NCBI RefSeq assembly: GCF_014202945.1
Contig: NZ_JACHHW010000005.1
Location: 62,001 to 126,000, forward strand
Source of the DNA: Zhongshania antarctica
GTDB taxonomy: Bacteria; Pseudomonadota; Gammaproteobacteria; Pseudomonadales; Spongiibacteraceae
DNA: 64,000 nucleotides
Direction of reading: 5' to 3'
Shown here: positions 1 to 64,000 of the stretch, in pieces
Layout of the letters: every line of letters begins with the position of its first letter
Position numbering within the stretch: the stretch's first letter is position 1
Notes under the pieces: model-generated
Told to the model about the DNA's origin: nothing
Seen by the model: the letters and a program-made list of their open reading frames with translations, nothing else
Database searches by the model: none
Position numbers and translations under genes: made by a program

Positions 1-1
1 A

Positions 2-1015
2 TTCTTCGTGTTCGACGACGTAAAGTGGAAAGTCTCCATGGAAGGCGCGAGCTATGCGATCGCCTCTGACGAAGCGGCGTGGAAATCAGGCGACAATTTC
101 GAAGAAGGCAACACGGGTCACCGTCCAGGCGTAAAAGGCGGCTACTTCCCAGTACCACCAGTCGACAGCCTGCACGACCTGCGTGGCGCGATGTGTAATG
201 CCATGAGCGACATGGGCCTCACTATCGAAGTCCACCACCACGAAGTGGGTACTGCTGGTCAGTGCGAAATCGGCGTTGGCCCTAACACCTGCGTTAAAAA
301 AGCTGACGAAGTACAGATCCTCAAGTACTGCGTACACAATGTAGCCCACGCCTACGGCAAAACGGCAACCTTTATGCCCAAGCCGATTGTTGGCGATAAC
401 GGCAGCGGCATGCACGTTCACATGTCACTCAGCAAAGACGGCACCAACCTGTTTGCTGGCGACGTTTACGGCGGCCTGTCTGAAACCGCACTGTTCTATA
501 TTGGCGGTATCATTAAGCACGCTCGCGCGATCAACGCCTTCACCAACGCCTCTACTAACTCGTATAAGCGTTTGGTTCCTGGCTTTGAAGCACCGGTAAT
601 GCTGGCCTACTCGGCCCGTAACCGCTCTGCGTCAATTCGTATTCCCTTCGTGCCGAACCCTAAAGCTCGCCGCGTTGAAGTGCGCTTCCCTGACCCCTCA
701 GCCAACCCTTACCTCGCGTTTGCGGTAATGCTGATGGCTGGTCTTGACGGCATTCAAAACAAGATCCACCCCGGCGACGCAGCCGACAAAGATCTGTACG
801 ACCTGCCAGCAGAAGAAGCTGCAGCCATCCCAACCGTTGCCTCTAGCCTAGAGCAGGCTCTGCAGGCACTGGATGCGGATCGCTCGTTCTTAACTGCCGG
901 CGGCGTTTTTGACGACGATACCATTGATGCTTATATCGCCCTTAAAGCTCAGGAAGTTGAGCGCCTAGCCATGACAACTCACCCTGTTGAGTTCGACATG
1001 TACTACAGCGTTTAA
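2..1015 (+). CDS. glnA: Glutamine synthetase type I, C-terminal part (5' end outside window)
   Basis: Makes glutamine from glutamate, ammonia and ATP in the cytoplasm; the main ammonia-assimilating enzyme. The frame is open from base 2 (FFVFDDVKW), so only about the last 337 residues of the roughly 470 usual for the family are present. Visible family motifs are [11 protein letters not shown], the metal and glutamate-site stretch around [27 protein letters not shown], and [10 protein letters not shown]. The adenylylation loop is present as DLYDLP, with the Tyr codon at 797-799, so control by GlnE-type adenylylation is expected. A hairpin terminator follows within 20 bases. NtrB and NtrC lie downstream, the usual glnA-ntrBC neighbourhood, here with a DUF4124 gene between. 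Identity is very secure. Confidence 0.98.
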
Positions 1016-1030
1016 ACCGCACTACGCTTA

Positions 1031-1057
1031 AAAAGCCCGCTTTATGCGGGCTTTTTT
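1031..1057 (+). terminator. Rho-independent terminator after glnA
   Basis: AAAAGCCCGC and GCGGGCTTTT arms enclose a short TTTAT loop and are followed by a T run. It starts 15 bases after the glnA stop and would separate glnA from the DUF4124 gene and ntrBC. Confidence 0.9.
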
Positions 1058-1159
1058 GTGCCTGTGCGCTTTTCTATATTTACGGCTGACGTGCAGCGCA
1101 AAGCTTGCACTCCAAAGCGCTTCACCACATCATAGAACCCTTAAACACCGAGGTGCTGT

Positions 1160-1660
1160 ATGGCTCGCTACCTATTCCTACTTTGCTTCATGCTGCTTAC
1201 CAGCCTTAGCTTTGCCACCGAAATTTACCGCTCTACCGACCAGTACGGCAATACCGTGTTTTCCGACAAAGCGCCAAAAAACAGCAGCCCTGTAGAACTC
1301 CCGCCCATCAACACCACCCCAGCGACCGAGGTCAGCGACACACCCCCTCGCCAGTCAACTAAACCCACGGCGGTTCACAGCAATCGAATCACCATTCAAA
1401 GCCCTGCCAATGGCGCCATTATTGCCAATGGTCGCATCCCCACGACCGTCCGGGCAGCGACCAAGGAAGCCGTAGACCCATCTCTTCGTATTGCCTTTGA
1501 ACTAGACGGCAAGACCTTAAGCAGCTCCAGCAGCACCCAGCACACCATTCCCCGCCTCAGTCGCGGCCCACACCGCATCAGCGTTAGCCTTATTGACCAA
1601 AACAGCAAAACGCTTAGCAAGGATGCCGTCGACATTATGGTCTACCACCCAGGCAACTAA
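1160..1660 (+). CDS. DUF4124 domain secreted protein
   Basis: A 166-residue protein of unknown function. The first 19 or so residues form a signal peptide (MARYLFLLCFMLLTSLSFA), giving a mature start at TEIYRSTDQYGN. The YRSTDQYGNTVFSDKAP stretch is the typical DUF4124 motif of small periplasmic proteins. A low-complexity Pro/Thr/Ser linker (about 45-80) leads to a C-terminal beta-rich part (about 80-160: ITIQSPANGAII ... LRIAFELDGKTL ... GPHRISVSLID). DUF4124 genes are often found next to glnA/ntrBC in gamma-proteobacteria, but no function is established. The ATG has an upstream GAGGTG that can serve as ribosome binding site. Confidence 0.85.
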   Translation: MARYLFLLCFMLLTSLSFATEIYRSTDQYGNTVFSDKAPKNSSPVELPPINTTPATEVSDTPPRQSTKPTAVHSNRITIQSPANGAIIANGRIPTTVRAATKEAVDPSLRIAFELDGKTLSSSSSTQHTIPRLSRGPHRISVSLIDQNSKTLSKDAVDIMVYHPGN

Positions 1661-1677
1661 GCCCAAGTCACAAAAGC

Positions 1678-1692
1678 GCACCATTATAGTGC
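1678..1692 (+). promoter_or_regulatory. Predicted NtrC binding site upstream of ntrB
   Basis: The 15 bases GCACCATTATAGTGC are an almost perfect dyad (GCACCA, 3 bases, TAGTGC) and match the known NtrC consensus GCACCA-N3-TGGTGC except at one position. The site lies 190 bases before the ntrB ATG, and a -10-like TATACT follows at 1702-1707. The same arrangement at the enterobacterial glnL promoter gives NtrC autoregulation. The binding claim is an inference from the sequence match. Confidence 0.7.
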
Positions 1693-1881
1693 TTTATCAC
1701 CTATACTGGGTGCAGGCGCGTCCAACAATGTTGCGCTCGGCAGCAACTACCACTGCACTATATTGGGACTTAGCTCCCACTATGACCAAGAAATCTGCCA
1801 ATTTTACCTGAACACCCACCTCAACCCGCTTGGCCTAGAAATTGCTTCGAGCTAAAGCATAACGAACACACTGGCGACGCT

Positions 1882-2958
1882 ATGCCCCCGAATAATATCC
1901 ACCACCAAATCCTCGACAACTTGAAGACAGCCATTTTGTTGGTCGAGCCGAACCTGACCGTGAGCTATATCAACCCCGCGGCAGAATCGCTATTGGCGGT
2001 ATCCGATCAGCGCATCCACGGTGAAGCAATTACCAAGCTATTTCACGAACAAGAAGACACCCTCGTCAAATTGCTCGACGCCATCAACAACTGCGAGGCC
2101 TATACCAAACGCGAGACCGTGCTCACCCTGCGCTCAGGCATTGAAATCACGGTAGATTACGCCGTTACCCCAGTTACCGAAAACCGTCGCACCTCTTTAA
2201 TCATAGAATTACAGCCGCTAGATCGACTGATTAGAATCAGCCGCGAAGAAGGTTTATTGTCGTCACAGCAAAACAGTCAGGCCCTAATTCGCGGCATTGC
2301 TCACGAAGTTAAAAATCCACTTGGTGGCCTGCGTGGTGCAGCCCAACTGCTGGCTCGCGAACTCAGCGACCCCAAGCTCCACGACTACACCAATATCATT
2401 ATTGAAGAAGCCGACCGCCTGCGTAATTTGGTCGACACCATGCTTGGCCCGCATCGCGCGCCAGAAAAGCAAATGACCAATATCCACGAAGTATTAGAAC
2501 GCGTACGCCAGCTCGTCGAAGCTGAAAGCGAAGGTTATATCCGTATTATTCGCGACTACGACCCCAGTATTCCCGATATTCTCGGCGACCGCGAACAACT
2601 CATTCAGGCGTTCTTAAACGTCACCCGCAACGCCCAGCAAGCATTGCGCCAAAACAGCAACCAAGACAGCGATCCAACGATTATTATTCGCACCCGCACC
2701 CTGCGCCAGCTCACCATTGGCAGCCATCGTCATCGCTTGGTGTGCAGTGTCGACATCACGGATAACGGCCCCGGTATACCTCAAGACCTGCGCGCCTCCA
2801 TTTTTCTGCCCATGGTCAGCGGCCGCGCCGAAGGCACAGGACTGGGCCTATCAATTGCACAATCCATACTTAATCATCATAACGGACTAATCGAGTGTAG
2901 CAGCGAGCCCGGTAACACCACCTTCTCTCTGCACATTCCGCTGGAGCAAGCCTCATGA
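1882..2958 (+). CDS. glnL: Nitrogen regulation sensor histidine kinase NtrB (GlnL)
   Basis: Two-component kinase/phosphatase that sets the phosphorylation of NtrC in response to PII, and hence to nitrogen status; cytoplasmic. The 358 residues fit the family (about 350). An N-terminal PAS-like sensor (about 8-115) precedes the H-box GIAHEVKNPLGGLRGAAQLL with the phospho-accepting His at about 141. The N-box is NVTRNAQQAL; the ATP lid glycines are DITDNGPGIP and GTGLGLSIAQ. There is no transmembrane segment, as expected for NtrB. The stop overlaps the ntrC start by four bases (ATGA), so the two are translationally coupled. The NtrC box upstream predicts autoregulation. Confidence 0.97.
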   Translation: MPPNNIHHQILDNLKTAILLVEPNLTVSYINPAAESLLAVSDQRIHGEAITKLFHEQEDTLVKLLDAINNCEAYTKRETVLTLRSGIEITVDYAVTPVTENRRTSLIIELQPLDRLIRISREEGLLSSQQNSQALIRGIAHEVKNPLGGLRGAAQLLARELSDPKLHDYTNIIIEEADRLRNLVDTMLGPHRAPEKQMTNIHEVLERVRQLVEAESEGYIRIIRDYDPSIPDILGDREQLIQAFLNVTRNAQQALRQNSNQDSDPTIIIRTRTLRQLTIGSHRHRLVCSVDITDNGPGIPQDLRASIFLPMVSGRAEGTGLGLSIAQSILNHHNGLIECSSEPGNTTFSLHIPLEQAS

Positions 2959-4373
2959 GCCAAACCAATGCCGTCTGGATAGCTGACGACGATCGATCGA
3001 TACGCTGGGTACTTGAAAAAGCCCTGAACCAAGCCGGTATCATTACCCGCTGTTTTGAAAATGGCGACGGTCTACTCAGTGAACTAGAATCTGAAGTCCC
3101 CGACGCCATCATTAGCGATATTCGCATGCCCGGTATCGATGGTCTTAAATTACTGTCGCGCATTACTGCCGCCCACCCCGGCTTGCCGGTGATTATTACC
3201 ACCGCGCACTCCGACTTAGACAGCGCGGTGGCCTCTTACCAAGGTGGCGCCTTCGAATATTTACCCAAGCCCTTTGACGTTGACGACGCGGTTGCCACTA
3301 CCCAGCGCGCATTGCAGCACGCCAACAAAAACCGAAATTTACTGCCCGAGCAGGCACCGCTGGAAACCACCGAAATCATCGGTGAAGCCCCCGCCATGCA
3401 AGAAGTATTTCGGGCCATTGGCCGCCTCGCCCAATCCAATATTACCGTGTTAATTAACGGTGAATCCGGCACGGGCAAAGAACTCGTCGCACAAGCGCTC
3501 CACCGCCACAGCCCTAGGGCAACCAAGCCTTTTATTGCGTTAAACATGGCGGCCATCCCCAAAGACCTAATGGAATCAGAACTCTTTGGTCATGAAAAAG
3601 GCGCGTTTACCGGTGCCAGCGCCCAGCGTCGCGGCCGCTTTGAACAAGCCAACGGCGGCACCCTGTTTTTAGATGAGATCGGCGACATGCCTGCCGACAC
3701 CCAAACTCGCCTACTAAGGGTATTAGCTGACGGTGAGTTTTATCGCGTTGGCGGCCACACCCCAGTCAAAGTCGATGTGCGCATTATTGCAGCAACCCAC
3801 CAGAATCTCGAAAAGCTGGTGAAGAGCAATCATTTCCGGGAAGACTTATTTCACCGCATCAATGTTATTCGTATCCACCTGCCCAAACTCTCTGAGCGCC
3901 GAGAAGATATACCCAAACTCATGCAGCACTTCTTTACCCGCGCCGGTAATGAGCTGAATGTTGAGCCCAAGCGCCTGCGCCCAGAAACCGAAGAATACCT
4001 CTGCCAAATGGAATGGCAGGGCAACGTTCGCCAGCTCGAAAACACCTGCCGCTGGCTAACGGTGATGGCCTCAGGCCGCGAGATTCACGTTAACGACCTC
4101 CCGCCAGAGTTACTCGAAAGGCCCCAAGGCGAAGCCGCCCCCGCCTCAAACTGGCAAGACAACCTCAAACGCTGGGCAGATCAAGAGCTCGTGCTGGGTC
4201 GTGAAAAACTGCTCGACCGCGCCGTACCCCAGTTTGAACGCATCATGATCGAAGCCGCCCTGCACCACACCCATGGCCGTCGTCGCGATGCAGCCAATCT
4301 ACTCGGCTGGGGACGCAACACCCTGACTCGCAAGATTAAGGAATTGGGGATGGGCGGAGATGATGAGGATTAA
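2955..4373 (+). CDS. glnG: Nitrogen regulation response regulator NtrC (GlnG)
   Basis: Sigma-54 enhancer-binding activator of nitrogen-starvation genes. It has a receiver domain (about 5-115; phospho-acceptor Asp55 in IISDIRMPG), an AAA+ domain (about 140-380) with Walker A GESGTGKE, the sigma-54 contact loop GAFTGA and Walker B GTLFLDEIGDM, and a C-terminal Fis-type helix-turn-helix (about 425-465: GRRRDAANLLGWGRNTLTRKIKELG). The 472 residues fit the family (about 470). It forms an operon with ntrB through an ATGA overlap. Repeat family A begins 13 bases after its stop. Confidence 0.98.
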   Translation: MSQTNAVWIADDDRSIRWVLEKALNQAGIITRCFENGDGLLSELESEVPDAIISDIRMPGIDGLKLLSRITAAHPGLPVIITTAHSDLDSAVASYQGGAFEYLPKPFDVDDAVATTQRALQHANKNRNLLPEQAPLETTEIIGEAPAMQEVFRAIGRLAQSNITVLINGESGTGKELVAQALHRHSPRATKPFIALNMAAIPKDLMESELFGHEKGAFTGASAQRRGRFEQANGGTLFLDEIGDMPADTQTRLLRVLADGEFYRVGGHTPVKVDVRIIAATHQNLEKLVKSNHFREDLFHRINVIRIHLPKLSERREDIPKLMQHFFTRAGNELNVEPKRLRPETEEYLCQMEWQGNVRQLENTCRWLTVMASGREIHVNDLPPELLERPQGEAAPASNWQDNLKRWADQELVLGREKLLDRAVPQFERIMIEAALHHTHGRRRDAANLLGWGRNTLTRKIKELGMGGDDED

Positions 4374-4385
4374 CCGACGCTAAAT

Positions 4386-4611
4386 GCGTTACGGGAGACG
4401 GGAGACGCTTAAAATCAAAAGCCCGCACTGGCGTCGCTTTTGCGTTTACCGGACCCTAGCACCGGTTTGTACCGGCTTACATGGATACCTGCCTGCGCAG
4501 GTATGACTTCATAGCAATAGATATTTTTAATATCGTCGCCCCTGCGCAGGCAGGGGCCCATCTCAGCAACGGAGTACACGCCAGCACTGCGCTTACCATC
4601 TCTCATCAAGC
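4386..4611. repeat. Family A inverted repeat enclosing one family B (REPIN-like) unit
   Basis: The left end (4386-4408) carries two GGGAGACG-type heptamers; a degraded inverted copy ends at 4611 (CATCTCTCATCAAGC). Between them sits one family B unit: a palindrome at 4481-4507 (TACCTGC / GCAGGTA arms) and a facing palindrome at 4535-4561 (GCCCCTGC / GCAGGGGC arms). It fills the space between the convergent ntrC and trmL genes and has no coding content. Short frames through it translate to PAQAGIH-like strings, a known artefact of such repeats. Confidence 0.75.
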
Positions 4612-4620
4612 GCCTCCCGC

Positions 4621-5088
4621 TTAGACCTGCGCCCCCGCAAAGCCCACTTGCCGCCACGCCTCGTAACTCACCAGCGCGACCGTATTCGACAAATTCAAGC
4701 TCCGGGCTTCGGCCATCATGGGGACGCGCAGGCAATGCTCTTGGCCTAAACTTTCTCGCACTGCGGGCGGTAAACCCGAGGTTTCTGAGCCAAACAACAG
4801 CACGTCCTCGGCTTGAAATTTAGCGTCCGCGTAATTGCGGGTGCCTTTGGTAGTGAGCGCAAATATCCGCCGCTCGCCCATCGCCGCTAAAAAGCTCGGG
4901 TAGTCGGCGTGGCGTGTTACCCGCGCTAGCTCGGCATAATCTAAGCCTGCCCTGCGCAATTTTTTCTCTTCCATGTCAAAGCCCAGCGGCTCGATGAGAT
5001 GGAGGTGACAACCATTATTGGCCACCAGTCGAATTATATTGCCGGTATTAGGGGCGATGCGCGGTTCGTACAAAGCGATATGGAACAT
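4621..5088 (-). CDS. trmL: tRNA (cytidine(34)-2'-O)-methyltransferase TrmL
   Basis: SPOUT-class enzyme that 2'-O-methylates the wobble base of tRNA-Leu isoacceptors using S-adenosylmethionine. The start is placed at the [17 protein letters not shown] methionine (155 residues, the family's usual size). A longer in-frame extension of 20 residues upstream has no family resemblance and no ribosome binding site. The N-terminal [12 protein letters not shown] and the C-terminal knot stretch [10 protein letters not shown] ... [27 protein letters not shown] are diagnostic. It lies downstream of secB, separated by a strong terminator, and runs convergent with ntrC. Confidence 0.95.
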
Positions 5089-5130
5089 AGCTGGGCACCA
5101 GGAAAGCCAACAAGGCCTGACAATATAGGA

Positions 5131-5173
5131 GATAAAAAAATACCGCATACTGAGCTATCAGCAGGCGGTATTT
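5131..5173 (-). terminator. Rho-independent terminator after secB
   Basis: On the minus strand, AAATACCGC (5165-5173) pairs with GCGGTATTT (5138-5146) around an 18-base loop and runs straight into a T tract ending at about 5134. It starts 18 bases after the secB stop. Confidence 0.88.
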
Positions 5174-5190
5174 CGGTCGGCGCTACAAAC

Positions 5191-5667
5191 CTAGTGGGTG
5201 GTAGCAGCAGCGGTCTCGGCCTGACGCGCAGCCTGTGCCTCTTCAGCCTGGCGATAGAGCGCTTCAAAATTCACTGGCTGCAATGCCAGCGCGGGGAAGC
5301 CACCCTTAACCACGAGCGCATCGACTGCTTCACGCAAATACGGGAACAGCATATTTGGGCAGGCGATGCCTAATAACTGGCGCAACTGCTCGCCTTCAAT
5401 GCCCTCGGCAACAAACAAACCGGCTTGGTGAATTTCAACCAAGAAGGCCGTTTCGTCATCTTCAAGCTTGGCGGTAATCGTCACCGTCAGAACAACTTCA
5501 AAGGTATTGTCGGCAACCGCTTTACTGCGCGTATTAAGATCAACCTGTATTTTTGGCTTCCACGCCTTGGTAAAAATCACCGGGCTAGCAGGAGATTCAA
5601 AAGACACATCTTTGGTGTAAATACGCTGTAGGGCAAATTTCGCTTGGACGGGCGTTTCTTCTGGCAT
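5191..5667 (-). CDS. secB: Protein-export chaperone SecB
   Basis: Homotetrameric cytoplasmic chaperone that keeps preproteins unfolded and hands them to SecA. The 158 residues are normal for the family. Characteristic stretches are FALQRIYTKDVSFESP, VDLNTRSKAV, EVVLTVTITAKLEDDETAFLVEI and the C-terminal core LLGIACPNMLFPYLREAV. The Ala/Glu-rich tail (QAEEAQAARQAETAAATTH) is variable in the family. It is the last gene of rhodanese-grxC-secB, an order conserved in Pseudomonas and enterics, and is followed by a strong terminator. Confidence 0.97.
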   Translation of the reverse strand: MPEETPVQAKFALQRIYTKDVSFESPASPVIFTKAWKPKIQVDLNTRSKAVADNTFEVVLTVTITAKLEDDETAFLVEIHQAGLFVAEGIEGEQLRQLLGIACPNMLFPYLREAVDALVVKGGFPALALQPVNFEALYRQAEEAQAARQAETAAATTH

Positions 5668-5759
5668 TGTTTTCCGCTTCCTAAACTAATTTAAAGGGGT
5701 CATAAACGTATATAAGGCCTAAACCGAGTTTCACAAGGCGCTAATTGACTATTATTCCG

Positions 5760-6017
5760 TCACTGCGAGGCAATTAACGCATCTAACTTAGCGCTGCGCT
5801 CTAGGGCATACAGTTCGTCGCAGCCGCCAACATGGGTATCACCTACCCAAATTTGCGGCACCGTGCGCTGACCGCTGCGCTTGGCCAAATCGCTACGCAG
5901 ATCATTGCGACCGTCGACCGGAATTTCATCGAAGGCAACGCCCTTGCTGCTCAACAACTGCTTGGCGCGAACACAAAAAGGACAAAATCGCGTTGTGTAA
6001 ATTGTAACCTTGGCCAT
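5760..6017 (-). CDS. grxC: Glutaredoxin 3
   Basis: Small cytoplasmic thiol-disulfide oxidoreductase that uses glutathione as reductant. The 85 residues give a complete glutaredoxin fold with the active site CPFC at residues 11-14 (TTRFCPFCVRAKQLL), the cis-Pro stretch RTVPQIWVG and the GGCDELYALE glutathione-site motif. It sits between the rhodanese-like gene (61 bases upstream) and secB (92 bases downstream) on the same strand, the usual order for these three genes. Confidence 0.96.
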   Translation of the reverse strand: MAKVTIYTTRFCPFCVRAKQLLSSKGVAFDEIPVDGRNDLRSDLAKRSGQRTVPQIWVGDTHVGGCDELYALERSAKLDALIASQ

Positions 6018-6078
6018 CTCTACCTCTTATAACATTTCCACTTACGCGAAAGACAGTAACGCAAATCACCGGCTAGCT

Positions 6079-6492
6079 TTATTTCTTCACCAAGGGCAAT
6101 TGCATTATCTGCCACTCAGAGATTCCACCCTTAAGCCGGTTAACCTGAGTGTAACCGAGAGATCCTAGCTTTTTGCCTGCAGCGCTGGAGTGCTGGCCCA
6201 TTTTGCACACTAAGACTAAGGGTTTGTCTTTTTCAGCGTGATCGGCGATCTCTTTCTCTAGCTTAGAGAACGGCAGGCTGACTGAATCCAAAATATGACC
6301 CTTGCTAAACTCGGCCTTGTCACGCAAATCGATCACGACGGCGCCTTGCTGATTTACCAAATTTACCACTTGCTGAGGCGTAAGCGCCTTACCTGCGCGG
6401 CGCTGCTCATGAAAACTCAGCAACAGCAGGCACGAAATTAATGCCGATATCAGTACCCACTGTTCAGCAACAAAGGGGATTAATTTATCCAT
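6079..6492 (-). CDS. Membrane-anchored rhodanese-like protein (YibN type)
   Basis: 137 residues: one N-terminal membrane segment (about 10-26, WVLISALISCLLLLSF) followed by a rhodanese domain (about 38-130). The catalytic loop is CKMGQHSS, with the Cys that carries the persulfide in active members. The exact substrate of YibN-type proteins is not known; they are often encoded before grxC and secB, as here. It diverges from gpmI across about 157 bases that should hold both promoters. Confidence 0.9.
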   Translation of the reverse strand: MDKLIPFVAEQWVLISALISCLLLLSFHEQRRAGKALTPQQVVNLVNQQGAVVIDLRDKAEFSKGHILDSVSLPFSKLEKEIADHAEKDKPLVLVCKMGQHSSAAGKKLGSLGYTQVNRLKGGISEWQIMQLPLVKK

Positions 6493-6649
6493 GGAAACAT
6501 CTCTTTATGCCATGTGCGCTGCACAATTCGCGAAAAAAGCGAGAGTATACACTGCCAAGCCGTAATTCTCACCCACCCCCGCATAGCCTCAACTGTGCTA
6601 AAAAGCTACAATGTGACGCTTATCTCCAGCGTCCAGAAGTGTAAATTTT

Positions 6650-8206
6650 ATGGCCAACACCCTAGCAAAAAAACCAGTCGTACTTGTCATTCTCGACGGC
6701 TTTGGCTACCGCGAAGACCCTAAAGACAACGCCATCTTCCACGCCAACACCCCCAATTGGGACCGCCTCTGGCGTGACGCCCCCCACACCCTTATATCTG
6801 GCTCAGGCCTTGATGTTGGTCTACCTGATGGCCAAATGGGCAACTCCGAAGTGGGTCACATGAGTCTCGGCGCTGGCCGCGTGGTTTACCAGAGCATTAC
6901 CCGCATCGACAAAGCCATTAGTGACGGCGACTTTTTCAGCAATCCGGTTTACACCCAAGCCGTAGACAAGGCCGTGCATGCCGGCAAAGCCGTGCATATT
7001 CTCGGCTTACTCTCAGCCGGTGGCGTACACAGCCATGAAAACCATATTCTGGCTATGATTGAACTCGCCGCCCAGCGCGGCGCCAAGCAGGTTTATGTCC
7101 ATGCATTTCTTGACGGCCGCGACACCCCGCCGCGCAGCGCACTTGGCTCGCTCGAAAAGCTCGACACTAAATTTAAAGAGTTAGGCTGCGGTCGCACCGC
7201 GACAATGATTGGCCGCTACTTTGCGATGGACCGGGACAATCGCTGGGACAGGGTCGAGAAAGCCTACAACTTACTGACCAGCGCTGACGCTGACTATCGC
7301 TACGACACCACCAGCAGCGCGCTGCAGGCCGCCTATGAGCGCGACGAAAACGATGAGTTTGTCAGCGCCTCCATCATTCAGAGCGCCGGTGATGCCGACG
7401 CCAAAATCAGCGACGGTGACAGCGTCATTTTCATGAACTTCCGCGCCGACCGCGCTCGCGAAATAACCCGCGCCTTTGTCGACTCAGGTTTTGATGATTT
7501 TGAACGCAAAGTGCGCCCTGCACTCGGCGAATTTGTAATGACCACCGAATACGCCGACAGCATTCCAGCCGCGGTCGCCTACCCGCCCAGCACCATGCAC
7601 AATAGCTTCGGCGAGGTCATGGAAAAGCAGGGTAAAACTCAGCTGCGCATAGCCGAAACCGAGAAATACGCCCACGTCACCTTCTTCTTTAGCGGTGGCC
7701 GCGAGGCACTCTATAAGGGTGAAGACCGTAAGCTGATCGCCTCGCCCGATGTCGCCACCTACGACTTAAAGCCCGAGATGAGTGCCCCAGAACTGACTGA
7801 CAATCTGGTTGCGGCCATTCACAGTGGCAACTACGACACCATTATTTGCAACTACGCCAATGGCGATATGGTTGGCCACACCGGTGTATTTGAAGCCGCG
7901 GTAAAAGCCGTTGAAGCACTAGACACGTGTATTAAGCGGGTCACCGATGCGGTAGTAGAAGTTGGCGGTCACTGCCTAATCACCGCCGACCACGGCAACT
8001 GTGAACAAATGGTGGACTACGACGCCGGCCAAGCCCACACCCAGCACACCACCGAACTGGTGCCGTTAGTCTACGTTGGCAGTCATAAACAGCGCCTCTT
8101 GGAGCAAGGTGGCAAGCTTGCCGATATCGCCCCAACCATGCTGGCACTTATGGCGGTGGAACAGCCCGCAGAAATGACCGGCATCAACCTGCTTCAGAAC
8201 GCTTGA
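6650..8206 (+). CDS. gpmI: 2,3-bisphosphoglycerate-independent phosphoglycerate mutase
   Basis: Interconverts 3- and 2-phosphoglycerate in glycolysis and gluconeogenesis; a cytoplasmic two-Mn enzyme of the alkaline phosphatase superfamily. The 518 residues match the family (about 510). Metal-site Asp is in [10 protein letters not shown] (about 16), the phospho-accepting Ser is in GNSEVGHM (about 66), the substrate stretch is [11 protein letters not shown], and the second metal site is in [12 protein letters not shown] and [12 protein letters not shown]. The gene overlaps or abuts envC, as in many gamma-proteobacteria, and starts a gpmI-envC-ctpA cluster. Confidence 0.97.
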
Positions 8207-8214
8207 AACTGCCA

Positions 8215-9375
8215 ATGGCCTTGTTCACCCCCGTGAACCTTTGCCACGCCCTGCTGCTTGCCCTGCTTTTAACGGCTGGGCTTGCCGGCACGGCTGTGGC
8301 TGCCGATGGTGACGCCAACAAACAACAGCTGCGCGAGCTCAACCAAAAAATTGGCAAGCTTAAAAAATCTATTAGTAGCCAGCAGAGTGAACGCAGCAAT
8401 GCAGCTAAAGCGCTGCAACGCATTGAAAAAGATATTGGCGTAACCGCGGCCAAACTCCATCGCACAAAAGAAAAATCTCAGCAGCAGCAGCGCAAACTAA
8501 ACGAACTAGAAAATCGGCAGCGCCAATTGCGCAGCCAGCAGCAAAGCCAAAAAGCCCTTATCGCCGAGCATGTGCGCAATGCCTACGCACTGGGCAAAGA
8601 AAGCCAAATGAAAATGCTGCTCAATCAAGAAGATCCAGAAAAGCTCAGCCGCACCCTTACGTATTTTGACTATTTTAACCGCGCCCGCAGTGCCGAGTTG
8701 CGCAAATACCGCGACACCCTGACAGAGCTGGACACCATCAAACCCGCCATCAGTGCCGAGGCCGAAGCGCTCGCGCTTAGTCGACGGGAGCTTGAGCAAC
8801 AACAACAAGCCTTGCTTGAACAAAAACAACGCCGCGCCAAGGCGCTAGCCGGTCTCGACAGTGAAATATCCAATAACACGAGTTCACTGACCAGCCTAGA
8901 TAAGCAGCGCAAAGATCTTGAGAGCATACTGCAAGCAGTCGAGCGCGAAGTGACCAACATCGCCATGCCTGCTAACTACAAACCCTTTAAAGACCTGCGC
9001 GGCAAAATGCCCTGGCCAATAAATGGCAAACCGCTAAATCGCTACGGCGCCTCGCGCCAGGGCAGCGCGGTAACCTGGCAGGGCATACAGCTTAGCGGCC
9101 AGGAAGGCGATGCTGTGAAGGCTATTCACAATGGCCGAGTGGTCTTTGCCGATTGGTTGCGTGGCGCGGGGCTATTAATAATAGTCGACCACGGCGGTGA
9201 CTATCTCAGCCTCTACGCCCACAATCAGAGCCTATTGCGCAGCGAGGGCGACTGGGTGCGCGGCGGCGAGGGCATTGCCACCGTCGGCAATAGCGGTGGT
9301 CAACGCCAAGCCGGGCTGTATTTTGAAATTCGCTACAAGGGCCGCCCTACCGACCCCCGCAGCTGGTGCCGCTAA
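8215..9375 (+). CDS. envC: Murein hydrolase activator EnvC (degenerate LytM factor)
   Basis: Periplasmic activator of the division amidases (AmiA/AmiB), recruited to the septum by FtsEX. A signal peptide (MALFTPVNLCHALLLALLLTAGLAGTAVAAD) is followed by two long Gln/Lys-rich coiled coils (about 35-240) and a C-terminal LytM/M23 domain (about 270-385). The domain lacks the full zinc ligand set: the usual LHFEI reads LYFEI, so it should activate rather than cleave, as known for EnvC. The ATG at 8215 was chosen; an in-frame TTG at 8203 would overlap the gpmI stop and cannot be excluded. Neither has a clear ribosome binding site. Confidence 0.92.
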   Translation: MALFTPVNLCHALLLALLLTAGLAGTAVAADGDANKQQLRELNQKIGKLKKSISSQQSERSNAAKALQRIEKDIGVTAAKLHRTKEKSQQQQRKLNELENRQRQLRSQQQSQKALIAEHVRNAYALGKESQMKMLLNQEDPEKLSRTLTYFDYFNRARSAELRKYRDTLTELDTIKPAISAEAEALALSRRELEQQQQALLEQKQRRAKALAGLDSEISNNTSSLTSLDKQRKDLESILQAVEREVTNIAMPANYKPFKDLRGKMPWPINGKPLNRYGASRQGSAVTWQGIQLSGQEGDAVKAIHNGRVVFADWLRGAGLLIIVDHGGDYLSLYAHNQSLLRSEGDWVRGGEGIATVGNSGGQRQAGLYFEIRYKGRPTDPRSWCR

Positions 9376-9447
9376 GCCATCGGCAGCATTCGCCGGCAAA
9401 GCAAGATACAATAAGTTTCGTTTAAAGGACGCTCTGGGAATCCACGT

Positions 9448-10812
9448 ATGCCTGATATGTTTCGCCACACCTTTTCTGCGCTGCTAATACTCATGCTCGC
9501 CGCACCAGCAGCCGTATTAGCCAGCGAGGACAACAACACCGAGCAAGCGGAGCAACTCGCAGAAGCCAACAGCCAAGGGCAGCTGCCCCTTCAGGCATTG
9601 CGCAATTTTGCCGATGTGTTTAACCAGATTCGGCTGAGCTATGTTGAAGAAATCGACGACAAAACCCTACTCGAAAATGCCATTCGCGGCATGCTCAGCG
9701 GCCTCGACCCCCACTCAGACTACCTCGACGCCAGCTCTTTTGAAGATCTTCAAAATCATACTACCGGTGAATTTGGTGGGCTGGGAATTGAAGTCGGCAT
9801 GGAAAACGGTTTCATCAAAGTTGTTACCCCCATCGACGATACTCCCGCTGAACGCGCGGGCATTCAGCCCGGCGACTTAATTATTCAAATCGACAACAAG
9901 CCCATTAAAGGCATGAACCTGCAAGAAGCGGTGACCCTGATGCGCGGCCCAGCAGGCAGCAAAATCGTGCTCACCATTTTGCGCAACGGTGTAAACGCGC
10001 CCTTTGACGTCAAACTCAAGCGTGACGTTATTACCGTGGCCAGTGTGCGCGGCGAAATGCTCCAGCCCGGCTATGGCTATATTCGCATCTCCCAATTTCA
10101 GAGCCGCACCGGCCAGGATCTAAAAAAGCAGCTGGCTACCCTCAAAGCGGGTCGCGAGCCACTGAAGGGCTTAATCTTGGATTTACGCAACAACCCCGGC
10201 GGCTTGCTACAAGCCTCGGTGCAGGTTGTCGACGAATTTATCAATGATGGCTTAATTGTCTATACCGAGGGCCGCCTGCCCAATGCCTATAGCCGCTTTA
10301 TGGCAAGCGCTAAAAATCCCGCTGACGATACCCCTATGGTGGTGCTAATTAATGGCGGCTCAGCGTCGGCCTCCGAAATTGTCGCTGGCGCTCTGCAAGA
10401 TCACCGCCGCGCCATTATTGTCGGCACCCAAAGTTTCGGTAAGGGTTCAGTGCAAACCGTGTTGCCGCTCTCTGAAGACAGCGCTATTAAACTCACCACC
10501 GCCCGTTACTACACCCCTAGCGGAAGCTCTATTCAGGCGCAGGGAATTATTCCCGACATCGTGGTAGAGAAAGCGCGAATCGAAGCAGTGAATGCAGGCA
10601 TTCAAGTAACCGAAGCCGACCTAGCGGGCCACCTTGGCCGTGGTGATGGCGCTGAGAGCGACGGTAAGAGCCGCAAAAAGGAAAAAAATGACGGCAATGA
10701 ATTGGCCGCCAATGACAATCAGCTTTATGAAGCGCTGAATTTATTGAAAGGTTTATACATTATGTCGAGTGCCAAGAAGGCATTAGCGGAAGCGGAAGGC
10801 GTGACCCAGTAA
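9448..10812 (+). CDS. ctpA: Carboxy-terminal processing peptidase (S41, CtpA type)
   Basis: Periplasmic serine protease that trims or degrades cell-envelope proteins, often peptidoglycan hydrolases. 454 residues: signal peptide (about 1-25, ending AVLA), an N-terminal helical part, a PDZ domain (about 100-185, GIEVGMENGFIKVVTPIDDTPAERAGIQPGD), and the S41 core. The nucleophile Ser is in VVLINGGSASASEIVAGAL and the general base Lys in TQSFGKGSVQTVLPL. A charged, probably disordered tail (about 395-430) follows. It stands behind gpmI-envC, a common order linking it to wall remodelling. A second ATG three codons in is possible; GGGA upstream favours the first. Confidence 0.95.
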   Translation: MPDMFRHTFSALLILMLAAPAAVLASEDNNTEQAEQLAEANSQGQLPLQALRNFADVFNQIRLSYVEEIDDKTLLENAIRGMLSGLDPHSDYLDASSFEDLQNHTTGEFGGLGIEVGMENGFIKVVTPIDDTPAERAGIQPGDLIIQIDNKPIKGMNLQEAVTLMRGPAGSKIVLTILRNGVNAPFDVKLKRDVITVASVRGEMLQPGYGYIRISQFQSRTGQDLKKQLATLKAGREPLKGLILDLRNNPGGLLQASVQVVDEFINDGLIVYTEGRLPNAYSRFMASAKNPADDTPMVVLINGGSASASEIVAGALQDHRRAIIVGTQSFGKGSVQTVLPLSEDSAIKLTTARYYTPSGSSIQAQGIIPDIVVEKARIEAVNAGIQVTEADLAGHLGRGDGAESDGKSRKKEKNDGNELAANDNQLYEALNLLKGLYIMSSAKKALAEAEGVTQ

Positions 10813-10830
10813 GCGGCAGATATTTGCGAC

Positions 10831-10859
10831 AAAAAACGGGCCAAACGGCCCGTTTTTTA
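10831..10859. terminator. Bidirectional terminator between ctpA and hisF
   Basis: AAAAAACGGGCC and GGCCCGTTTTTT arms enclose an AAAC loop. A-tract and T-tract flanks let it work on both strands; it separates the convergent ctpA and hisF genes and slightly overlaps the hisF stop. Confidence 0.92.
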
Positions 10860-11633
10860 TAAGCGAACTTCTATTCCCCGCGCCGCCATATAAGCTTTGG
10901 CTTCCGGCACGGTGTACTCACCAAAGTGAAAAATACTGGCGGCCAATACGGCGTCGGCGCGGCCTTCGATAATCCCCTCAACCATGTGATCGAGATTACC
11001 CACCCCGCCAGAGGCAATCACCGGCACCGGCACGGCATCAGATATTGCCCGCGTCAAAGCCAAGTCGTATCCCGCTTTTGTGCCATCGCCATCCATGCTG
11101 GTTAACAGCACCTCACCGGCGCCGTTATTGACCATTTTTATCGCCCACTCCACCGCATTTATGCCGGTGGGCTTACGACCACCGTGGGTAAAGATCTCCC
11201 AGCGCGGGCGACCATCGGCTTCGTCGGCAACGCGTTTGGCGTCGATCGCAATAACAATGCACTGCGAACCGAAACGGTCAGCCGCCTCTTTAACAAAATC
11301 CGGGCGGTGAATGGCTGCCGAGTTAATGCCAACTTTGTCGGCACCGGCATTAAGCATGGCGCGAATATCTTTTATTTCGCGAATGCCACCGCCAACTGTC
11401 AGCGGTATAAATACCTCTGTCGCTATTTGCTCCACGATATGCGCGGTGGTTTCCCGGCCTTCATGGGTGGCGGTAATGTCGAGAAAAGTGATCTCGTCAG
11501 CGCCCTGCTCGTTGTAGCGCTTGGCCACCTCAACAGGGTCGCCAGCGTCGCGAATACCGACAAAGTTGACGCCTTTCACTACGCGACCTTTGTCGACATC
11601 GAGACAGGGAATAATACGTTTAGCCAAAGCCAT
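10857..11633 (-). CDS. hisF: Imidazole glycerol phosphate synthase, cyclase subunit HisF
   Basis: With HisH, makes imidazole glycerol phosphate and AICAR in histidine synthesis. The start at [21 protein letters not shown] gives 258 residues, the usual size; the in-frame region upstream lies inside hisA and is not part of it. Catalytic Asp residues are in PCLDVDKG and in [12 protein letters not shown]; phosphate-binding loops are VGGGIR and ASGGVG. It is the last gene of hisB-hisH-hisA-hisF, 19 bases after hisA. Confidence 0.98.
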
Positions 11634-11652
11634 GATGCTGTCCTGTTCGGGT

Positions 11653-12390
11653 CTATTTAGCCTTGCCGTCGCAATAGCTTTGGGCTTCGCGCAAGTCGAG
11701 TTGGCCTTCGTAAATCGCGCGGCCAGTGATCGCGCCGAGAATACCGGCATCCGCCACCGCTTGCAGCGCGCGGATATCATCCATATTCGTCACGCCGCCA
11801 GAGGCGATCACTGGTAAACCTGAGGCCTTGGCCATCGCAACAGTCGCGTCAATGTTCACGCCCTGCATCATGCCGTCGCGGGCGATGTCGGTATAAACAA
11901 TAGAGTCGACGCCATCTTGCTCAAAGCGCTTTGCCAGTTCAGTGGCAAGCAAGGTCGAAACTTCTGCCCAACCATCAGTGGCGACCAAGCCGTCTTTGGC
12001 ATCTAGGCCGACAATCACTGAACCAGGAAACGCCTTACACGCCTCTGCAACAAACTTAGGCTCTTTAACGGCCTTGGTGCCGATAATCACGTAATTCACA
12101 CCGGCATCCAAATACTGCTCGATGGTATGCAAAGAGCGAATACCACCGCCAATTTGAATCGGCAAATTCGGGTAGGCCTTAGCAATGGCGCTAACCGCCT
12201 CGCCATTCATGGGCTTGCCTTCAAAGGCGCCATTAAGATCGACCAAATGCAGACGACGGCAGCCTTCTTTCACCCAGCGCGCAGCCATTTCAACGGGATC
12301 GCTACCGTAAACAGTTGCATCATCCATTTCGCCCTGACGCAGGCGCACGCAATGGCCGTCTTTTAAATCAATCGCGGGAATAATCAGCAT
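11653..12390 (-). CDS. hisA: Phosphoribosylformimino-5-aminoimidazole carboxamide ribotide isomerase HisA
   Basis: (beta/alpha)8 isomerase acting just before HisF/HisH in histidine synthesis. The 245 residues are typical. The N-terminal [20 protein letters not shown] carries the catalytic Asp (AIDLKDG); the second catalytic Asp is in [12 protein letters not shown]. Phosphate loops are IGGGIR and ASGGVT. It lies 15 bases downstream of hisH and 19 upstream of hisF on the same strand. Confidence 0.98.
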
Positions 12391-12405
12391 AGTGAAACCT
12401 TAATA

Positions 12406-13071
12406 TTAGTCAGTCACTGGGAAGAAGGCCGCAGGGCGATCCCAGTTCAAAAAATTGCTCAGTAAACGTAGGCCCATATCACCGCTTTTTTCAGGGTGAA
12501 ACTGCACGGCAAATACATTTTCGCAGGCCAGTGCCGCGTGTACTTGCACGCCATAATCACAGCTACCCGCCACAAATTCTGGCGCATCGACGTAATAGCT
12601 ATGCACAAAATAAAAGCGGCTGGCGTCGGGAATACCCGCCCACAACGGGTGTTCAATGGCCTGAACGACATTATTCCAGCCCATGTGCGGGACTTTAAGG
12701 CGGCCGCCGGTGCTGTCGCGCAGATCGCTACCAAAGAACTTAACCGCGCCCGGCAATACATCTAGGCATTCAACGCCACCATTCTCTTCGCTGTTTTCAA
12801 GTAAAGCCTGCATGCCCAAGCAAATACCCAGCAATGGCTTTTGCGCCGCCACTTCCTGAATCACTTCGTCTAAGCCACGGGATTTCAGCTCTGCCATGCA
12901 ATCGCGAATCGCGCCGACCCCGGGGAAAATCACCCGATCAGCGCTTAAAATTGTTTCGGGGCAATCGGTGACCATGACCTTAACGCCATCGCCAACCTTC
13001 TCGAGGGCACTGGCCACCGAGTGCAAATTACCCATGCCGTAATCGATTACGGCAACGGAAGACTTACTCAT
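12406..13071 (-). CDS. hisH: Imidazole glycerol phosphate synthase, glutaminase subunit HisH
   Basis: Class I glutamine amidotransferase that supplies ammonia through a tunnel to HisF. 221 residues, slightly longer than many HisH. N-terminal [18 protein letters not shown] is diagnostic. The nucleophile Cys is in [13 protein letters not shown] and the catalytic His in [14 protein letters not shown]. It lies 11 bases downstream of hisB. Confidence 0.98.
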
Positions 13072-13082
13072 ATCGAAAAATC

Positions 13083-13676
13083 CTAAAGACTACCTTTGGT
13101 AGAAGGCGTAATACCCGCCATCCGCTCGTCGGCCTGCAAGGCCATGCGCAAGGCGCGGCCAAAGGCTTTAAACACGGTTTCGGCCTGATGGTGAGTGTTT
13201 TTACCGCGCAGGTTATCGATATGCAGCGTTACTTTGGCGTGATTCACAAAGCCGTGGAAAAACTCAGAGAACAGATCCACGTCAAAGCCACCCACACTGC
13301 CACGGGTGTAAGGCACATGGTATTCAAGTCCCGCGCGACCAGAGAAGTCGATCACTACTCGCGACAAAGCCTCGTCCAGCGGCACATAGGCGTGACCGTA
13401 GCGGTTAATGCCTTTTTTGTCGCCAACTGCCTCGGCAAAAGCCTGGCCCATGGTGATGCCAATGTCTTCAACGGTGTGATGAGCGTCAATATGTAAATCA
13501 CCAACCGCGTGAACGTCTAGATCAATTAGACCGTGACGGGCGATTTGGTCCATCATATGATCAAGAAACGGCACACCCGTTTCAAAATGGGATTTACCAG
13601 TACCATCTAGATTGACGGTCACAGTAATCTGCGTCTCTAGGGTATTACGGCTGATCGTAGCTTTGCGCTCGTTCAT
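13083..13676 (-). CDS. hisB: Imidazoleglycerol-phosphate dehydratase HisB
   Basis: Mn-dependent dehydratase of histidine synthesis. At 197 residues it is the monofunctional form, without the HisN-type phosphatase domain of the enteric HisB. Metal-binding motifs are [27 protein letters not shown] and the second HHxxE-type stretch [18 protein letters not shown]. First gene of the hisBHAF operon; its promoter should lie in the 81 bases shared with the divergent panM-like gene. Confidence 0.98.
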
Positions 13677-13757
13677 CGACGCCTCATCGGTTATTTGCTT
13701 ACAATGAGGTATTATAAAAAATCCCGAACCGTATTACACCAAGCAGAAGCGTCATAA

Positions 13758-14156
13758 ATGCCCGTATACGCAGAAATCATCACTAAACCAGACCCGCAAG
13801 ACAGCAATGATCTGGAAATCCTCTACCCCGGCACCAGCACCAAGCTGGTGGCGCAGGCGGCAGCAGGCAAAATAATCCTCTTTGGCGGCCGCTTTAATGG
13901 TCGCCTATTGTCGGCCTGCACTCTTACGCCGATATATGACGGAGATTATCAATTAGCCCAACTCTCGGTGCGCGAAGTTACCCGCCGACGAGGGGTCGCA
14001 CGGCAATTAATCATTCAGGCCATGAAACAACTGCCCGATGACCTGCAGTCAATTTCCGCTGATTTACAGCACGCGCCGGAACTCATCAATCTGTTTTCAG
14101 AGCTGGGTTTCACCGCCACCCACAACTTTTGGCAGTGGCAACGCCCAACAGCATGA
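13758..14156 (+). CDS. panM: PanM/PanZ-like acetyltransferase-fold protein (PanD maturation factor family)
   Basis: 132-residue GNAT-fold protein. It resembles enteric PanM (PanZ), which binds acetyl-CoA and promotes self-cleavage of aspartate decarboxylase PanD in pantothenate synthesis. The shared features are the DLEILYPG start, [14 protein letters not shown], and above all the CoA-binding loop [13 protein letters not shown], where REVTRRRGV is identical to the E. coli protein as I recall it. PanD is not in this window, so the role is inferred; a different GNAT function is possible. The stop overlaps the mutY start (ATGA), so the two are probably co-translated. Confidence 0.75.
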
Positions 14157-15226
14157 GCAAACAGCTGTTTAGCGAGCAATTGCTGCAATGGTTTGATATT
14201 GCCGGCCGCAAAGACCTGCCCTGGCAACAAGACATCAGCCCCTATCGGGTCTGGGTCTCAGAAATCATGCTGCAACAAACCCAGGTCAGCACCGTAATTC
14301 CTTATTACCTGAGGTTTATGGCGCGCTTCCCCGACATTGTCAGCCTTGCGCTCGCGCCTAATGATGAGGTCCTCGCGCTGTGGACGGGACTGGGTTACTA
14401 CGCCCGCGCACGCAACCTGCACAAAGCCGCCAAAGTGATTTGTGAAGACTTTGGCGGGGTCTTTCCCAGCGACCCAGAGACCATCCAAACATTACCCGGT
14501 ATTGGCCGCTCAACCGCCGCCGCAATCTACTCTATCGCCATTGGCGGCCGCGCGCCGATCCTCGATGGCAATGTAAAACGGGTACTCAGTCGCTATGCCG
14601 CCATCGATGGCTGGCCGGGAGTCAAAGATGTAGAAAGCCAATTGTGGCTACTCGCCGAAGACCTCACCCCCCAAAATCGCGTTGCCGATTATACCCAAGC
14701 GATCATGGATCTCGGCGCCACGCTCTGCACCCGCAGCAAGCCCAAATGCCCTGAGTGCCCAGTGCAATCTGGCTGCGCAGCCTACGCCGCAAGCACCCAG
14801 ACCAATTACCCCGGCAAAAAACCAAAGAAAGTAACACCAGTCCGCGAGGTTCACCTGCTCATTATCGAAAACCCTGCAGGCGAAATTCTACTAGAACAAC
14901 GCCCCAGCAGCGGCATTTGGGGGGGGCTGTGGAGCCTGCCCGAAGCTATCGACTTTGACGCTGCCGCCCATTACCTCGACAACACCCTCAATGCCAAAGG
15001 CCAAACCCAGGCCTGGCCAATTATGCGCCACACCTTTAGCCATTTTCATCTTGATATCACCCCGCTGCACGTCAAACTCAAGGCCGATATCAGCACGACC
15101 ATGGAACCCCGCGAGATGCTCTGGTATAAGGGGCACAGCAATCAGCAAGTCGGCTTGGCGGCACCCGTCAAAAAACTGCTCGACGCCGTATTCAGCCAAG
15201 ATTTACTAAGGAAACACAGCGCATGA
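14153..15226 (+). CDS. mutY: A/G-specific adenine DNA glycosylase MutY
   Basis: Removes adenine mispaired with 8-oxoguanine. The start at [15 protein letters not shown] overlaps the previous stop by four bases and gives 357 residues (family about 350). The helix-hairpin-helix region contains [19 protein letters not shown] and the catalytic Asp region [15 protein letters not shown]. The 4Fe-4S cluster cysteines follow the C-X6-C-X2-C-X5-C pattern in [17 protein letters not shown]. The C-terminal NUDIX-like 8-oxoG recognition domain (about 225-350) is present. It overlaps yggX, the classic mutY-yggX pair. Confidence 0.97.
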
Positions 15227-15495
15227 CCCGCACCGTATTCTGCAAAAAATATCAGCAAGACCTCGAAGGCCTCGACAAAGCGCCTTACCCCGGCCCAAAA
15301 GGCCAAGACATCTTCGAGAACGTCTCTAAAAAAGCCTGGGAAGAATGGCATGCCCACCAAACCATGCTCATTAACGAAAAGCACCTGAGCATGATGGACC
15401 CAGCCTCGCGTAAATTCCTTCAGGCCGAGATGGAAAAGTTCTTCTCCGGTGAAGAATACGAGAAAGCGGAAGGCTACGTACCCCCCAGCGAATAA
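15223..15495 (+). CDS. yggX: Probable Fe(2+)-trafficking protein YggX
   Basis: 90-residue cytoplasmic protein that protects iron-sulfur enzymes from oxidation in enterics. The sequence starts [24 protein letters not shown], with the conserved redox Cys at position 7, and ends [13 protein letters not shown], both typical. It overlaps mutY by four bases (ATGA). The pairing fits, since MutY carries an oxidation-sensitive cluster. Confidence 0.97.
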
Positions 15496-15512
15496 GTCAT
15501 TGTTTTTGGGGC

Positions 15513-15541
15513 TTGACTCGCAGATTAGGAACGGGTTTAAT
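15513..15541 (+). promoter_or_regulatory. Sigma-70 promoter for tRNA-Phe
   Basis: TTGACT (15513-15518), 17-base spacer, TTTAAT (15536-15541), then a GC-rich ACGCGCC discriminator typical of stringently controlled stable-RNA promoters. The tRNA begins 37 bases after the -10. Confidence 0.65.
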
Positions 15542-15578
15542 ACGCGCCTTCTGAGAAGCAGCCAAAGCTCTCAAATAT

Positions 15579-15654
15579 GCCCAGATAGCTCAGTCGGTAG
15601 AGCAGAGGATTGAAAATCCTCGTGTCGGCGGTTCGATTCCGTCTCTGGGCACCA
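15579..15654 (+). tRNA. tRNA-Phe (anticodon GAA)
   Basis: 76 bases with CCA encoded. The acceptor arms GCCCAGA and TCTGGGC pair, the D-arm is GCTCAGTCGGTAGAGC, the anticodon stem is GAGGA/TCCTC around TTGAAAA (anticodon 15612-15614), and the T-arm contains GGTTCGATTCC. It closely matches the E. coli tRNA-Phe. Confidence 0.98.
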
Positions 15655-15803
15655 CTATTTTCCTGTTCAAAATCAACAATTTACTACCAATCGCAATCGG
15701 CTATACCCAATTAACGGGGGATGGCACTCATCAAACCCTGTTTATAAGCCCATCCCACCCAGCAATCAAAACATCGAACGAGATATTTAAGTATCCGTTT
15801 GAG

Positions 15804-17393
15804 TCACAAACAACCCGCACGAATATTGTCACAACGCTGGGTATTGCCTGAGCGGTCAGAGTAATCTCGTGCCGACAAATAGCGGAAACTCATTTTAATT
15901 GCCCCCTGAGGGCCCGCATCATCGATCAAGCGCTGATCTGCATCCTCATAACCTAGCTCGTCAGGCAATTTCAGCCAACGGTCAAACCACGCAACGCTGT
16001 AGTGCACAATTGCGGGTGCACCCCAACCATCCTCACAACCCCCGCTCGCCGGCTCAGGACACCAACTAGTTGATGGAAAGGTGGGGATGAGTGAGTAATC
16101 AAAATGCGTCGTGCCTTGAAACGTTAATGAATAAAACGGAATACCCTCTTGCTGCCACAACAACATGGCGAGGTTATGGCTCTCTGGATCAGGCGGGGAA
16201 GTGTAAAGCAGCGGTGCAAAACCATAGTCTGCACTGAAACTTAACGCAGGCACACGCGGACCGAACGCAGGCAAATCGCCGCCGGTCAAAGCCGACGACA
16301 ACACGCCGTTCAACGGATCAGGGCCACCAATATTTGTCAGTGGCGCAAGCCCCTCTCCATCGGGTGTAACGAAACTATCCCAAGCGACCGCCACTTTCAC
16401 AGGGTTTTCAATGTCAAGCTGCCCCGGCCAAGACTCCGCATCACGAGCACCGTAACCCTGCACGACAGAGACCCCAATGGCACCGGCCGAATGCCCTGCG
16501 ATACCCAGGCGCTCTGAATCTTGATAATTCCAGAAGGGGTTAAAGTCGGTAACCGTCGTAGGATAGGTCCCTTTACAGGTGATGTTGTGAGGGTAGGGTG
16601 TACTAGGTGACGAACGAAAGAAGTCGATTGCATCAACTTGTCCTTCCCAGAACACGGCCAAGTTGGCATTACTACCCTGCTGACCATTTGGCGCTTGCTG
16701 ATCTGAACGCCCTTGACCACGAGGGTCAAACGTTAAAACCACGTAACCGGCCCGCACCAACGGCTGCACCACAAACCAGTACGCGGCCTGCGGAGCTTGC
16801 ACAGAGCCGTTAGTAATAACGATATTCGGTAGTTTGGCGTTTTCAGCAATATTCCTAGGCCGCCAGACTTGGCCACTTAAACGGGCACACTCGCGATCAT
16901 AAAAGACCACCGGTACCACCTCGGCTTCGTCGGCATAAAATGGCGCGCCGTTTGCTCCCGTCGCGGCGGGATAACGAAAAGGATCAGCTGCACACTGCAG
17001 CCCCCCAGTAGTGCACAGCGGCAGCAACGCGGTATTAGCTGATTGAGGGCTCAACCAACTCGGATCGGAAACGCTGCGCGCCACCCATTCTTGGGTATTG
17101 GACAATGACTGTTCAGTAAAACGCTGCAAAAATACCGGATCGGCCTGTTCAAGCAGCGCTTCTGACGTTTTTGCAAAATTAGCCAGCTCACATTGAGTCC
17201 ATTCCGCGCTCGGATACTCCGCAAGATCACAACTCCGGTCTAAATTCTGAGGTAGCGTAGCGACCGGAGCTGACGAGTCAGTACCTGTAGTCCGCTGCGG
17301 TGTCGATGAACCCGAGCGGCAAGCAACGAGGGCAAGGAGCGCTAACGCAAATATCACAGCAATTTTTAGTTTTGGCCTACTCACTACTCTCAC
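15804..17393 (-). CDS. Secreted alpha/beta-hydrolase lipoprotein (esterase-like)
   Basis: 529 residues with a lipoprotein signal (KIAVIFALALLALVAC; lipidated Cys at about 25). An alpha/beta-hydrolase fold follows: strand and oxyanion area GYVVLTFDPRGQGRSD and nucleophile elbow AGHSAGAIGVSV (Ser in GHSAG). A C-terminal HFDY is a plausible catalytic-His region. Several Cys pairs (CTTGGLQC, CPEPASGGC, CDNIRAGC) suggest disulfides in an exported enzyme. The substrate is not identifiable from sequence; esterase or lipase activity is an inference. The neighbouring ceramidase-like and phospholipase-like lipoproteins suggest a surface lipid-degrading set. Confidence 0.8.
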   Translation of the reverse strand: MRVVSRPKLKIAVIFALALLALVACRSGSSTPQRTTGTDSSAPVATLPQNLDRSCDLAEYPSAEWTQCELANFAKTSEALLEQADPVFLQRFTEQSLSNTQEWVARSVSDPSWLSPQSANTALLPLCTTGGLQCAADPFRYPAATGANGAPFYADEAEVVPVVFYDRECARLSGQVWRPRNIAENAKLPNIVITNGSVQAPQAAYWFVVQPLVRAGYVVLTFDPRGQGRSDQQAPNGQQGSNANLAVFWEGQVDAIDFFRSSPSTPYPHNITCKGTYPTTVTDFNPFWNYQDSERLGIAGHSAGAIGVSVVQGYGARDAESWPGQLDIENPVKVAVAWDSFVTPDGEGLAPLTNIGGPDPLNGVLSSALTGGDLPAFGPRVPALSFSADYGFAPLLYTSPPDPESHNLAMLLWQQEGIPFYSLTFQGTTHFDYSLIPTFPSTSWCPEPASGGCEDGWGAPAIVHYSVAWFDRWLKLPDELGYEDADQRLIDDAGPQGAIKMSFRYLSARDYSDRSGNTQRCDNIRAGCL

Positions 17394-17462
17394 ATGACTA
17401 TCTCAATTATTAAATTTTAAAAAGCCCTCAAGACTTCTCCAATTTCTTAAGTATCGCATACA

Positions 17463-17723
17463 TCAAATCAGCTCATACGCGGCAAAGTCTACTTTTCCTC
17501 TATCAACGGCGCCAGTAATACCTAAGCGCTCCCAATTTAGCGTGGCAACAACTTTCGTTGCCAGATTTGAGTTTTGAACGACAACTACCACGCCAAATTC
17601 TCTGCCGCTCCGAGATAATGCTAAACGGCGGGTAAGCCCCGTTACGCGCAATACAATTGGTTAAACTTGGGTTGTTATACCCAACATTTCTGCAACTTGT
17701 TCACGCTTCAAATAGTCAGGCAT
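17463..17723 (-). pseudogene. Relic of an excisionase-like HTH protein gene with an in-frame stop
   Basis: An ATG at 17723-17721 with a good upstream AGGAGT opens a frame reading PDYLKREQVAEMLGITTQV, a typical helix-turn-helix start of excisionase/MerR-like DNA-binding domains. A TAA at 17663-17661 stops it, but the same frame stays open for about 65 more codons to 17463 (LTRRLALSRSGREFGVVVV ... WERLGITGAVDRG). I read this as one small gene interrupted by a nonsense mutation, possibly a leftover of a mobile element. The family is not certain. The rest of the 17394-18070 gap shows no other gene, only short palindromes (e.g. CGAATGCAGTGCATTCG near 17903). Confidence 0.4.
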
Positions 17724-18070
17724 AGCGAATTACTCCTAGCAAGTAGTTAAGCTAAACTAACGGTGGGCGAAAGAGGAACGGGGATGTGACAATACACCCG
17801 ACAGCAGCGACGATGAACCCAAACTTAAAGAACGAAGAACGAACACTGCGCCCCGAATTAATACGAAGCCGCGACGTAGCCGCTAATGCGGCGCGTTAAT
17901 GCCCGAATGCAGTGCATTCGCGCACCGCAAATAACAACCGGCAGAGACTTCTACCAGCCCTGCCGGTATTATTGACAAAGCGTCGCCCTATAATCATTAC
18001 AATCGGCGACACATTATAAAAACCTGCCGTTCACAAACCTGCTAATTCAGGTAGAGAAAGAGACACCATC

Positions 18071-20461
18071 ATGACCCGCCGCTTTCATACCGCCTTTGCC
18101 TTCTCTTTACTGTTAATACTGAGCGCCTGCACCCCCAGCCCAAATCAAGGCAGCGCCATTAGCAATACTAGCGGCGGCGCCGCCATTCCTGCCGAAGCTC
18201 AATGCTTAGCCAAAAGCCCATGGCTGGAATATGGCGAAGGTTTACAGGCTTCATCAGCTAGCAGTATTCCTACTGCAGCGGCCAATAGTGGCGTTAACTC
18301 CGTTCCGGCCTGCGACGGCAACAGCAACTTTTTATTTGGGGCTGCTAAGGCAGATATTACCGGCCCTGCCGGCGGCAAAATCCATATGGGCAACGAAAGC
18401 CCAGAAAACTACTCGGCTGGCATTTATATGCGCCAATACGCACGTAGTTTTGTGGTGGTCTCGCCCTGCAATAACAAACGTGTGGTGCTCGCAATTACCG
18501 ACACTGGCATGTTGTTTGAGTCGGTTCGCAAAGCGGTACTTGACCTTATTGCTGCCGATCCTGAGTTAGCCCCGCTCTACAACCAAGAAAACATCATGAT
18601 GAATGCGACCCACACGCATTCCACCCCTGGCGGCCAAGCTCACTTCACTGCCTTTAACGCCTTGCGTTTTGGTCATGACACACAAACTTTCGACATCACC
18701 GTAGCCGGTCTCTTTAAATCCATAAAAGACGCACATCAAAACCTTTTGACTAATCCCGACAGTGGCCAGATCCTTTTGAATCAGGGCGAACTGACTGGCG
18801 CCAATAAAAATCGTGCTATTCCGGCTTATATGCAAAACAGCGACGTCGAACGTGCGCTATATCTAGACAAAGATGGCAATGACGTTGATACCCCTCGTCT
18901 TATGACCTTGCTGAAATTCGTACAAAACGATGGCTATGAAATTGGAAGCATGAACTGGTTTGGCGTACACCCGACCTCCGATGCTATTTCTAGCTACGGC
19001 CTTGGCGCTATTCCTATCAGCGGTGACAACAAAGGTTATGCGGCTTACCTGTTTGAGCGTTTTAAAACAGCGCAAAACCCTAACTTTGTGTCGGCCTTTA
19101 TGCAGGCTGAAGAAGGTGACTCGTTCACCCAAATGTGGTTTGACGACGATCAAAAACGTGCCGAACAAGATGCCGTATTGCCGCCCAACGAACCTAATGC
19201 GGTAACCGTCGCTAACGGTCAGAAACAACTTCTGAAAGCGCTCACACTTTACGCCAATGCAAGTGACGCCATTAACGGCCCCGTGGACTACCGTTTTGGC
19301 TATGTGCAAATGGACCAAGTCGAAGTTACCGACCAAGTGGTGCTTGAATCCTTGATTCACCCGGCCGAATTAGATGCCACGCCTAAGCGCACCTGCAACC
19401 CCGCTATGGGCGTGTCCTTTCCTGCGGCAGGTCACGGGGCACAGCCGGGTGAACAAGGCCAATTTACCGAAGCGGGCATTACCTGCTCTGACCCTGATGC
19501 GGCTCAGCTTGCCGCCGACGAATTTCGCGCCCTCACCAATGGCAATGTGCCCGCAAGTTTATTTGCCGCTACGGTTGGCTGTAATGCCGGTGTAGGGCCT
19601 GATTTATTGAACCTGAGCTGCCATGCCGAAAAACCAATTTTATTGATTTTTGGGCCGCCCTTAAATGCGTCAGCCACCGTCGTGCCGTTTCAATTATTCC
19701 GTATTGGTAATTTGGCCATTGTCGGCTTGCCTTGGGAAATAACCACCATGGCGGGTAGACGTATACGCCAAACCTTAATTGACGTTTTAAAAACCGATGG
19801 CGTTGATTACGTGGTGATTAATGGCCTCAGCAACGACTACGTCAGCTACCTCACCACGCGTGAAGAATATGCGCTGCAAATGTACGAATCGGCATCTAAT
19901 CAGTTTGGCCCTTGGTCTTTAGCTGCGGTGCAACAAGAAACTCGTCGCTTGGCTTTAGATATGGTTAATGCGACCAGCACCGCTGCTGGCCCCACTCCGC
20001 CTGTAACTTCACCACAACTTTATCAAGTACAACCCAGCCAAGGCACCGACCAGCCCAATGGCAACGCCTTTGGTGATGCGCTATTACAACCGAATGAAAG
20101 CTACCAACCAGGTGACACCGTGCGTGTCGACTTCCAATCATCTGGCCCTAATAGCGACTTAAAAACCGATAGCAGTTTCTTATTTGTTGAACATAAAACG
20201 GCAACCGACAGCTGGGAAATTATTTACCGCGATGCCGACCCAGAGACTACTTACAACTGGCGTCCTGATAACCCAGCGCCTCAGTCCAGCCCGTCGTCAT
20301 CACATATTGCAGAAATACTTTGGCGCATCCCACGCAACACCCAGCCCGGCACCTATCGCATTCGCTTTGAAGGCGTGGCTAACCAAGCGTTGTCACTAAT
20401 GCCTTATGAAGGCAGTAGTAAGGAATTTGAAATTGCCGGGCCGGTCACCGACTGCCCTTAA
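18071..20461 (+). CDS. Neutral/alkaline ceramidase family lipoprotein with altered nucleophile motif
   Basis: 796 residues. Lipoprotein signal with Cys20 (LLLILSAC), then a neutral non-lysosomal ceramidase fold. Known members cut ceramide to sphingosine and fatty acid using zinc and a Ser nucleophile. Zinc-site stretches are preserved: MMNATHTHSTPGG (His181/183), NWFGVHPTS (His300), LPWEITTMAGRRIRQ and the NDYVSYLTTREEY tyrosine region. The C-terminal beta-sandwich (about 650-790) is present. The family hexapeptide GDVSPN, which carries the nucleophile, reads GDSFTQ here (349-354), so the activity or substrate may differ. Free-standing gene with its own 5' region. Confidence 0.85.
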   Translation: MTRRFHTAFAFSLLLILSACTPSPNQGSAISNTSGGAAIPAEAQCLAKSPWLEYGEGLQASSASSIPTAAANSGVNSVPACDGNSNFLFGAAKADITGPAGGKIHMGNESPENYSAGIYMRQYARSFVVVSPCNNKRVVLAITDTGMLFESVRKAVLDLIAADPELAPLYNQENIMMNATHTHSTPGGQAHFTAFNALRFGHDTQTFDITVAGLFKSIKDAHQNLLTNPDSGQILLNQGELTGANKNRAIPAYMQNSDVERALYLDKDGNDVDTPRLMTLLKFVQNDGYEIGSMNWFGVHPTSDAISSYGLGAIPISGDNKGYAAYLFERFKTAQNPNFVSAFMQAEEGDSFTQMWFDDDQKRAEQDAVLPPNEPNAVTVANGQKQLLKALTLYANASDAINGPVDYRFGYVQMDQVEVTDQVVLESLIHPAELDATPKRTCNPAMGVSFPAAGHGAQPGEQGQFTEAGITCSDPDAAQLAADEFRALTNGNVPASLFAATVGCNAGVGPDLLNLSCHAEKPILLIFGPPLNASATVVPFQLFRIGNLAIVGLPWEITTMAGRRIRQTLIDVLKTDGVDYVVINGLSNDYVSYLTTREEYALQMYESASNQFGPWSLAAVQQETRRLALDMVNATSTAAGPTPPVTSPQLYQVQPSQGTDQPNGNAFGDALLQPNESYQPGDTVRVDFQSSGPNSDLKTDSSFLFVEHKTATDSWEIIYRDADPETTYNWRPDNPAPQSSPSSSHIAEILWRIPRNTQPGTYRIRFEGVANQALSLMPYEGSSKEFEIAGPVTDCP

Positions 20462-20598
20462 GCGCGTTGCGTTAGCTTGTAGTTGTGCAGCCAAGCGTTG
20501 TAATTGGGTACGCTGGGCAAGTTATTAGGATGAAAACTCGGCCTATAATATTTGGCAATGCTCGGCAGCAGACGTAAAAAATCCCGCGGCGCAGGCCA
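20458..20598 (-). pseudogene. 3' remnant of a metal-dependent hydrolase gene (PF10118-like)
   Basis: On the minus strand, 46 codons ending at 20458 read WPAPRDFLRLLPSIAKYYRPSF followed by HPNNLPSVPNYNAWL. This resembles the C-terminus of predicted metal-dependent hydrolases (the 'LLP ... Y.RP.FHP' ending). The frame upstream of about 20600 loses all resemblance and no start or domain body is present, so it looks like a truncated remnant. It overlaps the ceramidase stop in a convergent arrangement. Confidence 0.45.
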
Positions 20599-20992
20599 AA
20601 CATCCACACTAAACCTTGTGTGTGAAATTTCGCTGCAATTTGAAGCAATTATCGCTATTAATTGCAAGGTCGCATGCCCCTTCAAAGTTCGTAGGGGACA
20701 AGTCGCTCAATGACTTAAGGTGATAAGGACAGTTCAATTTCCGGAGCAATTGGCGAGTCAATTTAAGATGGAAATTAACAGATAATACTCTTCGCTATTA
20801 CTTGCCGACCAATATAGCCTTACTTTTCAGGTTAGGATTGCACGGATAAGCGCGTTTATGATCTGCCGGCCTTTGTAAAAATCAGATTTTAGTGTAAATA
20901 TTGTTAGGCGGCGCTGTTTTGTAACAGCGCAATAGTCATCGGCTTCCACACCCACCTTAAATGACAGCCATACACACAAGGATCTCGACCAT
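20599..20992. other. AT-rich intergenic stretch with one strong hairpin
   Basis: No credible gene. The stretch is richer in A/T than its surroundings. A perfect 8-bp hairpin lies at 20911-20930 (GCGCTGTT / AACAGCGC, loop TTGT) without a T run, so it is not a convincing terminator. Confidence 0.4.
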
Positions 20993-21235
20993 ATGGAAAT
21001 GCTTTACTGTAGCCACTGCGAAAAAGAATTACCGTTTTTAGACGAGGTCGAATTTGGCATTATCTCACCCCTTCTGAGCGTTAACACGGCAACTCCGCCC
21101 AGTGCAGCTGATAATGGCGAGACTGCGCTTCTACAGCGTATACCCATAGATATTTTTGAAAGCATCACTGGTCATCGCCTGCTATGCAGGTCGGAAATAC
21201 ATCATCATCGACTTGCCGTTTACAGCGAGGAATGA
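20993..21235 (+). CDS. Small hypothetical protein with N-terminal CxxC
   Basis: 80 codons. AAGGA stands about 9 bases before the ATG. The protein begins MEMLYCSHCEKELPFLDEVEFG; CSHC could bind a metal, and the rest has no recognisable domain. Coding status is uncertain: the frame sits in an AT-rich region of relics. If real, its role is unknown. Confidence 0.35.
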   Translation: MEMLYCSHCEKELPFLDEVEFGIISPLLSVNTATPPSAADNGETALLQRIPIDIFESITGHRLLCRSEIHHHRLAVYSEE

Positions 21236-21347
21236 CCGGAATAGCGCCAAGTTGCAAAGTAAAAATCGCTATTGTTAATCCAGTCACACAAACGCAACAA
21301 TCCTCAGATAGAATCTTCTGTTGTTTTTTGCCTTAAGAGCACTCGAT

Positions 21348-22733
21348 ATGGCTTTACGCCCTTCTTTTACGATACTTGCCTGCGCCGCGCTATTCATTAG
21401 CGCCTGCGGCGGCACATCAAGTACCACCACGCCTAAAGCAAGCGCGCCAGTCGTGGCGCAGTGCAATAACACCGAAAATTACAGCGAAGAAAATCCACCG
21501 CCTATTGAGCATGTCTTTGTAGTGGTACTGGAGAACAAAAGCTTTGACGAGATTTATGGCCCGGGCTCACCGGCAGTGTATTTACGCGAAACCTTAGTGC
21601 CCTCGGGCCAGCTACTAACGCATTTTTACGGCACCTCTCACGCGTCTACCGGCAATTACATTTCTATGATTGGTGGTCAGGCCCCGAATGCGGCGTCTCA
21701 TGGCGACTGCGCGGTGTTTGCCCAGTGGACTGAGTTCAACCCCCTGCAACCCGTTTTGGAATATGGTCAAGCCAATGGCGTCGGCTGCGTTTACCCCGAG
21801 CGCTTCCCAACCTTAGTCGATGAGCTAGAGCTAAATAATGCGATTAACGGCAGCCAATATACGTGGCGCGGTTGGATGGAGGATATGGCACTGGAGCAAA
21901 GCGGACAAGTTCGCGCCCAAGGTCGTCCCGCCGACAATAGCTGCACTGGGCCAGCCTTAAACGACATAGACGGCACCAACGGCTCCGACACCACCGAGCA
22001 ATACGCCGCGCGCCACAATCCGTTTTTGTTTTATCGCAGCATACTCGGCAACGCCGAAACGGCTGACGATTTTGCTCGCTGTGATCGCAATGTAGTAGAC
22101 CTTCAGGTCGGATCGGCAATTCAAGGCGTTGCAGGCTTACAAACCGCACTGCTCAAACGTAATACCACACCCAACTACAATCTGATTGTGCCCGACAACT
22201 GCCATAACGGCCACGACAGTGGTCAACAGTGTACCGACACCAGCGGCGGCCCCGGTGGCTTGGCCGAAGCCGATCAGTTTTTACAAACCTGGATACCGCG
22301 AATAATGAATTCGCCTGCCTATAAAGAGGCAGGCATGATTGTGATTTTATTTGACGAGTCTAATTTTGGCACCGGCGGCGCTGAAGATTATGACGGCTGT
22401 TGCGGCATGGAACTGGACGGCGGCCTAAAACACCGAGGTGCCGACACCGGTCTCAATGGCCTGTTGGGACCCGGTGGCGGGCGTTTTGGCGCCGTGGTGT
22501 TATCGCCATTTACCAAAGCAAATACCGAAAACAGCACCCCCTATAACCACTATAGTTTTTTGCGAACTTTAGAGAATCTATTCGGCTTAGACAAGGTGCA
22601 CATTGACCCCAACACCCCCGACACCGAAGCAGCCGTGCAAGCCAAGACCGCTGGCTATATTGGTTATGCTGGCCTGCCTACAGAAGAAGGTATGCACGCG
22701 TTTGGTAGCGATGTTTATAACTGCCAAAAATAG
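21348..22733 (+). CDS. Phosphoesterase-family lipoprotein (phospholipase C / acid phosphatase AcpA type)
   Basis: 461 residues from the ATG at 21348, preceded by AAGAG; an upstream in-frame TTG is less likely. Lipoprotein signal with LFISACGG (Cys about 20). The core belongs to the alkaline-phosphatase-like phosphoesterase family: PIEHVFVVVLENKSFDEIYG (metal-binding Glu/Asn and nucleophile region), HFYGTSHASTGNYISMIGGQ, CHNGHD, and the second metal site VILFDESNFGTGG. Members cleave phospholipids or phosphate monoesters outside the cell. With the ceramidase relative upstream it could act on sphingomyelin-like lipids, but that is an inference. Confidence 0.85.
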   Translation: MALRPSFTILACAALFISACGGTSSTTTPKASAPVVAQCNNTENYSEENPPPIEHVFVVVLENKSFDEIYGPGSPAVYLRETLVPSGQLLTHFYGTSHASTGNYISMIGGQAPNAASHGDCAVFAQWTEFNPLQPVLEYGQANGVGCVYPERFPTLVDELELNNAINGSQYTWRGWMEDMALEQSGQVRAQGRPADNSCTGPALNDIDGTNGSDTTEQYAARHNPFLFYRSILGNAETADDFARCDRNVVDLQVGSAIQGVAGLQTALLKRNTTPNYNLIVPDNCHNGHDSGQQCTDTSGGPGGLAEADQFLQTWIPRIMNSPAYKEAGMIVILFDESNFGTGGAEDYDGCCGMELDGGLKHRGADTGLNGLLGPGGGRFGAVVLSPFTKANTENSTPYNHYSFLRTLENLFGLDKVHIDPNTPDTEAAVQAKTAGYIGYAGLPTEEGMHAFGSDVYNCQK

Positions 22734-22764
22734 CAATACGCTGGACGGAAGACGCTAAGTCAAA

Positions 22765-22804
22765 AGCGCTAAAGATCAACCTTAAAACGTTTTTCTTTAG
22801 CGCT
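22765..22804. terminator. Hairpin between convergent phosphoesterase and di-haem genes
   Basis: AGCGCTAAAG (22765-22774) and CTTTAGCGCT (22795-22804) form a perfect 10-bp stem with a 20-base loop that holds a T run. A family A repeat fragment (GCTGGACGGAAGACGC) lies just before it at 22740-22755. Likely a terminator region for one or both genes. Confidence 0.5.
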
Positions 22805-22845
22805 CCTCAGTTAGACAAGTGCATTGCGCCTGCCGTCACTCGTCT

Positions 22846-24246
22846 CTACAACGATTTCAAAAACCAAATTAATTTTTCGCGCTCTTCCTTAGAAAGCGAA
22901 GCCCACGCGTCTCGAGATACTTTAGCTTCGCCGCCGTGCCACATAATCGCTTCTTTAAAATTTCGCGCGCGGCCATCATGAAGAAAGCCAACGGCACTGC
23001 CACCAACTACCTTTGCTAAATGAATCCCCCAAAGCGGCGCCGTGCGCCACTCTCTACCTTGGGCGCTAAATTCATTCACACCGTCAGCCAATCCTTCGCC
23101 CATATCGTGTAATAACATATCGGTATACGGCCAGATTAGCTGCGCGCTTAATGATTGTCCGACGCCCTGCTCTGCAGTGCGCCATTGCGGACGATGACAA
23201 GCTGCGCAACCCAATTGGTGGAATAAGCGCTTCCCCGCCAAAACGTCTTCGCGGTCGTGCCATCGCCGGGCGGGAACCGCTAGATGCTGCGCGTAGAATA
23301 TTAACGCAGTTTCCACGCTTTCACTTAACTCCGGATTTCCGGCCGATGGCAAGGCCAGACAGTCAGTTTGTGCCGCGCTGCATTGCGGATTTGGGTAAAG
23401 CCCAGAACTGATACCGATATCCTGACTAAACGCCAAAAGGCTTTGCTGACGTACAGTGGGTTGTCCGGCTTTCCAACCGAAGCGACCTATCACAATGGCC
23501 TGCGCCTCTTCACTCCAAACCCGATTTACTCGGCCAGAAATCCCGTCACCATCGCGATCATGACTATCTTCGCCTGCAGCTATATCCGCTTCGGCAATGC
23601 TCTCTAGCAGACCAAGCCCAATCATGGCAGGCGCCACGCGCAAGCTCAGCGCCGCACCATCTGCGAGTGGACCGTAATTCAATTGTGCCATGGTGATCTG
23701 TGGCTTGCGCAGACTCAGCGTCTCACCACCGGCCAATTGCAGCGACTGGTGGTGCCAATAAACTGCTGGCGCCGCCTCTGACGCGAGGCCCGGCAGTGCG
23801 CGGGTTTGAATTTGCGCGCCGTAAACAGGATCGGGTTCACCGCCGGCGATAGCGATGCGCAGCAATGACGAGTCGCCGAGTACTGCGCCGGGCGGATGAC
23901 CACGACCATCGCGAATATGGCAGTCCTGACACGCAGCGGCATTAAACAGCGGCCCCAAACCGACGCGATTACTCCCCTTGGATAACGGAGGTAGCCACGG
24001 CGCTGTAAAAAACGCATTGCCCACCGCAAATAAGCTGCGCTGTTCAAAGGACAAATTCACCGCCGCTTGGGAGTAGGCATCGCGCGACAGCGACACGTCG
24101 GGATTTAATTTTTGAAACGTGGTCGCGCCGCCCGACAGTGCTTCATTTTTTTCTGGCTTACTAAAGTTAAGATCGCGAGAACACCCTGAAACGAAAACCA
24201 CAAAGAAGATGACTGCAAACATCGATGGCACGAAAATAAATTTCAT
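22846..24246 (-). CDS. Di-haem oxidoreductase lipoprotein (DUF1111 / putative peroxidase)
   Basis: 466 residues. A lipoprotein signal ends FVVFVSGCSRD. Two c-type haem sites are visible: CQDCH in AACQDCHIRDGRGHPPG and CAACH in QLGCAACHRPQW. The latter half carries the family's ending GFLHDGRARNFKEAIMWHGGEA. Family members are periplasmic or outer-membrane redox proteins resembling MauG and cytochrome c peroxidases. It overlaps the imelysin gene by four bases, and such imelysin/di-haem pairs recur in bacteria, generally in iron-linked loci. No Fur box was seen upstream of the pair. Confidence 0.9.
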   Translation of the reverse strand: MKFIFVPSMFAVIFFVVFVSGCSRDLNFSKPEKNEALSGGATTFQKLNPDVSLSRDAYSQAAVNLSFEQRSLFAVGNAFFTAPWLPPLSKGSNRVGLGPLFNAAACQDCHIRDGRGHPPGAVLGDSSLLRIAIAGGEPDPVYGAQIQTRALPGLASEAAPAVYWHHQSLQLAGGETLSLRKPQITMAQLNYGPLADGAALSLRVAPAMIGLGLLESIAEADIAAGEDSHDRDGDGISGRVNRVWSEEAQAIVIGRFGWKAGQPTVRQQSLLAFSQDIGISSGLYPNPQCSAAQTDCLALPSAGNPELSESVETALIFYAQHLAVPARRWHDREDVLAGKRLFHQLGCAACHRPQWRTAEQGVGQSLSAQLIWPYTDMLLHDMGEGLADGVNEFSAQGREWRTAPLWGIHLAKVVGGSAVGFLHDGRARNFKEAIMWHGGEAKVSRDAWASLSKEEREKLIWFLKSL

Positions 24247-25547
24247 AGCGCTACCTGGGCGACACTCGCGGGACTGGTTAATGACAGGCCCAGTTCATTG
24301 CCCAATTTTTTTAGCAGACCCGCCTGTGCCTGCAATGCCATTATCGCACGCGTTAATAATTGATGACCCGCATCATTACCCGGCGCAATGAGTTGATCAA
24401 TATACTGCTCGCCGCTATTGCCGGCGTCTAAAATTGCACGCATCGCCGCCTTGGTTTCGCTAAAGCCAGCGTCGATATCACGAGCCAATTCCGGATAATA
24501 TTTACTCGCCAACGCTGCCAAAGAAGTCGATTGCAACCGAATACTGTTGCGTCCGTCGTAGCGACCATAATAAAAATTTTCAATTCCTAGCGCGTTATAC
24601 CACAGCGAGTGGTGGGTATCGTCGCTAAAACAATCTTGCTCTTCCTCCGGTGAATTACTCATTAAGGCGACCTGCATACGCTCACCGGCAAGCTCCTCAG
24701 CAGACATTGCAAGCAAGCCAAACAATATTCTATTCAAGCCCTCATTAACATCGGCCTGCTGTAAGCGCGCACCCGCATTCCCATTGCCCGGCGCCCAATA
24801 GCCGCGCATATCGCGCAGCTGACTCAGAACATGCATACTTTGCGCTTGCAGAAACTCGCCGCGTTTACGACAAGGCGCTATTGTCGTTGCCAGGTGTTCG
24901 CCATTGCTGCACAGCGATGGGTCTTGCGAAAAATCAGTCCATGGCCGCTCACCCGCACCCGAGGCATAACCGTGTTTATCTTGCCCCCACAACATAAATT
25001 CTAATGCGTGATAGCCGGTGGCAATATTGCTTTCAATACCGCTAGCAGATTCGAGCATTTGCAATTGCTTATTAACGATATAATTTAGCGGCACCGAACG
25101 ACCAGCAACAATAATGTGTTGCGCACCCATCAAATTCGCCCGGGCCCAATTGTTACTCGCCGACGCCTGATAATTCTCATCGACATAATCAATAAAACCT
25201 TCATCTAAGGGCCAGCTGTTAACCCCCTTCTCCCAGTCGTCGACAAACCAATTGCCGAAACGCAGCGCCTCCGACTGGGAATAGGGAACCCGCGCTTGAC
25301 GCCAGGCCTGCCTCGCTTTGTCGAGGGACGTCTGCGAAGGAGATTTTTGTAAATCGCTTGCCGCAGCGTACAGTTCCTTGGCTGCCATATAGGCGTCGTC
25401 GTACACCGCATACGCTTGCTGGCGATATGCCGTCAATATTGCGCGTTTTTCATCCTCACTCGGCACTGGGCTGCACGCTGCGTTCAGTAACACCACAATT
25501 ACAGCAAAAATAGAGCGCCAATGCGGCCAAGTTAAAATTGCGTTCAC
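24243..25547 (-). CDS. Imelysin family lipoprotein (M75-like)
   Basis: 434 residues. The lipoprotein signal ends VVLLNAACSPVPS. The imelysin fold shows ARQAWRQARVPYSQSEALRFG ... WPLDEGFIDY and the GxHxxE motif as GYHALEFMLWGQD (about 170-185). Imelysins are surface or periplasmic helical proteins tied to iron uptake; peptidase activity is doubtful for most. First gene of a two-gene unit with the di-haem protein (ATGA overlap). Confidence 0.92.
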   Translation of the reverse strand: MNAILTWPHWRSIFAVIVVLLNAACSPVPSEDEKRAILTAYRQQAYAVYDDAYMAAKELYAAASDLQKSPSQTSLDKARQAWRQARVPYSQSEALRFGNWFVDDWEKGVNSWPLDEGFIDYVDENYQASASNNWARANLMGAQHIIVAGRSVPLNYIVNKQLQMLESASGIESNIATGYHALEFMLWGQDKHGYASGAGERPWTDFSQDPSLCSNGEHLATTIAPCRKRGEFLQAQSMHVLSQLRDMRGYWAPGNGNAGARLQQADVNEGLNRILFGLLAMSAEELAGERMQVALMSNSPEEEQDCFSDDTHHSLWYNALGIENFYYGRYDGRNSIRLQSTSLAALASKYYPELARDIDAGFSETKAAMRAILDAGNSGEQYIDQLIAPGNDAGHQLLTRAIMALQAQAGLLKKLGNELGLSLTSPASVAQVAL

Positions 25548-25698
25548 ACGTTCCTCAGTACTATTTTCTTACGGTTTAGCGAATATGTTCGGGCGATCTC
25601 AGTTAACAAGCACAGGGTCAGGCGCAATTGTTCTTGCATTGTGCAGCATCAGCCGCCGATATTGCCTTGATATACTAAACCAATTTAACAGGTCTTCG

Positions 25699-25726
25699 CG
25701 TCGGCATGGCGCTAATGATGCCGACG
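25699..25726 (+). other. Stable hairpin between imelysin and kinase genes
   Basis: CGTCGGCAT and ATGCCGACG form a 9-bp stem with a 10-base loop, followed on the plus strand by TTTGCTTTT. Both flanking genes are on the minus strand, where the T tract would be upstream, so its role is unclear. Nothing else is evident in 25548-25846. Confidence 0.4.
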
Positions 25727-25846
25727 TTTGCTTTTATATAATGTGGTGCGTGATTTTATCTGCTGCGATAAAAATCGAAGGGGGGACATGGCCTTTTCAG
25801 CCCAGCGCAAATGCTAGGCATTTCAAGCTTTCTCATTCAGCGACTG

Positions 25847-28045
25847 TTATTGCGTGTATTTACTGAGCATTTCAATTAGCTGATCCTTTCTAAACGGCTT
25901 CAATAAATAATCATTCATACCAGCTACTAGACAACGCTCACGATCACTCGCCAGCGCATTTGCGGTCATCGCAATAATGGGCAAATCGGCCAGCGCCGGA
26001 TTAAGGCGAATATTTTCAGTCGCCACAATGCCATCCATTTCTGGCATTTGCATATCCATAAACACCAGATCAAATTGCTGCGCCTTCAAACACGACAAAG
26101 CCTCTAATCCATTTGCAGCAATGGTTGTTATACAGCCTATGCTTTCTAGCATGGTATTGATAACGTACTGGTTCACCTGGTTGTCTTCCACCAGCAAAAC
26201 CCTGACATCAAAATCTACTGCCGACACCGCTTCTGTCACTGATGCCAGCGCGCGATGTTCGCTCGCATCAGCCCACTGCAGGGGCAGTAGCGCGGTAAAT
26301 TCTGATCCTAGGCTCAGCTCACTTTTAACACTGAGGCTACCACCCATTAACTCGGCCAATTGGCGGCTAATCGTTAGCCCCAAACCACTGCCACCATAGC
26401 GCCGTGTAGTTGTACTGTCGGCTTGGGTAAATTTCTCAAACACTTTTGCAATATGCTCAGGACTCATACCAACACCGGAGTCTTGCACCACAAATCGAAT
26501 TGGCCCGCCCTTATCGCCGTCGCAATGCAAAGACAAGGTCACAAAGCCCTCGCCAGTAAATTTCAGCGCGTTGCTAAGCAAGTTGTTCAGTATTTGTTTT
26601 AAACGGCCCTCGTCACCGTTCACATGTGCTGGCACATGACTGTCGCAATAGGCGGTAAGCTCGACGCCTTTTTCCGCAGCAAGGGCCTGAAAAGTGTCAA
26701 CGGTGTCACGGATACAGGTATTTAAGTCAAATACCTTGCACTCAAGCTCGAGCTTGCCAGCCTCAATTCTGGAGAAGTCGAGGATATCGCTGATAACCGA
26801 CAGCAAGGCCTGCGACGAGCGCTGCATGGTATCGAGGCGCTCGCGCTGCAAATCGTCAGCGGGAGACTCCCGCAGAATTTCCACCAAACTCATAATGCCG
26901 TTTAAAGGGGTGCGAATTTCATGGCTCATGGTGGCCAAAAATTCAGACTTCGCTAAATTGGCACTCACTGACTCGGCGTGGGCGTCACTTAATGATTGCT
27001 GATTCTGTTCCCGCTCAATTTCGCCGCCCAGCCAATGTGCCGCCAACTGCATGAGGTTCTTATGAATATCGGTGAACCGCGACACGGCTGACGAGGTATG
27101 ACAAACCGTGCCAAATAGCTCGCCGTGTACGTAAATTGCGGCGCCAATATAACTCTCTACCCCCATGTGCTTACGGGCAGGGTGCTCTGCAAGGCCAGAT
27201 TTACTTAAGTCGGGAATCAAACGCACCCGATTCGCCGATTCCACACACGCAGAACAGAGTGTGTTGTCGAATTTACTCACGGTGCCGGGCACCATTTTCG
27301 AGGCCGCTCCGGCGGTGAACAAGACCTTAATCATCTCCCCTTCAAGGGCGTTAATACGACCAAAATCGGTGCCGATAATATTATTCAGCAGAGCCAATAA
27401 TTGCTGACACTTTTGCTCCAAGCTTAAATCAACTTGCCCCGATAAGCGGCTTAGTTTCTCTAATGCCAATTCGTAGGCCACTTGGTCGTTGAGATCGACT
27501 AACGTGCCAGCCATACGCAGCGGCGCCGCGCTCTCATCACGCTCAATGACCTTGCCACGCATTAGCACCCAGCTCGCTTCGCCGCTGGGCTTGCGGATAT
27601 TTACCCGTGTTTCAAAAAGACTGTCGTCCGCACGAATATGGCTGAACATGCGCTTCTCAAGGGATTTAAAATCCTCATCGAGAATATTCGCCAACATAAA
27701 CTCCGCCACACTTAGCCCGCAGTTAGCCGGGTAGGCAATAATGGCTTTGAACCCTGCATTACAATCAATAACGCCCTGCGGTATCTGCCATTCCCACAAG
27801 CCTAAATCTGCACTGTCTACCGCGTATTCATAAAACTCTCGAAGCCTCACTGTTTCGGCTCGCAGGGCTTCATTCGTCGCGCCCAACTCATCAGACATCA
27901 ATGTTAGTGAGCGCTGACTGCGATCCGCCACAGAGTCATAATCGTCATACGCCGCCGCCACCAGCTCTAGCAGCTTCTCAATATCAACTGCGTCTCCAGT
28001 ACTAGCGGCGCGCAATTGGCGCTGTAACAAACGGTGCCTAGACAT
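25847..28045 (-). CDS. Hybrid sensor histidine kinase (PAS-GAF-HisKA-HATPase-receiver)
   Basis: 732 residues without transmembrane segments. Order: N-terminal coiled coil (about 1-70), PAS (about 70-185; YAVDSADLGLWEWQIPQG), GAF (about 205-350), HisKA with the phospho-His in ATMSHEIRTPLNGIMS (about 378), HATPase (NLLSNALKFTGEG, DSGVGMSPE, GGSGLGLTISRQLAELMGG), and a C-terminal receiver (about 610-730) with phospho-acceptor Asp in DLVFMDMQMPEMDG. It lies 6 bases after a FIST-domain gene. FIST/hybrid-kinase pairs are known as NosP with its associated kinase, which controls biofilm behaviour in response to nitric oxide. The pairing is the evidence; the signal is inferred. Confidence 0.92.
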   Translation of the reverse strand: MSRHRLLQRQLRAASTGDAVDIEKLLELVAAAYDDYDSVADRSQRSLTLMSDELGATNEALRAETVRLREFYEYAVDSADLGLWEWQIPQGVIDCNAGFKAIIAYPANCGLSVAEFMLANILDEDFKSLEKRMFSHIRADDSLFETRVNIRKPSGEASWVLMRGKVIERDESAAPLRMAGTLVDLNDQVAYELALEKLSRLSGQVDLSLEQKCQQLLALLNNIIGTDFGRINALEGEMIKVLFTAGAASKMVPGTVSKFDNTLCSACVESANRVRLIPDLSKSGLAEHPARKHMGVESYIGAAIYVHGELFGTVCHTSSAVSRFTDIHKNLMQLAAHWLGGEIEREQNQQSLSDAHAESVSANLAKSEFLATMSHEIRTPLNGIMSLVEILRESPADDLQRERLDTMQRSSQALLSVISDILDFSRIEAGKLELECKVFDLNTCIRDTVDTFQALAAEKGVELTAYCDSHVPAHVNGDEGRLKQILNNLLSNALKFTGEGFVTLSLHCDGDKGGPIRFVVQDSGVGMSPEHIAKVFEKFTQADSTTTRRYGGSGLGLTISRQLAELMGGSLSVKSELSLGSEFTALLPLQWADASEHRALASVTEAVSAVDFDVRVLLVEDNQVNQYVINTMLESIGCITTIAANGLEALSCLKAQQFDLVFMDMQMPEMDGIVATENIRLNPALADLPIIAMTANALASDRERCLVAGMNDYLLKPFRKDQLIEMLSKYTQ

Positions 28046-28051
28046 AGCGAT

Positions 28052-29173
28052 CTAGTCTTCCCAAATAGTGGTAATCGTCATAGTTTGATTATGCAGCTGG
28101 CAATTACCAGTAACGCCGTGAGGGGCAATTTCCCCATAAGAGTAAAAGCCCGTGATATTGGCCTCCGACGGCAGAACATCTTTCACCGCCTCAACTTCGT
28201 CGGCAACCATTTGCCCCATGAGTAATTTACGGCCAATACAGCTTACCAGTATGGCAAGGGTTTCTTTATGATCGCTACTTACCTGGGTCTGCTCTGCCGA
28301 CTGTTCGGCGCCCCGGGCGAGCTGCGCGAAGCTAGCGCTCATTAACTTGGCGCTGTAGCCCTCTGGCACATCACCGGTAAAAATCAGGCTCTTACTCGCT
28401 TCGTCTACACCAACAATGGTGCGCACAACGTCTTGACTGGTCTGCCCCGGCGCCCAAATTGCCAAAGGGTATAACAGCGCACTCCTTGGCAAATTTGCCG
28501 CCTCGGCACCGAGATAATGCTTGTATAAATCCAGCGCAGGGGCGCCATCTAACTCGTAGAGTATATTCCCTTCAGAGCGGGTAATTCGGCGCGGCGGACC
28601 AAACACTTGCCAGCCGCCCATACTACCGCTACTGCAGTGCACACCGCTGCCATAAACCCCAAGGGCCAAAACCTGCAAAGCCCGCGGCGGGCCATCCAAA
28701 CCCACATAGCTTTCGCCAAAGCCGGGACTGCCCCCAGCCAAGCCGCCCGTTAGCAATACGTCATCCGGTAGCACCTCAGCGAAACCGCGCACGAGCTCGC
28801 TACCGTTGACCTTTATACCATCGGATAACACAAACACCCATTTCAGGTCATCGCGCAGCAATTGGCTGGCAAGCTGAACGCCCGTATTATGATCTTCACC
28901 GGAACGTACCTTCGCACTGGCAATGCTGAACTCCGCTCGCTCAAAACGCAGCGCCACCCCAGAAATACTGCCATCCAATACTTCTGCATCATAAATCTCA
29001 CCGCCACTGGAGCAGCCTATTTGACGAGCCTGCGGATAGCGTTCACGTAAAATTGCAGAGATATCATGATCACGAAGCGCGGTTGGGGCGGCAAAATAGA
29101 TCACCAGCGCAGCATCAGACAATCCACTGTCACCGCGCCAGGACGTTTGCCACATGAACAACTCTGACTTCAC
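28052..29173 (-). CDS. FIST-domain sensor protein (NosP-like)
   Basis: 373 residues with FIST_N (about 15-200: ALVIYFAAPTALRDHD ... ARQIGCSSGGEIYDAEV ... VLPDDVLLTGGLAGG) and FIST_C (about 220-355, ending NITGFYSYGEIAPHGVTGNCQLHNQTMTITTIWED). FIST proteins bind small ligands; NosP members bind haem and sense nitric oxide, and are encoded beside a hybrid kinase they inhibit. Here the kinase starts 6 bases downstream. I cannot confirm a haem ligand by eye, so amino-acid sensing or another ligand is possible. Confidence 0.88.
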   Translation of the reverse strand: MKSELFMWQTSWRGDSGLSDAALVIYFAAPTALRDHDISAILRERYPQARQIGCSSGGEIYDAEVLDGSISGVALRFERAEFSIASAKVRSGEDHNTGVQLASQLLRDDLKWVFVLSDGIKVNGSELVRGFAEVLPDDVLLTGGLAGGSPGFGESYVGLDGPPRALQVLALGVYGSGVHCSSGSMGGWQVFGPPRRITRSEGNILYELDGAPALDLYKHYLGAEAANLPRSALLYPLAIWAPGQTSQDVVRTIVGVDEASKSLIFTGDVPEGYSAKLMSASFAQLARGAEQSAEQTQVSSDHKETLAILVSCIGRKLLMGQMVADEVEAVKDVLPSEANITGFYSYGEIAPHGVTGNCQLHNQTMTITTIWED

Positions 29174-29298
29174 TACCTAGCCCCTTATGTGGAATGTATT
29201 TATCGTCCATCGTAAACCGCCATTCAATATGACTGTATACGGTAATACCCATAACAACAAATTGGCGCGACGATAAATACCGCCCTCAGAAGGGCACA

Positions 29299-29323
29299 AA
29301 AAAAGGAGCCGCAGCTCCTTTTT
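29299..29323 (-). terminator. Rho-independent terminator after the PKD lipoprotein gene
   Basis: AAAAAGGAGC and GCTCCTTTTT arms surround a short loop, with T/A tracts on both sides. It lies about 20 bases after the last in-frame stop of the decayed 3' extension described at 29343-29558, suggesting the original gene ran up to this terminator. Confidence 0.8.
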
Positions 29324-29342
29324 AATGCAACCGTGGCCTCGT

Positions 29343-29558
29343 TTACATACCGGGAATCATCATAACCAGCAACGGGCCCGCTGGCAGCGTAGCGTTACAA
29401 GTTTGTACCGCGTCGATTTGGGCCGTTTAAAAAGGCAGACAGACCTCTCCTGCTTCTGCAGCAAAAGGCCAGCATGGGCTATCTGGCAATGCATCTGAAC
29501 TACACGCGGCCACGTCATTGTCGCTCAAAAATTGCGCTAAGCATGCGTCAATCTCATT
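29343..29558 (-). pseudogene. Frameshifted 3' extension of the PKD lipoprotein gene
   Basis: Directly where the long frame stops (29554), a neighbouring minus frame continues in the same Cys- and acid-rich style: NEIDACLAQFLSDNDVAAC ... LPDSPCWPFAAEAGEVCLPF, ending at TAA 29427-29429. The same frame then stays open through AQIDAVQTCNATLPAGPLL to a second TAA at 29343-29345, just before the terminator. This fits one lost or gained base near 29558 and a later nonsense mutation, or a sequencing error. Confidence 0.5.
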
Positions 29559-31410
29559 CGAGGCCCTGTGCGAACGGATCGCACAGCTGGCTGCCATTGT
29601 CGCCCAAATACGCTTGGCATTGGTCAAACAAAGCGCCCTGCAAAAATGCCGCGCAGGCTTGGGAATCTCCTGCGCAATCTTGCAGCCCCGCTAAATTTTC
29701 ATTATTGACAATGTCGCCCACAAACGCGGCGCATTGTTCGGTTACGCCCTCGGCCGCCAAACTGGCGCAGAAATCATTGCCGCAGCTTTGCGCATCGAAA
29801 CTGGTGGGCTGACAAGCACTAAAGGCTGCAGGCTTTGGTGTTACCGTAATCGTAACGCCATCGCTGTCACTTAAGTCAGCGTCGCTAATAACAAGGCTAA
29901 AAGTCAATGCAGTGACATCGTCCACGTCTGGCGCGGTAAAACTTGGCTGCACTGAATTTTGATTAGTTAAGGTAACGGTGGGACCGCCATCTTGACTCCA
30001 GGTATAGCTCAACTCATCACTGACATCTGGGTCGCTACTTGCGCTGCCGTCAAGGCGGACCACACTGCCGGACTCTACATTTTGATCTGGGCCAGCGTCA
30101 GCGACTGGCGGTTGATTGCTCTCGCCACCGGTTTCACCGCCGGTGCCCTCTTCCACCTTCACCAGTATCGATACCACTGCACTCGCGCTGGCGCCCTGAT
30201 CGTCGCTAACCGTTAGCGTAAAATGCAGATTAACGCTCTCTGCTGGGCTTGGTGCAGTAAAACTCGCCACCGCCTGCCCGCCATTGACTATGCCCACTGG
30301 CTCACCGTCACCGGTTTGCAGCCAGCTATAGCTAATTTCGCCATCGGCGTCGCTGCTTGCGCTACCGTCTAAAATCACGGTGGCACCAGGACTCACAATC
30401 TGGTTATCACCTGCTACCGCAACCGGCTTTTGATTTATCGGCGCGCTGTCGTTGTCTAGCACCAGTACATTGACAATATCGCTACCCTGTCCGCCTTGAT
30501 CATCGGTCACGGTAAAGCTGAAATACAATATAGTGTCGGCAACCACTTCTGGCGCCACAAAACTCGCCTCGACTTTGCCAGCATCAGTGATCTGCACGGG
30601 ATTGCTTTTTGCTATGCCATTACGGTCAGTGTGCTGCCACTGCATGGCAATTATGCCACCCTCGTCATCGCCAGCGACGCCTGTCAGAACCACGGTTTCG
30701 CCTTCAACCAATGTTTGGTCGTCACCTGCCGACGCAACCGGCAAGCGATTAAGCGCAGCGCCCGAGGCGACCGCCGCTTCGGTTTCACTCAGCTCTTCGG
30801 TCGCCGCTGCAACGCTAACGATATTCGCCAGACCGCAGTTCGCACGCCCACGCGCCTGCTGCACCTCACAAATATACTTCACTGCAGGACTGTCTTCGCT
30901 CACAAATAAATCACTTACCGAAAATTGAATTTCGCTTGCGTATGTGGCTATCAACTGCGCCGCCTCTTCTGGAATGGCAATGCCATTAGCGGTATTGCGA
31001 TCAACATCAAGGCTCTGCAAAAAACGCGCGGTATTAATAATAGCGGGGTATTTAGCGAGCACGTCATCGAAACTCATGCCCGCACTGTAATCGGCCCGCG
31101 CACCAGGGACTAAATCGAGTAGGGTTAGAATCGGCGCAGCTGCACTGCTGCCCACGCTCAAACCAGCAATACTAAAATTTACGATTTCCGCTTCACGATA
31201 AAGAAATCTGCCATCGATATCAGTAAAGCCACTATGGGTTCTCGTTGTCGCTTTAAGGCCCATCACCGGGCTGTCTATTAAACGACCACTACTGGCGTCG
31301 GCAAGCACTGTAGGGCTGTTGTTGGCCCGCCCAGATGATGAAGTAGAACTGCCACCACAGGCAGTGATAAAAACAGCCACGAGCAATATTGCCGGGGTCA
31401 AAATTCGCAT
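29554..31410 (-). CDS. Lipoprotein with three PKD/REJ-type beta-sandwich domains and Cys-rich end
   Basis: 618 residues. The lipoprotein signal ends AVFITACGGSS, followed by a Ser-rich linker. Residues about 40-210 form an unrecognised domain (SPVMGLKATTRTHSGFTDIDGRFLYRE). Three PKD-like repeats follow at about 227-325, 330-420 and 437-525, each with the pattern ADAGPDQ ... LDGSASSDPDG ... YSWSQ ... FTAPD ... FTLTVSDDQG. The C-terminal 85 residues are Cys-rich. PKD domains mediate adhesion or polysaccharide contact on the surface, so a surface-adhesion role is an inference. The 3' end appears frameshifted. Confidence 0.85.
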   Translation of the reverse strand: MRILTPAILLVAVFITACGGSSTSSSGRANNSPTVLADASSGRLIDSPVMGLKATTRTHSGFTDIDGRFLYREAEIVNFSIAGLSVGSSAAAPILTLLDLVPGARADYSAGMSFDDVLAKYPAIINTARFLQSLDVDRNTANGIAIPEEAAQLIATYASEIQFSVSDLFVSEDSPAVKYICEVQQARGRANCGLANIVSVAAATEELSETEAAVASGAALNRLPVASAGDDQTLVEGETVVLTGVAGDDEGGIIAMQWQHTDRNGIAKSNPVQITDAGKVEASFVAPEVVADTILYFSFTVTDDQGGQGSDIVNVLVLDNDSAPINQKPVAVAGDNQIVSPGATVILDGSASSDADGEISYSWLQTGDGEPVGIVNGGQAVASFTAPSPAESVNLHFTLTVSDDQGASASAVVSILVKVEEGTGGETGGESNQPPVADAGPDQNVESGSVVRLDGSASSDPDVSDELSYTWSQDGGPTVTLTNQNSVQPSFTAPDVDDVTALTFSLVISDADLSDSDGVTITVTPKPAAFSACQPTSFDAQSCGNDFCASLAAEGVTEQCAAFVGDIVNNENLAGLQDCAGDSQACAAFLQGALFDQCQAYLGDNGSQLCDPFAQGLE

Positions 31411-31527
31411 AAAGAATCCTTACTTATTGTAAATATCGCCCGGCCACATGCGTGCGCCAAGAAATGAGTTCATGCTTTTAATTTAATAGAGAAGAATAAC
31501 CGAGTTGACACTAACAGGAAAACCGAT

Positions 31528-31547
31528 TGGGGTGGTAAATCACCCCA
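31528..31547 (-). terminator. Hairpin after the MvaT-like gene
   Basis: TGGGGTG and CACCCCA arms with a 6-base loop, 17 bases downstream of the stop on the minus strand; only a weak T tract follows (CGGTTTT). Confidence 0.5.
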
Positions 31548-31564
31548 TTTTACATTGCGGCGTA

Positions 31565-31963
31565 TTAAACTTCCAAGCTACGCCAGTCTACTTTGAGTTC
31601 CTGCGCCCAGTTTTTAATGACTTTATCCACCTGTGGCGCGCGAGTTTTAGTCATTTCACCGGTTTTAGGGTTTTTAAAGCTCCGCAGTGGTCGTGGCGCC
31701 ATTTTCTTACGAGCCTTTGCAGGCGCGGCGGCAGCACTGGTCTTTTTGATGCTTGGCGCGGCCTTTTTAACACCCGCTTTGCGGCCACGCTTTTTAGCTG
31801 GTGGGGTATCGGCGGCAGGTTCAACGGTTAATATAGCGACTAACTCTTCTGCACTTTGACCATATTTAGTCATGAGCGCCTGAAGCTCTGAGATGAATTT
31901 AAATTTTTGATCTAATGCTTTGTGCTCAGCTTGTAATTGCTTCTGCAGTTTTGCGATATCCAT
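31565..31963 (-). CDS. MvaT/H-NS-like nucleoid-associated protein with basic linker
   Basis: 132 residues from the methionine preceded by AAGGTG. An N-terminal coiled coil for oligomerisation (about 1-45, DIAKLQKQLQAEHKALDQKF) leads to a long Lys/Ala/Pro linker (about 55-95) containing KKRGRKAG, an AT-hook-like core. The C-terminal part LRSFKNPKTGEMTKTR ... KVIKNWAQEL resembles the MvaT DNA-binding end (YKNPHTGE ... LKEWK). Such proteins coat AT-rich DNA and silence acquired genes. The assignment rests on this motif and architecture; it is shorter and more basic in the linker than Pseudomonas MvaT. A hairpin stands in its leader. Confidence 0.7.
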   Translation of the reverse strand: MDIAKLQKQLQAEHKALDQKFKFISELQALMTKYGQSAEELVAILTVEPAADTPPAKKRGRKAGVKKAAPSIKKTSAAAAPAKARKKMAPRPLRSFKNPKTGEMTKTRAPQVDKVIKNWAQELKVDWRSLEV

Positions 31964-31992
31964 AAACACCTTTTCGATAAACATTAAAACAC

Positions 31993-32010
31993 AAGGTCCA
32001 AACGGACCTT
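31993..32010 (-). promoter_or_regulatory. Hairpin in the leader of the MvaT-like gene
   Basis: AAGGTCC / GGACCTT form a perfect 7-bp stem around a 4-base loop, 30 bases upstream of the chosen start and just before the AAGGTG ribosome binding site. It could be a leader structure of the MvaT-like mRNA; a T-rich stretch on the plus strand also allows a terminator reading. Confidence 0.4.
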
Positions 32011-32102
32011 ATTTTAACATACATAAAATAGGAATTTATAACGTAGAAATGCCGGAAATTATTAGCAATAAAAATAATATTTCGGGACGAGCAAGGAAGA
32101 AA

Positions 32103-32135
32103 ACAATAAAGAGGGCAGCCAACTGGCTGCCCTCT
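32103..32135 (-). terminator. Terminator after fba
   Basis: AGAGGGCAGCC and GGCTGCCCTCT form a perfect 11-bp stem with an AACT loop and are followed on the minus strand by TTTATTGTTTT. It lies 9 bases after the fba stop and ends the tkt-epd-pgk-fba unit. Confidence 0.88.
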
Positions 32136-32143
32136 AATACAGC

Positions 32144-33208
32144 TTATTTAATTTTTGGATTTAAACGGCCAGAGTCGTATTCCATATACATGGCTTCGAG
32201 ACTCATGGGTTTAATTTTAGACGCATTACCCGCAGTGCCAAACGCTTCGTAACGAGCAATACAAATTGCCTTCATTTCTTTAATGGTTTCTTGCAAGTAT
32301 TTGCGCGGATCAAATTCGCTAGGATTCTGCGCCAAGAAACGACGAATAGCGCCAGTGCTGGCCAAACGCAAATCAGTGTCGATATTGACTTTACGCACGC
32401 CGTACTTAATTCCTTCAGCAATTTGCTCTACCGGCACGCCGTAGGTCTCGGGAATTTCACCGCCAAACTCATTAATAATAGCCAACCAATCTTGGGGCAC
32501 ACTTGAGCTGCCGTGCATGACCAAATGGGTATCAGGAATACGTGCGTGGATCGCTTTTATACGATCAATTGCTAAAATATCGCCCGTGGGTGGACGGGTA
32601 AATTTATAGGCGCCGTGACTGGTGCCACAGGCAATGGCCAGCGCATCAACGCCAGTTTTAGCAACAAAGTCAGCGGCTTCTTCTGGGTCGGTTAGCATTT
32701 GATCGTGAGACAAAATACCCGCCGCGCCAACGCCATCTTCTTCACCAGCTTGCCCAGTTTCCAATGAGCCTAGGCAACCCAATTCGCCTTCAACTGACAC
32801 GCCGCAGGCGTGAGCCATTTCGACTACGCGACGGGTAACGTCGACGTTGTAGTCATATTCAGCGGGGGTTTTACCGTCTTCAAGCAGCGAGCCGTCCATC
32901 ATTACTGAGCTAAAGCCCAGCTGCATAGAGCGCTGGCAAATGGCGGGGCTGGTGCCGTGATCCTGATGCATAACCACCGGAATTTCGGGGAACTCTTCAA
33001 TCGCCGCTAAAATCATATGGCGCAGAAAGGGCGCACCAGCATACTTACGCGCACCAGCAGAGGCCTGCATGATGACGGGGCTATTGGTTTCACGCGCCGC
33101 TTCCATAATCGCGCGGGTTTGCTCTAAGTTATTTACATTGAACGCCGGAACGCCGTAACCGTATTCGGCAGCGTGGTCCAGCATTTGGCGTAGACTGATA
33201 AGTGCCAT
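32144..33208 (-). CDS. fba: Class II fructose-bisphosphate aldolase
   Basis: Zinc-dependent aldolase of glycolysis and gluconeogenesis, 354 residues (Calvin-cycle-type class II length). Zinc His are in [14 protein letters not shown], in [11 protein letters not shown] and in [11 protein letters not shown]; the substrate loop is [13 protein letters not shown]. Last gene of tkt-epd-pgk-fba, an order shared with Pseudomonas. The 99-base gap from pgk holds an empty family A repeat. Confidence 0.97.
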
Positions 33209-33245
33209 GGTAATTTCCTTTAAAGTTTCTAATTGTTTGCTAGAT

Positions 33246-33300
33246 GCCGGACGGGAGACGGGAGATGCAAAAGCACAGCGTCTTACGTCTCCCGTCCAGC
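33246..33300. repeat. Empty family A inverted repeat between pgk and fba
   Basis: Left arm GCCGGACGGGAGACG (33246-33260) and right arm, the inverse of GCTGGACGGGAGACG (33286-33300), match at 14 of 15 positions around a 25-base centre. It is the same end sequence as the ends of the four-helix-bundle cassette at 40515-40968, here with no cargo. It lies inside a transcribed operon gap. Confidence 0.75.
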
Positions 33301-33307
33301 GTCTCCC

Positions 33308-34471
33308 TTAAGCTTTTGCGCGTTCTTCTAGTACTGCTACTGCCGGCAATACCTTGCCTTCTACGTATTCCAAAAAGGCGCCGCCGCCGGTAGAGATGTA
33401 AGACACTTGATCGGCGATGCCAAATTTATCGACAGCGGCAAGGGTATCACCACCCCCGGCAATGGAGAAAGCCGACGACTCGGCAATTGCTCTGGCGATG
33501 TCTTCAGTGCCGTCGGCGAATTGATCGAACTCAAACACGCCAACGGGGCCATTCCAAATTATAGTGCCCGCTTGTTTCAGTATTTCAGCCAAGCATGCAG
33601 CAGAAACTGGGCCAATATCAAAAATCATATCGTCGTCGCCAACAAATTCAACGGGGCGCAGGGTAGCAGGCTCGTTCTCGTCAAACTTTTTGCCAGTCAT
33701 CACATCGCTTGGTAGCGGGATATGACACTTTTCCATAAGGGCCTTAGCGCTGGGAATCAAGTCGTGTTCACACAGGGACTTGCCCACGTTAAAGCCTGCC
33801 GCCGCCAAGAAGGTATTGGCAATACCGCCACCAACAATCAATTGATCTACCTTGTCAGACAGGGTTTCTAGCACGGTGAGTTTGGTCGAGACTTTGGAGC
33901 CACCAACAATTGCCACAAAAGGCCGTGCAGGATTAGCCAGCGCGCGCTCTAGGTTTTCTAATTCGCTAGCCAGCAGTGGCCCAGCGCAGGCGACCGGCGC
34001 GTATTTGGCCACGCCGTGAGTAGACGCTTGGGCGCGGTGTGCGGTGCCAAAGGCGTCCATCACAAACACGTCGCAAAGCGCAGCATAGGCTTTAGACAAG
34101 GACTCTTCGTCTTTTTTCTCGCCCTTGTTAAAGCGCACATTTTCCAGCAGCGCAAGCTGGCCATTAGCCAAGCTCACGCCGTTTTGCCAATCGCTGAGCA
34201 GCGCTACATCTTGGCCTAAGGCCTCGCTTAAATAGTCGGCAACGGGCTTTAAAGAATACTGCTCTTCAAACTCGCCTTCGGTGGGGCGACCAAGATGAGA
34301 CATAACAATGACCTGGGCACCTGCTGCCAAAGCCAATTTTAATGTTGGCAATGCGGCGCGCAAACGCGCATCGGAACTCACCACACCATCCTTGATTGGT
34401 ACATTAAGATCTTCGCGAATCAGTACTCGCTTACCGCTGAGATCCACATCACTCATTTTGATGACTTTCAT
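33308..34471 (-). CDS. pgk: Phosphoglycerate kinase
   Basis: Transfers phosphate between 1,3-bisphosphoglycerate and ADP. The 387 residues are typical for bacteria. Motifs are [14 protein letters not shown] (substrate Asp/Asn), [28 protein letters not shown], and the nucleotide site WNGPVGVFE with the final [16 protein letters not shown] and [14 protein letters not shown]. It lies 69 bases downstream of epd in the glycolytic/pentose phosphate unit. Confidence 0.98.
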
Positions 34472-34540
34472 CTTTTGTTCCCTGCTCGTTTCGCCACGCC
34501 CTCGAAGGGCCTTACTGATAGTAAAATTTGCTGAGGCCGG

Positions 34541-35542
34541 TCACTTCAACCAGTGAGCCACCACATCTAACATCCGATTTGCATAGCCCCATTCATTGTC
34601 AAACCAACTGAAAATACTCACCAAATCACCCACTACTCGGGTTTGCCCCGCATCAACAATGGCCGAACGCGAGTCGTGGTTAAAGTCACATGAGGCCAAT
34701 GGCTCATCGCTATACCCGAGGATTCCCGACAATCTTCCCTCAGCCGCCATACGCAATGCCGCGTTAACGTCGTTAACCGTTACGGCGGCCTCAAGACTCA
34801 CCGTCATTTCCATCGCGGAGACATTGTGGGTGGGAATACGCACTGCCCGCGCCGCAAAGCAGCCATCTAACTCGGGAATAATACGACCAATACCCGCTGC
34901 CAAACCGGTGTCTACCGGAATCATCGACAAACCCGCCGCCCGCGTTTTGCGCAAATCGGTATGGTGATACGCGTCCAACACGGGCTGGTCGTTCATCGCA
35001 GAGTGAATAGTGGTAATACAGCCCGAACGCACCCCAAAGGCCTTATTCAGCACGTCGATAACCGGCACAATGCCATTGGTCGTACACGAGGCATTGGAGA
35101 CAATACGCTGTTCAGGGTCCAACTCACTGTGGTTCAAACCATAAACAATCGTCGGTGTGCCTGCTTCGCCGGGTTGCGACAACAGCACATGACGCGCGCC
35201 CTGCACAATATGCGCCTCAAGGTCGTCGTAGCGACTCACCACCCCCGAGCACTCCAACACCACATCAACATTGTGACGGGTCCAGTCGAGCTTATTGATT
35301 TCTTCGTGGTGGCTTACCGCAATCACATCGTCGTTGACCAACAAACTGCCGTGACGGTATTCCACTTTACCCATAAAACGACCGTGGGTGCTGTCGTAGC
35401 GGGTGAGGTGGGCAATCGTTGCCAGGTCAGCCGGTTCATTAATGGCGACAATCTGCATGGTTTCACGCAGCGGTGATTCATATAGGGCGCGCAGTACGCA
35501 GCGCCCTATGCGGCCGTATCCGTTTATGGCCAGTCGCAGCAT
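34541..35542 (-). CDS. epd: Erythrose-4-phosphate / glyceraldehyde-3-phosphate dehydrogenase (Epd type)
   Basis: NAD-dependent dehydrogenase; Epd oxidises erythrose 4-phosphate towards pyridoxal phosphate synthesis. The start at [14 protein letters not shown] overlaps the tkt stop by one base (TAATG) and gives 333 residues; an upstream in-frame extension of four codons is unlikely. Catalytic Cys is in NASCTTNG and the His in TTIHSAMNDQPVLD. SAMNDQPVLDAYH is closer to Epd than to GapA (which has HSYTGDQ-like sequence), and the position between tkt and pgk is typical of epd. GAPDH activity cannot be excluded. Confidence 0.92.
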   Translation of the reverse strand: MLRLAINGYGRIGRCVLRALYESPLRETMQIVAINEPADLATIAHLTRYDSTHGRFMGKVEYRHGSLLVNDDVIAVSHHEEINKLDWTRHNVDVVLECSGVVSRYDDLEAHIVQGARHVLLSQPGEAGTPTIVYGLNHSELDPEQRIVSNASCTTNGIVPVIDVLNKAFGVRSGCITTIHSAMNDQPVLDAYHHTDLRKTRAAGLSMIPVDTGLAAGIGRIIPELDGCFAARAVRIPTHNVSAMEMTVSLEAAVTVNDVNAALRMAAEGRLSGILGYSDEPLASCDFNHDSRSAIVDAGQTRVVGDLVSIFSWFDNEWGYANRMLDVVAHWLK

Positions 35543-37539
35543 TAGCTCAAGCAATCCTCAACGGCTTCAACAACCGCTTCGGTGGTAATGCCAAAATACT
35601 CAAACAGAGCTTCGGCTGGAGCGGACTCACCAAAGCTGTCCATGCCAACAATACGACCATCCAGACCAACATATTTGTACCAGTAGTCGCGGTGTGCCGC
35701 TTCCACTGCCACCCGAGCGGGAATATGGCTAGGCAATACTGACTCGCGGTAATCGCCGTCTTGGCTGTCGAACACATCGGTCGAGGGCATGGAGACAACG
35801 CGAATCTTTTTGCCCTTAGCAGCGAGAGTCTGCTGAGCCGCCATCGCCAATTTCACTTCTGAACCGGTGGCAATAATGATGGCTTCAGCCTCGCCTTCGC
35901 AGTCGCTCAACACATAAGCGCCACGAGCGACATTGGCCAGTTGCTCGGCGTCACGCTGCTGGTGTGGCAATGCTTGGCGAGTAAAAATTAAGGCGCTAGG
36001 GCCGTCAACACGCTCAAGAGCAGACTTCCATGCTACTGCAGATTCAACCATGTCACAGGGCCGCCACAGTGACATATTCGGTGTACCGCGCAGGCTGGCG
36101 ATTTGCTCAATGGGCTGGTGAGTCGGGCCGTCTTCGCCCAGACCGATGGAGTCGTGAGTGTAAACATGAATCACCCGCTGGCCCATAATGGCGGCCATGC
36201 GCACGGCGTTGCGGGCGTATTCCATAAACACGAGGAAAGTTGCGCCGTAATTGATGAAACCACCGTGCAAGGCAATACCGTTCATCATTGCCGACATACC
36301 AAACTCGCGAACACCGTAGTGCAGGTAGTTGCCGCTGGCGTCTTTAGCGCTAATTGGCTTGGCGCCGCTCCACATGGTTAGGTTAGAGCCGGCCAAATCG
36401 GCTGAACCGCCCAGAATTTCAGGCAACATTGCACCGTAGGCTTCAATGCACAGTTGCGAGGCTTTGCGGGTAGCCACTTCTTTGGCGTCGGCCTGACACT
36501 GGGCAATAAAAGCAGTGGCCTTTTCGGCAAAGTCGGCGGGCAAATCACCCTTAACACGACGGCTAAGATCCGCGGCCAACTCTGGGTATTCAGCTGCATA
36601 CTTAGCAAAGGCTTCGTCCCAAGCCGCTTCTGCCGCTTTGCCCTTTTCCTGAGCATTCCAACCTTCGTAAATTTCTTCAGGAATCTCGAAGGGGCCGTGG
36701 GCCCAACCGAGGCTTTCGCGAGTCAGGGCAATTTCGGCATCGCCTAGCGGTGCGCCGTGGCACTCTTCTTTACCTTGTTTGTTTGGCGAGCCTTTACCGA
36801 TCACAGTTTTACAGCAGATCAAGGTAGGCTTGTCACTTTCATCGCGGGCAGCATCAATTGCGCGGGCGATCTCTGCGCTATTGTGACCGTCAACATCGGC
36901 AATAACATGCCAGCCGTAGGCTTCAAAACGCGCAGGGGTATCGTCGGTAAACCAACCCTCTACTTCGCCGTCGATAGAAATACCGTTGTCGTCATAAAAG
37001 GCGATCAGCTTGCCCAAACCGAGCGTCCCGGCCAGCGAGCACACTTCGTGACTGATACCTTCCATCATGCAGCCATCACCCATAAAGGTGTAGGTGTAAT
37101 GGTCAACAATATTGTGGCCGTCGCGGTTAAACTGCGCCGCCAGAACCTTCTCAGCGACAGCCATGCCCACGGCATTAGCCAAGCCCTGACCTAAGGGGCC
37201 AGTGGTGGTTTCTACACCGGGGGTGTAACCGTATTCTGGGTGGCCGGGGGTGCGGCTGTGTAATTGACGGAATTGCTGTAAATCTTCAATGGCCAGATCG
37301 TAGCCGCTGAGGTGCAGCAGCGAGTAAATCAGCATAGAGCCGTGACCGTTAGACAGCACAAAGCGGTCGCGGTTAGCCCACTCAGGGTTATTTGGGTTGT
37401 GCTGTAAATAGTCGCGCCACAGAACTTCGGCGATATCTGCCATACCCATTGGAGCACCGGGGTGGCCGGACTTGGCTTTTTGAACGGCATCCATACTTAA
37501 GGCGCGAATGGCATTGGCGAGATCACTACGTGAGGGCAT
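35542..37539 (-). CDS. tkt: Transketolase
   Basis: Thiamine-diphosphate enzyme of the pentose phosphate pathway; 665 residues, as usual. It begins with [25 protein letters not shown], has the cofactor motif [13 protein letters not shown] ... [12 protein letters not shown], and the transketolase pair [22 protein letters not shown]. First gene of tkt-epd-pgk-fba. Divergent from the phosphatase gene across about 187 bases containing a direct repeat of CTTAAGCG near 37565-37585. Confidence 0.98.
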
Positions 37540-37726
37540 CGGTGGCTCCTAGATCTGAGTGGTGACTTAAGCGCTAACTTAAGCGGCTATATAAAGAGGC
37601 GGTATTTTCCCCTACCGGCGCCCAGACAGCAAATGGCAGAACCGTAAAAATGGCCATTTTACTTGCACCGCGAGCAGCTGACGGCGAAAATCATCGGCTC
37701 AAGGAACGATTCAGGTCGCAAACCCC

Positions 37727-38164
37727 ATGTTTAACAATATATTGATGGTATGCATCGGCAATATTTGCCGCAGCCCCACCGCCGAATACCTGCTCAAACA
37801 CAAGCTCGCTCACAAACCCGGCCTGACCATACACTCGGCCGGACTCGGCGCCCTGGTCGACAAGCCGATAGACCCAAGCGCGGGTCAATTGCTCAGCGCC
37901 AATGGTGTCGACGCCAGCGGTCATGCGGCACGGCAAGTTACCGCCGAGCTGTTATTAAAAGCAGATTTAATTCTGGTGATGGAACAACGCCATATCAAAG
38001 GCATTACCGAACTCGCCCCTCAAGTCAGCGGCAAGACCTTTTTGCTGGGCAAATGGTCGCAAAACCAGGCCGTGCCCGACCCCTACCGCAAGAGCATGGA
38101 AGCCTTTGAACACGTTTACGGTCAAATTGACCAATTTACCAACGATTGGCTGAAGTATCTTTAA
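37727..38164 (+). CDS. Low-molecular-weight protein tyrosine phosphatase (Wzb/Etp-like)
   Basis: 145 residues. The catalytic P-loop is VCIGNICRSP (Cys about 9) and the general acid Asp lies in VPDPYRKS, both diagnostic. The DPYRKS ending is the version seen in Wzb/Etp phosphatases that reset tyrosine kinases in capsule export. No kinase or polysaccharide gene is nearby, so the substrate is open. It stands alone between tkt and sahR. Confidence 0.92.
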   Translation: MFNNILMVCIGNICRSPTAEYLLKHKLAHKPGLTIHSAGLGALVDKPIDPSAGQLLSANGVDASGHAARQVTAELLLKADLILVMEQRHIKGITELAPQVSGKTFLLGKWSQNQAVPDPYRKSMEAFEHVYGQIDQFTNDWLKYL

Positions 38165-38186
38165 ACAAGCCTGACGCCAAAGAAAC

Positions 38187-38210
38187 CTATATCAATATAT
38201 TTTGATATAG
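38187..38210 (+). promoter_or_regulatory. Palindromic operator for SahR
   Basis: Perfect 9-bp arms CTATATCAA (38187-38195) and TTGATATAG (38202-38210) with a 6-base centre, 26 bases before the sahR start. An ATATCAA-type palindrome fits what I recall of the SahR motif, and the right arm overlaps the -35, so autorepression is expected. Site seen; regulator assignment inferred. Confidence 0.75.
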
Positions 38211-38229
38211 ATTAAAAGCCTGCTACACT
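38202..38229 (+). promoter_or_regulatory. sahR promoter, predicted to give a leaderless mRNA
   Basis: TTGATA (38202-38207), 16-base spacer, TACACT (38224-38229) with an extended TGC before it. Transcription would begin at about 38236-38237, that is at the ATG itself. Confidence 0.55.
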
Positions 38230-38236
38230 GCGCGGC

Positions 38237-39259
38237 ATGAACACTGCCAGCCAACCACTCACCGCGATTTCTGCGAGCAACGACCAGCTACTGCAACTCT
38301 GCAAAGCCGGTAGCGATATGTTGCGCCTGCAGGTTTTGCGGGTACTGAGTCGCGACGCCTACTCGGTCCAGGAGCTTTGCCACATTCTCGATTGCCGGCA
38401 GTCCGGCATGAGCCACCACCTTAAAACCCTGACTTCCGCGGGTTTAATTACCAAGCGCCGCGAAGGCAATAGCCTGTTTTATCGCCGCAGTTACGCCCCC
38501 GCTCTCGCCGATTTAGCGCCGCTACACGACGCCTTACACAGCAGCGCCGATCTCATTCAATTGGATCTTGATCAGCAGCACCGCTTAGAGCAGGTCTACG
38601 CCGAGCGCGCCGAACGTTGCCAAGCTTTTTTTGCCGAGCACGCCAGTGAATTTGGCGAGCAGCAAGAGCAAATGGTCGCCTTTAATGTCTACGGACACAG
38701 CTGCATGGAATTACTGCGCAGCAGCCAGAACCAAGGCGGTGAGCTCGCCATTGAGATTGGCCCTGGCGAAGGCGCATTTTTAGCGGAATTGTCGCCTTAT
38801 TACACCAAGGTCGTCGCGGTAGACAATGCCCAAGCGATGCTGAATCGCGCCGGAGAATTTGTAAACCAACAGGCGCTGGAAAACGTAGAGCTGGTGTTAG
38901 GCGACAGCCGCAGCGAGCAGCTACAGCCAAATAGCGCTGACTGCGTGGTGTGCAATATGGTCTTACACCATGTACCGTCACCCGCCGACATCTTTAAAGA
39001 CGCCGCCCGCTTACTAAAACCCGGCGGCCTTTTTTGCGTTAGTGATTTATGTCGCCACGATCAAAGCTGGGCCAGAGAAGCCTGCGGCGACATGTGGCTA
39101 GGTTTTGAACCCGATGATTTAAGTGAGTGGGCAGCGGCCAGCGGATTACAAGACGGCGCCGCGGCCTATTTAGCCCAGCTCAATGGCTTTCGCGTACAGG
39201 TTCGGCAATTTATTAAAGCCGAGCCTTACACCTTACCTACCCCGAACCCCAGCGCCTGA
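38237..39259 (+). CDS. sahR: SahR-type regulator: ArsR HTH fused to a methyltransferase-like domain
   Basis: 340 residues. N-terminal ArsR winged helix (about 15-100: MLRLQVLRVLSRDAYSVQELCHIL ... SGMSHHLKTLTSAGLITKRREGN) and a C-terminal SAM-methyltransferase fold (about 145-300: LAIEIGPGEGAFLAEL, VVCNMVLHHVPSP, LLKPGGLFCVSDL). This fusion next to metK and ahcY is the hallmark of SahR, a repressor that senses S-adenosylhomocysteine and controls the methionine cycle. It is 36 bases before metK and probably co-transcribed. No cysteine metal site of classic ArsR is evident. Confidence 0.88.
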   Translation: MNTASQPLTAISASNDQLLQLCKAGSDMLRLQVLRVLSRDAYSVQELCHILDCRQSGMSHHLKTLTSAGLITKRREGNSLFYRRSYAPALADLAPLHDALHSSADLIQLDLDQQHRLEQVYAERAERCQAFFAEHASEFGEQQEQMVAFNVYGHSCMELLRSSQNQGGELAIEIGPGEGAFLAELSPYYTKVVAVDNAQAMLNRAGEFVNQQALENVELVLGDSRSEQLQPNSADCVVCNMVLHHVPSPADIFKDAARLLKPGGLFCVSDLCRHDQSWAREACGDMWLGFEPDDLSEWAAASGLQDGAAAYLAQLNGFRVQVRQFIKAEPYTLPTPNPSA

Positions 39260-39295
39260 AATCGCGTCGGTAATTAGCAGAGGACTTTTGCAACC

Positions 39296-40504
39296 ATGTC
39301 TGAATACAGTATTTTCACCTCGGAGTCGGTGTCTGAAGGACATCCCGATAAAATGGCCGACCAGATTTCTGACGCCGTACTCGACGCGATTATCGCCCGC
39401 GACAAACACGCCCGCGTTGCCGTAGAAACACTGGTTAAAACCGGCATGGCGATTGTTGCCGGTGAAGTCACGACCTCGTGCTACGTCGACCTAGAAGACA
39501 TTATTCGCGACGTGATCACTGGCATTGGCTACAACAGCTCAGACGTTGGTTTTGACGGCGCCAGCTGCGCGGTATTAAACGCCATCGGCAAGCAGTCAGT
39601 TGACATCAACCAAGGTGTCGACCGCGCCCGCCCAGAAGATCAAGGCGCTGGCGACCAAGGCTTAATGTTCGGCTACGCCACCAATGAAACCCCGTCGCTG
39701 ATGCCTGCGCCGCTGTTTTACTCTCACCGTTTGGTAGAGCGTCAGGCTTACTTGCGCAAAAACGGCGTGTTGTCTTGGTTACGCCCAGACGCTAAAAGTC
39801 AGGTTACTCTGCGCTATGAAAATGGCCTACCTGTCGCGGTAGATGCCGTTGTACTGTCTACTCAGCACAACCCTGAGATCTCGCAAAAAGACCTGCAAGA
39901 AGCGGTGCGTGAAGAAATCATTAAAAATGTCATTCCAGCCGAATTACTTCACGCTGGCACCCAATACCACATTAACCCAACGGGCAAATTCGTCATTGGC
40001 GGCCCCGTTGGTGACTGCGGCCTGACTGGCCGTAAAATCATCGTAGACACCTACGGCGGCATGGCGCGTCACGGTGGCGGCGCGTTCTCAGGCAAAGACC
40101 CCTCAAAGGTTGACCGCAGCGCGGCGTATGCAGGCCGTTATGTTGCTAAGAATATTGTTGCCGCAGGTCTTGCCGACCGCTGCGAAATTCAAGTGAGCTA
40201 CGCCATTGGCGTTGCCGAGCCCACCTCAATTTCCATCAACACCTTTGGCACCGGCAAAGTCAGCGACGCCAAATTGGTAGCCGCGGTGCGCGAAGTATTC
40301 GACCTGCGCCCCTACGGCATCACCAAAATGCTGGACCTGGCTCACCCCATGTACCAACCCACTGCCGCCTACGGCCACTTCGGCCGCGACCCTTATGAGC
40401 TGACCTATAACTTTAAAGAAAATGGCGAGCAGAAATCTGAGACTGCGACCGCGTTTAGCTGGGAGAAGACGGATCGGGCTGAAGCCTTGAAAGCAGCTTT
40501 ATAG
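39296..40504 (+). CDS. metK: S-adenosylmethionine synthase
   Basis: Makes S-adenosylmethionine from methionine and ATP. 402 residues. Motifs are [20 protein letters not shown], the [15 protein letters not shown] motif, [20 protein letters not shown] and the P-loop-like [25 protein letters not shown] stands upstream as ribosome binding site. It belongs to the sahR-metK-sahH-metF methyl cycle; an inserted cassette with a four-helix-bundle gene now separates it from sahH. Confidence 0.98.
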
Positions 40505-40514
40505 CGCGGGAGAG

Positions 40515-40968
40515 GCTGGACGGGAGACGGTATACGCAAAAGCCTAAACCCCGCTCAAAACTATTTGGAGGGTTGCCATGGAGCGGCGACATATACGAAT
40601 GGATGTTTGGCAGGACGCTGTCGCACTGGTTCATCATGTTTATGAATTCAGTGCAGCGTTTCCGCAAGATGAACGATTCGGGCTTATCAGCCAGATGCGA
40701 CGCTCGGCCATTAGTGTTCCGAGCAATATCGCAGAAGGCGCCGCCCGAGGATCAGATAAAGATTTTTTGCGTTTTTTATATATTGCGAGAGGTTCTCTAG
40801 CAGAACTAGAAACTCAAATAATTATAGCCACACAATTAGGCTATATAAACGAGCAAGAAAATTGGCAACCAGCGCTTGAACGCGTTTTCGCGAAACTGGC
40901 TGCATTAATTAACCGACTTCGGGCGAGTACCGAGTGAGCGCATTTGCGTCTCCCGTCTCCCGTCCAGC
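40515..40968. mobile_element. Family A cassette with 26-bp terminal inverted repeats carrying a four-helix-bundle gene
   Basis: The left end (40515-40540) begins GCTGGACGGGAGACGG, and the right end (40943-40968) is its inverse; 24 of 26 positions match, the two differences being TATACG versus GAGACG. The 454-bp unit contains one complete gene (40578-40937) and nothing else. The same ends occur elsewhere in the window around other contents or empty. No target duplication is clear and no transposase is encoded, so movement would need help in trans. Status as a mobile unit is an inference. Confidence 0.6.
40578..40937 (+). CDS. Four-helix-bundle protein (S23/IVP, Avd-like family)
   Basis: 119 residues, all helical. 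The family pattern is clear: RMDVWQDAVALVHHVYEFSAAFPQDERFGLISQMRRSAISVPSNIAEGAARGSDKDFLRFLYIARGSLAELETQIIIA. Family members were first found inside 23S rRNA intervening sequences, and one branch (Avd) is the pentameric partner of reverse transcriptase in diversity-generating retroelements. No reverse transcriptase or variable repeat is present here, so the role is unknown. It lies between metK and sahH, enclosed by family A inverted repeats. Confidence 0.88.
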   Translation: MERRHIRMDVWQDAVALVHHVYEFSAAFPQDERFGLISQMRRSAISVPSNIAEGAARGSDKDFLRFLYIARGSLAELETQIIIATQLGYINEQENWQPALERVFAKLAALINRLRASTE

Positions 40969-40992
40969 ATTTAGCTTATAGAGGTATACACC

Positions 40993-42369
40993 ATGAGCAA
41001 CACCTTCACCGACTACAAAGTCGCCGACATCTCCCTTGCCGCTTGGGGCCGTAAAGAACTGAGCATCGCCGAGGGCGAAATGCCTGCACTCATGGCCATG
41101 CGCTCTAAATACGGCGCTGACAAGCCTCTGGCTGGCGCCAAGATTTTGGGCTGTATTCACATGACAATTCAAACTGGGGTTTTGATTGAAACCTTAATTG
41201 AACTCGGCGCCGAAGTGCGTTGGTCGTCGTGCAATATTTTCTCTACTCAAGATCACGCCGCTGCTGCCATTGCCGCTGCTGGAATTCCGGTATTTGCTTG
41301 GAAGGGCGAAACTGAAGAAGAGTATGAGTGGTGCCTTGAGCAAACCATTTTAAAAGATGGCCAGCCTTGGGAAGCCAATATGGTGCTGGACGACGGCGGT
41401 GACTTAACCGGCCTGCTTCACCAGAAATACCCACAGATGATGGATCGTATTCACGGCATCACAGAAGAGACCACCACGGGTGTTCACCGCCTGCAAGAGA
41501 TGATGGCCAAAGGCGAACTAAAAGTACCCGCCATCAACGTTAACGATTCTGTAACCAAGTCAAAGAACGACAACAAATACGGCTGCCGTCACAGCCTAAA
41601 CGACGCGATCAAGCGCGGCACCGATCACCTGCTGTCTGGTAAGAAAGCACTGGTTATTGGCTACGGCGATGTGGGCAAAGGCTCTGCAGCATCATTACGC
41701 CAAGAAGGCATGATTGTAAAAATCAGCGAAATCGATCCTATCTGCGCGATGCAGGCCTGCATGGACGGCTACGAAGTGGTTTCGCCTTACAACAATGGCA
41801 TAAACGATGGCAGCGAAAACTGCGTTAACACCTTAGTGCTGGGCAATACCGACCTGCTGGTTACCACTACTGGCAACGTCAATGTGTGCGACTCCAATAT
41901 GCTTAAAGCCCTGAAGAACGGCTGCGTAGTCTGCAACATCGGTCACTTCGACAATGAGATCGACACTGCCTTTATGCGTAAGAACTGGGAGTGGGAAGAA
42001 GTTAAACCACAGGTACACTTGGTTTACCGCAACAAGGCTGCTAACGACCATTTAATTCTGCTGTCAGAAGGTCGCTTGGTTAACCTTGGCAACGCAACGG
42101 GTCACCCCAGCCGTATCATGGATGGCTCATTTGCCAACCAAGTGCTCGCGCAGATTCACCTGTATGCGCTGCGTTTCGCCGACTTAGCACCAGAGCAAAA
42201 AGCCGCTGCGATTACCGTAGAAGTGCTACCCAAGAAGTTGGACGAAGAAGTTGCCGCCCACATGGTTGCTGGCTTCGGTGGCGTACTGACTCAGCTCAGC
42301 AAGACCCAAGCAGACTATATCGGCGTGCCAGTTGAAGGACCGTTTAAGCCTGAGAGTTATAAATACTAA
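40993..42369 (+). CDS. ahcY: Adenosylhomocysteinase
   Basis: Splits S-adenosylhomocysteine into adenosine and homocysteine using bound NAD, relieving product inhibition of methyltransferases. 458 residues. N-terminal [41 protein letters not shown], the NAD fold [29 protein letters not shown], and the C-terminal SYKY-type end (ESYKY) are typical. Preceded by TAGAGG. The family A cassette ends 24 bases upstream, so the cassette or metK promoter may drive it. Confidence 0.98.
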
Positions 42370-42380
42370 GAACGAAAGAC

Positions 42381-42435
42381 GCTTTACGGGAGACGGTATA
42401 CGCAAAATTTTAGCGTCTCCCATCTCCCGTCTAGC
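42381..42435. repeat. Short empty family A inverted repeat between ahcY and metF
   Basis: The left arm (42381-42403, ACGGGAGACGGTATACGC) faces the right arm (42413-42435, GCGTCTCCCATCTCCCGTC). About 18 of 23 positions match, with a 9-base AAAATTTTA centre. The left arm carries the same TATACGC variant as the left end of the four-helix-bundle cassette 1.9 kb away, which suggests a common source. Confidence 0.7.
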
Positions 42436-42501
42436 ATCTAGCCGAGCGGCTTTAACAAATACGGAAGACGCGACGCTTCCAACACACTATCGGAATACAC
42501 A

Positions 42502-43341
42502 ATGGCTAACCGCTACAGCTTTGAATTCTTCCCCCCCAAAACCGAAGTCGGTCGGGCGAAGTTAAAAGACACCCGCAGCCAGTTGGCGGCCTTGAATCCT
42601 GAATTTTTCTCAGTGACTTACGGTGCCGGCGGCTCGACCCGCGACAATACCCGCGATATCGTTTTAGAGACGAAAAAAGCCGGTTTGTCTGTTGCCCCGC
42701 ACCTGTCCTTTGGTGGCGATGAAGAATCTGAAATCCTCACGCTGCTCAATGACTACAAAGCGGCAGGCATAGATCGCATCGTTGCCCTGCGCGGCGACAT
42801 TCCCTCTGGTATGGGCGCAACACGCCAAGTCTACGCAAAAGAGCTGGTGGAGTTTATCCGCAAGCACACTGGTGACCACTTTCAATTGGAAGTGGCGGCG
42901 TATCCAGAGACGCACCCCGATGCCAAAAATCATCAGGCTGACATTCATTTTCTAAAAGCAAAATTGGATGCCGGTGCCAATAGCGCCATCACCCAATATT
43001 TCTTTAACGCCGATGCGTATTTTTACTTCTTAGAAGACTGTGAAAAAGCAGGCATCGACAAGCCGATTTACCCTGGCATTATGCCCATCACTAATTTTAG
43101 CAATTTAGCGCGCTTCTCCCGCAACTGCGGCGCTGAAATTCCGCGCTGGCTAGCACAAAAATTAGAAGGCTATGGCGACGACCAGCAAAGCATCGTTGAA
43201 TTTGGCGCTGAGTTTGTTAGCGAGCTATGCCATATTCTAATGGAAGGCGGCGCGCCGGGAATTCATTTTTACAGCATGAATCAGGTAGAGCCGATAAAGA
43301 GTATTGCTGAAGCGGTGATGAGCTCGCATCCTGCTGGTTAA
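42502..43341 (+). CDS. metF: Methylenetetrahydrofolate reductase
   Basis: FAD enzyme that makes 5-methyl-tetrahydrofolate, the methyl donor for homocysteine. 279 residues (family about 280-300). N-terminal YSFEFFPPKTEVG, the FAD-site VTYGAGGST, ALRGDIP, EVAAYPETHPDA, ITQYFFNADAYFYFLEDC, PGIMPITN, and the end GAPGIHFYSMNQVEP are diagnostic. Its place after ahcY completes the methionine cycle block under probable SahR control. Confidence 0.98.
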   Translation: MANRYSFEFFPPKTEVGRAKLKDTRSQLAALNPEFFSVTYGAGGSTRDNTRDIVLETKKAGLSVAPHLSFGGDEESEILTLLNDYKAAGIDRIVALRGDIPSGMGATRQVYAKELVEFIRKHTGDHFQLEVAAYPETHPDAKNHQADIHFLKAKLDAGANSAITQYFFNADAYFYFLEDCEKAGIDKPIYPGIMPITNFSNLARFSRNCGAEIPRWLAQKLEGYGDDQQSIVEFGAEFVSELCHILMEGGAPGIHFYSMNQVEPIKSIAEAVMSSHPAG

Positions 43342-43349
43342 CGCTTGAT

Positions 43350-43517
43350 GCTGGACGGGAGATGGGAGATGCAAGGGCATTCGCTACGCTCATATGGATA
43401 CCTGCCTACGCAGGTATGACGCTGTTGATTTCGTCACTCCTGCGAAGGCAGGGGTCCATCCCCGCAACGGAGTGGGTAGCGAACTTTGCATCTCCCATCT
43501 CCCATCTCCCGTCAAGC
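43350..43517. repeat. Family A inverted repeat enclosing a family B (REPIN-like) unit after metF
   Basis: The left arm starts GCTGGACGGGAGATGGGAGA (43350-43374). The right arm (about 43486-43517) is its inverse with one extra heptamer (CATCTCC three times). Inside are facing palindromes at 43394-43420 (TACCTGC / GCAGGTA) and about 43433-43459 (ACTCCTGC / GCAGGGGT, with a T-G wobble). It separates the convergent metF and mgtC genes. Confidence 0.75.
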
Positions 43518-43528
43518 GTCTCCCGCCC

Positions 43529-44032
43529 TTAATCATCCCGTTTCTTCTGATACCGCCGATCATTCAACCGCCGATGCACGCCCTTGCGCAGCGAGTGAAA
43601 GCTGTTTTCCAGTACATCCACGCCAACTAAGACCCCCACTACCACGAACGCTATTAGCAGTGCGGGGCCATATTTATCCAGGCCGATCATTACGCCAATG
43701 GCCGCTAGCACCCAAATCGCCGCTGCGGAGGTGACCCCCAAGACCATGCCGTCGCGGGACAAAATCACGCCCGCGCCAAGAAAGCCTATTCCGGTAATCA
43801 CCTGGCCAATAACCCGCGACGGATCCGTAACGCCATTACCAACCGACACCGACATAGCAATAAAAACATAGGTACCTAAGCAGATTAAGGCCGCCGTGCG
43901 AATACCAATTGGTTTACCACGGATCTGTCGTTCTAAACCAATAATCGCCCCAGCGACAATGGTGGTGAGTACGCCCGGCCATTTTAACGGTGCAATAGAG
44001 AACAAACTTAAATCTGCAAATTCTAAAGCCAT
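43529..44032 (-). CDS. MgtC/SapB family membrane protein
   Basis: 167 residues with four or so membrane helices. The conserved MgtC/SapB core is visible: AGAIIGLERQIRGKPIGIRTAALICLGTYVF ... DPSRVIGQVITGIGFLGAGVILSRDG ... GVTSAAAIWVLAAIGVMIG. Family members are linked to magnesium limitation and inhibition of ATP synthase, but environmental homologues are uncharacterised. It overlaps the upstream zntB gene by 10 bases, so two divalent-metal-related membrane proteins are co-expressed. Confidence 0.9.
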   Translation of the reverse strand: MALEFADLSLFSIAPLKWPGVLTTIVAGAIIGLERQIRGKPIGIRTAALICLGTYVFIAMSVSVGNGVTDPSRVIGQVITGIGFLGAGVILSRDGMVLGVTSAAAIWVLAAIGVMIGLDKYGPALLIAFVVVGVLVGVDVLENSFHSLRKGVHRRLNDRRYQKKRDD

Positions 44033-44991
44033 TTTTTATACCTAAAGAAAACCAGCAAGCCACCAGCCAAGGCCACTAAAATGCCAATAAAAATAGCAAA
44101 GGCATAATGATTCTCGGCACCCGGAATGCCACCCACGTTGATACCAAGCAAGCCGGTGGCAAATCCCAGCGGCAAAAATATTGCCGACACAATCGACAAC
44201 ACATACATGCGGCTGTTGGACTCTTCCGAAATCTGATTCACCAGCTCCTCTTGGCTGACTGCAGCGCGCTCGCGAATACTGTCCAGAGTTTCAATATATT
44301 GCGCTAGGCGGTCGCCCACTTCTCTTACCCGCAGGCGCTGAGCGTCGCCAAACCAGGGCAGGCGTTCAGTCTGCACCCAGTTCAGGGCCTCGCGCTGAGG
44401 CGCCAAATAGCGCCGCAGCGCAATAGACTGCCGACGCACTTGGCCTAACTCACTACGCAATTTTGCTCTACCACTGCTCAGTAGTGACTCCTCTAACTCA
44501 TCGACTTTGTCCTCTGCATTGTCGATTGGCCCAGCCATACGCCGCACTAAACGATCACACAATACCGCAACAAACTCGGCGCTGGTTTCAGGGCCTTCGC
44601 CTTCTTTAAAACTGCGAACGATATCGTCCATCGACAACAGGCGGCGCTTGCGCGAGCTTATGATACGGTGCTCATCAACACACAGGCGAATCGACACCAT
44701 GTCTTCAGGGTCGGCTTCTGGGTTTAAATTCACACCGCGCAGCGCCATAAGCAAGCCGCCATTGTGGGAGGTCGCCCGTGGTCGGGTGTCTTCAGCGACC
44801 AGTGCGGCGATCGCGATGTCATCTAAGCCGCTGTGTTCTTCTAGCCATTTCAGCGTGCCGGGCTTGCTGTAGTCAAAATGCAGCCACAGCAAGCCTTGGC
44901 CCGGCTGCCATACGTCAATTTCTGCATGGCTCATCGGCCTAGCGCCACCTTTGCCATCCAGTAACATCCCGTAAACTAAAAAGTCATCCAT
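44023..44991 (-). CDS. zntB: Zinc transporter ZntB (CorA superfamily)
   Basis: Pentameric inner-membrane zinc transporter. 322 residues from the chosen ATG; in-frame ATGs 30 and 42 bases upstream (45021, 45033) are also possible. The protein follows E. coli ZntB along its length: GMLLDGKGGARP, WLHFDYS, RQSIALRRYLAPQREALNWVQTERLPWFGDAQRLR, and the pore-end signature TGLLGINVGGIPG (GxNxGG where CorA has GMN), ending YKKWL. Two C-terminal membrane helices are present. Co-transcribed with mgtC. Confidence 0.93.
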   Translation of the reverse strand: MDDFLVYGMLLDGKGGARPMSHAEIDVWQPGQGLLWLHFDYSKPGTLKWLEEHSGLDDIAIAALVAEDTRPRATSHNGGLLMALRGVNLNPEADPEDMVSIRLCVDEHRIISSRKRRLLSMDDIVRSFKEGEGPETSAEFVAVLCDRLVRRMAGPIDNAEDKVDELEESLLSSGRAKLRSELGQVRRQSIALRRYLAPQREALNWVQTERLPWFGDAQRLRVREVGDRLAQYIETLDSIRERAAVSQEELVNQISEESNSRMYVLSIVSAIFLPLGFATGLLGINVGGIPGAENHYAFAIFIGILVALAGGLLVFFRYKKWL

Positions 44992-45115
44992 ACTGGGTAT
45001 CTCATTATTCGCTCTTGTCATCGATAATCGCACAACAGGTCACCGCCTCACAATGCGGCTGTCATAAATGTCGCACAGCAATAGTGCAATAAAAATAACA
45101 CTACAAGGATAGCTC

Positions 45116-45994
45116 ATGAAAATTGGTGTTTGCCTTCCCTATATGCAGCGCGGAATTCGTCGCCAAGATTTTAAAGACTGGTGTCGCATCATTGACCAAG
45201 GCCCATTCCACAGCCTGTCTTGCGGTGAACGTATTACCGGCCACAGCTATGAGATGCGCAATATCCTTGCCTTTGCCGCGGCATCTACCGAGCGCGTTAG
45301 AATTATTCCGGCGCTTTACGTACTGCCGATGCACAGCGCCGTGCAGGCTGCCAAAGAAATCGCCACCCTCGACATTCTCTCTGAAGGCCGAGTCACCCTC
45401 ACCGTGGGCGTTGGTGGCCGCGAGAAAGACTACGAAGCCCTTGGCGCGAGTATGGCAAACCGCTTTCAACGCATGGACGATCAAATCGCCACGATGAAGA
45501 AAATCTGGCGCGGTGAATTATTAGAGGGGTTTGAAGAAATCGGCCCCACCCCAATTCAGGCCGGCGGCCCACCGATTTTAGTTGGCGCCATGGGCCCGAA
45601 AAGTATTCAGCGGGTATCGAAATGGGCAGATGGACTCTACGGCTTTGCAATGGATGGCAATGCGGATCTCATCAACCACTTTTTCACCTCTGCCGACACG
45701 GCTTGGGCAAACTCTGAACGCGAACAAAAGCCTTATCGGCTTGGCGGTTTTTGGTATTCCCTAGCCGACGGCGCCCAAGGAAATCTTGAGCAATACGTTT
45801 TCGATTATTTAAAAACCTTTGGCGAAGCGGAGGCCCGCAAGGTCGCCAAAACAATGACCATGCATGACCCTATGGCCATTAAAGATGGCATTGCGGCCAT
45901 CGAGGCCCTTGGCTGCGATGAAATTCAGCTCGTGCCAGCAACGGCCGACGTTGCTGAGGTAGATCGCTTGGCGAATATGCTGGCCGGGCGATAA
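45116..45994 (+). CDS. Luciferase-like (LLM class) flavin-dependent oxidoreductase, first of three
   Basis: 292 residues of the bacterial-luciferase-like TIM-barrel family. It starts MKIGVCLPYMQRGIRRQDF, with the family body IIPALYVLPMHSAVQAAKEIATLDILSEGRVTLTVGVGGREKDYEALG and PPILVGAMGPKSIQRVSKWADGLYGF. These enzymes use F420 or FMN and oxidise varied organic substrates; cofactor and substrate cannot be told from sequence. Two more members are in this window (53687 and 58930). Divergent from zntB. Confidence 0.88.
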   Translation: MKIGVCLPYMQRGIRRQDFKDWCRIIDQGPFHSLSCGERITGHSYEMRNILAFAAASTERVRIIPALYVLPMHSAVQAAKEIATLDILSEGRVTLTVGVGGREKDYEALGASMANRFQRMDDQIATMKKIWRGELLEGFEEIGPTPIQAGGPPILVGAMGPKSIQRVSKWADGLYGFAMDGNADLINHFFTSADTAWANSEREQKPYRLGGFWYSLADGAQGNLEQYVFDYLKTFGEAEARKVAKTMTMHDPMAIKDGIAAIEALGCDEIQLVPATADVAEVDRLANMLAGR

Positions 45995-46074
45995 ATGGCC
46001 GGACGGAAGGCGTGCACCTCCACGCCGGCGCGTTATTTCGCATTAAGCGGCTGGGAATAGCCGCTTCGTTGCTG

Positions 46075-46735
46075 AGATAGACTCCTGCCTTCGCAGGAGT
46101 GACAAAAGTAATACTCTGCCGCGCTTAAATGGATAGCGGTCTGCGCAGGTATGACCCAAGTAAATTACACTGCCGTGCAGACCCCGCTCCCACAAAAACT
46201 CCCGCGTCGCCCCTGCGGAGGCACGGGCCCATCCCAGCGGCGAAGTCGGCATCACTCTGCACTTAAGACAAACTAATACACCAAGACAGACCACTACACG
46301 GCCCACCCCATTAGACATTCCGCAAAAGCAATACGCTGCCACGCGTAAACAGATAGCGGTCTGCGCAGGTATGACCCAAGTAAATTACACTGCAGTGCCG
46401 ATCACGCTCCCACAAAGACTCAGGCGTCGCCCCTGCGGAGGCAGGGGCCCATCCCAGCAACGAAGTCGGTATCACTCTGCACTTAAAACAAACCAATACA
46501 TCAAGGCCGACCACTAAACGGCCCACCCTATTAGACATTCCGCAAAAGCAATACTCTGCCACGCTTAAAAGGATAGCGGTCTGCGCAGGTATGACCCAAA
46601 TAAATTACACTGCCGTGCAGAGCCCGCTCCCACAAAAACTCCCGCGTCGCCCCTGCGGAGGCAAGGGCCCATCCCAGCAACGAAGTCGGTATTGCTCTGC
46701 ACTTTAGACACGCTAATAGACCAAGGCTGCTCTTG
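46075..46735. repeat. Family B unit followed by three tandem copies of a 220-bp repeat
   Basis: A first palindrome (ACTCCTGC / GCAGGAGT, about 46079-46102) precedes three head-to-tail copies beginning at 46111, 46331 and 46551, exactly 220 bp apart. Each carries a degraded GGTCTGCGCAGGTATGAC half, a GTCGCCCCTGCGGAGGC half and a common 90-bp spacer (AATTACACTGC ... CTCCCACAAA). Frames through it are repeat artefacts. It fills the 45995-46762 gap. Confidence 0.85.
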
Positions 46736-46762
46736 TGTGTCTCCCGCCAAGCCTTCGGCGGG

Positions 46763-47020
46763 TCACATCATATCTCGCTCCACATCCCGCAACCGCCGCG
46801 AGTAGCTGCGGCAGTGTTTCCACAGCCAATCTTCCTTTGCCCGACGCGCCTTTTTCATTGCCGCACCACTGGCGTAGCCTTTTAGCTTTTTACCCGCACC
46901 CAAGGCCTGCTCTAAACGAACAACTTCAATTTTCTTGGCTCGGCATGCTTGCCAGTCCGCGGCCTCTGCTGGCGCAGCAATAGTTAACACCGCGCTCAAC
47001 AGCGCAATGGGGTATTTCAT
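46763..47020 (-). CDS. Small secreted basic protein, unknown function
   Basis: 85 residues; the start is fixed by a perfect AAGGAGGT ribosome binding site. A signal peptide (MKYPIALLSAVLTIAAPAEAA) is followed by a Lys/Arg-rich helical domain with two Cys (DWQACRAKKIEVVRLEQALGAG ... LWKHCRSYSRRLRDVERDMM) that may form one disulfide. I do not recognise the family. A CCCGCC / GGCGGG hairpin overlaps its stop. It is divergent from fbp. Confidence 0.65.
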   Translation of the reverse strand: MKYPIALLSAVLTIAAPAEAADWQACRAKKIEVVRLEQALGAGKKLKGYASGAAMKKARRAKEDWLWKHCRSYSRRLRDVERDMM

Positions 47021-47169
47021 GGCGACCTCCTTGTCGACCTTGAACGGTTTCAAAACCAGAGCCTATACGTTAAAACACTGCTACAGGTCATGCAAACACG
47101 GCTTAACTGTCTTAACGGGTCCGCCAGTGGCATAATAGATCGCTGATGCCCGCTACCGGAATTTCTTGC

Positions 47170-48144
47170 ATGAGCAGAACAGCCCTCCCCGAATTTCTTT
47201 CCAACGCCGCTGTCCCCACTGAACTTCAGTCTGTCATTCTTGGCCTTGCCGACGTCAGCGTCACCATTAGCCAAGCTTTAGCAAAAGGCGCATTGGCCGG
47301 TGTGCTCGGCGCTGCCGGTGCAGAAAACGTACAGGGCGAAGACCAAAAGAAGCTCGACGTTATCGCCAATGATTTGATTAAAGATGCCCTGGCGGCCTTA
47401 CCTGCGGTTCGCGGCCTAGCCTCAGAAGAAGAGCCCGATGTGCTTGCCTGCCACACCGATGGCCAATACCTCGTCACCTTTGACCCGCTGGATGGCTCTT
47501 CTAATATCGACATTAATAGCATGGTCGGCACCATATTCTCGGTACTGCCCCACACCGGCAGCGCGGCCGTTACCGAGCAAGATTTTTTGCAGCCGGGCCG
47601 CCAACAAGCCGCCGCAGGTTATATCTTGTACGGGCCCTCGGTCATGCTGGTATTGAGTACTGGCAATGGCGTGGCCATGTTTACCCTAGACCAAGATCAA
47701 AACCGCTATCTGCTCACCGAAGCTGACATCAACATTCCGGTCGAGGCCAAAGAATTTTCTATCAATATGTCTAACCAGCGCCACTGGGTTGCTGGCATGC
47801 AGCACTACATTAGCGACCTGCTCCTCGGTAAAGAAGGCCCACGGGGCAAAGACTTTAATATGCGCTGGGTGGCTGCGATGGTGGCAGATGTTCACCGCAT
47901 TCTGTGTCGGGGTGGTTTATTCACCTACCCCTGGGACAGCCGCAAACCAGAGCAAGCCGGTAAATTACGCCTAATGTACGAAGCCAATCCCATGGGCTTT
48001 TTGGTTGAACAGGCGGGCGGTGAAGTGTGGACACCTGAAGGCAAAATTCTCGACATTCAACCCGAGCATATTCATCAACGGGTTCCGGTTATTCTCGGCG
48101 CGGCAAGCGAAGTTAAAATTTGCGTTGACTACCACCAGCGCTGA
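47170..48144 (+). CDS. fbp: Class I fructose-1,6-bisphosphatase
   Basis: Gluconeogenic phosphatase. The [10 protein letters not shown] start was chosen because it aligns with Pseudomonas Fbp; an ATG 24 bases upstream is possible. 324 residues. Motifs are [21 protein letters not shown], metal site ASEEEPD and [15 protein letters not shown], substrate loop NMSNQRHW, and [15 protein letters not shown]. Near the rest of central carbon genes (tkt, pgk, fba) but not in their operon. Confidence 0.96.
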
Positions 48145-48177
48145 GCTTTTTCAGCGCATCTAACGAGATTTACCACC

Positions 48178-49017
48178 ATGCTCAGTTACCGTCACGGCTT
48201 TCACGCCGGCAATCATGCCGACGTGTTAAAACACCTAGTGCAGGTATTGTGCTTAGACTATTTACAGCAAAAGCCCACGGCGGTGTCTTATATCGACACC
48301 CATGCTGGTGCGGGCTTTTATCATTTTGCCAGCGCATTTAGCGCGCAAAATCGCGAGTTCGATAGCGGCATCGCCAAGCTCCGCAGTGCGGCCGCTGGCC
48401 AAGATTTTCCCGCGCCGTTACAGCGCTATCTCGACGTCATCAACGCCTGCTGCAAAGACGAGGCCGAAGGCTACCCCGGCTCCCCCGCTATCGCACTGCA
48501 ATTACTGCGCGAGCAAGACAAAGCCCATTTATTTGAGCTGCACCCCAACGACCACGAAAATCTGCGCAAGCGCTTTCACCACAGCGCCCGCATCAACGAC
48601 TCTGATGGCTTTGCCGGCCTAAAGGCCCTGCTACCGCCACCCAGCAAGCGCGCGCTAGTCTTAATTGACCCGCCGTATGAAGACAAAAACGACTATCGCA
48701 ATGTCATTACTGCGCTCAAAGACAGCCAGCGCCGTTTCCCCAACGGGGTGTACGCGCTGTGGTACCCACTGATACCGCGCGATGAATCCACGGATTTAGG
48801 CCGGCGTTTAAAGGCACTATCACCCAAGAATTACCTCCACGTAAAACTGACAGTACAGGCGCCAGCAGGCGAGCACGGCATGTTTGGCAGCGCGATGTTT
48901 GTCATTAACCCACCGTGGCAACTGGCCACCCAGCTCGCAGAAGTGATGCCGATTCTCGAACAGCTACTTGGCAACGGTGAGCACAGTCAATTTGAACTAA
49001 ATTCAGCGACCCCGTAA
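48178..49017 (+). CDS. rlmJ: 23S rRNA (adenine(2030)-N6)-methyltransferase RlmJ
   Basis: SAM-dependent methyltransferase of 23S rRNA A2030. 279 residues, the size of E. coli RlmJ. The N-terminal MLSYRHGFHAGNHADVLKH is diagnostic; SAM-site YIDTHAGAGFYHF and catalytic DPPY in LVLIDPPYEDKNDY are present. It lies 33 bases after fbp on the same strand, probably co-transcribed. Confidence 0.96.
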   Translation: MLSYRHGFHAGNHADVLKHLVQVLCLDYLQQKPTAVSYIDTHAGAGFYHFASAFSAQNREFDSGIAKLRSAAAGQDFPAPLQRYLDVINACCKDEAEGYPGSPAIALQLLREQDKAHLFELHPNDHENLRKRFHHSARINDSDGFAGLKALLPPPSKRALVLIDPPYEDKNDYRNVITALKDSQRRFPNGVYALWYPLIPRDESTDLGRRLKALSPKNYLHVKLTVQAPAGEHGMFGSAMFVINPPWQLATQLAEVMPILEQLLGNGEHSQFELNSATP

Positions 49018-49067
49018 TACTCGCCTGAAAACCCCAGCTAATTTTTGCGCCCATGCCCGCCGAAACA

Positions 49068-49099
49068 GGCTAAAAGTTATTACCCTATAACTTTTAGCC
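49068..49099 (+). other. Long perfect hairpin after rlmJ
   Basis: A 13-bp perfect stem (GGCTAAAAGTTAT / ATAACTTTTAGCC) with a TACCCT loop, 50 bases after the rlmJ stop. No T tract follows, so it may be an mRNA 3' stabiliser or a weak terminator. Confidence 0.5.
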
Positions 49100-49176
49100 T
49101 CAATTGCTATACAGTTCACAGACCGCAATTGCCCCACGCTCTATAACTTATAAAAAATGAAACAAGGTTATTCCCT

Positions 49177-50232
49177 ATGACTAAAACGAATTTTCTGCAG
49201 GCAACGGCAGCGGTATTGAGCTGCGCCATACTCGCCGCATGTGGCGGCAGCAGCACAAGTAGCACCCGAAGCAGCCCGCCAGCAAATGGCGCGAGTAATA
49301 GCGACCCGGCGTTAACAACAGACATCGCCACCTTGAACGCGGGTCTCGTTTGCGGCGAACTGAGTCACCCCGCCACCGAGGTGGTATTGCTAGTGCACGG
49401 CACCTTCACCCACGGCGAAGAGCAATACAACTGGAGCTACAAGCCATTATTGGAAGAACGCGGTTACGACGTTTGTATCGTCACCTACCCAGATCGCGGC
49501 CTTAACGATTTACAAACCTCCGTTGAATATATTGTGAATGCTGTGCGGCAAATTCACGCCGATACCGGCCGTAAAATTGACATGATCGGTCACAGCCAGG
49601 GTGGCTTACATCCACGCTGGGCGGTGACCTGGTGGCCCAGTTTACGCCCCATGGTAGATGACATTGTCAGCTTGGCGGCGCCCCATCACGGCACCCAAAT
49701 GTCGCCCTCAGTCCTGACTGGCGCCCTGCCCCTACCCCTGCCCGCGGCGGCCTTCCAAATGGCTCAAGACTCGGCATTTATCACCGCCTTAAACAGCGGC
49801 GACGAAACACCGGGGAATATAGATTACAGCAATATTTATACAATGATGGATGAGCTAGTACAGCCCTATGAACCGGAGCCAACTGCCGCTCTGGACTTTG
49901 GCATGAGCAACCCCAGAGTCAGCAACACCCTGATTCAAGATGTGTGTACGGGGCGAATCGTCGACCACATAACCATTGGCCTCAGCGACCGCTTTACCTT
50001 TGAATTAACCTTAGATGCACTGAGCAATACAGGCCCGGCCAATGTTGAGCGCGCCGGTGGGGCCGAGCTATGCGGGCTCCTGCCACTACCAGATCAAGCG
50101 ATCTCCGCAACACTGTTAGAAGATTTTGCCAGCGTCTTTGGTAGCGAACCGGCGCAGGGCTTCCCCGATGCTCAACTAGTAACCGAAGAACCGCCACTGC
50201 GGAGCTATGCAACAAAGCCCATACCGCGATAG
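49177..50232 (+). CDS. Secreted lipase/esterase lipoprotein (alpha/beta hydrolase)
   Basis: 351 residues. Lipoprotein signal ending AILAACGGSS, then a Ser-rich linker. Hydrolase core: oxyanion region VVLLVHGTFTHGEEQYNW, nucleophile elbow MIGHSQGGLHPRW (Ser in GHSQG), then SLAAPHHGT, which is typical of class 2 triacylglycerol lipases. It is another surface lipid hydrolase in a window that already has three. Substrate not determined. Confidence 0.85.
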   Translation: MTKTNFLQATAAVLSCAILAACGGSSTSSTRSSPPANGASNSDPALTTDIATLNAGLVCGELSHPATEVVLLVHGTFTHGEEQYNWSYKPLLEERGYDVCIVTYPDRGLNDLQTSVEYIVNAVRQIHADTGRKIDMIGHSQGGLHPRWAVTWWPSLRPMVDDIVSLAAPHHGTQMSPSVLTGALPLPLPAAAFQMAQDSAFITALNSGDETPGNIDYSNIYTMMDELVQPYEPEPTAALDFGMSNPRVSNTLIQDVCTGRIVDHITIGLSDRFTFELTLDALSNTGPANVERAGGAELCGLLPLPDQAISATLLEDFASVFGSEPAQGFPDAQLVTEEPPLRSYATKPIPR

Positions 50233-50261
50233 TTATATAGAATTGGGCAGCGAACGGACAA

Positions 50262-50590
50262 AAGGCTATTCGCTGCGCTTACATGGATCCCTGCCTGCGC
50301 AGGGATGACAACAATCAATCATTCGTCACTCCTGCCAAGGTATGACGCTGTTGATTTCGTCACTCCTGCGAAGGCCGAGCACCGTCCCTGCAAAGGCAGT
50401 GGTCCATCCCCGCGCCAGAGTAAACACTCAAAGCTCATACCGACTACCTGACCAAACACCAAAGGCATTCGCTACGCTCATATGGATCCCTGCCTGCGCA
50501 GGGATGGCACCAATCAATCATTCGTCACTCCTGCGCAGGCCGAGCACCGCCCCTGCAAAGGCAGGGGTCTATTTCAACGACAGAGTGCGG
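50262..50590. repeat. Mosaic of family B half-units
   Basis: Two palindromes with TCCCTGC / GCAGGGA arms (about 50283-50309 and 50482-50508) and several CACTCCTGCG-type halves, partly duplicated and truncated. Downstream of the lipase and before the convergent TonB receptor gene. No gene between 50233 and 50683. Confidence 0.75.
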
Positions 50591-50683
50591 ATCAAGACTC
50601 AGCGATAAAGCTCTTGTGCTACGCATTCAGCACCACGACCTCCGATATTTTACGTTTTGTGGCCCCTTCATTACTGCGCGACC

Positions 50684-53260
50684 TCAAAACGTCTTGCGCA
50701 CTTCCACGCCGTAAAAGCGTGGTTCACCTAATACTCGCGCAAAGGTGCCAAGCGATTCACCCGTCGCCACCGCGCCAATATCGTAGCGCTCATCCGTTAG
50801 GTTTTTAACATAGGCGGCAATGCTCAGGTCGTCATTTATATTGGTCCAGCTCAGACGCGCATCAAGCAATATATAATCATCGGCATAGACGGCACCGGGA
50901 TTTGTTTTAGTCACTTCCCAAGAACCGTCATCAAAGCCCATATAGGTCTCGCCCTTATAGCTAAGGTCGAAGCGCGGAACAATTAAGCCAATATCGCTAA
51001 CGATGGTGTATTGCACACCCAAGGAGGCAGACTGACGGGGCGACACGGCAAACTCTTCATCGCTGCGATCCAACACCACCTTTTCGCCGCTGACGGCCAG
51101 TGGCGTTAACGCGACATCGTCAAACTCCAAGAACTTATAGTTATTATTACTGTAGGTTAGCGACACCAACATTTCCGGGCTGGGCAGCCATAAAATCTCA
51201 ATCTCGCCACCTTCAATCATCGACTTGCCGGCATTCTGGGAGGTCACCACTAAGCTATTGGCCGAGTCCAAACCCACGGTGATTAGCTGCATATTTTCAA
51301 AAGTCATTGAATACAGGGCAACGTTTACGCGCAGTGAATGCTCAAGTGCATCGATCTTAAAGCCAATCTCCCTGTTTTCCAGTGCCTCAGGCTCCACCAC
51401 TAACAAGCCATCTACGCCGCTGGGCTCGTGAAAGCCGGATTTAAAACCATTGCTCCACGTAGCGTATGCCATACCCGAGCTAATAAAACTGCCGTCTAAC
51501 CAAGCATCAGGCACCAACCAAGAACCCGAGGCCATCGGTGTAAACTCTTTAAAAGTACTATCCATATAATCTCGAACCGGCGCCCCCAGAGGTGAGCCAA
51601 CTTCGCCACTGACCGATGCCTTCAAAATATCGTTAGCCAGACTGATCGGATCTTCCGCCCAAACGCCTAAATAGGTAAGTAAACCCATAGCGGGATCTAG
51701 GGTAACGAAACGTGGATCGGCGCTCACGATATCAGTGACTGCCGCCAGGTCTGAGGTGCGGGTAATCAGTTCCGACTGCCGATCTTCCTCGGTATAGCGC
51801 CCACCGAGGGTCAGTTCAAAATGCTCATTTATGTGCCATGTCGCTTGGGTAAATATGGCGAGCGTCTCACCGTCAATATCGAAATCTTGCAATGTGTCTA
51901 AGGGCACTAATGCGCCGACAATTGGCGGCGCACTGCCGCCCGGCGGAATCAGTGACGCGTCGGGTACACGGCCCGCCGCAAGCTGGGCAAGATTGATCGC
52001 GTCGACACCCACTAGCGGACTACTCAACAAATAGCGCTCAGATTTAAACTCGTCTTGCCAGAACACACCCGTGGCATATTCCACGGCGCCATCAAAAAAT
52101 TGACCGTTTAATTGCAACTCTAGGGTTAAGGACTCTTGGTCGGCATCATCCAAGACAATGCCACGCAAAAAGGCCTCTGGGCCGCCTTCGTCAGCCGTCT
52201 GCTGAGGTCCCTTTTTAATGGCATCGCGGTACCCAAGAATCGTTTTCAAACTGTGATTCTCATTCAGCTCCCAATTCAGGGTCGCGCCAAACATCAAGGT
52301 ATCTTGATGTTTGATTTGCCGCTGCGTTGACCCTTGATTGGTCACTAAATCTGGCAGGCTGTCGCGATCATTGGCCTTGCAGTTATCTTGATAAGCGCTG
52401 GGATTACTGGGGTCAGTATCGCCCGGCCACAATATGCCCAAGCCGTTGATGAACAAGGCGTCTTCATTAATAACCGAGCAATGATACGACGGAAACCGCT
52501 CACGCGTTTTACCCAAAAACGTCATGGTGTCTAAGGTAATTGCGTCGGAAGCCAACCAGCGAGTTTGGAATATTGCCGAGAGCCGATCTACCGATTGGTT
52601 GTTCGACGAGGACGGATCACGCAAAAAACCATCGCGGCGATGACTGGCCAGCGCCAGCCGCGTTAAGAACTCATCACTGACCGGCATATCCAGCGCCGCG
52701 CGAACTCGCTGTTCGCCGTAATTTCCCAAGGCGCCCTCAACATAACCACCGGGCTCCTCACCCGGCTTAATTAAGGTGAACACCAGCGCGCCGCCGGTAT
52801 TGTTTTTACCAAACAACGTACCTTGAGGGCCACGCAGCACCTGCACACTTTCAATATCGATGGTGTCTAAAAGCTGGCCGTCAGGGCGGGGAATAAAAAT
52901 ACCGTCGAGGTAAACACTAACCGAGGGATCAAATCGTGCCATTGGCGCTCGCTGGCCAATACCGCGAATAAAAATCTGCGGCGCGGTGCTGTCATTTATC
53001 TGCAAACTCGGCACTGACTTGCTCAGCTCCGACGTGCTTAAAATGCCCTGCGCGCGCAAATCGTCGCCGCTGATAGCCGTCACCGCCACCGGTGTTTCTT
53101 GAATATTTTCAGCGCGCTTTCGCGCCGTAACAAGCACTTCTTCGAGTGCAGAAGATAAGCTCCTTTTTTCGCCAACTACTTCCGCCGCATGCGGCGATGA
53201 CGAAAATGCGGTGACCGCCAGGCCCAATAACACCCCACGCGAAACGTGATCCATGGCCAT
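50684..53260 (-). CDS. TonB-dependent outer-membrane receptor
   Basis: 858 residues: signal peptide (about 1-26, ending SSSPHAA), a TonB-box-like EEVLVTARKRAENIQETPVAV, plug domain (about 50-165: VPSLQINDSTAPQIFIRGIGQRAPM ... VSVYLDGIFIPRPDGQLLDTIDIESVQVLRGPQGTLFGKNNTGGA) and a 22-strand barrel ending RFYGVEVRKTF with a terminal Phe. This subgroup, common in sphingomonads and marine gamma-proteobacteria, takes up varied substrates and not only iron. Nearby luciferase-like oxidoreductases and a P450 suggest an organic substrate, but that is an inference. Confidence 0.93.
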   Translation of the reverse strand: MAMDHVSRGVLLGLAVTAFSSSPHAAEVVGEKRSLSSALEEVLVTARKRAENIQETPVAVTAISGDDLRAQGILSTSELSKSVPSLQINDSTAPQIFIRGIGQRAPMARFDPSVSVYLDGIFIPRPDGQLLDTIDIESVQVLRGPQGTLFGKNNTGGALVFTLIKPGEEPGGYVEGALGNYGEQRVRAALDMPVSDEFLTRLALASHRRDGFLRDPSSSNNQSVDRLSAIFQTRWLASDAITLDTMTFLGKTRERFPSYHCSVINEDALFINGLGILWPGDTDPSNPSAYQDNCKANDRDSLPDLVTNQGSTQRQIKHQDTLMFGATLNWELNENHSLKTILGYRDAIKKGPQQTADEGGPEAFLRGIVLDDADQESLTLELQLNGQFFDGAVEYATGVFWQDEFKSERYLLSSPLVGVDAINLAQLAAGRVPDASLIPPGGSAPPIVGALVPLDTLQDFDIDGETLAIFTQATWHINEHFELTLGGRYTEEDRQSELITRTSDLAAVTDIVSADPRFVTLDPAMGLLTYLGVWAEDPISLANDILKASVSGEVGSPLGAPVRDYMDSTFKEFTPMASGSWLVPDAWLDGSFISSGMAYATWSNGFKSGFHEPSGVDGLLVVEPEALENREIGFKIDALEHSLRVNVALYSMTFENMQLITVGLDSANSLVVTSQNAGKSMIEGGEIEILWLPSPEMLVSLTYSNNNYKFLEFDDVALTPLAVSGEKVVLDRSDEEFAVSPRQSASLGVQYTIVSDIGLIVPRFDLSYKGETYMGFDDGSWEVTKTNPGAVYADDYILLDARLSWTNINDDLSIAAYVKNLTDERYDIGAVATGESLGTFARVLGEPRFYGVEVRKTF

Positions 53261-53399
53261 AAACTTACCCTCGGATTCTCTGACGAACCCATTTTATTAT
53301 TTGGAATGACACGAATTTACAGACATGTAGCGTAGCGACATAAATTTCAGAAAGAATCATCCGTTTGGATGAAGGGATGTTTAGCGTGAAAGTCAGGCA

Positions 53400-53675
53400 C
53401 ATACGGGCATTCGCTACGCTCGCATGGATACCTGTCCCTGCCTCCGCAGGGATGACGCGCAGGTATGACTTAAATGCGGCACGGAGGTATGACTACAGAT
53501 TAAGTATTCCTCACTTCTGCGCAGTTGTGACAAAAGATACTGTAAATTTAATTTATTCGTCACTCCTGCGAAGGCAGGAGTCTAGTTATCGACGAAGTAA
53601 ATATTGCTCGGTGGTTTTGCACAGCACTGCGCAATGCCGGGCTTTTGCACCTTCCGTCTCCCACCAAGCGTTAAG
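53400..53675. repeat. Degraded family B units with a family A end
   Basis: It starts with GGCATTCGCTACGCTC and a palindrome with TCCCTGC... / GCAGGGATGAC at about 53425-53455. It continues with broken halves and a GTCACTCCTGCG ... GCAGGAGTC palindrome near 53560-53582, and ends with a family A right end (CTTCCGTCTCCCACCAAGCG, about 53654-53673). It fills the space between the TonB receptor promoter and the 3' end of the next minus-strand gene. Confidence 0.7.
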
Positions 53676-53686
53676 CAGCGTAAAAC

Positions 53687-54709
53687 CTAAACGACTTCGC
53701 CAGCAATAAACTCCATCGTCTTTACCGAGACATCAAAATTATCGGCATGGCCAATCATCAGTGTTGTTACGTCAGACTTTTTCCAATCTTGCAGGCGTTC
53801 GCGGATTCGCTCTTTAGGACCTAGCAATGAAATTTCATCAACCAGGGCATCTGGCACGGCCTTGATGGCTTCGTCATGCTTACCGGCATACCAAAGGTCT
53901 TGCACTTTTTGCGCTTCGTCACCAAAACCCATGCGACCCATTAGGTTTTTATGGAAATTGTCTTTCTTGGCTCCCATACCACCTAAATACAAGGCCATGG
54001 TCATTTTGCCTGGATACATAGCCTCTTCAAGATTATCGTTCACAATGCAATTCACCATCGCATTAATCTCGAAGCCTTCCGGCTTACTCGCCAAGCTATC
54101 GTCAAAAATATTCATGCGATAAGGCGAGACAAAGATTGGCATCCAACCGTCAAATCGCTCTGCCGCCAAGGCGATGTTTTTAGGGCCTTCGGCGCCCAAA
54201 AATACCGGAATCTTTTTACGCAGTGGGTGAGTGATGCTCTTTAGCGGCTTACCTAAATGAAGATTATTGGGACCATCATAGGGCAACTTATATTGTTCAC
54301 CATTTAGCGCAACCGGCGCTTCGCGGGCAATGACTTGCTGAAAAATATCCAGCCATTCACGAGTACGCTCGAGTGGACGTTTGAAAGGTTGACCATACCA
54401 ACCCTCAACAACCTGCGGACCAGAAACCCCAACGCCCAAACAAAGGCGACCATTGGAAATATGATCCAAGGTTAGCGCCGACATTGCAGCGCACACGGGC
54501 GTTCTTGCCGAAATTTGCATGACCCCAGTACACAAGCGAATTTTACTGGTGGATACCGCAATTGCGGCCAGCGGCGTAAAACAATCTGAGCCATAGGCCT
54601 CGGCGGTAAACACCGAATCAAAACCAAACGCTTCGGCTTTTTGGGCTAGTTCAATAAAACGATCGGTTGGATTTTTTTGCCAGTAGCCAAGATGTAATCC
54701 GAGTTTCAT
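53687..54709 (-). CDS. Luciferase-like (LLM class) flavin-dependent oxidoreductase, second of three
   Basis: 340 residues; starts MKLGLHLGYWQKNPTDRFIELAQKAEAFGFDSVFTAE, with IRLCTGVMQISARTPVCAAMSALTLDHISNGRLCLGVGVSGPQVVEGWYG and VFLGAEGPKNIALAAERFDGW. The GVGVSGPQVVEGWYG region is typical of the F420-type (Rv3520c-like) branch, so F420 or FMN may be the cofactor. Substrate unknown. It precedes the tandem repeat array and the P450 gene. Confidence 0.9.
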   Translation of the reverse strand: MKLGLHLGYWQKNPTDRFIELAQKAEAFGFDSVFTAEAYGSDCFTPLAAIAVSTSKIRLCTGVMQISARTPVCAAMSALTLDHISNGRLCLGVGVSGPQVVEGWYGQPFKRPLERTREWLDIFQQVIAREAPVALNGEQYKLPYDGPNNLHLGKPLKSITHPLRKKIPVFLGAEGPKNIALAAERFDGWMPIFVSPYRMNIFDDSLASKPEGFEINAMVNCIVNDNLEEAMYPGKMTMALYLGGMGAKKDNFHKNLMGRMGFGDEAQKVQDLWYAGKHDEAIKAVPDALVDEISLLGPKERIRERLQDWKKSDVTTLMIGHADNFDVSVKTMEFIAGEVV

Positions 54710-54798
54710 ATACGCCCTCTTTTATTCTTTGATAACTGCAATTTAGTTGAGAAACGACCAAAGCGTCAGACGACACACGTCTGGCGCAAGACGCAAAT

Positions 54799-55835
54799 GC
54801 ATTCGCTGCGCTCACGTGGATACCTGCCTACGCAGGTATGACCTCGTTCTGGCTGATGCTTGCCCCTGCCATCGTAAGTATGACGCTGAGGTATCCCCCT
54901 AGCGGATACCGTATCGCTCACGCGACGTTCTAGCGTCGCCCCTGCGGAGGCAGGGGCCCATCTCAGCAACGAAGTATTAAAATTAGCGCTGCTTGCAAAG
55001 GCATTCGCTGCTCACGTGGATACCTGCCTGCGCAGGTATGACCTCGTTCCGGCTGATGCTTGCCCCTACCATCGCAAGTATGACGCTGAGGCATCCCCCT
55101 AGCGGATACCGTATCGCTTACGCGACGTTCTAACGTCGCCCCTGCGGAGGCAGGGGCCCATCTCAGCAACGAAGTATTAAAATTAACGCTGCCCACAAAT
55201 GCATTCGCTACGCTCTCATAGATACCTGCCTGCGCAGGTATGACCTCGTTCCGGCTGATGCTTGCCCCTACCATCGCAAGTATGACGCTGAGGTATCCCC
55301 TATCGCTCACGCGACGTTCGAGCGTCGCCCATGCGAAGGCAGGGGCCCATCTCAGCAACGTAGTATTAAAATTAGCGCTGCTAACAAAAGCATTCGCTAC
55401 GCTCTCATGGATACCTGCCTGCGCAGGTATGACCTCGTTCTGGCTGATGCTTGCCCCCTACCATCGCAAGTATGACGCTGAGGCATCCCCTATCGCTCAC
55501 GCGACGTTCGAGCGTCGCCCCTGCGAAGGCAGGGGCCCATCTCAGCAACGTAGTATTAAAATTAGCGCTGCTAACAAAAGCATTCGCTACGCTCTCATGG
55601 ATACCTGCCTGCGCAGGTATGACCTCGTTCTGGCTGATGCTTGCCCCTACCATCGCAAGTATGACGCTGAGGTATCCCCTAGCGGATACCGTATCGCTAA
55701 CGCGAAGTTCGAGCGTCGCCCCTGCGGAGGCAGGGGCCCATCTCAGCAACGAAGTATTAAATTTAGCGCTGCCTGCAAAGGCATTCGCTGCGCTCAGGTG
55801 GACACCTGCCTGCGCAGGTATGACCTTGTTCTGCG
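54799..55835. repeat. Tandem array of five family B units plus a partial sixth
   Basis: Units begin GCATTCGCT at 54799, 55001, 55201, 55390, 55580 and 55781, giving periods of 202, 200, 189, 190 and 201 bp; the shorter ones lack an AGCGGATACC-type insert. Each has a palindrome with TACCTGC / GCAGGTA arms and a facing one with GCCCCTGC / GCAGGGGC arms, joined by a conserved 90-100 bp spacer (CTCGTTC ... GCTGATGCTTGCCCC). Family A-like ends (GGCGCAAGACGC and its inverse TGCGTCTTGC) flank the array. Confidence 0.9.
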
Positions 55836-55857
55836 TCTTGCATCTAACGCCAGGGGC

Positions 55858-57219
55858 TCAGCCTATTCGCTTCAATACCAGCGGCAAATCATCAACCGGC
55901 TTTGGCAGCGGCACGGTTTGCATTTTGTCGCTAAAACCATCGGCCAAGTGGAACTCATACTGGCGCAGGAATTGGTGCATGAAGTTTTTCACTTGCATCA
56001 GTGCAAAGTGCATTCCGATACATTTATGGGCACCGCCGCCAAAGCCAACCCAGCTAAATGAGTGGCGTTTGTGCTCGTTACGCGGCTCCAACCAACGGTC
56101 GATATCGAACTTAAGTGGCTCATCCCAGTACTCCGCCATGCGGTGGGTGTGCTGCGGTGCTAAAAACAGAATGGTGTTAGCCGGGATTTTATATCCACCC
56201 AATTCGCAGTCGTTAATGGTGCGACGCTGCATCATCATAACGGAAGGGTGAAGGCGCAACGCTTCTTTAACGGCCACTTCCATCAGCGGCATATTTTCTA
56301 GATCTTCGTAATCGAGATAAGGCTTATCTATCGACATGGCCTCTTCGCGCAGACGCTGCTGTAACTCAGGGTTTTGGCCCAAGTGGAAAAGCATGTGGCT
56401 TAGCGCACTGGTTGTGGTGTCGTGGGCGGCGAACAGCAAGAAGCTCATATGCGCGACAATGTCTTCATTAGAGAAGTATTCGCCGTCTTCAGTCTTCTCT
56501 CGGCAAAAATAACTAAATGTATCCGTGCCGTCACCATTGCGACGCTCTTCGATTAGGCCTCCAAAGAGCTCGATAAGATAGCGCTCACCGATTTTACCTT
56601 TACGAAACTTAGTACCAGGCCATTCTTTGGTGACGATACCCATCAAGCCATCGGTAATATCCAAAAACGCTTTATTGAGCTTTTCAGCACGCTCATCGTT
56701 TTCGTCCAGACCGACAAAAATTCGCGCCGCCACATCAAGCAGAATTTTCTTGATTCCAGGAAAAAATAGCAACTCGCCTTTTTCACCCCAGCCACTAATA
56801 CCGTCAGCGATCATCGGCCCCATGGTGCCGATATAACCTTTCATTGCGTCATTTTTAAACGCTGACTGCATCATACGACGCTGGAAGCGATGATCTTCAT
56901 GATCACGCAGTAACAAAGCGCCTTTGTAGAAACGGCCCAGCGATCCCATATAACCCATTTCGGCTGAGAAATTTTTATCCCTATCTAACATAATTTCTTT
57001 ATATAGATCGGGACCAATCAGCAGTGCGCCGCGGAAGCCCGCCAAGCCAAAGCGGCTCACATTGCCGAACTCCTTATACTGGCGATCGATAGTGCCGTAC
57101 AAGTCCTTCACCAGCTGAAATGTCTGACCAATGACAGGCAAACCAAAGGAACCCGGAATATGGTCCAATTTCTCGTTGTTTTTACATTCTTTATAGTCTT
57201 GGTTAACTGCAGTAGCCAT
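55858..57219 (-). CDS. Cytochrome P450
   Basis: 453 residues. I-helix oxygen motif AAHDTTTSALSHM, the ExxR pair in VKEALRLHP, the PERF-like region KFDIDRWLEP, and the haem-binding FSWVGFGGGAHKCIG with axial Cys at about 400. Sequence style resembles CYP51/CYP120-type enzymes that act on sterols, terpenoids or retinoids. It is soluble, as usual in bacteria. The reductase and ferredoxin are not in the window. Divergent from a TetR regulator with palindromes between, so repression by that regulator is likely. Confidence 0.95.
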   Translation of the reverse strand: MATAVNQDYKECKNNEKLDHIPGSFGLPVIGQTFQLVKDLYGTIDRQYKEFGNVSRFGLAGFRGALLIGPDLYKEIMLDRDKNFSAEMGYMGSLGRFYKGALLLRDHEDHRFQRRMMQSAFKNDAMKGYIGTMGPMIADGISGWGEKGELLFFPGIKKILLDVAARIFVGLDENDERAEKLNKAFLDITDGLMGIVTKEWPGTKFRKGKIGERYLIELFGGLIEERRNGDGTDTFSYFCREKTEDGEYFSNEDIVAHMSFLLFAAHDTTTSALSHMLFHLGQNPELQQRLREEAMSIDKPYLDYEDLENMPLMEVAVKEALRLHPSVMMMQRRTINDCELGGYKIPANTILFLAPQHTHRMAEYWDEPLKFDIDRWLEPRNEHKRHSFSWVGFGGGAHKCIGMHFALMQVKNFMHQFLRQYEFHLADGFSDKMQTVPLPKPVDDLPLVLKRIG

Positions 57220-57285
57220 TATCAGCCCTCCGAAGGGGGATTATTGTGATGTTATTTGTGGGCAATCATAGGCGGGGCTCGCATA

Positions 57286-57320
57286 CATATCAAGCGTCCG
57301 ATATGAAATATTCGTCATAT
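57286..57320. promoter_or_regulatory. Two overlapping palindromes between P450 and TetR genes
   Basis: CATATC-N8-GATATG (57286-57305) and ATATGA-N8-TCATAT (57301-57320) are both perfect with the same spacing and overlap. They fit an operator for the divergent TetR regulator; a -10-like TATATT lies at 57325-57330. Binding is inferred. Confidence 0.6.
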
Positions 57321-57383
57321 TCGGTATATTATCCCTGCCACAGCCATTTCCACCGGCCAACACCAGATAATAAGGGTTACCAA

Positions 57384-57980
57384 TTGAGGAAAGTAGACCA
57401 CGATATCCGCCGCGCAGAAGTCGCTGGCGCCGCCGCAAAACTCATTGCAAACAAGGGCTTAGAAGCGCTTACTACAAGAGCCCTAGCCAAAGAGCTAAGC
57501 TGCTCCATTGGTGTGCTGTCCCATTATTTCAGTAGCAAAGAAGAAATCGTCATCGCCGCCTTCCGCTGGGCAGATCAACGCATCGACCTGCGAATGCAAG
57601 AAGCCATCGCCTACGAAAGCCCTAATATCGACTCGTTTGTGCCCGTCATTAAAGCTGGTCTACCGCTAGATGAAGAATCCGACTTGGAATGGCGGGTGCG
57701 CCTGAACCTGCACACCTTCGCGCTCACCCACAAAGACAGCCTTGAAGCCGAACGCGACAAAAACAACCAGTTTCGGGAATTAATGGCGGTAATGATCGCC
57801 AATATGCAGACCAGCGGCCACGTGCGCAACGACATAAGCGCCAGCGACATCACCAGCATCGCCTTTGACCTCGTTAACGGCATGGCCAAAAACCTGTTGA
57901 TGTGCCCCTTTGAAGAACGCGAGGCCAAAGCAGAGTATTTATTTAGACTTATTGCCGTACTGAAAAGCCCGACGACATAG
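57384..57980 (+). CDS. TetR/AcrR-family regulator (beside P450)
   Basis: 198 residues from a TTG start (LRKVDHDIRRAEV) preceded by TAAGGG; the frame upstream contains the operator-like palindromes and is unlikely to be coding. N-terminal TetR helix-turn-helix (about 10-55: AAAKLIANKGLEALTTRALAKELSCSIGVLSHYFSSKEEIVIAAF) and a helical ligand domain. The body resembles BetI-type regulators. Its divergence from the P450 gene makes that gene the likely target. Confidence 0.9.
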   Translation: MRKVDHDIRRAEVAGAAAKLIANKGLEALTTRALAKELSCSIGVLSHYFSSKEEIVIAAFRWADQRIDLRMQEAIAYESPNIDSFVPVIKAGLPLDEESDLEWRVRLNLHTFALTHKDSLEAERDKNNQFRELMAVMIANMQTSGHVRNDISASDITSIAFDLVNGMAKNLLMCPFEEREAKAEYLFRLIAVLKSPTT

Positions 57981-58003
57981 GGATTTGAGTATTACTTCAG
58001 GGA

Positions 58004-58885
58004 GCATTCGCTAACGCTCACATGGATCCCTGCCTACGCAGGGATGACGCGAAGGTATGAGACCAAAATAATCGTCCGGCAACGGTACGACGAAATACCA
58101 AAATCCTAAAAATTCGTCGCTACTGCAAAAGCCTGGCAGCAAATACACAAGTGAAATTGAGCGTCACTCCTGCGCAGGCAGGAGTCCATCTCAGCAACGA
58201 AGTGCAAAATTCCCCCTTAAAGCATTCGCTCCGCTAACATGGATACCTGCCCCTGCCTACGCATGGATGACACTCATATTAAAATCGTCACTCCTGCGAA
58301 GGCAGGGGGTCCATCTCAGCAACGAAGTACGGGTTTCACGCGGCCACCGCTAAGCATTCACTGCGTTCATATGGTTCTGCCTACGCAGGGATAACGCTCG
58401 TATTAAAATACGTCGCCCCTGCGAAGGCAGGGGGTCCATCTCGGCTACGAAGTACGGATTTCACACGACCACCACTATGCATTCACTGCGCTCATATGGC
58501 TCCATCCCTGCGCAGGGGTGACGCTCGTATTAAAATACGTCGCCCCTGCGAAGGCAGGGGCCCATCTTAGCTACGAAGTACGGATTTCACGCGGCCACCG
58601 CTAAGCATTCACTGCGTTCATATGGTTCCCTGCCTACGCAGGGATGACGCTCATATTAAAATGCGTCACTCCTGCGAAGGGATAACGCTCGCATTAAAAT
58701 CGTCACTCCTGCGCAGGCAGGAGTCCATCTCAGCAACGAAGTACGGATTTCACACGACCACCACTATGCATTCACTACGTTCATATGGTTCTGCCTACGC
58801 AGGGATAACGCTCGTATTAAAATGCGTCACTCCTGCGAAGCCGGACTCTGCCCCTGCGAAGGCAGGGGCCCATTTCAGCAACGGA
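58004..58885. repeat. Array of family B units with periods of about 125-220 bp
   Basis: Unit starts (GCATTC[A/G]CT) at 58004, 58222, 58354, 58479, 58605 and 58768. Three consecutive units are 125-132 bp long and lack the long spacer. Palindrome arms vary between TCCCTGC/GCAGGGA, ACTCCTGC/GCAGGAGT and GCCCCTGC/GCAGGGGC. Some palindromes are half-deleted (GGTTCTGCCTACGCAGG). No gene in 57981-58929. Confidence 0.85.
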
Positions 58886-58929
58886 GTGCATATCGAATAC
58901 TTTACACCCCACCGCCCTCACGTATTTCG

Positions 58930-59805
58930 CTACTTAGACTTAGCAATCACCTCATTCGCGTACCAAGCCATCATGCCTATTTTCTCCTCAACGGTTTTAT
59001 CATCGGCTTCAGAGGCATAGACATCACGGAACGCAACCAGCACTTCATTTACACCGATGTCTTCAAGACGCTTTATGCCGTCGGCGCTATAGGCTTCCGC
59101 CGTCATCGCTTGAAACTCAAAAGGCAGGTGATCGCGACCGTACTCTTTGCGAAAGCCATTAATTTTATCGATCATTTCCTTAATAGACTCAAGCTCGCCA
59201 CCGGCCGCAATCCAACCATCGCCTAATCGCGCGGCGCGGCGCAATGCCGGAATGGAGTGGCCGCCGACCAGTATCGGCGGGCGCACAGAGGGTACTGGGC
59301 ATAGTTTTATGGCGGGCAGTTCGAACATATCCCCCTTATAGCTAAAGTATTCCCCACTCATCAGTCCATTAATGATCTCAATCATTTCGTCCATGCGCTT
59401 GCCACGTTTTTCCCACGCGACATTGGTCACTTCAAAATCTTCTGCCCACGGGCTAATACCCACGCCGTAGGTAAAGCGATTGCCGCTCAACACCGCCAGT
59501 GTCGACAAAGACTTAGCAATTAAGGCCGGCTCGTGCACTGCCAACTTATGCACCGAGGTAGAAAATCGAATAGTGCTGGTCAATGCCGCCAAATGCGCGG
59601 TCAGTAAAAACGGCTCCATAAATGGCACCCCGTCTAAAAACTCGCGGCTGCCATCAGCGTTGTAAGGGTATTTGGAACTCGCCTCTTTCGGATAGCAAAT
59701 GCTGTCGGGCATGGTAATCGTATCAAAGCCCAGCCGCTCGGCTTCCAAGGTCAGGGGCGCATACTGCTCCTGCGGGCACATACTGTGGTGGTAGGCAAAC
59801 TTCAT
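58930..59805 (-). CDS. Luciferase-like (LLM class) flavin-dependent oxidoreductase, third of three
   Basis: 291 residues; starts MKFAYHHSMCPQEQYAPLTLEAERLGFDTITMPDS, continues FSTSVHKLAVHEPALIAKSLSTLAVLSGNRFTYGVGISPWAEDFEV and PPILVGGHSIPALRRAARLGDGWIAAG. It belongs to an F420- or FMN-dependent branch. It is divergent from a TetR-family gene (268-base gap, no other gene seen there). The substrate is unknown. Confidence 0.9.
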   Translation of the reverse strand: MKFAYHHSMCPQEQYAPLTLEAERLGFDTITMPDSICYPKEASSKYPYNADGSREFLDGVPFMEPFLLTAHLAALTSTIRFSTSVHKLAVHEPALIAKSLSTLAVLSGNRFTYGVGISPWAEDFEVTNVAWEKRGKRMDEMIEIINGLMSGEYFSYKGDMFELPAIKLCPVPSVRPPILVGGHSIPALRRAARLGDGWIAAGGELESIKEMIDKINGFRKEYGRDHLPFEFQAMTAEAYSADGIKRLEDIGVNEVLVAFRDVYASEADDKTVEEKIGMMAWYANEVIAKSK

Positions 59806-60073
59806 CGCTAATCCCTTCCCCTGTCATTATTGTCATAGGCCAACTCAAATGAGTCAGCAGCTGCAACATTAATACAAAGATCCCGCCGCCGCCTCACCCA
59901 AACGGCGCAGCAAATTGACAATAACAGGCTATGCTAATAGTAGGTTTAGCGTGGGCAAACACACACGATTAAACGGCAAGCCAAGCTCTAACAAGGTTTA
60001 TTAGTTTTATTTTTTTGCTAAGCTTACCAATAACTTAGAATAATTTATAAAACCCAAACACAGCGGTAACACC

Positions 60074-60766
60074 ATGAACGTGAGCACCATAAAAGACAGC
60101 CGCAGCGTGCGCACCCGCGAAGCACTTATTCGCACCGCCGAGCTGCTGTTTGCCGAGCAAGGCTATGAAGCGGTGTCGATCAATACCATTACCCGCGAAG
60201 CCAACCAAAACAACCGCAACGCGGTGCAGTATCACTTTGGCAACAAAACCGGCCTGCTACAGGCTATTTTTGATAAACACAGCCCCGGCGTAGCCGCTAA
60301 GCGCGCCGATTTAATCGACGCCTTACTCGCCACCACACAGCCCGTGGCCCGCTTACTGGCCACCGCCATTGTCGAACCACTGTTGGACAAACTCACCGAC
60401 CCCGACGGTGGCGAAGCCTATATACACATTAGCGCTGAGCTTATTGCCAGCAACACCTTGGGCTACAGCCTGCCACAGGCACATCCCGTGCAAATACCCA
60501 GAGAGACCAAACTGGCCAAACTTGCCGGCAACCAGCTAACTCACCTGCCCCCAGAAATTGGCCAGCAACGCATTCTCATGATGAATGTCCTCGCTTTTCA
60601 CGGTATATCTGACCATGCGCGGGTACGTAGAAATCGGCAATTAGACCCAATGATACGTGACACCGACTTTATGGCCAGCAATCTCATCGACAGCATTACA
60701 GCAATGCTAGAGGCCCAGCCATCGCCCAACACCCTGCAAATACTCGGGCAACGCCAAGGTAAATAG
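60074..60766 (+). CDS. TetR-family transcriptional regulator
   Basis: 230 residues. N-terminal helix-turn-helix (about 12-60: TREALIRTAELLFAEQGYEAVSINTITREANQNNRNAVQYHFGNKTGLLQAIF) and a longer-than-average helical ligand domain. The QNNRNAVQYHFGNK recognition helix is of the type seen in TetR regulators of lipid and steroid catabolism. The AT-rich 5' region (60000-60050) likely holds the promoter. Targets probably include the divergent luciferase-like gene. Confidence 0.88.
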   Translation: MNVSTIKDSRSVRTREALIRTAELLFAEQGYEAVSINTITREANQNNRNAVQYHFGNKTGLLQAIFDKHSPGVAAKRADLIDALLATTQPVARLLATAIVEPLLDKLTDPDGGEAYIHISAELIASNTLGYSLPQAHPVQIPRETKLAKLAGNQLTHLPPEIGQQRILMMNVLAFHGISDHARVRRNRQLDPMIRDTDFMASNLIDSITAMLEAQPSPNTLQILGQRQGK

Positions 60767-60805
60767 CACACAATGAAATCCCACACGGAGTAACAAACCG
60801 AATTT

Positions 60806-61786
60806 ATGCGCTTTACTTTTTTAGGCACTAGCGCCGGCACGCCAACGGCGCAACGCAACGTCACCGCCCTAGCGCTGAACATAGACGACAACCGTGACTG
60901 GTATTTAATCGACTGCGGCGAAGGCACTCAGCATCGCTTACTGCATAGCCACCACTCCAGCGCTAAACTCAAAGCCATCTTTATCACCCACGTTCACGGT
61001 GACCACTGCTACGGACTGCCAGGCCTTATTGCCAGCGCCAATATGAGCGGCCGCACCGAGCCACTCACGGTCTGCGCGCCAGACGGCATAGAGCAATACG
61101 TTCGCAATACCTTTGCCCTTACCGACGTCCACAATATGCGCTTTCCCCTGAATTTTGTGCGCAGCGACCAGCCGGATTTTTATTACAACGACGGCGCCAT
61201 CGAAGTTAGCGCCATCGAAATGTCACATCGAGTTCCCTGTTTCGCGTACCAGATTACAGAAATACCCCCAACCCACATCAACGAAACCAAACTCGATGAC
61301 CTTGGCGTACCCCGCGGCCCACTATGGCACCAATTACAACAAGGTGACGATGTAACACTACCCAGCGGCAACACCCTTCGCGCCAACGAGGTTTGCACGC
61401 CCGCCTGGGCGGCCCGCAAAATAGTGGTTGGTGGCGACAACGACCAACCCAGCCTACTGCATCAGGCACTGCTAGACTGCGACCTACTCATTCACGAAGC
61501 CACCTTCACCGAAGACGTCTTCGCCAAAGTTGGCCCCAAATACATGCACAGCACCGCCGCCATGGTTGCCAAAACTGCCACCGACACTGAACTCCCCCAC
61601 CTAATACTCACCCACTTCAGTCAACGCTATCGCAGTGGCCACTCATCCAAAAACAAACACAAAGCCCAGCACACCGTAAAAGACCTCTACAAAGAAGCCC
61701 GCGCACACTACCAGGGGAACCTACTGCTTGCAGAAGACCTGCAAAGCTATCAGCTGGAGAAAGATAAAAGCCTAAATAAGCTTTAA
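60806..61786 (+). CDS. rnz: Ribonuclease Z (metallo-beta-lactamase fold)
   Basis: 3'-processing endonuclease of tRNA precursors and a metallo-beta-lactamase-fold enzyme. 326 residues, similar to E. coli RNase BN/Z. Diagnostic stretches are FLGTSAGTPTAQRNVTAL, IDCGEGTQHRLL, the zinc motif ITHVHGDHCYGLPGL, GPLWHQLQQGDDV, and LIHEATFTEDV with the final LILTHFSQRY. A gene 40 bases upstream (TetR) may be co-transcribed. Ends just before a family B array. Confidence 0.94.
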   Translation: MRFTFLGTSAGTPTAQRNVTALALNIDDNRDWYLIDCGEGTQHRLLHSHHSSAKLKAIFITHVHGDHCYGLPGLIASANMSGRTEPLTVCAPDGIEQYVRNTFALTDVHNMRFPLNFVRSDQPDFYYNDGAIEVSAIEMSHRVPCFAYQITEIPPTHINETKLDDLGVPRGPLWHQLQQGDDVTLPSGNTLRANEVCTPAWAARKIVVGGDNDQPSLLHQALLDCDLLIHEATFTEDVFAKVGPKYMHSTAAMVAKTATDTELPHLILTHFSQRYRSGHSSKNKHKAQHTVKDLYKEARAHYQGNLLLAEDLQSYQLEKDKSLNKL

Positions 61787-61797
61787 CGGCGCAAAAG

Positions 61798-62490
61798 CAT
61801 TCACTGCGCTCATATGGATCCCTGCCTCCGCAGGGATGACAACAATTAATCATTCGCCAACCCTACGAGGGTATGACGACAAATACGGTAAATTTAATTA
61901 CTCGTCACTCCTGCGGAGCCGGACTCTGCACCTGCGAAGGCAGGGGGTCCATCTCCGCAACGAAGTACGAATTTCACGCGACCACCACGAAGCATTCGCT
62001 GCGCTCATATGGATATCTGCCTGCGCAGGGATGACTTAATGCGGCACATGGGTATGACTACAAATTAAGCATTCCCCACTTCTGCGCAGGCAGGACAACA
62101 AATACGGTAAATTTAATTACTCGTCACTCCTGCGCAGGCAGGAGTCCATCTCAGCCACGAAGTGCGGAATTCACGCTGCCACCACAAAGCATTCACTGCG
62201 CTCATATGGATCCCTGCCTCCGCAGGGATGACTTAATGCGGCACAGGGGTATGACTACAAATTAAGCATTCCCCACTTCTGCGCAGGCAGGACAACAAAT
62301 ACGGTAAATTTAATTACTCGTCACTCCTGCGCAGGCAGGAGTCTATTGCTGCAACGGAGTGCGAATTTCACGCAGCCACCGCGAAGCATTCGCTGCGCTC
62401 ATATGGATCCCTGCCTGCGCAGGGATGACAGCAAATAGGTACAAACCGGTCACATGGATACCTGCCCCTGCCTACGCAGGTATAACACCG
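61798..62490. repeat. Tandem array of family B units, period 194-197 bp
   Basis: Four units start at 61798, 61992, 62189 and 62386; the shared spacer contains AATACGGTAAATTTAATTACTCGTC. Palindrome arms are mostly TCCCTGC / GCAGGGA in the plus orientation and ACTCCTGC / GCAGGAGT in the facing copy. A final half (TACCTGCCCCTGCCTACGCAGGTA area) lies near 62455-62480. No gene in 61787-62505. Confidence 0.85.
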
Positions 62491-62505
62491 AATAGTCGTC
62501 TAGCG

Positions 62506-63525
62506 TCACTCTTGTGCAAAGCCATCTGGGTTGCCGCTCTGCCAACGCCAGGTGTCGGCCATCATTTGCTCTAGACTACGGCCAGCGGCCCAATCCAGTT
62601 CCTGCTTGGCTTTATCGGCATTGGCCCAGAACGCGGGTAAATCACCACTGCGGCGGGGCGCGATTTTATACGGTACTGGCTGGCCAGTGACGGCCTCAAA
62701 CGCCTTTACCATATCCAACACCGACACACCTTGGCCGGTGCCTAAGTTAAAGGCGTGCAAACCCGGCTTTTCAAGCGCCAACAGTGACTGGCAGTGGCCC
62801 TCAGCCAAATCTACCACATGCAAATAATCGCGCTGGCAGGTGCCGTCGGGGGTGTCGTAGTCATTACCAAAAATTGCTAGCTCAGCCAATTTGCCAACGG
62901 CAACGCGGGCAATAAACGGCATTAAATTATTGGGGATGCCCTTGGGGTCCTCGCCTATCAAACCCGATTCATGGGCACCAATCGGATTAAAATACCGCAA
63001 CGCCGCAATTGCCCAGCGCGAATCCGACACACACAAATCGGCCAAAATCCGCTCGGCCATCGCCTTAGACGCGCCATAAGGGCTAGATGGCTGGCCCAGC
63101 GCCATTGTTTCAACATAGGGCACGGGGGCATCTGGCCCATACACCGTGGCAGAGGAACTAAATACCAGTTTAAACACCCCAGCGTCAGCCATTGCCTGAC
63201 ACAACACCATAGTGCCGTGCACATTATTCTCGTAATACCGAATGGGCTGCTCAACACTCTCGCCCACAGCCTTCAAACCGGCGAAATGAATCACCGCGTC
63301 AATCGCATGCGCAGCAAACACCGCAGCCATGGCACTGGCATCGCGAACATCGGCATTCACAAACACCGGGGCCTTGCCACAAATCGTCTCAATGCGTGGC
63401 AGCACCGCCAAATTGCTATTCACCAAATTATCAACAATCACCACCCCATAACCGGCCTTAAGCAGCTCCACAACCGTGTGACTGCCAATATACCCAGCAC
63501 CGCCGGTAACAAGAATTGTTTTCAT
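62506..63525 (-). CDS. galE: UDP-glucose 4-epimerase
   Basis: Interconverts UDP-glucose and UDP-galactose with bound NAD. The start at MKTILVTGGAGYIGSHTVVELL gives 339 residues, the usual size; an upstream in-frame extension of 13 codons is unlikely. NAD motif GGAGYIGS, catalytic Ser in FSSSATVYG, and the YxxxK pair SPYGASKAMAE are present, as are NPIGAHESGLIGEDP and YDTPDGTCQRDYLHVVDLAEGH. It lies alone behind a repeat array. Confidence 0.97.
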   Translation of the reverse strand: MKTILVTGGAGYIGSHTVVELLKAGYGVVIVDNLVNSNLAVLPRIETICGKAPVFVNADVRDASAMAAVFAAHAIDAVIHFAGLKAVGESVEQPIRYYENNVHGTMVLCQAMADAGVFKLVFSSSATVYGPDAPVPYVETMALGQPSSPYGASKAMAERILADLCVSDSRWAIAALRYFNPIGAHESGLIGEDPKGIPNNLMPFIARVAVGKLAELAIFGNDYDTPDGTCQRDYLHVVDLAEGHCQSLLALEKPGLHAFNLGTGQGVSVLDMVKAFEAVTGQPVPYKIAPRRSGDLPAFWANADKAKQELDWAAGRSLEQMMADTWRWQSGNPDGFAQE

Positions 63526-63701
63526 GCAACAACATCCACTGTAAAAAGCCTTATGGTAATGCAAGACACCGGGGAATAACTAACGCTTGAAGAGGAAAAC
63601 CTTGGATGGGGCCAACACAACGACCTGCTATACCTACCCTAACTGCGAAGACATCATTCTACACACCAACTATTTCCAGTGGAGTAGTAGATGCCAGCCT
63701 G

Positions 63702-63734
63702 CTATGCTATACACGTCATACGCGTATAGCATAG
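63702..63734 (+). promoter_or_regulatory. 11-bp inverted-repeat operator of the toxin-antitoxin pair
   Basis: CTATGCTATAC (63702-63712) and GTATAGCATAG (63724-63734) are perfect inverted arms 11 bases apart, ending at the AGGAGG ribosome binding site (63733-63738) before the antitoxin ATG. It fits autoregulation by the ribbon-helix-helix antitoxin. Confidence 0.75.
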
Positions 63735-63743
63735 GAGGTTGCC

Positions 63744-63956
63744 ATGCTTGCCATTAGATTGCCTGAAGACATCGAGGCGCGCTTAACTGCGTTAGCAGCC
63801 AAAACCGGCCGCACCAAAACGTTTTATGCCAAAGAAGCAATTCTAGAACATATAGATGATCTGGAAGATAAATACTTGGCCGCCAACCGACTAGAGAATC
63901 CTGGTAAACGCTGGACCTTGGACGATATGCAGCAGGATCTTGACGTGGGAAATTGA
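63744..63956 (+). CDS. Ribbon-helix-helix antitoxin (RelB-like)
   Basis: 70 residues; begins MLAIRLPEDIEARLTALAAKTGRTKTFYAKEAILEHIDDLEDKYLAANRL, a typical ribbon-helix-helix DNA-binding antitoxin with a C-terminal toxin-binding tail. AGGAGG precedes the ATG. It overlaps the following toxin frame by 17 bases, the usual coupling of type II pairs. Confidence 0.88.
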   Translation: MLAIRLPEDIEARLTALAAKTGRTKTFYAKEAILEHIDDLEDKYLAANRLENPGKRWTLDDMQQDLDVGN

Positions 63957-64000
63957 GTTTGACGACGCGGCAGCGAAAGAACTCCGAAAACTCGACCGAA
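63940..64000 (+). CDS. RelE/ParE-family toxin, 5' part (cut by window end)
   Basis: From a TTG at 63940 the frame reads TWEIEFDDAAAKELRKLDR and runs off the window. This is the characteristic RelE start (YxIEFxxxAxKELKKLD). RelE toxins cleave mRNA on the ribosome; ParE members poison gyrase, and which one this is cannot be told from 20 residues. The TTG start and 17-base overlap with the antitoxin imply translational coupling. Confidence 0.75.
   Translation, partial: MTWEIEFDDAAAKELRKLDR

What the first reader, a model, noticed from the sequence alone, without database searches (positions are those of the whole stretch)
40515..40968. Four-helix-bundle gene packaged between 26-bp inverted repeats inside the methyl-cycle block
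Seen: a complete S23/Avd-like gene is the only content of a 454-bp unit whose ends match at 24 of 26 positions as an inverted repeat. It stands between metK and ahcY, genes that are adjacent or close in many relatives. Known: the family occurs in 23S rRNA intervening sequences and as Avd in diversity-generating retroelements. Inferred: the protein may travel as cargo of, or help move, a non-autonomous inverted-repeat element.
Basis: partly seen in the sequence, partly recalled or inferred. Interest (0 to 1): 0.75.

Follow-up and report, generated by a model that had tools for sequence, protein, structure and literature searches.

The report
S23 gene framed by heptamer arrays
A small four-helix-bundle protein gene of unknown function sits between facing tandem arrays of a 7-base DNA repeat, and the same arrangement with other repeat sequences surrounds most of the related genes examined, so this orphan protein family may be the missing partner of a puzzling class of genomic repeats.

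Summary
In detail: a complete S23 (PF05635) gene lies between 24/26-bp inverted ends, in the metK-ahcY gap. The ends are short facing arrays of a 7-bp unit (GACGGGA type). The end has 66 places in the genome; 38 form 19 facing pairs, none in the opposite order, and the longest pair is the S23 unit.

The pattern is wider than this genome. After thinning two surveys to 120 S23 loci below 65% identity, 91 have a period-7 or -8 array in their flanks, and lag 7, 8 or 14 is best in 110; cold-shock genes gave 0 of 30 at lag 7. Unit sequences differ between lineages, the two sides are reverse complements, and the unit tracks the protein (Mantel, 0 of 999 permutations).

In this genus the 10 S23-bearing and 8 S23-less genomes separate by repeat count, and all 8 have an empty metK-ahcY gap.

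Best reading: S23 is the trans-acting partner of a repeat family, working like REPIN-RAYT without a Y1 transposase. Movement is not shown: in 24.5 kb, two sister genomes differ in these repeats only by a swapped S23 unit. My ten paper searches found no S23-heptamer link beyond one Coxiella element.

The parts
40515..40968 (+). Whole S23 unit: left heptamer array, S23 gene, right heptamer array
   Evidence: gap empty in 8 of 18 genus genomes
40515..40543 (+). Left array / inverted-repeat arm (GCTGGAC-GGGAGAC-GGTATAC-GCAAAAG)
40940..40968 (-). Right array / inverted-repeat arm, near reverse complement of the left
40578..40937 (+). S23 / four helix bundle gene (PF05635, TIGR02436), 119 aa, GGAGGG upstream of ATG; dN/dS 0.008-0.083 in 13 of 15 pairs of close relatives (dS saturated in the other 2)
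42381..42435 (+). 55-bp facing-array element without a gene, between ahcY and metF; RNA hairpin z -5.7
43350..43517 (+). Facing-array element after metF; also in G010, not seen after metF in G015, G008 or G016 (alignments with these break near there)
33246..33300 (+). 55-bp facing-array element without a gene; also in G010, G008, G016; RNA hairpin z -9.5
22740..22844 (+). Possible decayed facing pair (left end clear, right end weak)
4390..4408 (+). Single array copy, no partner found
39296..42369 (+). Slot: metK ... ahcY, occupied by different S23 units or empty in relatives

Best explanation
S23 (23S_rRNA_IVP / four helix bundle) genes form a two-part system with their flanking DNA: a small Avd-fold protein and a cognate 7- or 8-bp unit, repeated in tandem (commonly 4 to 5 times) on each side in facing orientation. 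SHOWN: in most loci examined the gene is closely enclosed by facing arrays; in the window the arrays pair as one hairpin when folded; unit sequence and orientation go with protein sequence; facing copies without the gene are dispersed in genomes of this genus and of several other lineages; in this genus their number goes with the presence of the gene; the gene-bearing unit is present, absent or of another type at one slot. INFERRED: the protein, probably a ring of five, binds the tandem units (perhaps one unit per subunit, in single-stranded or extruded hairpin form), pairs the two facing arrays, and lets host replication, repair or RNA-processing enzymes copy or maintain the unit. The gene-bearing copy would be the master and the short hairpins its non-autonomous offspring, as with RAYTs and REPINs. 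The catalytic step and any actual movement are not shown.
For: Period 7 in S23 flanks: score >=12 in 55 of 79 loci against 0 of 30 for cold-shock genes of the same genomes. In 80 named loci the best lag (of 4-14) was 7 in 52, 14 in 16, 8 in 11, 9 in 1. Both sets thinned to 120 loci below 65% identity: lag 7 or 8 >=12 in 91, best lag 7, 8 or 14 in 110. Same-contig control ORFs reach 12 at lag 7 or 8 in 28 of 164 against 47 of 57 S23 loci, Fisher 7.7e-19. 12 plasmid S23 loci that I fetched, of 28 matching records: lag 7 is best upstream in 12, downstream in 7. Upstream flank against reverse complement of own downstream flank: local score >=18 in 100 of 159, direct orientation 22 of 159, other loci's partners 5 of 475. 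Among 136 loci below 65% identity, protein similarity goes with same-orientation unit similarity (Mantel rho 0.132, 0 of 999 permutations as high; flipped rho -0.063); the nearest protein neighbour shares the unit in 33 of 136 against 7.6 expected. Genus: GACGGGAGACGG matches 23-128 in 10 S23+ genomes, 1-13 in 8 S23-; GTC-type matches 46-195 in 9 of 10 S23+ (0 in G001), 0-2 in 8 S23-; the tree needs at least 4 changes of S23 status. TAGGCAG x3 in 398 genomes: 10 of 62 S23+ against 6 of 336 S23-. Distant arrays prefer their own S23 flank: 36 of 113 in the top 5% against 5.65 expected. No Y1 transposase found in the genome. Units of two types in the same slot in sisters G000 and G010. Purifying selection on S23.
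Against: No movement was observed; over 24.5 kb at 92.5% identity G000 and G010 differ in no array copy outside the S23 slot. In random samples of 800 kb from each of two sets of ten genomes, lag-7 segments (score >=11) number 10 in S23+ and 2 in S23- genomes, and 6 of the 10 come from one genome, so wide dispersal is not general. The partnership is not one-to-one in the window's own genome: its only S23 has GACGGGA ends, yet it has 179 GTC-type matches; I explain this by loss of a second S23 (G002 contig C49 has remnants of both types), which is inference. 77 of 113 distant arrays did not rank the S23 flank of their locus in the top 5%. In one search the reversed control word itself has 20-74 matches per genome, and in G004 (23 against 26) and G001 (48 against 65) the real word is not above it, so that split rests on the comparison between genomes; the control is 0-6, except 27 in G014. 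Matches overlap, so counts are not numbers of arrays. 24 of 79 loci fell below the lag-7 threshold, among them three own-genus loci (L034-L036) with short arrays. 6 S23-less genomes have TAGGCAG arrays. No catalytic motif is known to me in S23. The protein-unit correlation is small in size (rho 0.13).
Confidence: 0.57

Rival explanations
1. RNA element, like the 23S rRNA intervening sequences: the facing arrays are made to pair as RNA, S23 binds or protects that RNA, RNase III may cut the stem, and spread (if any) goes through RNA.
For: The Coxiella IVS has heptameric direct repeats upstream of its S23 ORF and a terminal-inverted-repeat stem cut by RNase III in vitro (PMC4990558, passages). 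Window units fold strongly as RNA (z -5.7, -9.5, -5.7). Strand polarity: upstream strand has G>C in 135 of 164. The model resembles Avd, part of the DGR ribonucleoprotein.
Against: 0 of 20 S23 loci scanned show an rRNA family within about 1.5 kb. Reverse transcriptase does not track S23: none detected in S23+ G000, G017, G008, G014, and present in 5 of 8 S23- genomes. Polarity is also expected for an ssDNA element.
Confidence: 0.2
2. Regulator: S23 is a TRAP-like or nucleoid-type binder of tandem units; its own flanks are autoregulatory sites and the dispersed facing arrays are its regulon or terminators. Arrays spread by ordinary processes.
For: Arrays lie close to the S23 start (median 18 nt) and stop (median 8 nt); copies without the gene form terminator-like hairpins between genes; protein and unit covary.
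Against: The ahcY-metF gap carries arrays of three different types in the ten S23+ genus genomes, and by eye none in 7 of the 8 S23- ones, which fits repeat turnover better than a conserved regulon.
Confidence: 0.15
3. Passenger: an ordinary inverted-repeat element or MITE, moved by another transposase, happened to pick up an S23 gene.
For: 454-bp unit with inverted ends and many relatives without the gene.
Against: Facing 7/8-mer arrays of unrelated sequence around S23 in many lineages; unit covaries with protein; purifying selection on the gene. Transposases other than Y1 were not searched.
Confidence: 0.06
4. Replication slippage: heptamers are a polymerase-slippage by-product with no link to S23.
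For: A slippage hypothesis for the heptamer excess in bacteria is cited in PMC4692102 (passages).
Against: Slippage predicts neither inverted symmetry, nor association with one gene family, nor covariation with its protein.
Confidence: 0.02

Closest known systems
REPIN / RAYT (REP-associated tyrosine transposase) systems
   Same: Inverted repeat doublets forming hairpins, many copies, a gene linked to specific repeat types (PMC3116915, outline and abstract).
   Different: No Y1 transposase match in this genome; the partner is an Avd-fold protein with no catalytic motif known to me; the repeat is a 7/8-bp tandem, not a palindromic REP.
23S rRNA intervening sequences (IVS) encoding S23, e.g. Coxiella
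   Same: S23 ORF inside inverted repeats; the Coxiella IVS has heptameric repeats by the ORF and is called a selfish element (PMC4990558, start of abstract and passages).
   Different: Here between protein genes, with copies lacking the gene elsewhere; 0 of 20 scanned loci in rRNA.
Avd of diversity-generating retroelements
   Same: Fold: model to 4dwl chains C, D, E at TM 0.79-0.82 (query-normalised; Foldseek E 0.03-0.23). Homology of PF05635 and Avd is noted in PMC10053308 (passages).
   Different: NCBIfam DivGenRetAVD far below its cut-off (19.1 against 80 bits); no reverse transcriptase match in the genome.
Bacterial heptanucleotide repeats: GGGAATC of Xanthomonas, GGGGA(T/C)T of Nostoc, TAACTGA of Beggiatoaceae, GGGACCG of Geobacter metallireducens
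   Same: Period 7, largely intergenic, some inverted. X. vasicola S23 flanks contain ATCGGGA, a rotation of GGGAATC.
   Different: Those papers name no S23 partner in the passages I saw; here such arrays are tied to S23.
CGTC-tagged REPs
   Same: Dispersed palindromes, mostly as facing dimers, said to lack a dedicated transposase (PMC3733652, passages incl. part of the abstract).
   Different: 8-9 bp stems with a CGTC tag; a link to S23 was not tested.

Membership tests
S23 / 23S_rRNA_IVP (PF05635, TIGR02436) | Profile match over curated cut-off | tested here: met
   124.4 bits against 33.8; 123 against 24
S23 / 23S_rRNA_IVP (PF05635, TIGR02436) | Four-helix-bundle fold | tested here: met
   Model pLDDT 94.4, all-helical; best PDB match 2gsc, TM 0.93, 51% identity
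REPIN-RAYT | Y1 tyrosine transposase gene linked to the repeats | tested here: not met
   0 matches to PF01797 in the genome; the same search finds it in 5 of 14 control genomes
REPIN-RAYT | Facing pairs dispersed in the genome | tested here: met
   19 +/- pairs, 0 -/+
23S rRNA IVS | Located in an rRNA gene | tested here: not met
   Window unit lies between metK and ahcY; 0 of 20 other S23 loci show an rRNA family
23S rRNA IVS | RNase III excision from the transcript | not testable with these tools
   needs RNA work
Diversity-generating retroelement | Reverse transcriptase with template and variable repeat | tested here: not met
   No PF00078 match in G000; template and variable repeats were not sought
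Classical TIR transposon / MITE | Target-site duplication and a matching transposase | tested here: inconclusive
   Empty sites exist but flanks are too diverged to read a duplication; transposases other than Y1 were not searched

The most novel reading that the evidence does not exclude
Prokaryotic heptamer/octamer repeat arrays as a class are the footprint of one protein family: S23/Avd-fold rings, each reading its own 7- or 8-base unit, that maintain and spread facing tandem arrays without any known transposase or reverse transcriptase. This would be a new kind of self-propagating genomic repeat with a co-evolving protein-repeat code.
Probability: 0.4. Interest if true: 0.95.

Novelty: categorically new. 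Interest (0 to 1): 0.84.

Why it matters
Two old puzzles may be one. S23 is a common four-helix protein with solved structures (2gsc, 2rld) and no known function, named after its location in some rRNA genes. Heptamer repeats were reported as over-represented in many bacterial genomes, without a settled cause as of 2015 (PMC4692102, passages). A partnership between them would give a testable function to a whole family, a cause for a class of repeats, and possibly a protein-repeat recognition code that can be read from natural pairs in genomes.

Tried and rejected
RAYT partner: no Y1 match in the genome. Reverse-transcriptase partner: RT presence does not follow S23. 23S rRNA context: none of 20 loci. 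Phage vehicle: no match in the phage collection at E 1e-5; plasmids: 28 records, among them 11 Nostoc and 4 Calothrix. Strict one-gene-one-repeat within the genus: not met, GAC and GTC repeats occur together in 9 of 10 S23+ genomes. Strong general dispersal: weak in random samples. Target-site duplication: not readable from the diverged empty sites. Literature: ten paper searches, most of them read as listings, gave no paper on S23 with heptamer arrays beyond the Coxiella IVS; two searches were swamped by unrelated uses of the terms, and subscription papers are not in the library. PMC10910872 lists 23S rRNA IVP in the key to a figure on CRISPR adaptation associations (legend), with no heptamers in the passages seen. 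PMC11270868: one passage, IVP in rRNA insertions of CPR bacteria.

Rows dropped or doubtful: from the S23 survey I left out duplicates (L031, L069), pieces or contig-end stretches (L047, L088, L114, L115, L116) and matches not fetched. Some kept loci are cut by a contig end, so that their flank windows are misplaced (three under 3 kb, L085 among them, are left out). Searches use only loci with an array score of at least 10 and a protein of at least 90 aa, identical proteins once (164 of 208). One search uses 151 of 159 survey rows before thinning, with shorter flanks. One search used the 57 of 80 named loci with at least 12 kb held. In one search, two of the distant arrays in L204 are flanks of another S23 gene nearby. 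The 12 plasmid loci were picked by me from 25 listed rows; L409, L410 and L412 look like one conjugation-type locus. S23- status rests for G055, G083, G148, G152 and G368 and, by absence from its match list, for G056; on the single-sequence search for G003, G005, G007 and G011. I take the 398 genomes to be the same draw because the handles agree. That S23 and Avd form pentamers is recalled (the entries 2gsc and 2rld have five chains each).

Full report
OBSERVATION. The 454-bp unit 40515-40968 is real. It stands between metK and ahcY, followed by metF (named from sequence).

THE ENDS ARE HEPTAMER ARRAYS. Read closely, the ends are tandem units of 7 bp (GACGGGA-GACGGGA-GACG...). The genome (3.85 Mb, 26 contigs) has 66 places for the 16-base end at up to two mismatches against 6 for the reversed control. 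Neighbouring places under 500 bp apart are 19 in facing (+/-) order, none in the opposite order, none +/+ and 4 -/-; the facing units are 55 to 454 bp long and the longest is the S23 unit; 28 of 66 places are unpaired at this stringency. Inside the window there are facing units at 33246-33300, 42381-42435 and 43350-43517. At threshold 11 the window has 4 period-7 segments, all of this family, and one each at lags 9, 12 and 14. The units fold as hairpins (z -5.7, -9.5 and, for the whole S23 unit, -5.7). One S23 gene was found in the genome and no Y1/RAYT transposase.

THE PATTERN IS FAMILY-WIDE. I took S23 genes found by protein or profile similarity, without regard to repeats. In 79 loci of the window's own phylum (relatives and a draw of 398 genomes; more loci fetched) the best period-7 segment in the 300-bp flanks scores at least 12 in 55, against 5 at period 8 and at most 1 at periods 4-6 and 9-13 (period 14, the harmonic, 46). 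In 30 cold-shock genes, one from each of 30 of the same genomes, the count at period 7 is 0. In 80 named loci found with an S23 alignment (titles include Bacteroidota, Acidobacteria, Planctomycetes, Chloroflexi, Gemmatimonadota, Clostridia, candidate phyla and Methanophagales archaea) the best lag among 4-14 is 7 in 52, 14 in 16, 8 in 11 and 9 in 1. Both sets together, thinned to 120 loci below 65% protein identity and with shorter flanks: period 7 or 8 reaches 12 in 91; the best lag is 7, 8 or 14 in 110, 6 in 4, 9 in 4 and 12 in 2; no named and unnamed protein are 90% identical. Control ORFs on the same contigs reach 12 at lag 7 or 8 in 28 of 164, S23 loci in 47 of 57. In cyanobacterial plasmids, 12 loci fetched of 28 matching records, lag 7 is the best upstream lag in 12 and the best downstream lag in 7, also where S23 lies between cas6 and cas4 or between ribonucleotide reductase genes. 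The two sides of a locus are reverse complements: local score at least 18 in 100 of 159, direct orientation 22 of 159, swapped partners 5 of 475. Arrays most often have 4 to 4.5 units (52 of 226 period-7 arrays; median 4.7, and 5.25 for period 8) and lie close to the gene (median 18 nt before the start, 8 nt after the stop).

THE UNIT SEQUENCE GOES WITH THE PROTEIN. Units differ greatly (GACGGGA, GTCGGRT, TAGGCAG, CGGGATT, GAGTGAG, AGTTAAA, octamers and so on). Genomes with several S23 genes show different units at different copies; within-genome pairs share a similar unit in 7% of 99. Between genomes, the share of pairs with similar units rises from 1.6% below 20% protein identity to 12.8% at 50-55%, about 35% at 55-70% and 71% at 70-85%, while the same arrays in flipped orientation stay at 0-7.5%. 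After thinning to 136 loci below 65% identity the Mantel rho is 0.132 with 0 of 999 permutations as high, and -0.063 for flipped arrays; the nearest protein neighbour shares the unit in 33 of 136 against 7.6 expected. The effect is small in size but directional. The upstream strand has more G than C in 135 of 164.

COPIES WITHOUT THE GENE. In 948 kb lying more than 1.5 kb from the S23 genes of the named loci there are 94 arrays at lag 7 and 19 at lag 8, against 4, 1, 2, 9 and 2 at lags 4, 5, 10, 11 and 13 (lags 6, 9 and 12, multiples of the codon: 23, 16, 20; lag 14: 55); 36 of 113 rank the S23 flank of their own locus in the top 5% of 80, with 5.65 expected; 77 do not. TAGGCAG three times over, searched in 398 genomes, occurs in 16: 10 of 62 with S23 and 6 of 336 without; the five highest counts (15 to 64) are in genomes with an S23 of that unit. 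In random stretches of 800 kb from ten S23+ and 800 kb from ten S23- genomes, lag-7 segments at threshold 11 number 10 and 2, at 13 they number 4 and 0, and 6 of the 10 are in G010. So dispersal is strong in some lineages and slight in others.

THE GENUS. Ten of 18 genus genomes have S23, in each case between metK and ahcY; the other eight have that gap empty (49-67 bp to the ahcY match). Matches to GACGGGAGACGG are 23-128 with S23 and 1-13 without. The reversed control word has 20-74 matches per genome in both groups and exceeds the real word in G004 and G001, so the contrast is between genomes rather than against that control. GTC-type matches are 46-195 in nine S23+ genomes, 0 in G001, and 0-2 without S23, with control 0-6 except 27 in G014. 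The tree needs at least four changes of S23 status, so this is not one clade against another, though 18 genomes are few. Two S23 lineages, about half identical, use the slot: sisters G000 and G010 (92.5% identical over 24.5 kb) carry the GAC and the GTC type there and differ in no other array copy in that stretch. G002 has remnants of both types side by side. The ahcY-metF gap carries a facing array in the ten S23+ genomes, of GAC, GTC or TAGACGC type; among the eight S23- genomes I see by eye only a decayed GTC-like trace in G007. In a syntenic block, units at some sites are present in one species and not in others, and the S23- genome G005 shows three single matches and no facing pair.

MECHANISM. 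Best reading: S23 and its unit are partners; the gene-bearing unit is the master and the facing pairs without a gene depend on it. The protein model matches 2gsc (Xanthomonas XCC0516; five chains in the entry) at TM 0.93 and Avd of diversity-generating retroelements at about 0.8. That S23 and Avd form rings of five is recalled. A ring reading tandem units, one per subunit, would suit arrays of 4 to 5 units; this is a guess to test. The catalytic step is unknown and movement has not been seen. A role for RNA, as in the ribosomal intervening sequences, is the main rival; the Coxiella element already shows heptamers beside an S23 ORF (PMC4990558). A reverse transcriptase does not follow S23 in the genus.

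NOVELTY. Heptamer repeats are described in Xanthomonas, Nostoc, Beggiatoaceae and Geobacter, with slippage or regulation proposed and no S23 partner in the passages I saw. X. vasicola S23 flanks carry the published Xanthomonas unit in rotation. REPIN-RAYT is the nearest working analogy but its defining enzyme was not found; the rRNA and retroelement classes fail on location and on reverse transcriptase. I therefore rate it as outside the known kinds, with the caution that the ribosomal S23 element is a near neighbour and that only open-licence papers could be searched.

Noticed in passing
window 46103-46725, 54794-55833, 58252-58840, 61931-62429: Tandem arrays with periods of about 126-220 bp built round palindromes such as CCTGCCTGCGCAGG; a second, unrelated interspersed repeat family, partly shared with G010.
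   Followed up: no
L233 (G002 contig C49), metK-ahcY gap: Remnants of a GTC-type and a GAC-type S23 unit side by side in one slot, suggesting tandem occupancy followed by loss.
   Followed up: partly
L402, L404 (cyanobacterial plasmids): S23 with different heptamer arrays sits in the same place, between cas6 and cas4, in two CRISPR loci (cas1d of type I-D annotated in L404); this may bear on the IVP entry in a CRISPR adaptation figure.
   Followed up: partly
L111, L273, L282: Proteins with a KSFAFALRIVK-like start, which I take for bAvd-like, also carry 7-mer arrays, so the rule may reach beyond S23 proper.
   Followed up: no
L039 (G076, another family): S23 with an in-frame TAG at the same metK-ahcY slot, with GAGAACG-type arrays.
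   Followed up: no
G000 C6:47746-48442 (L026-L028, L004): Cluster of four array copies about 200 bp apart, interleaved with the other palindromic repeat.
   Followed up: no
G001, L237 and its ahcY-metF gap: TAGACGC repeated about 8 and 14 times at two neighbouring sites while GTC-type matches are absent from the genome: looks like drift of the unit across sites.
   Followed up: no
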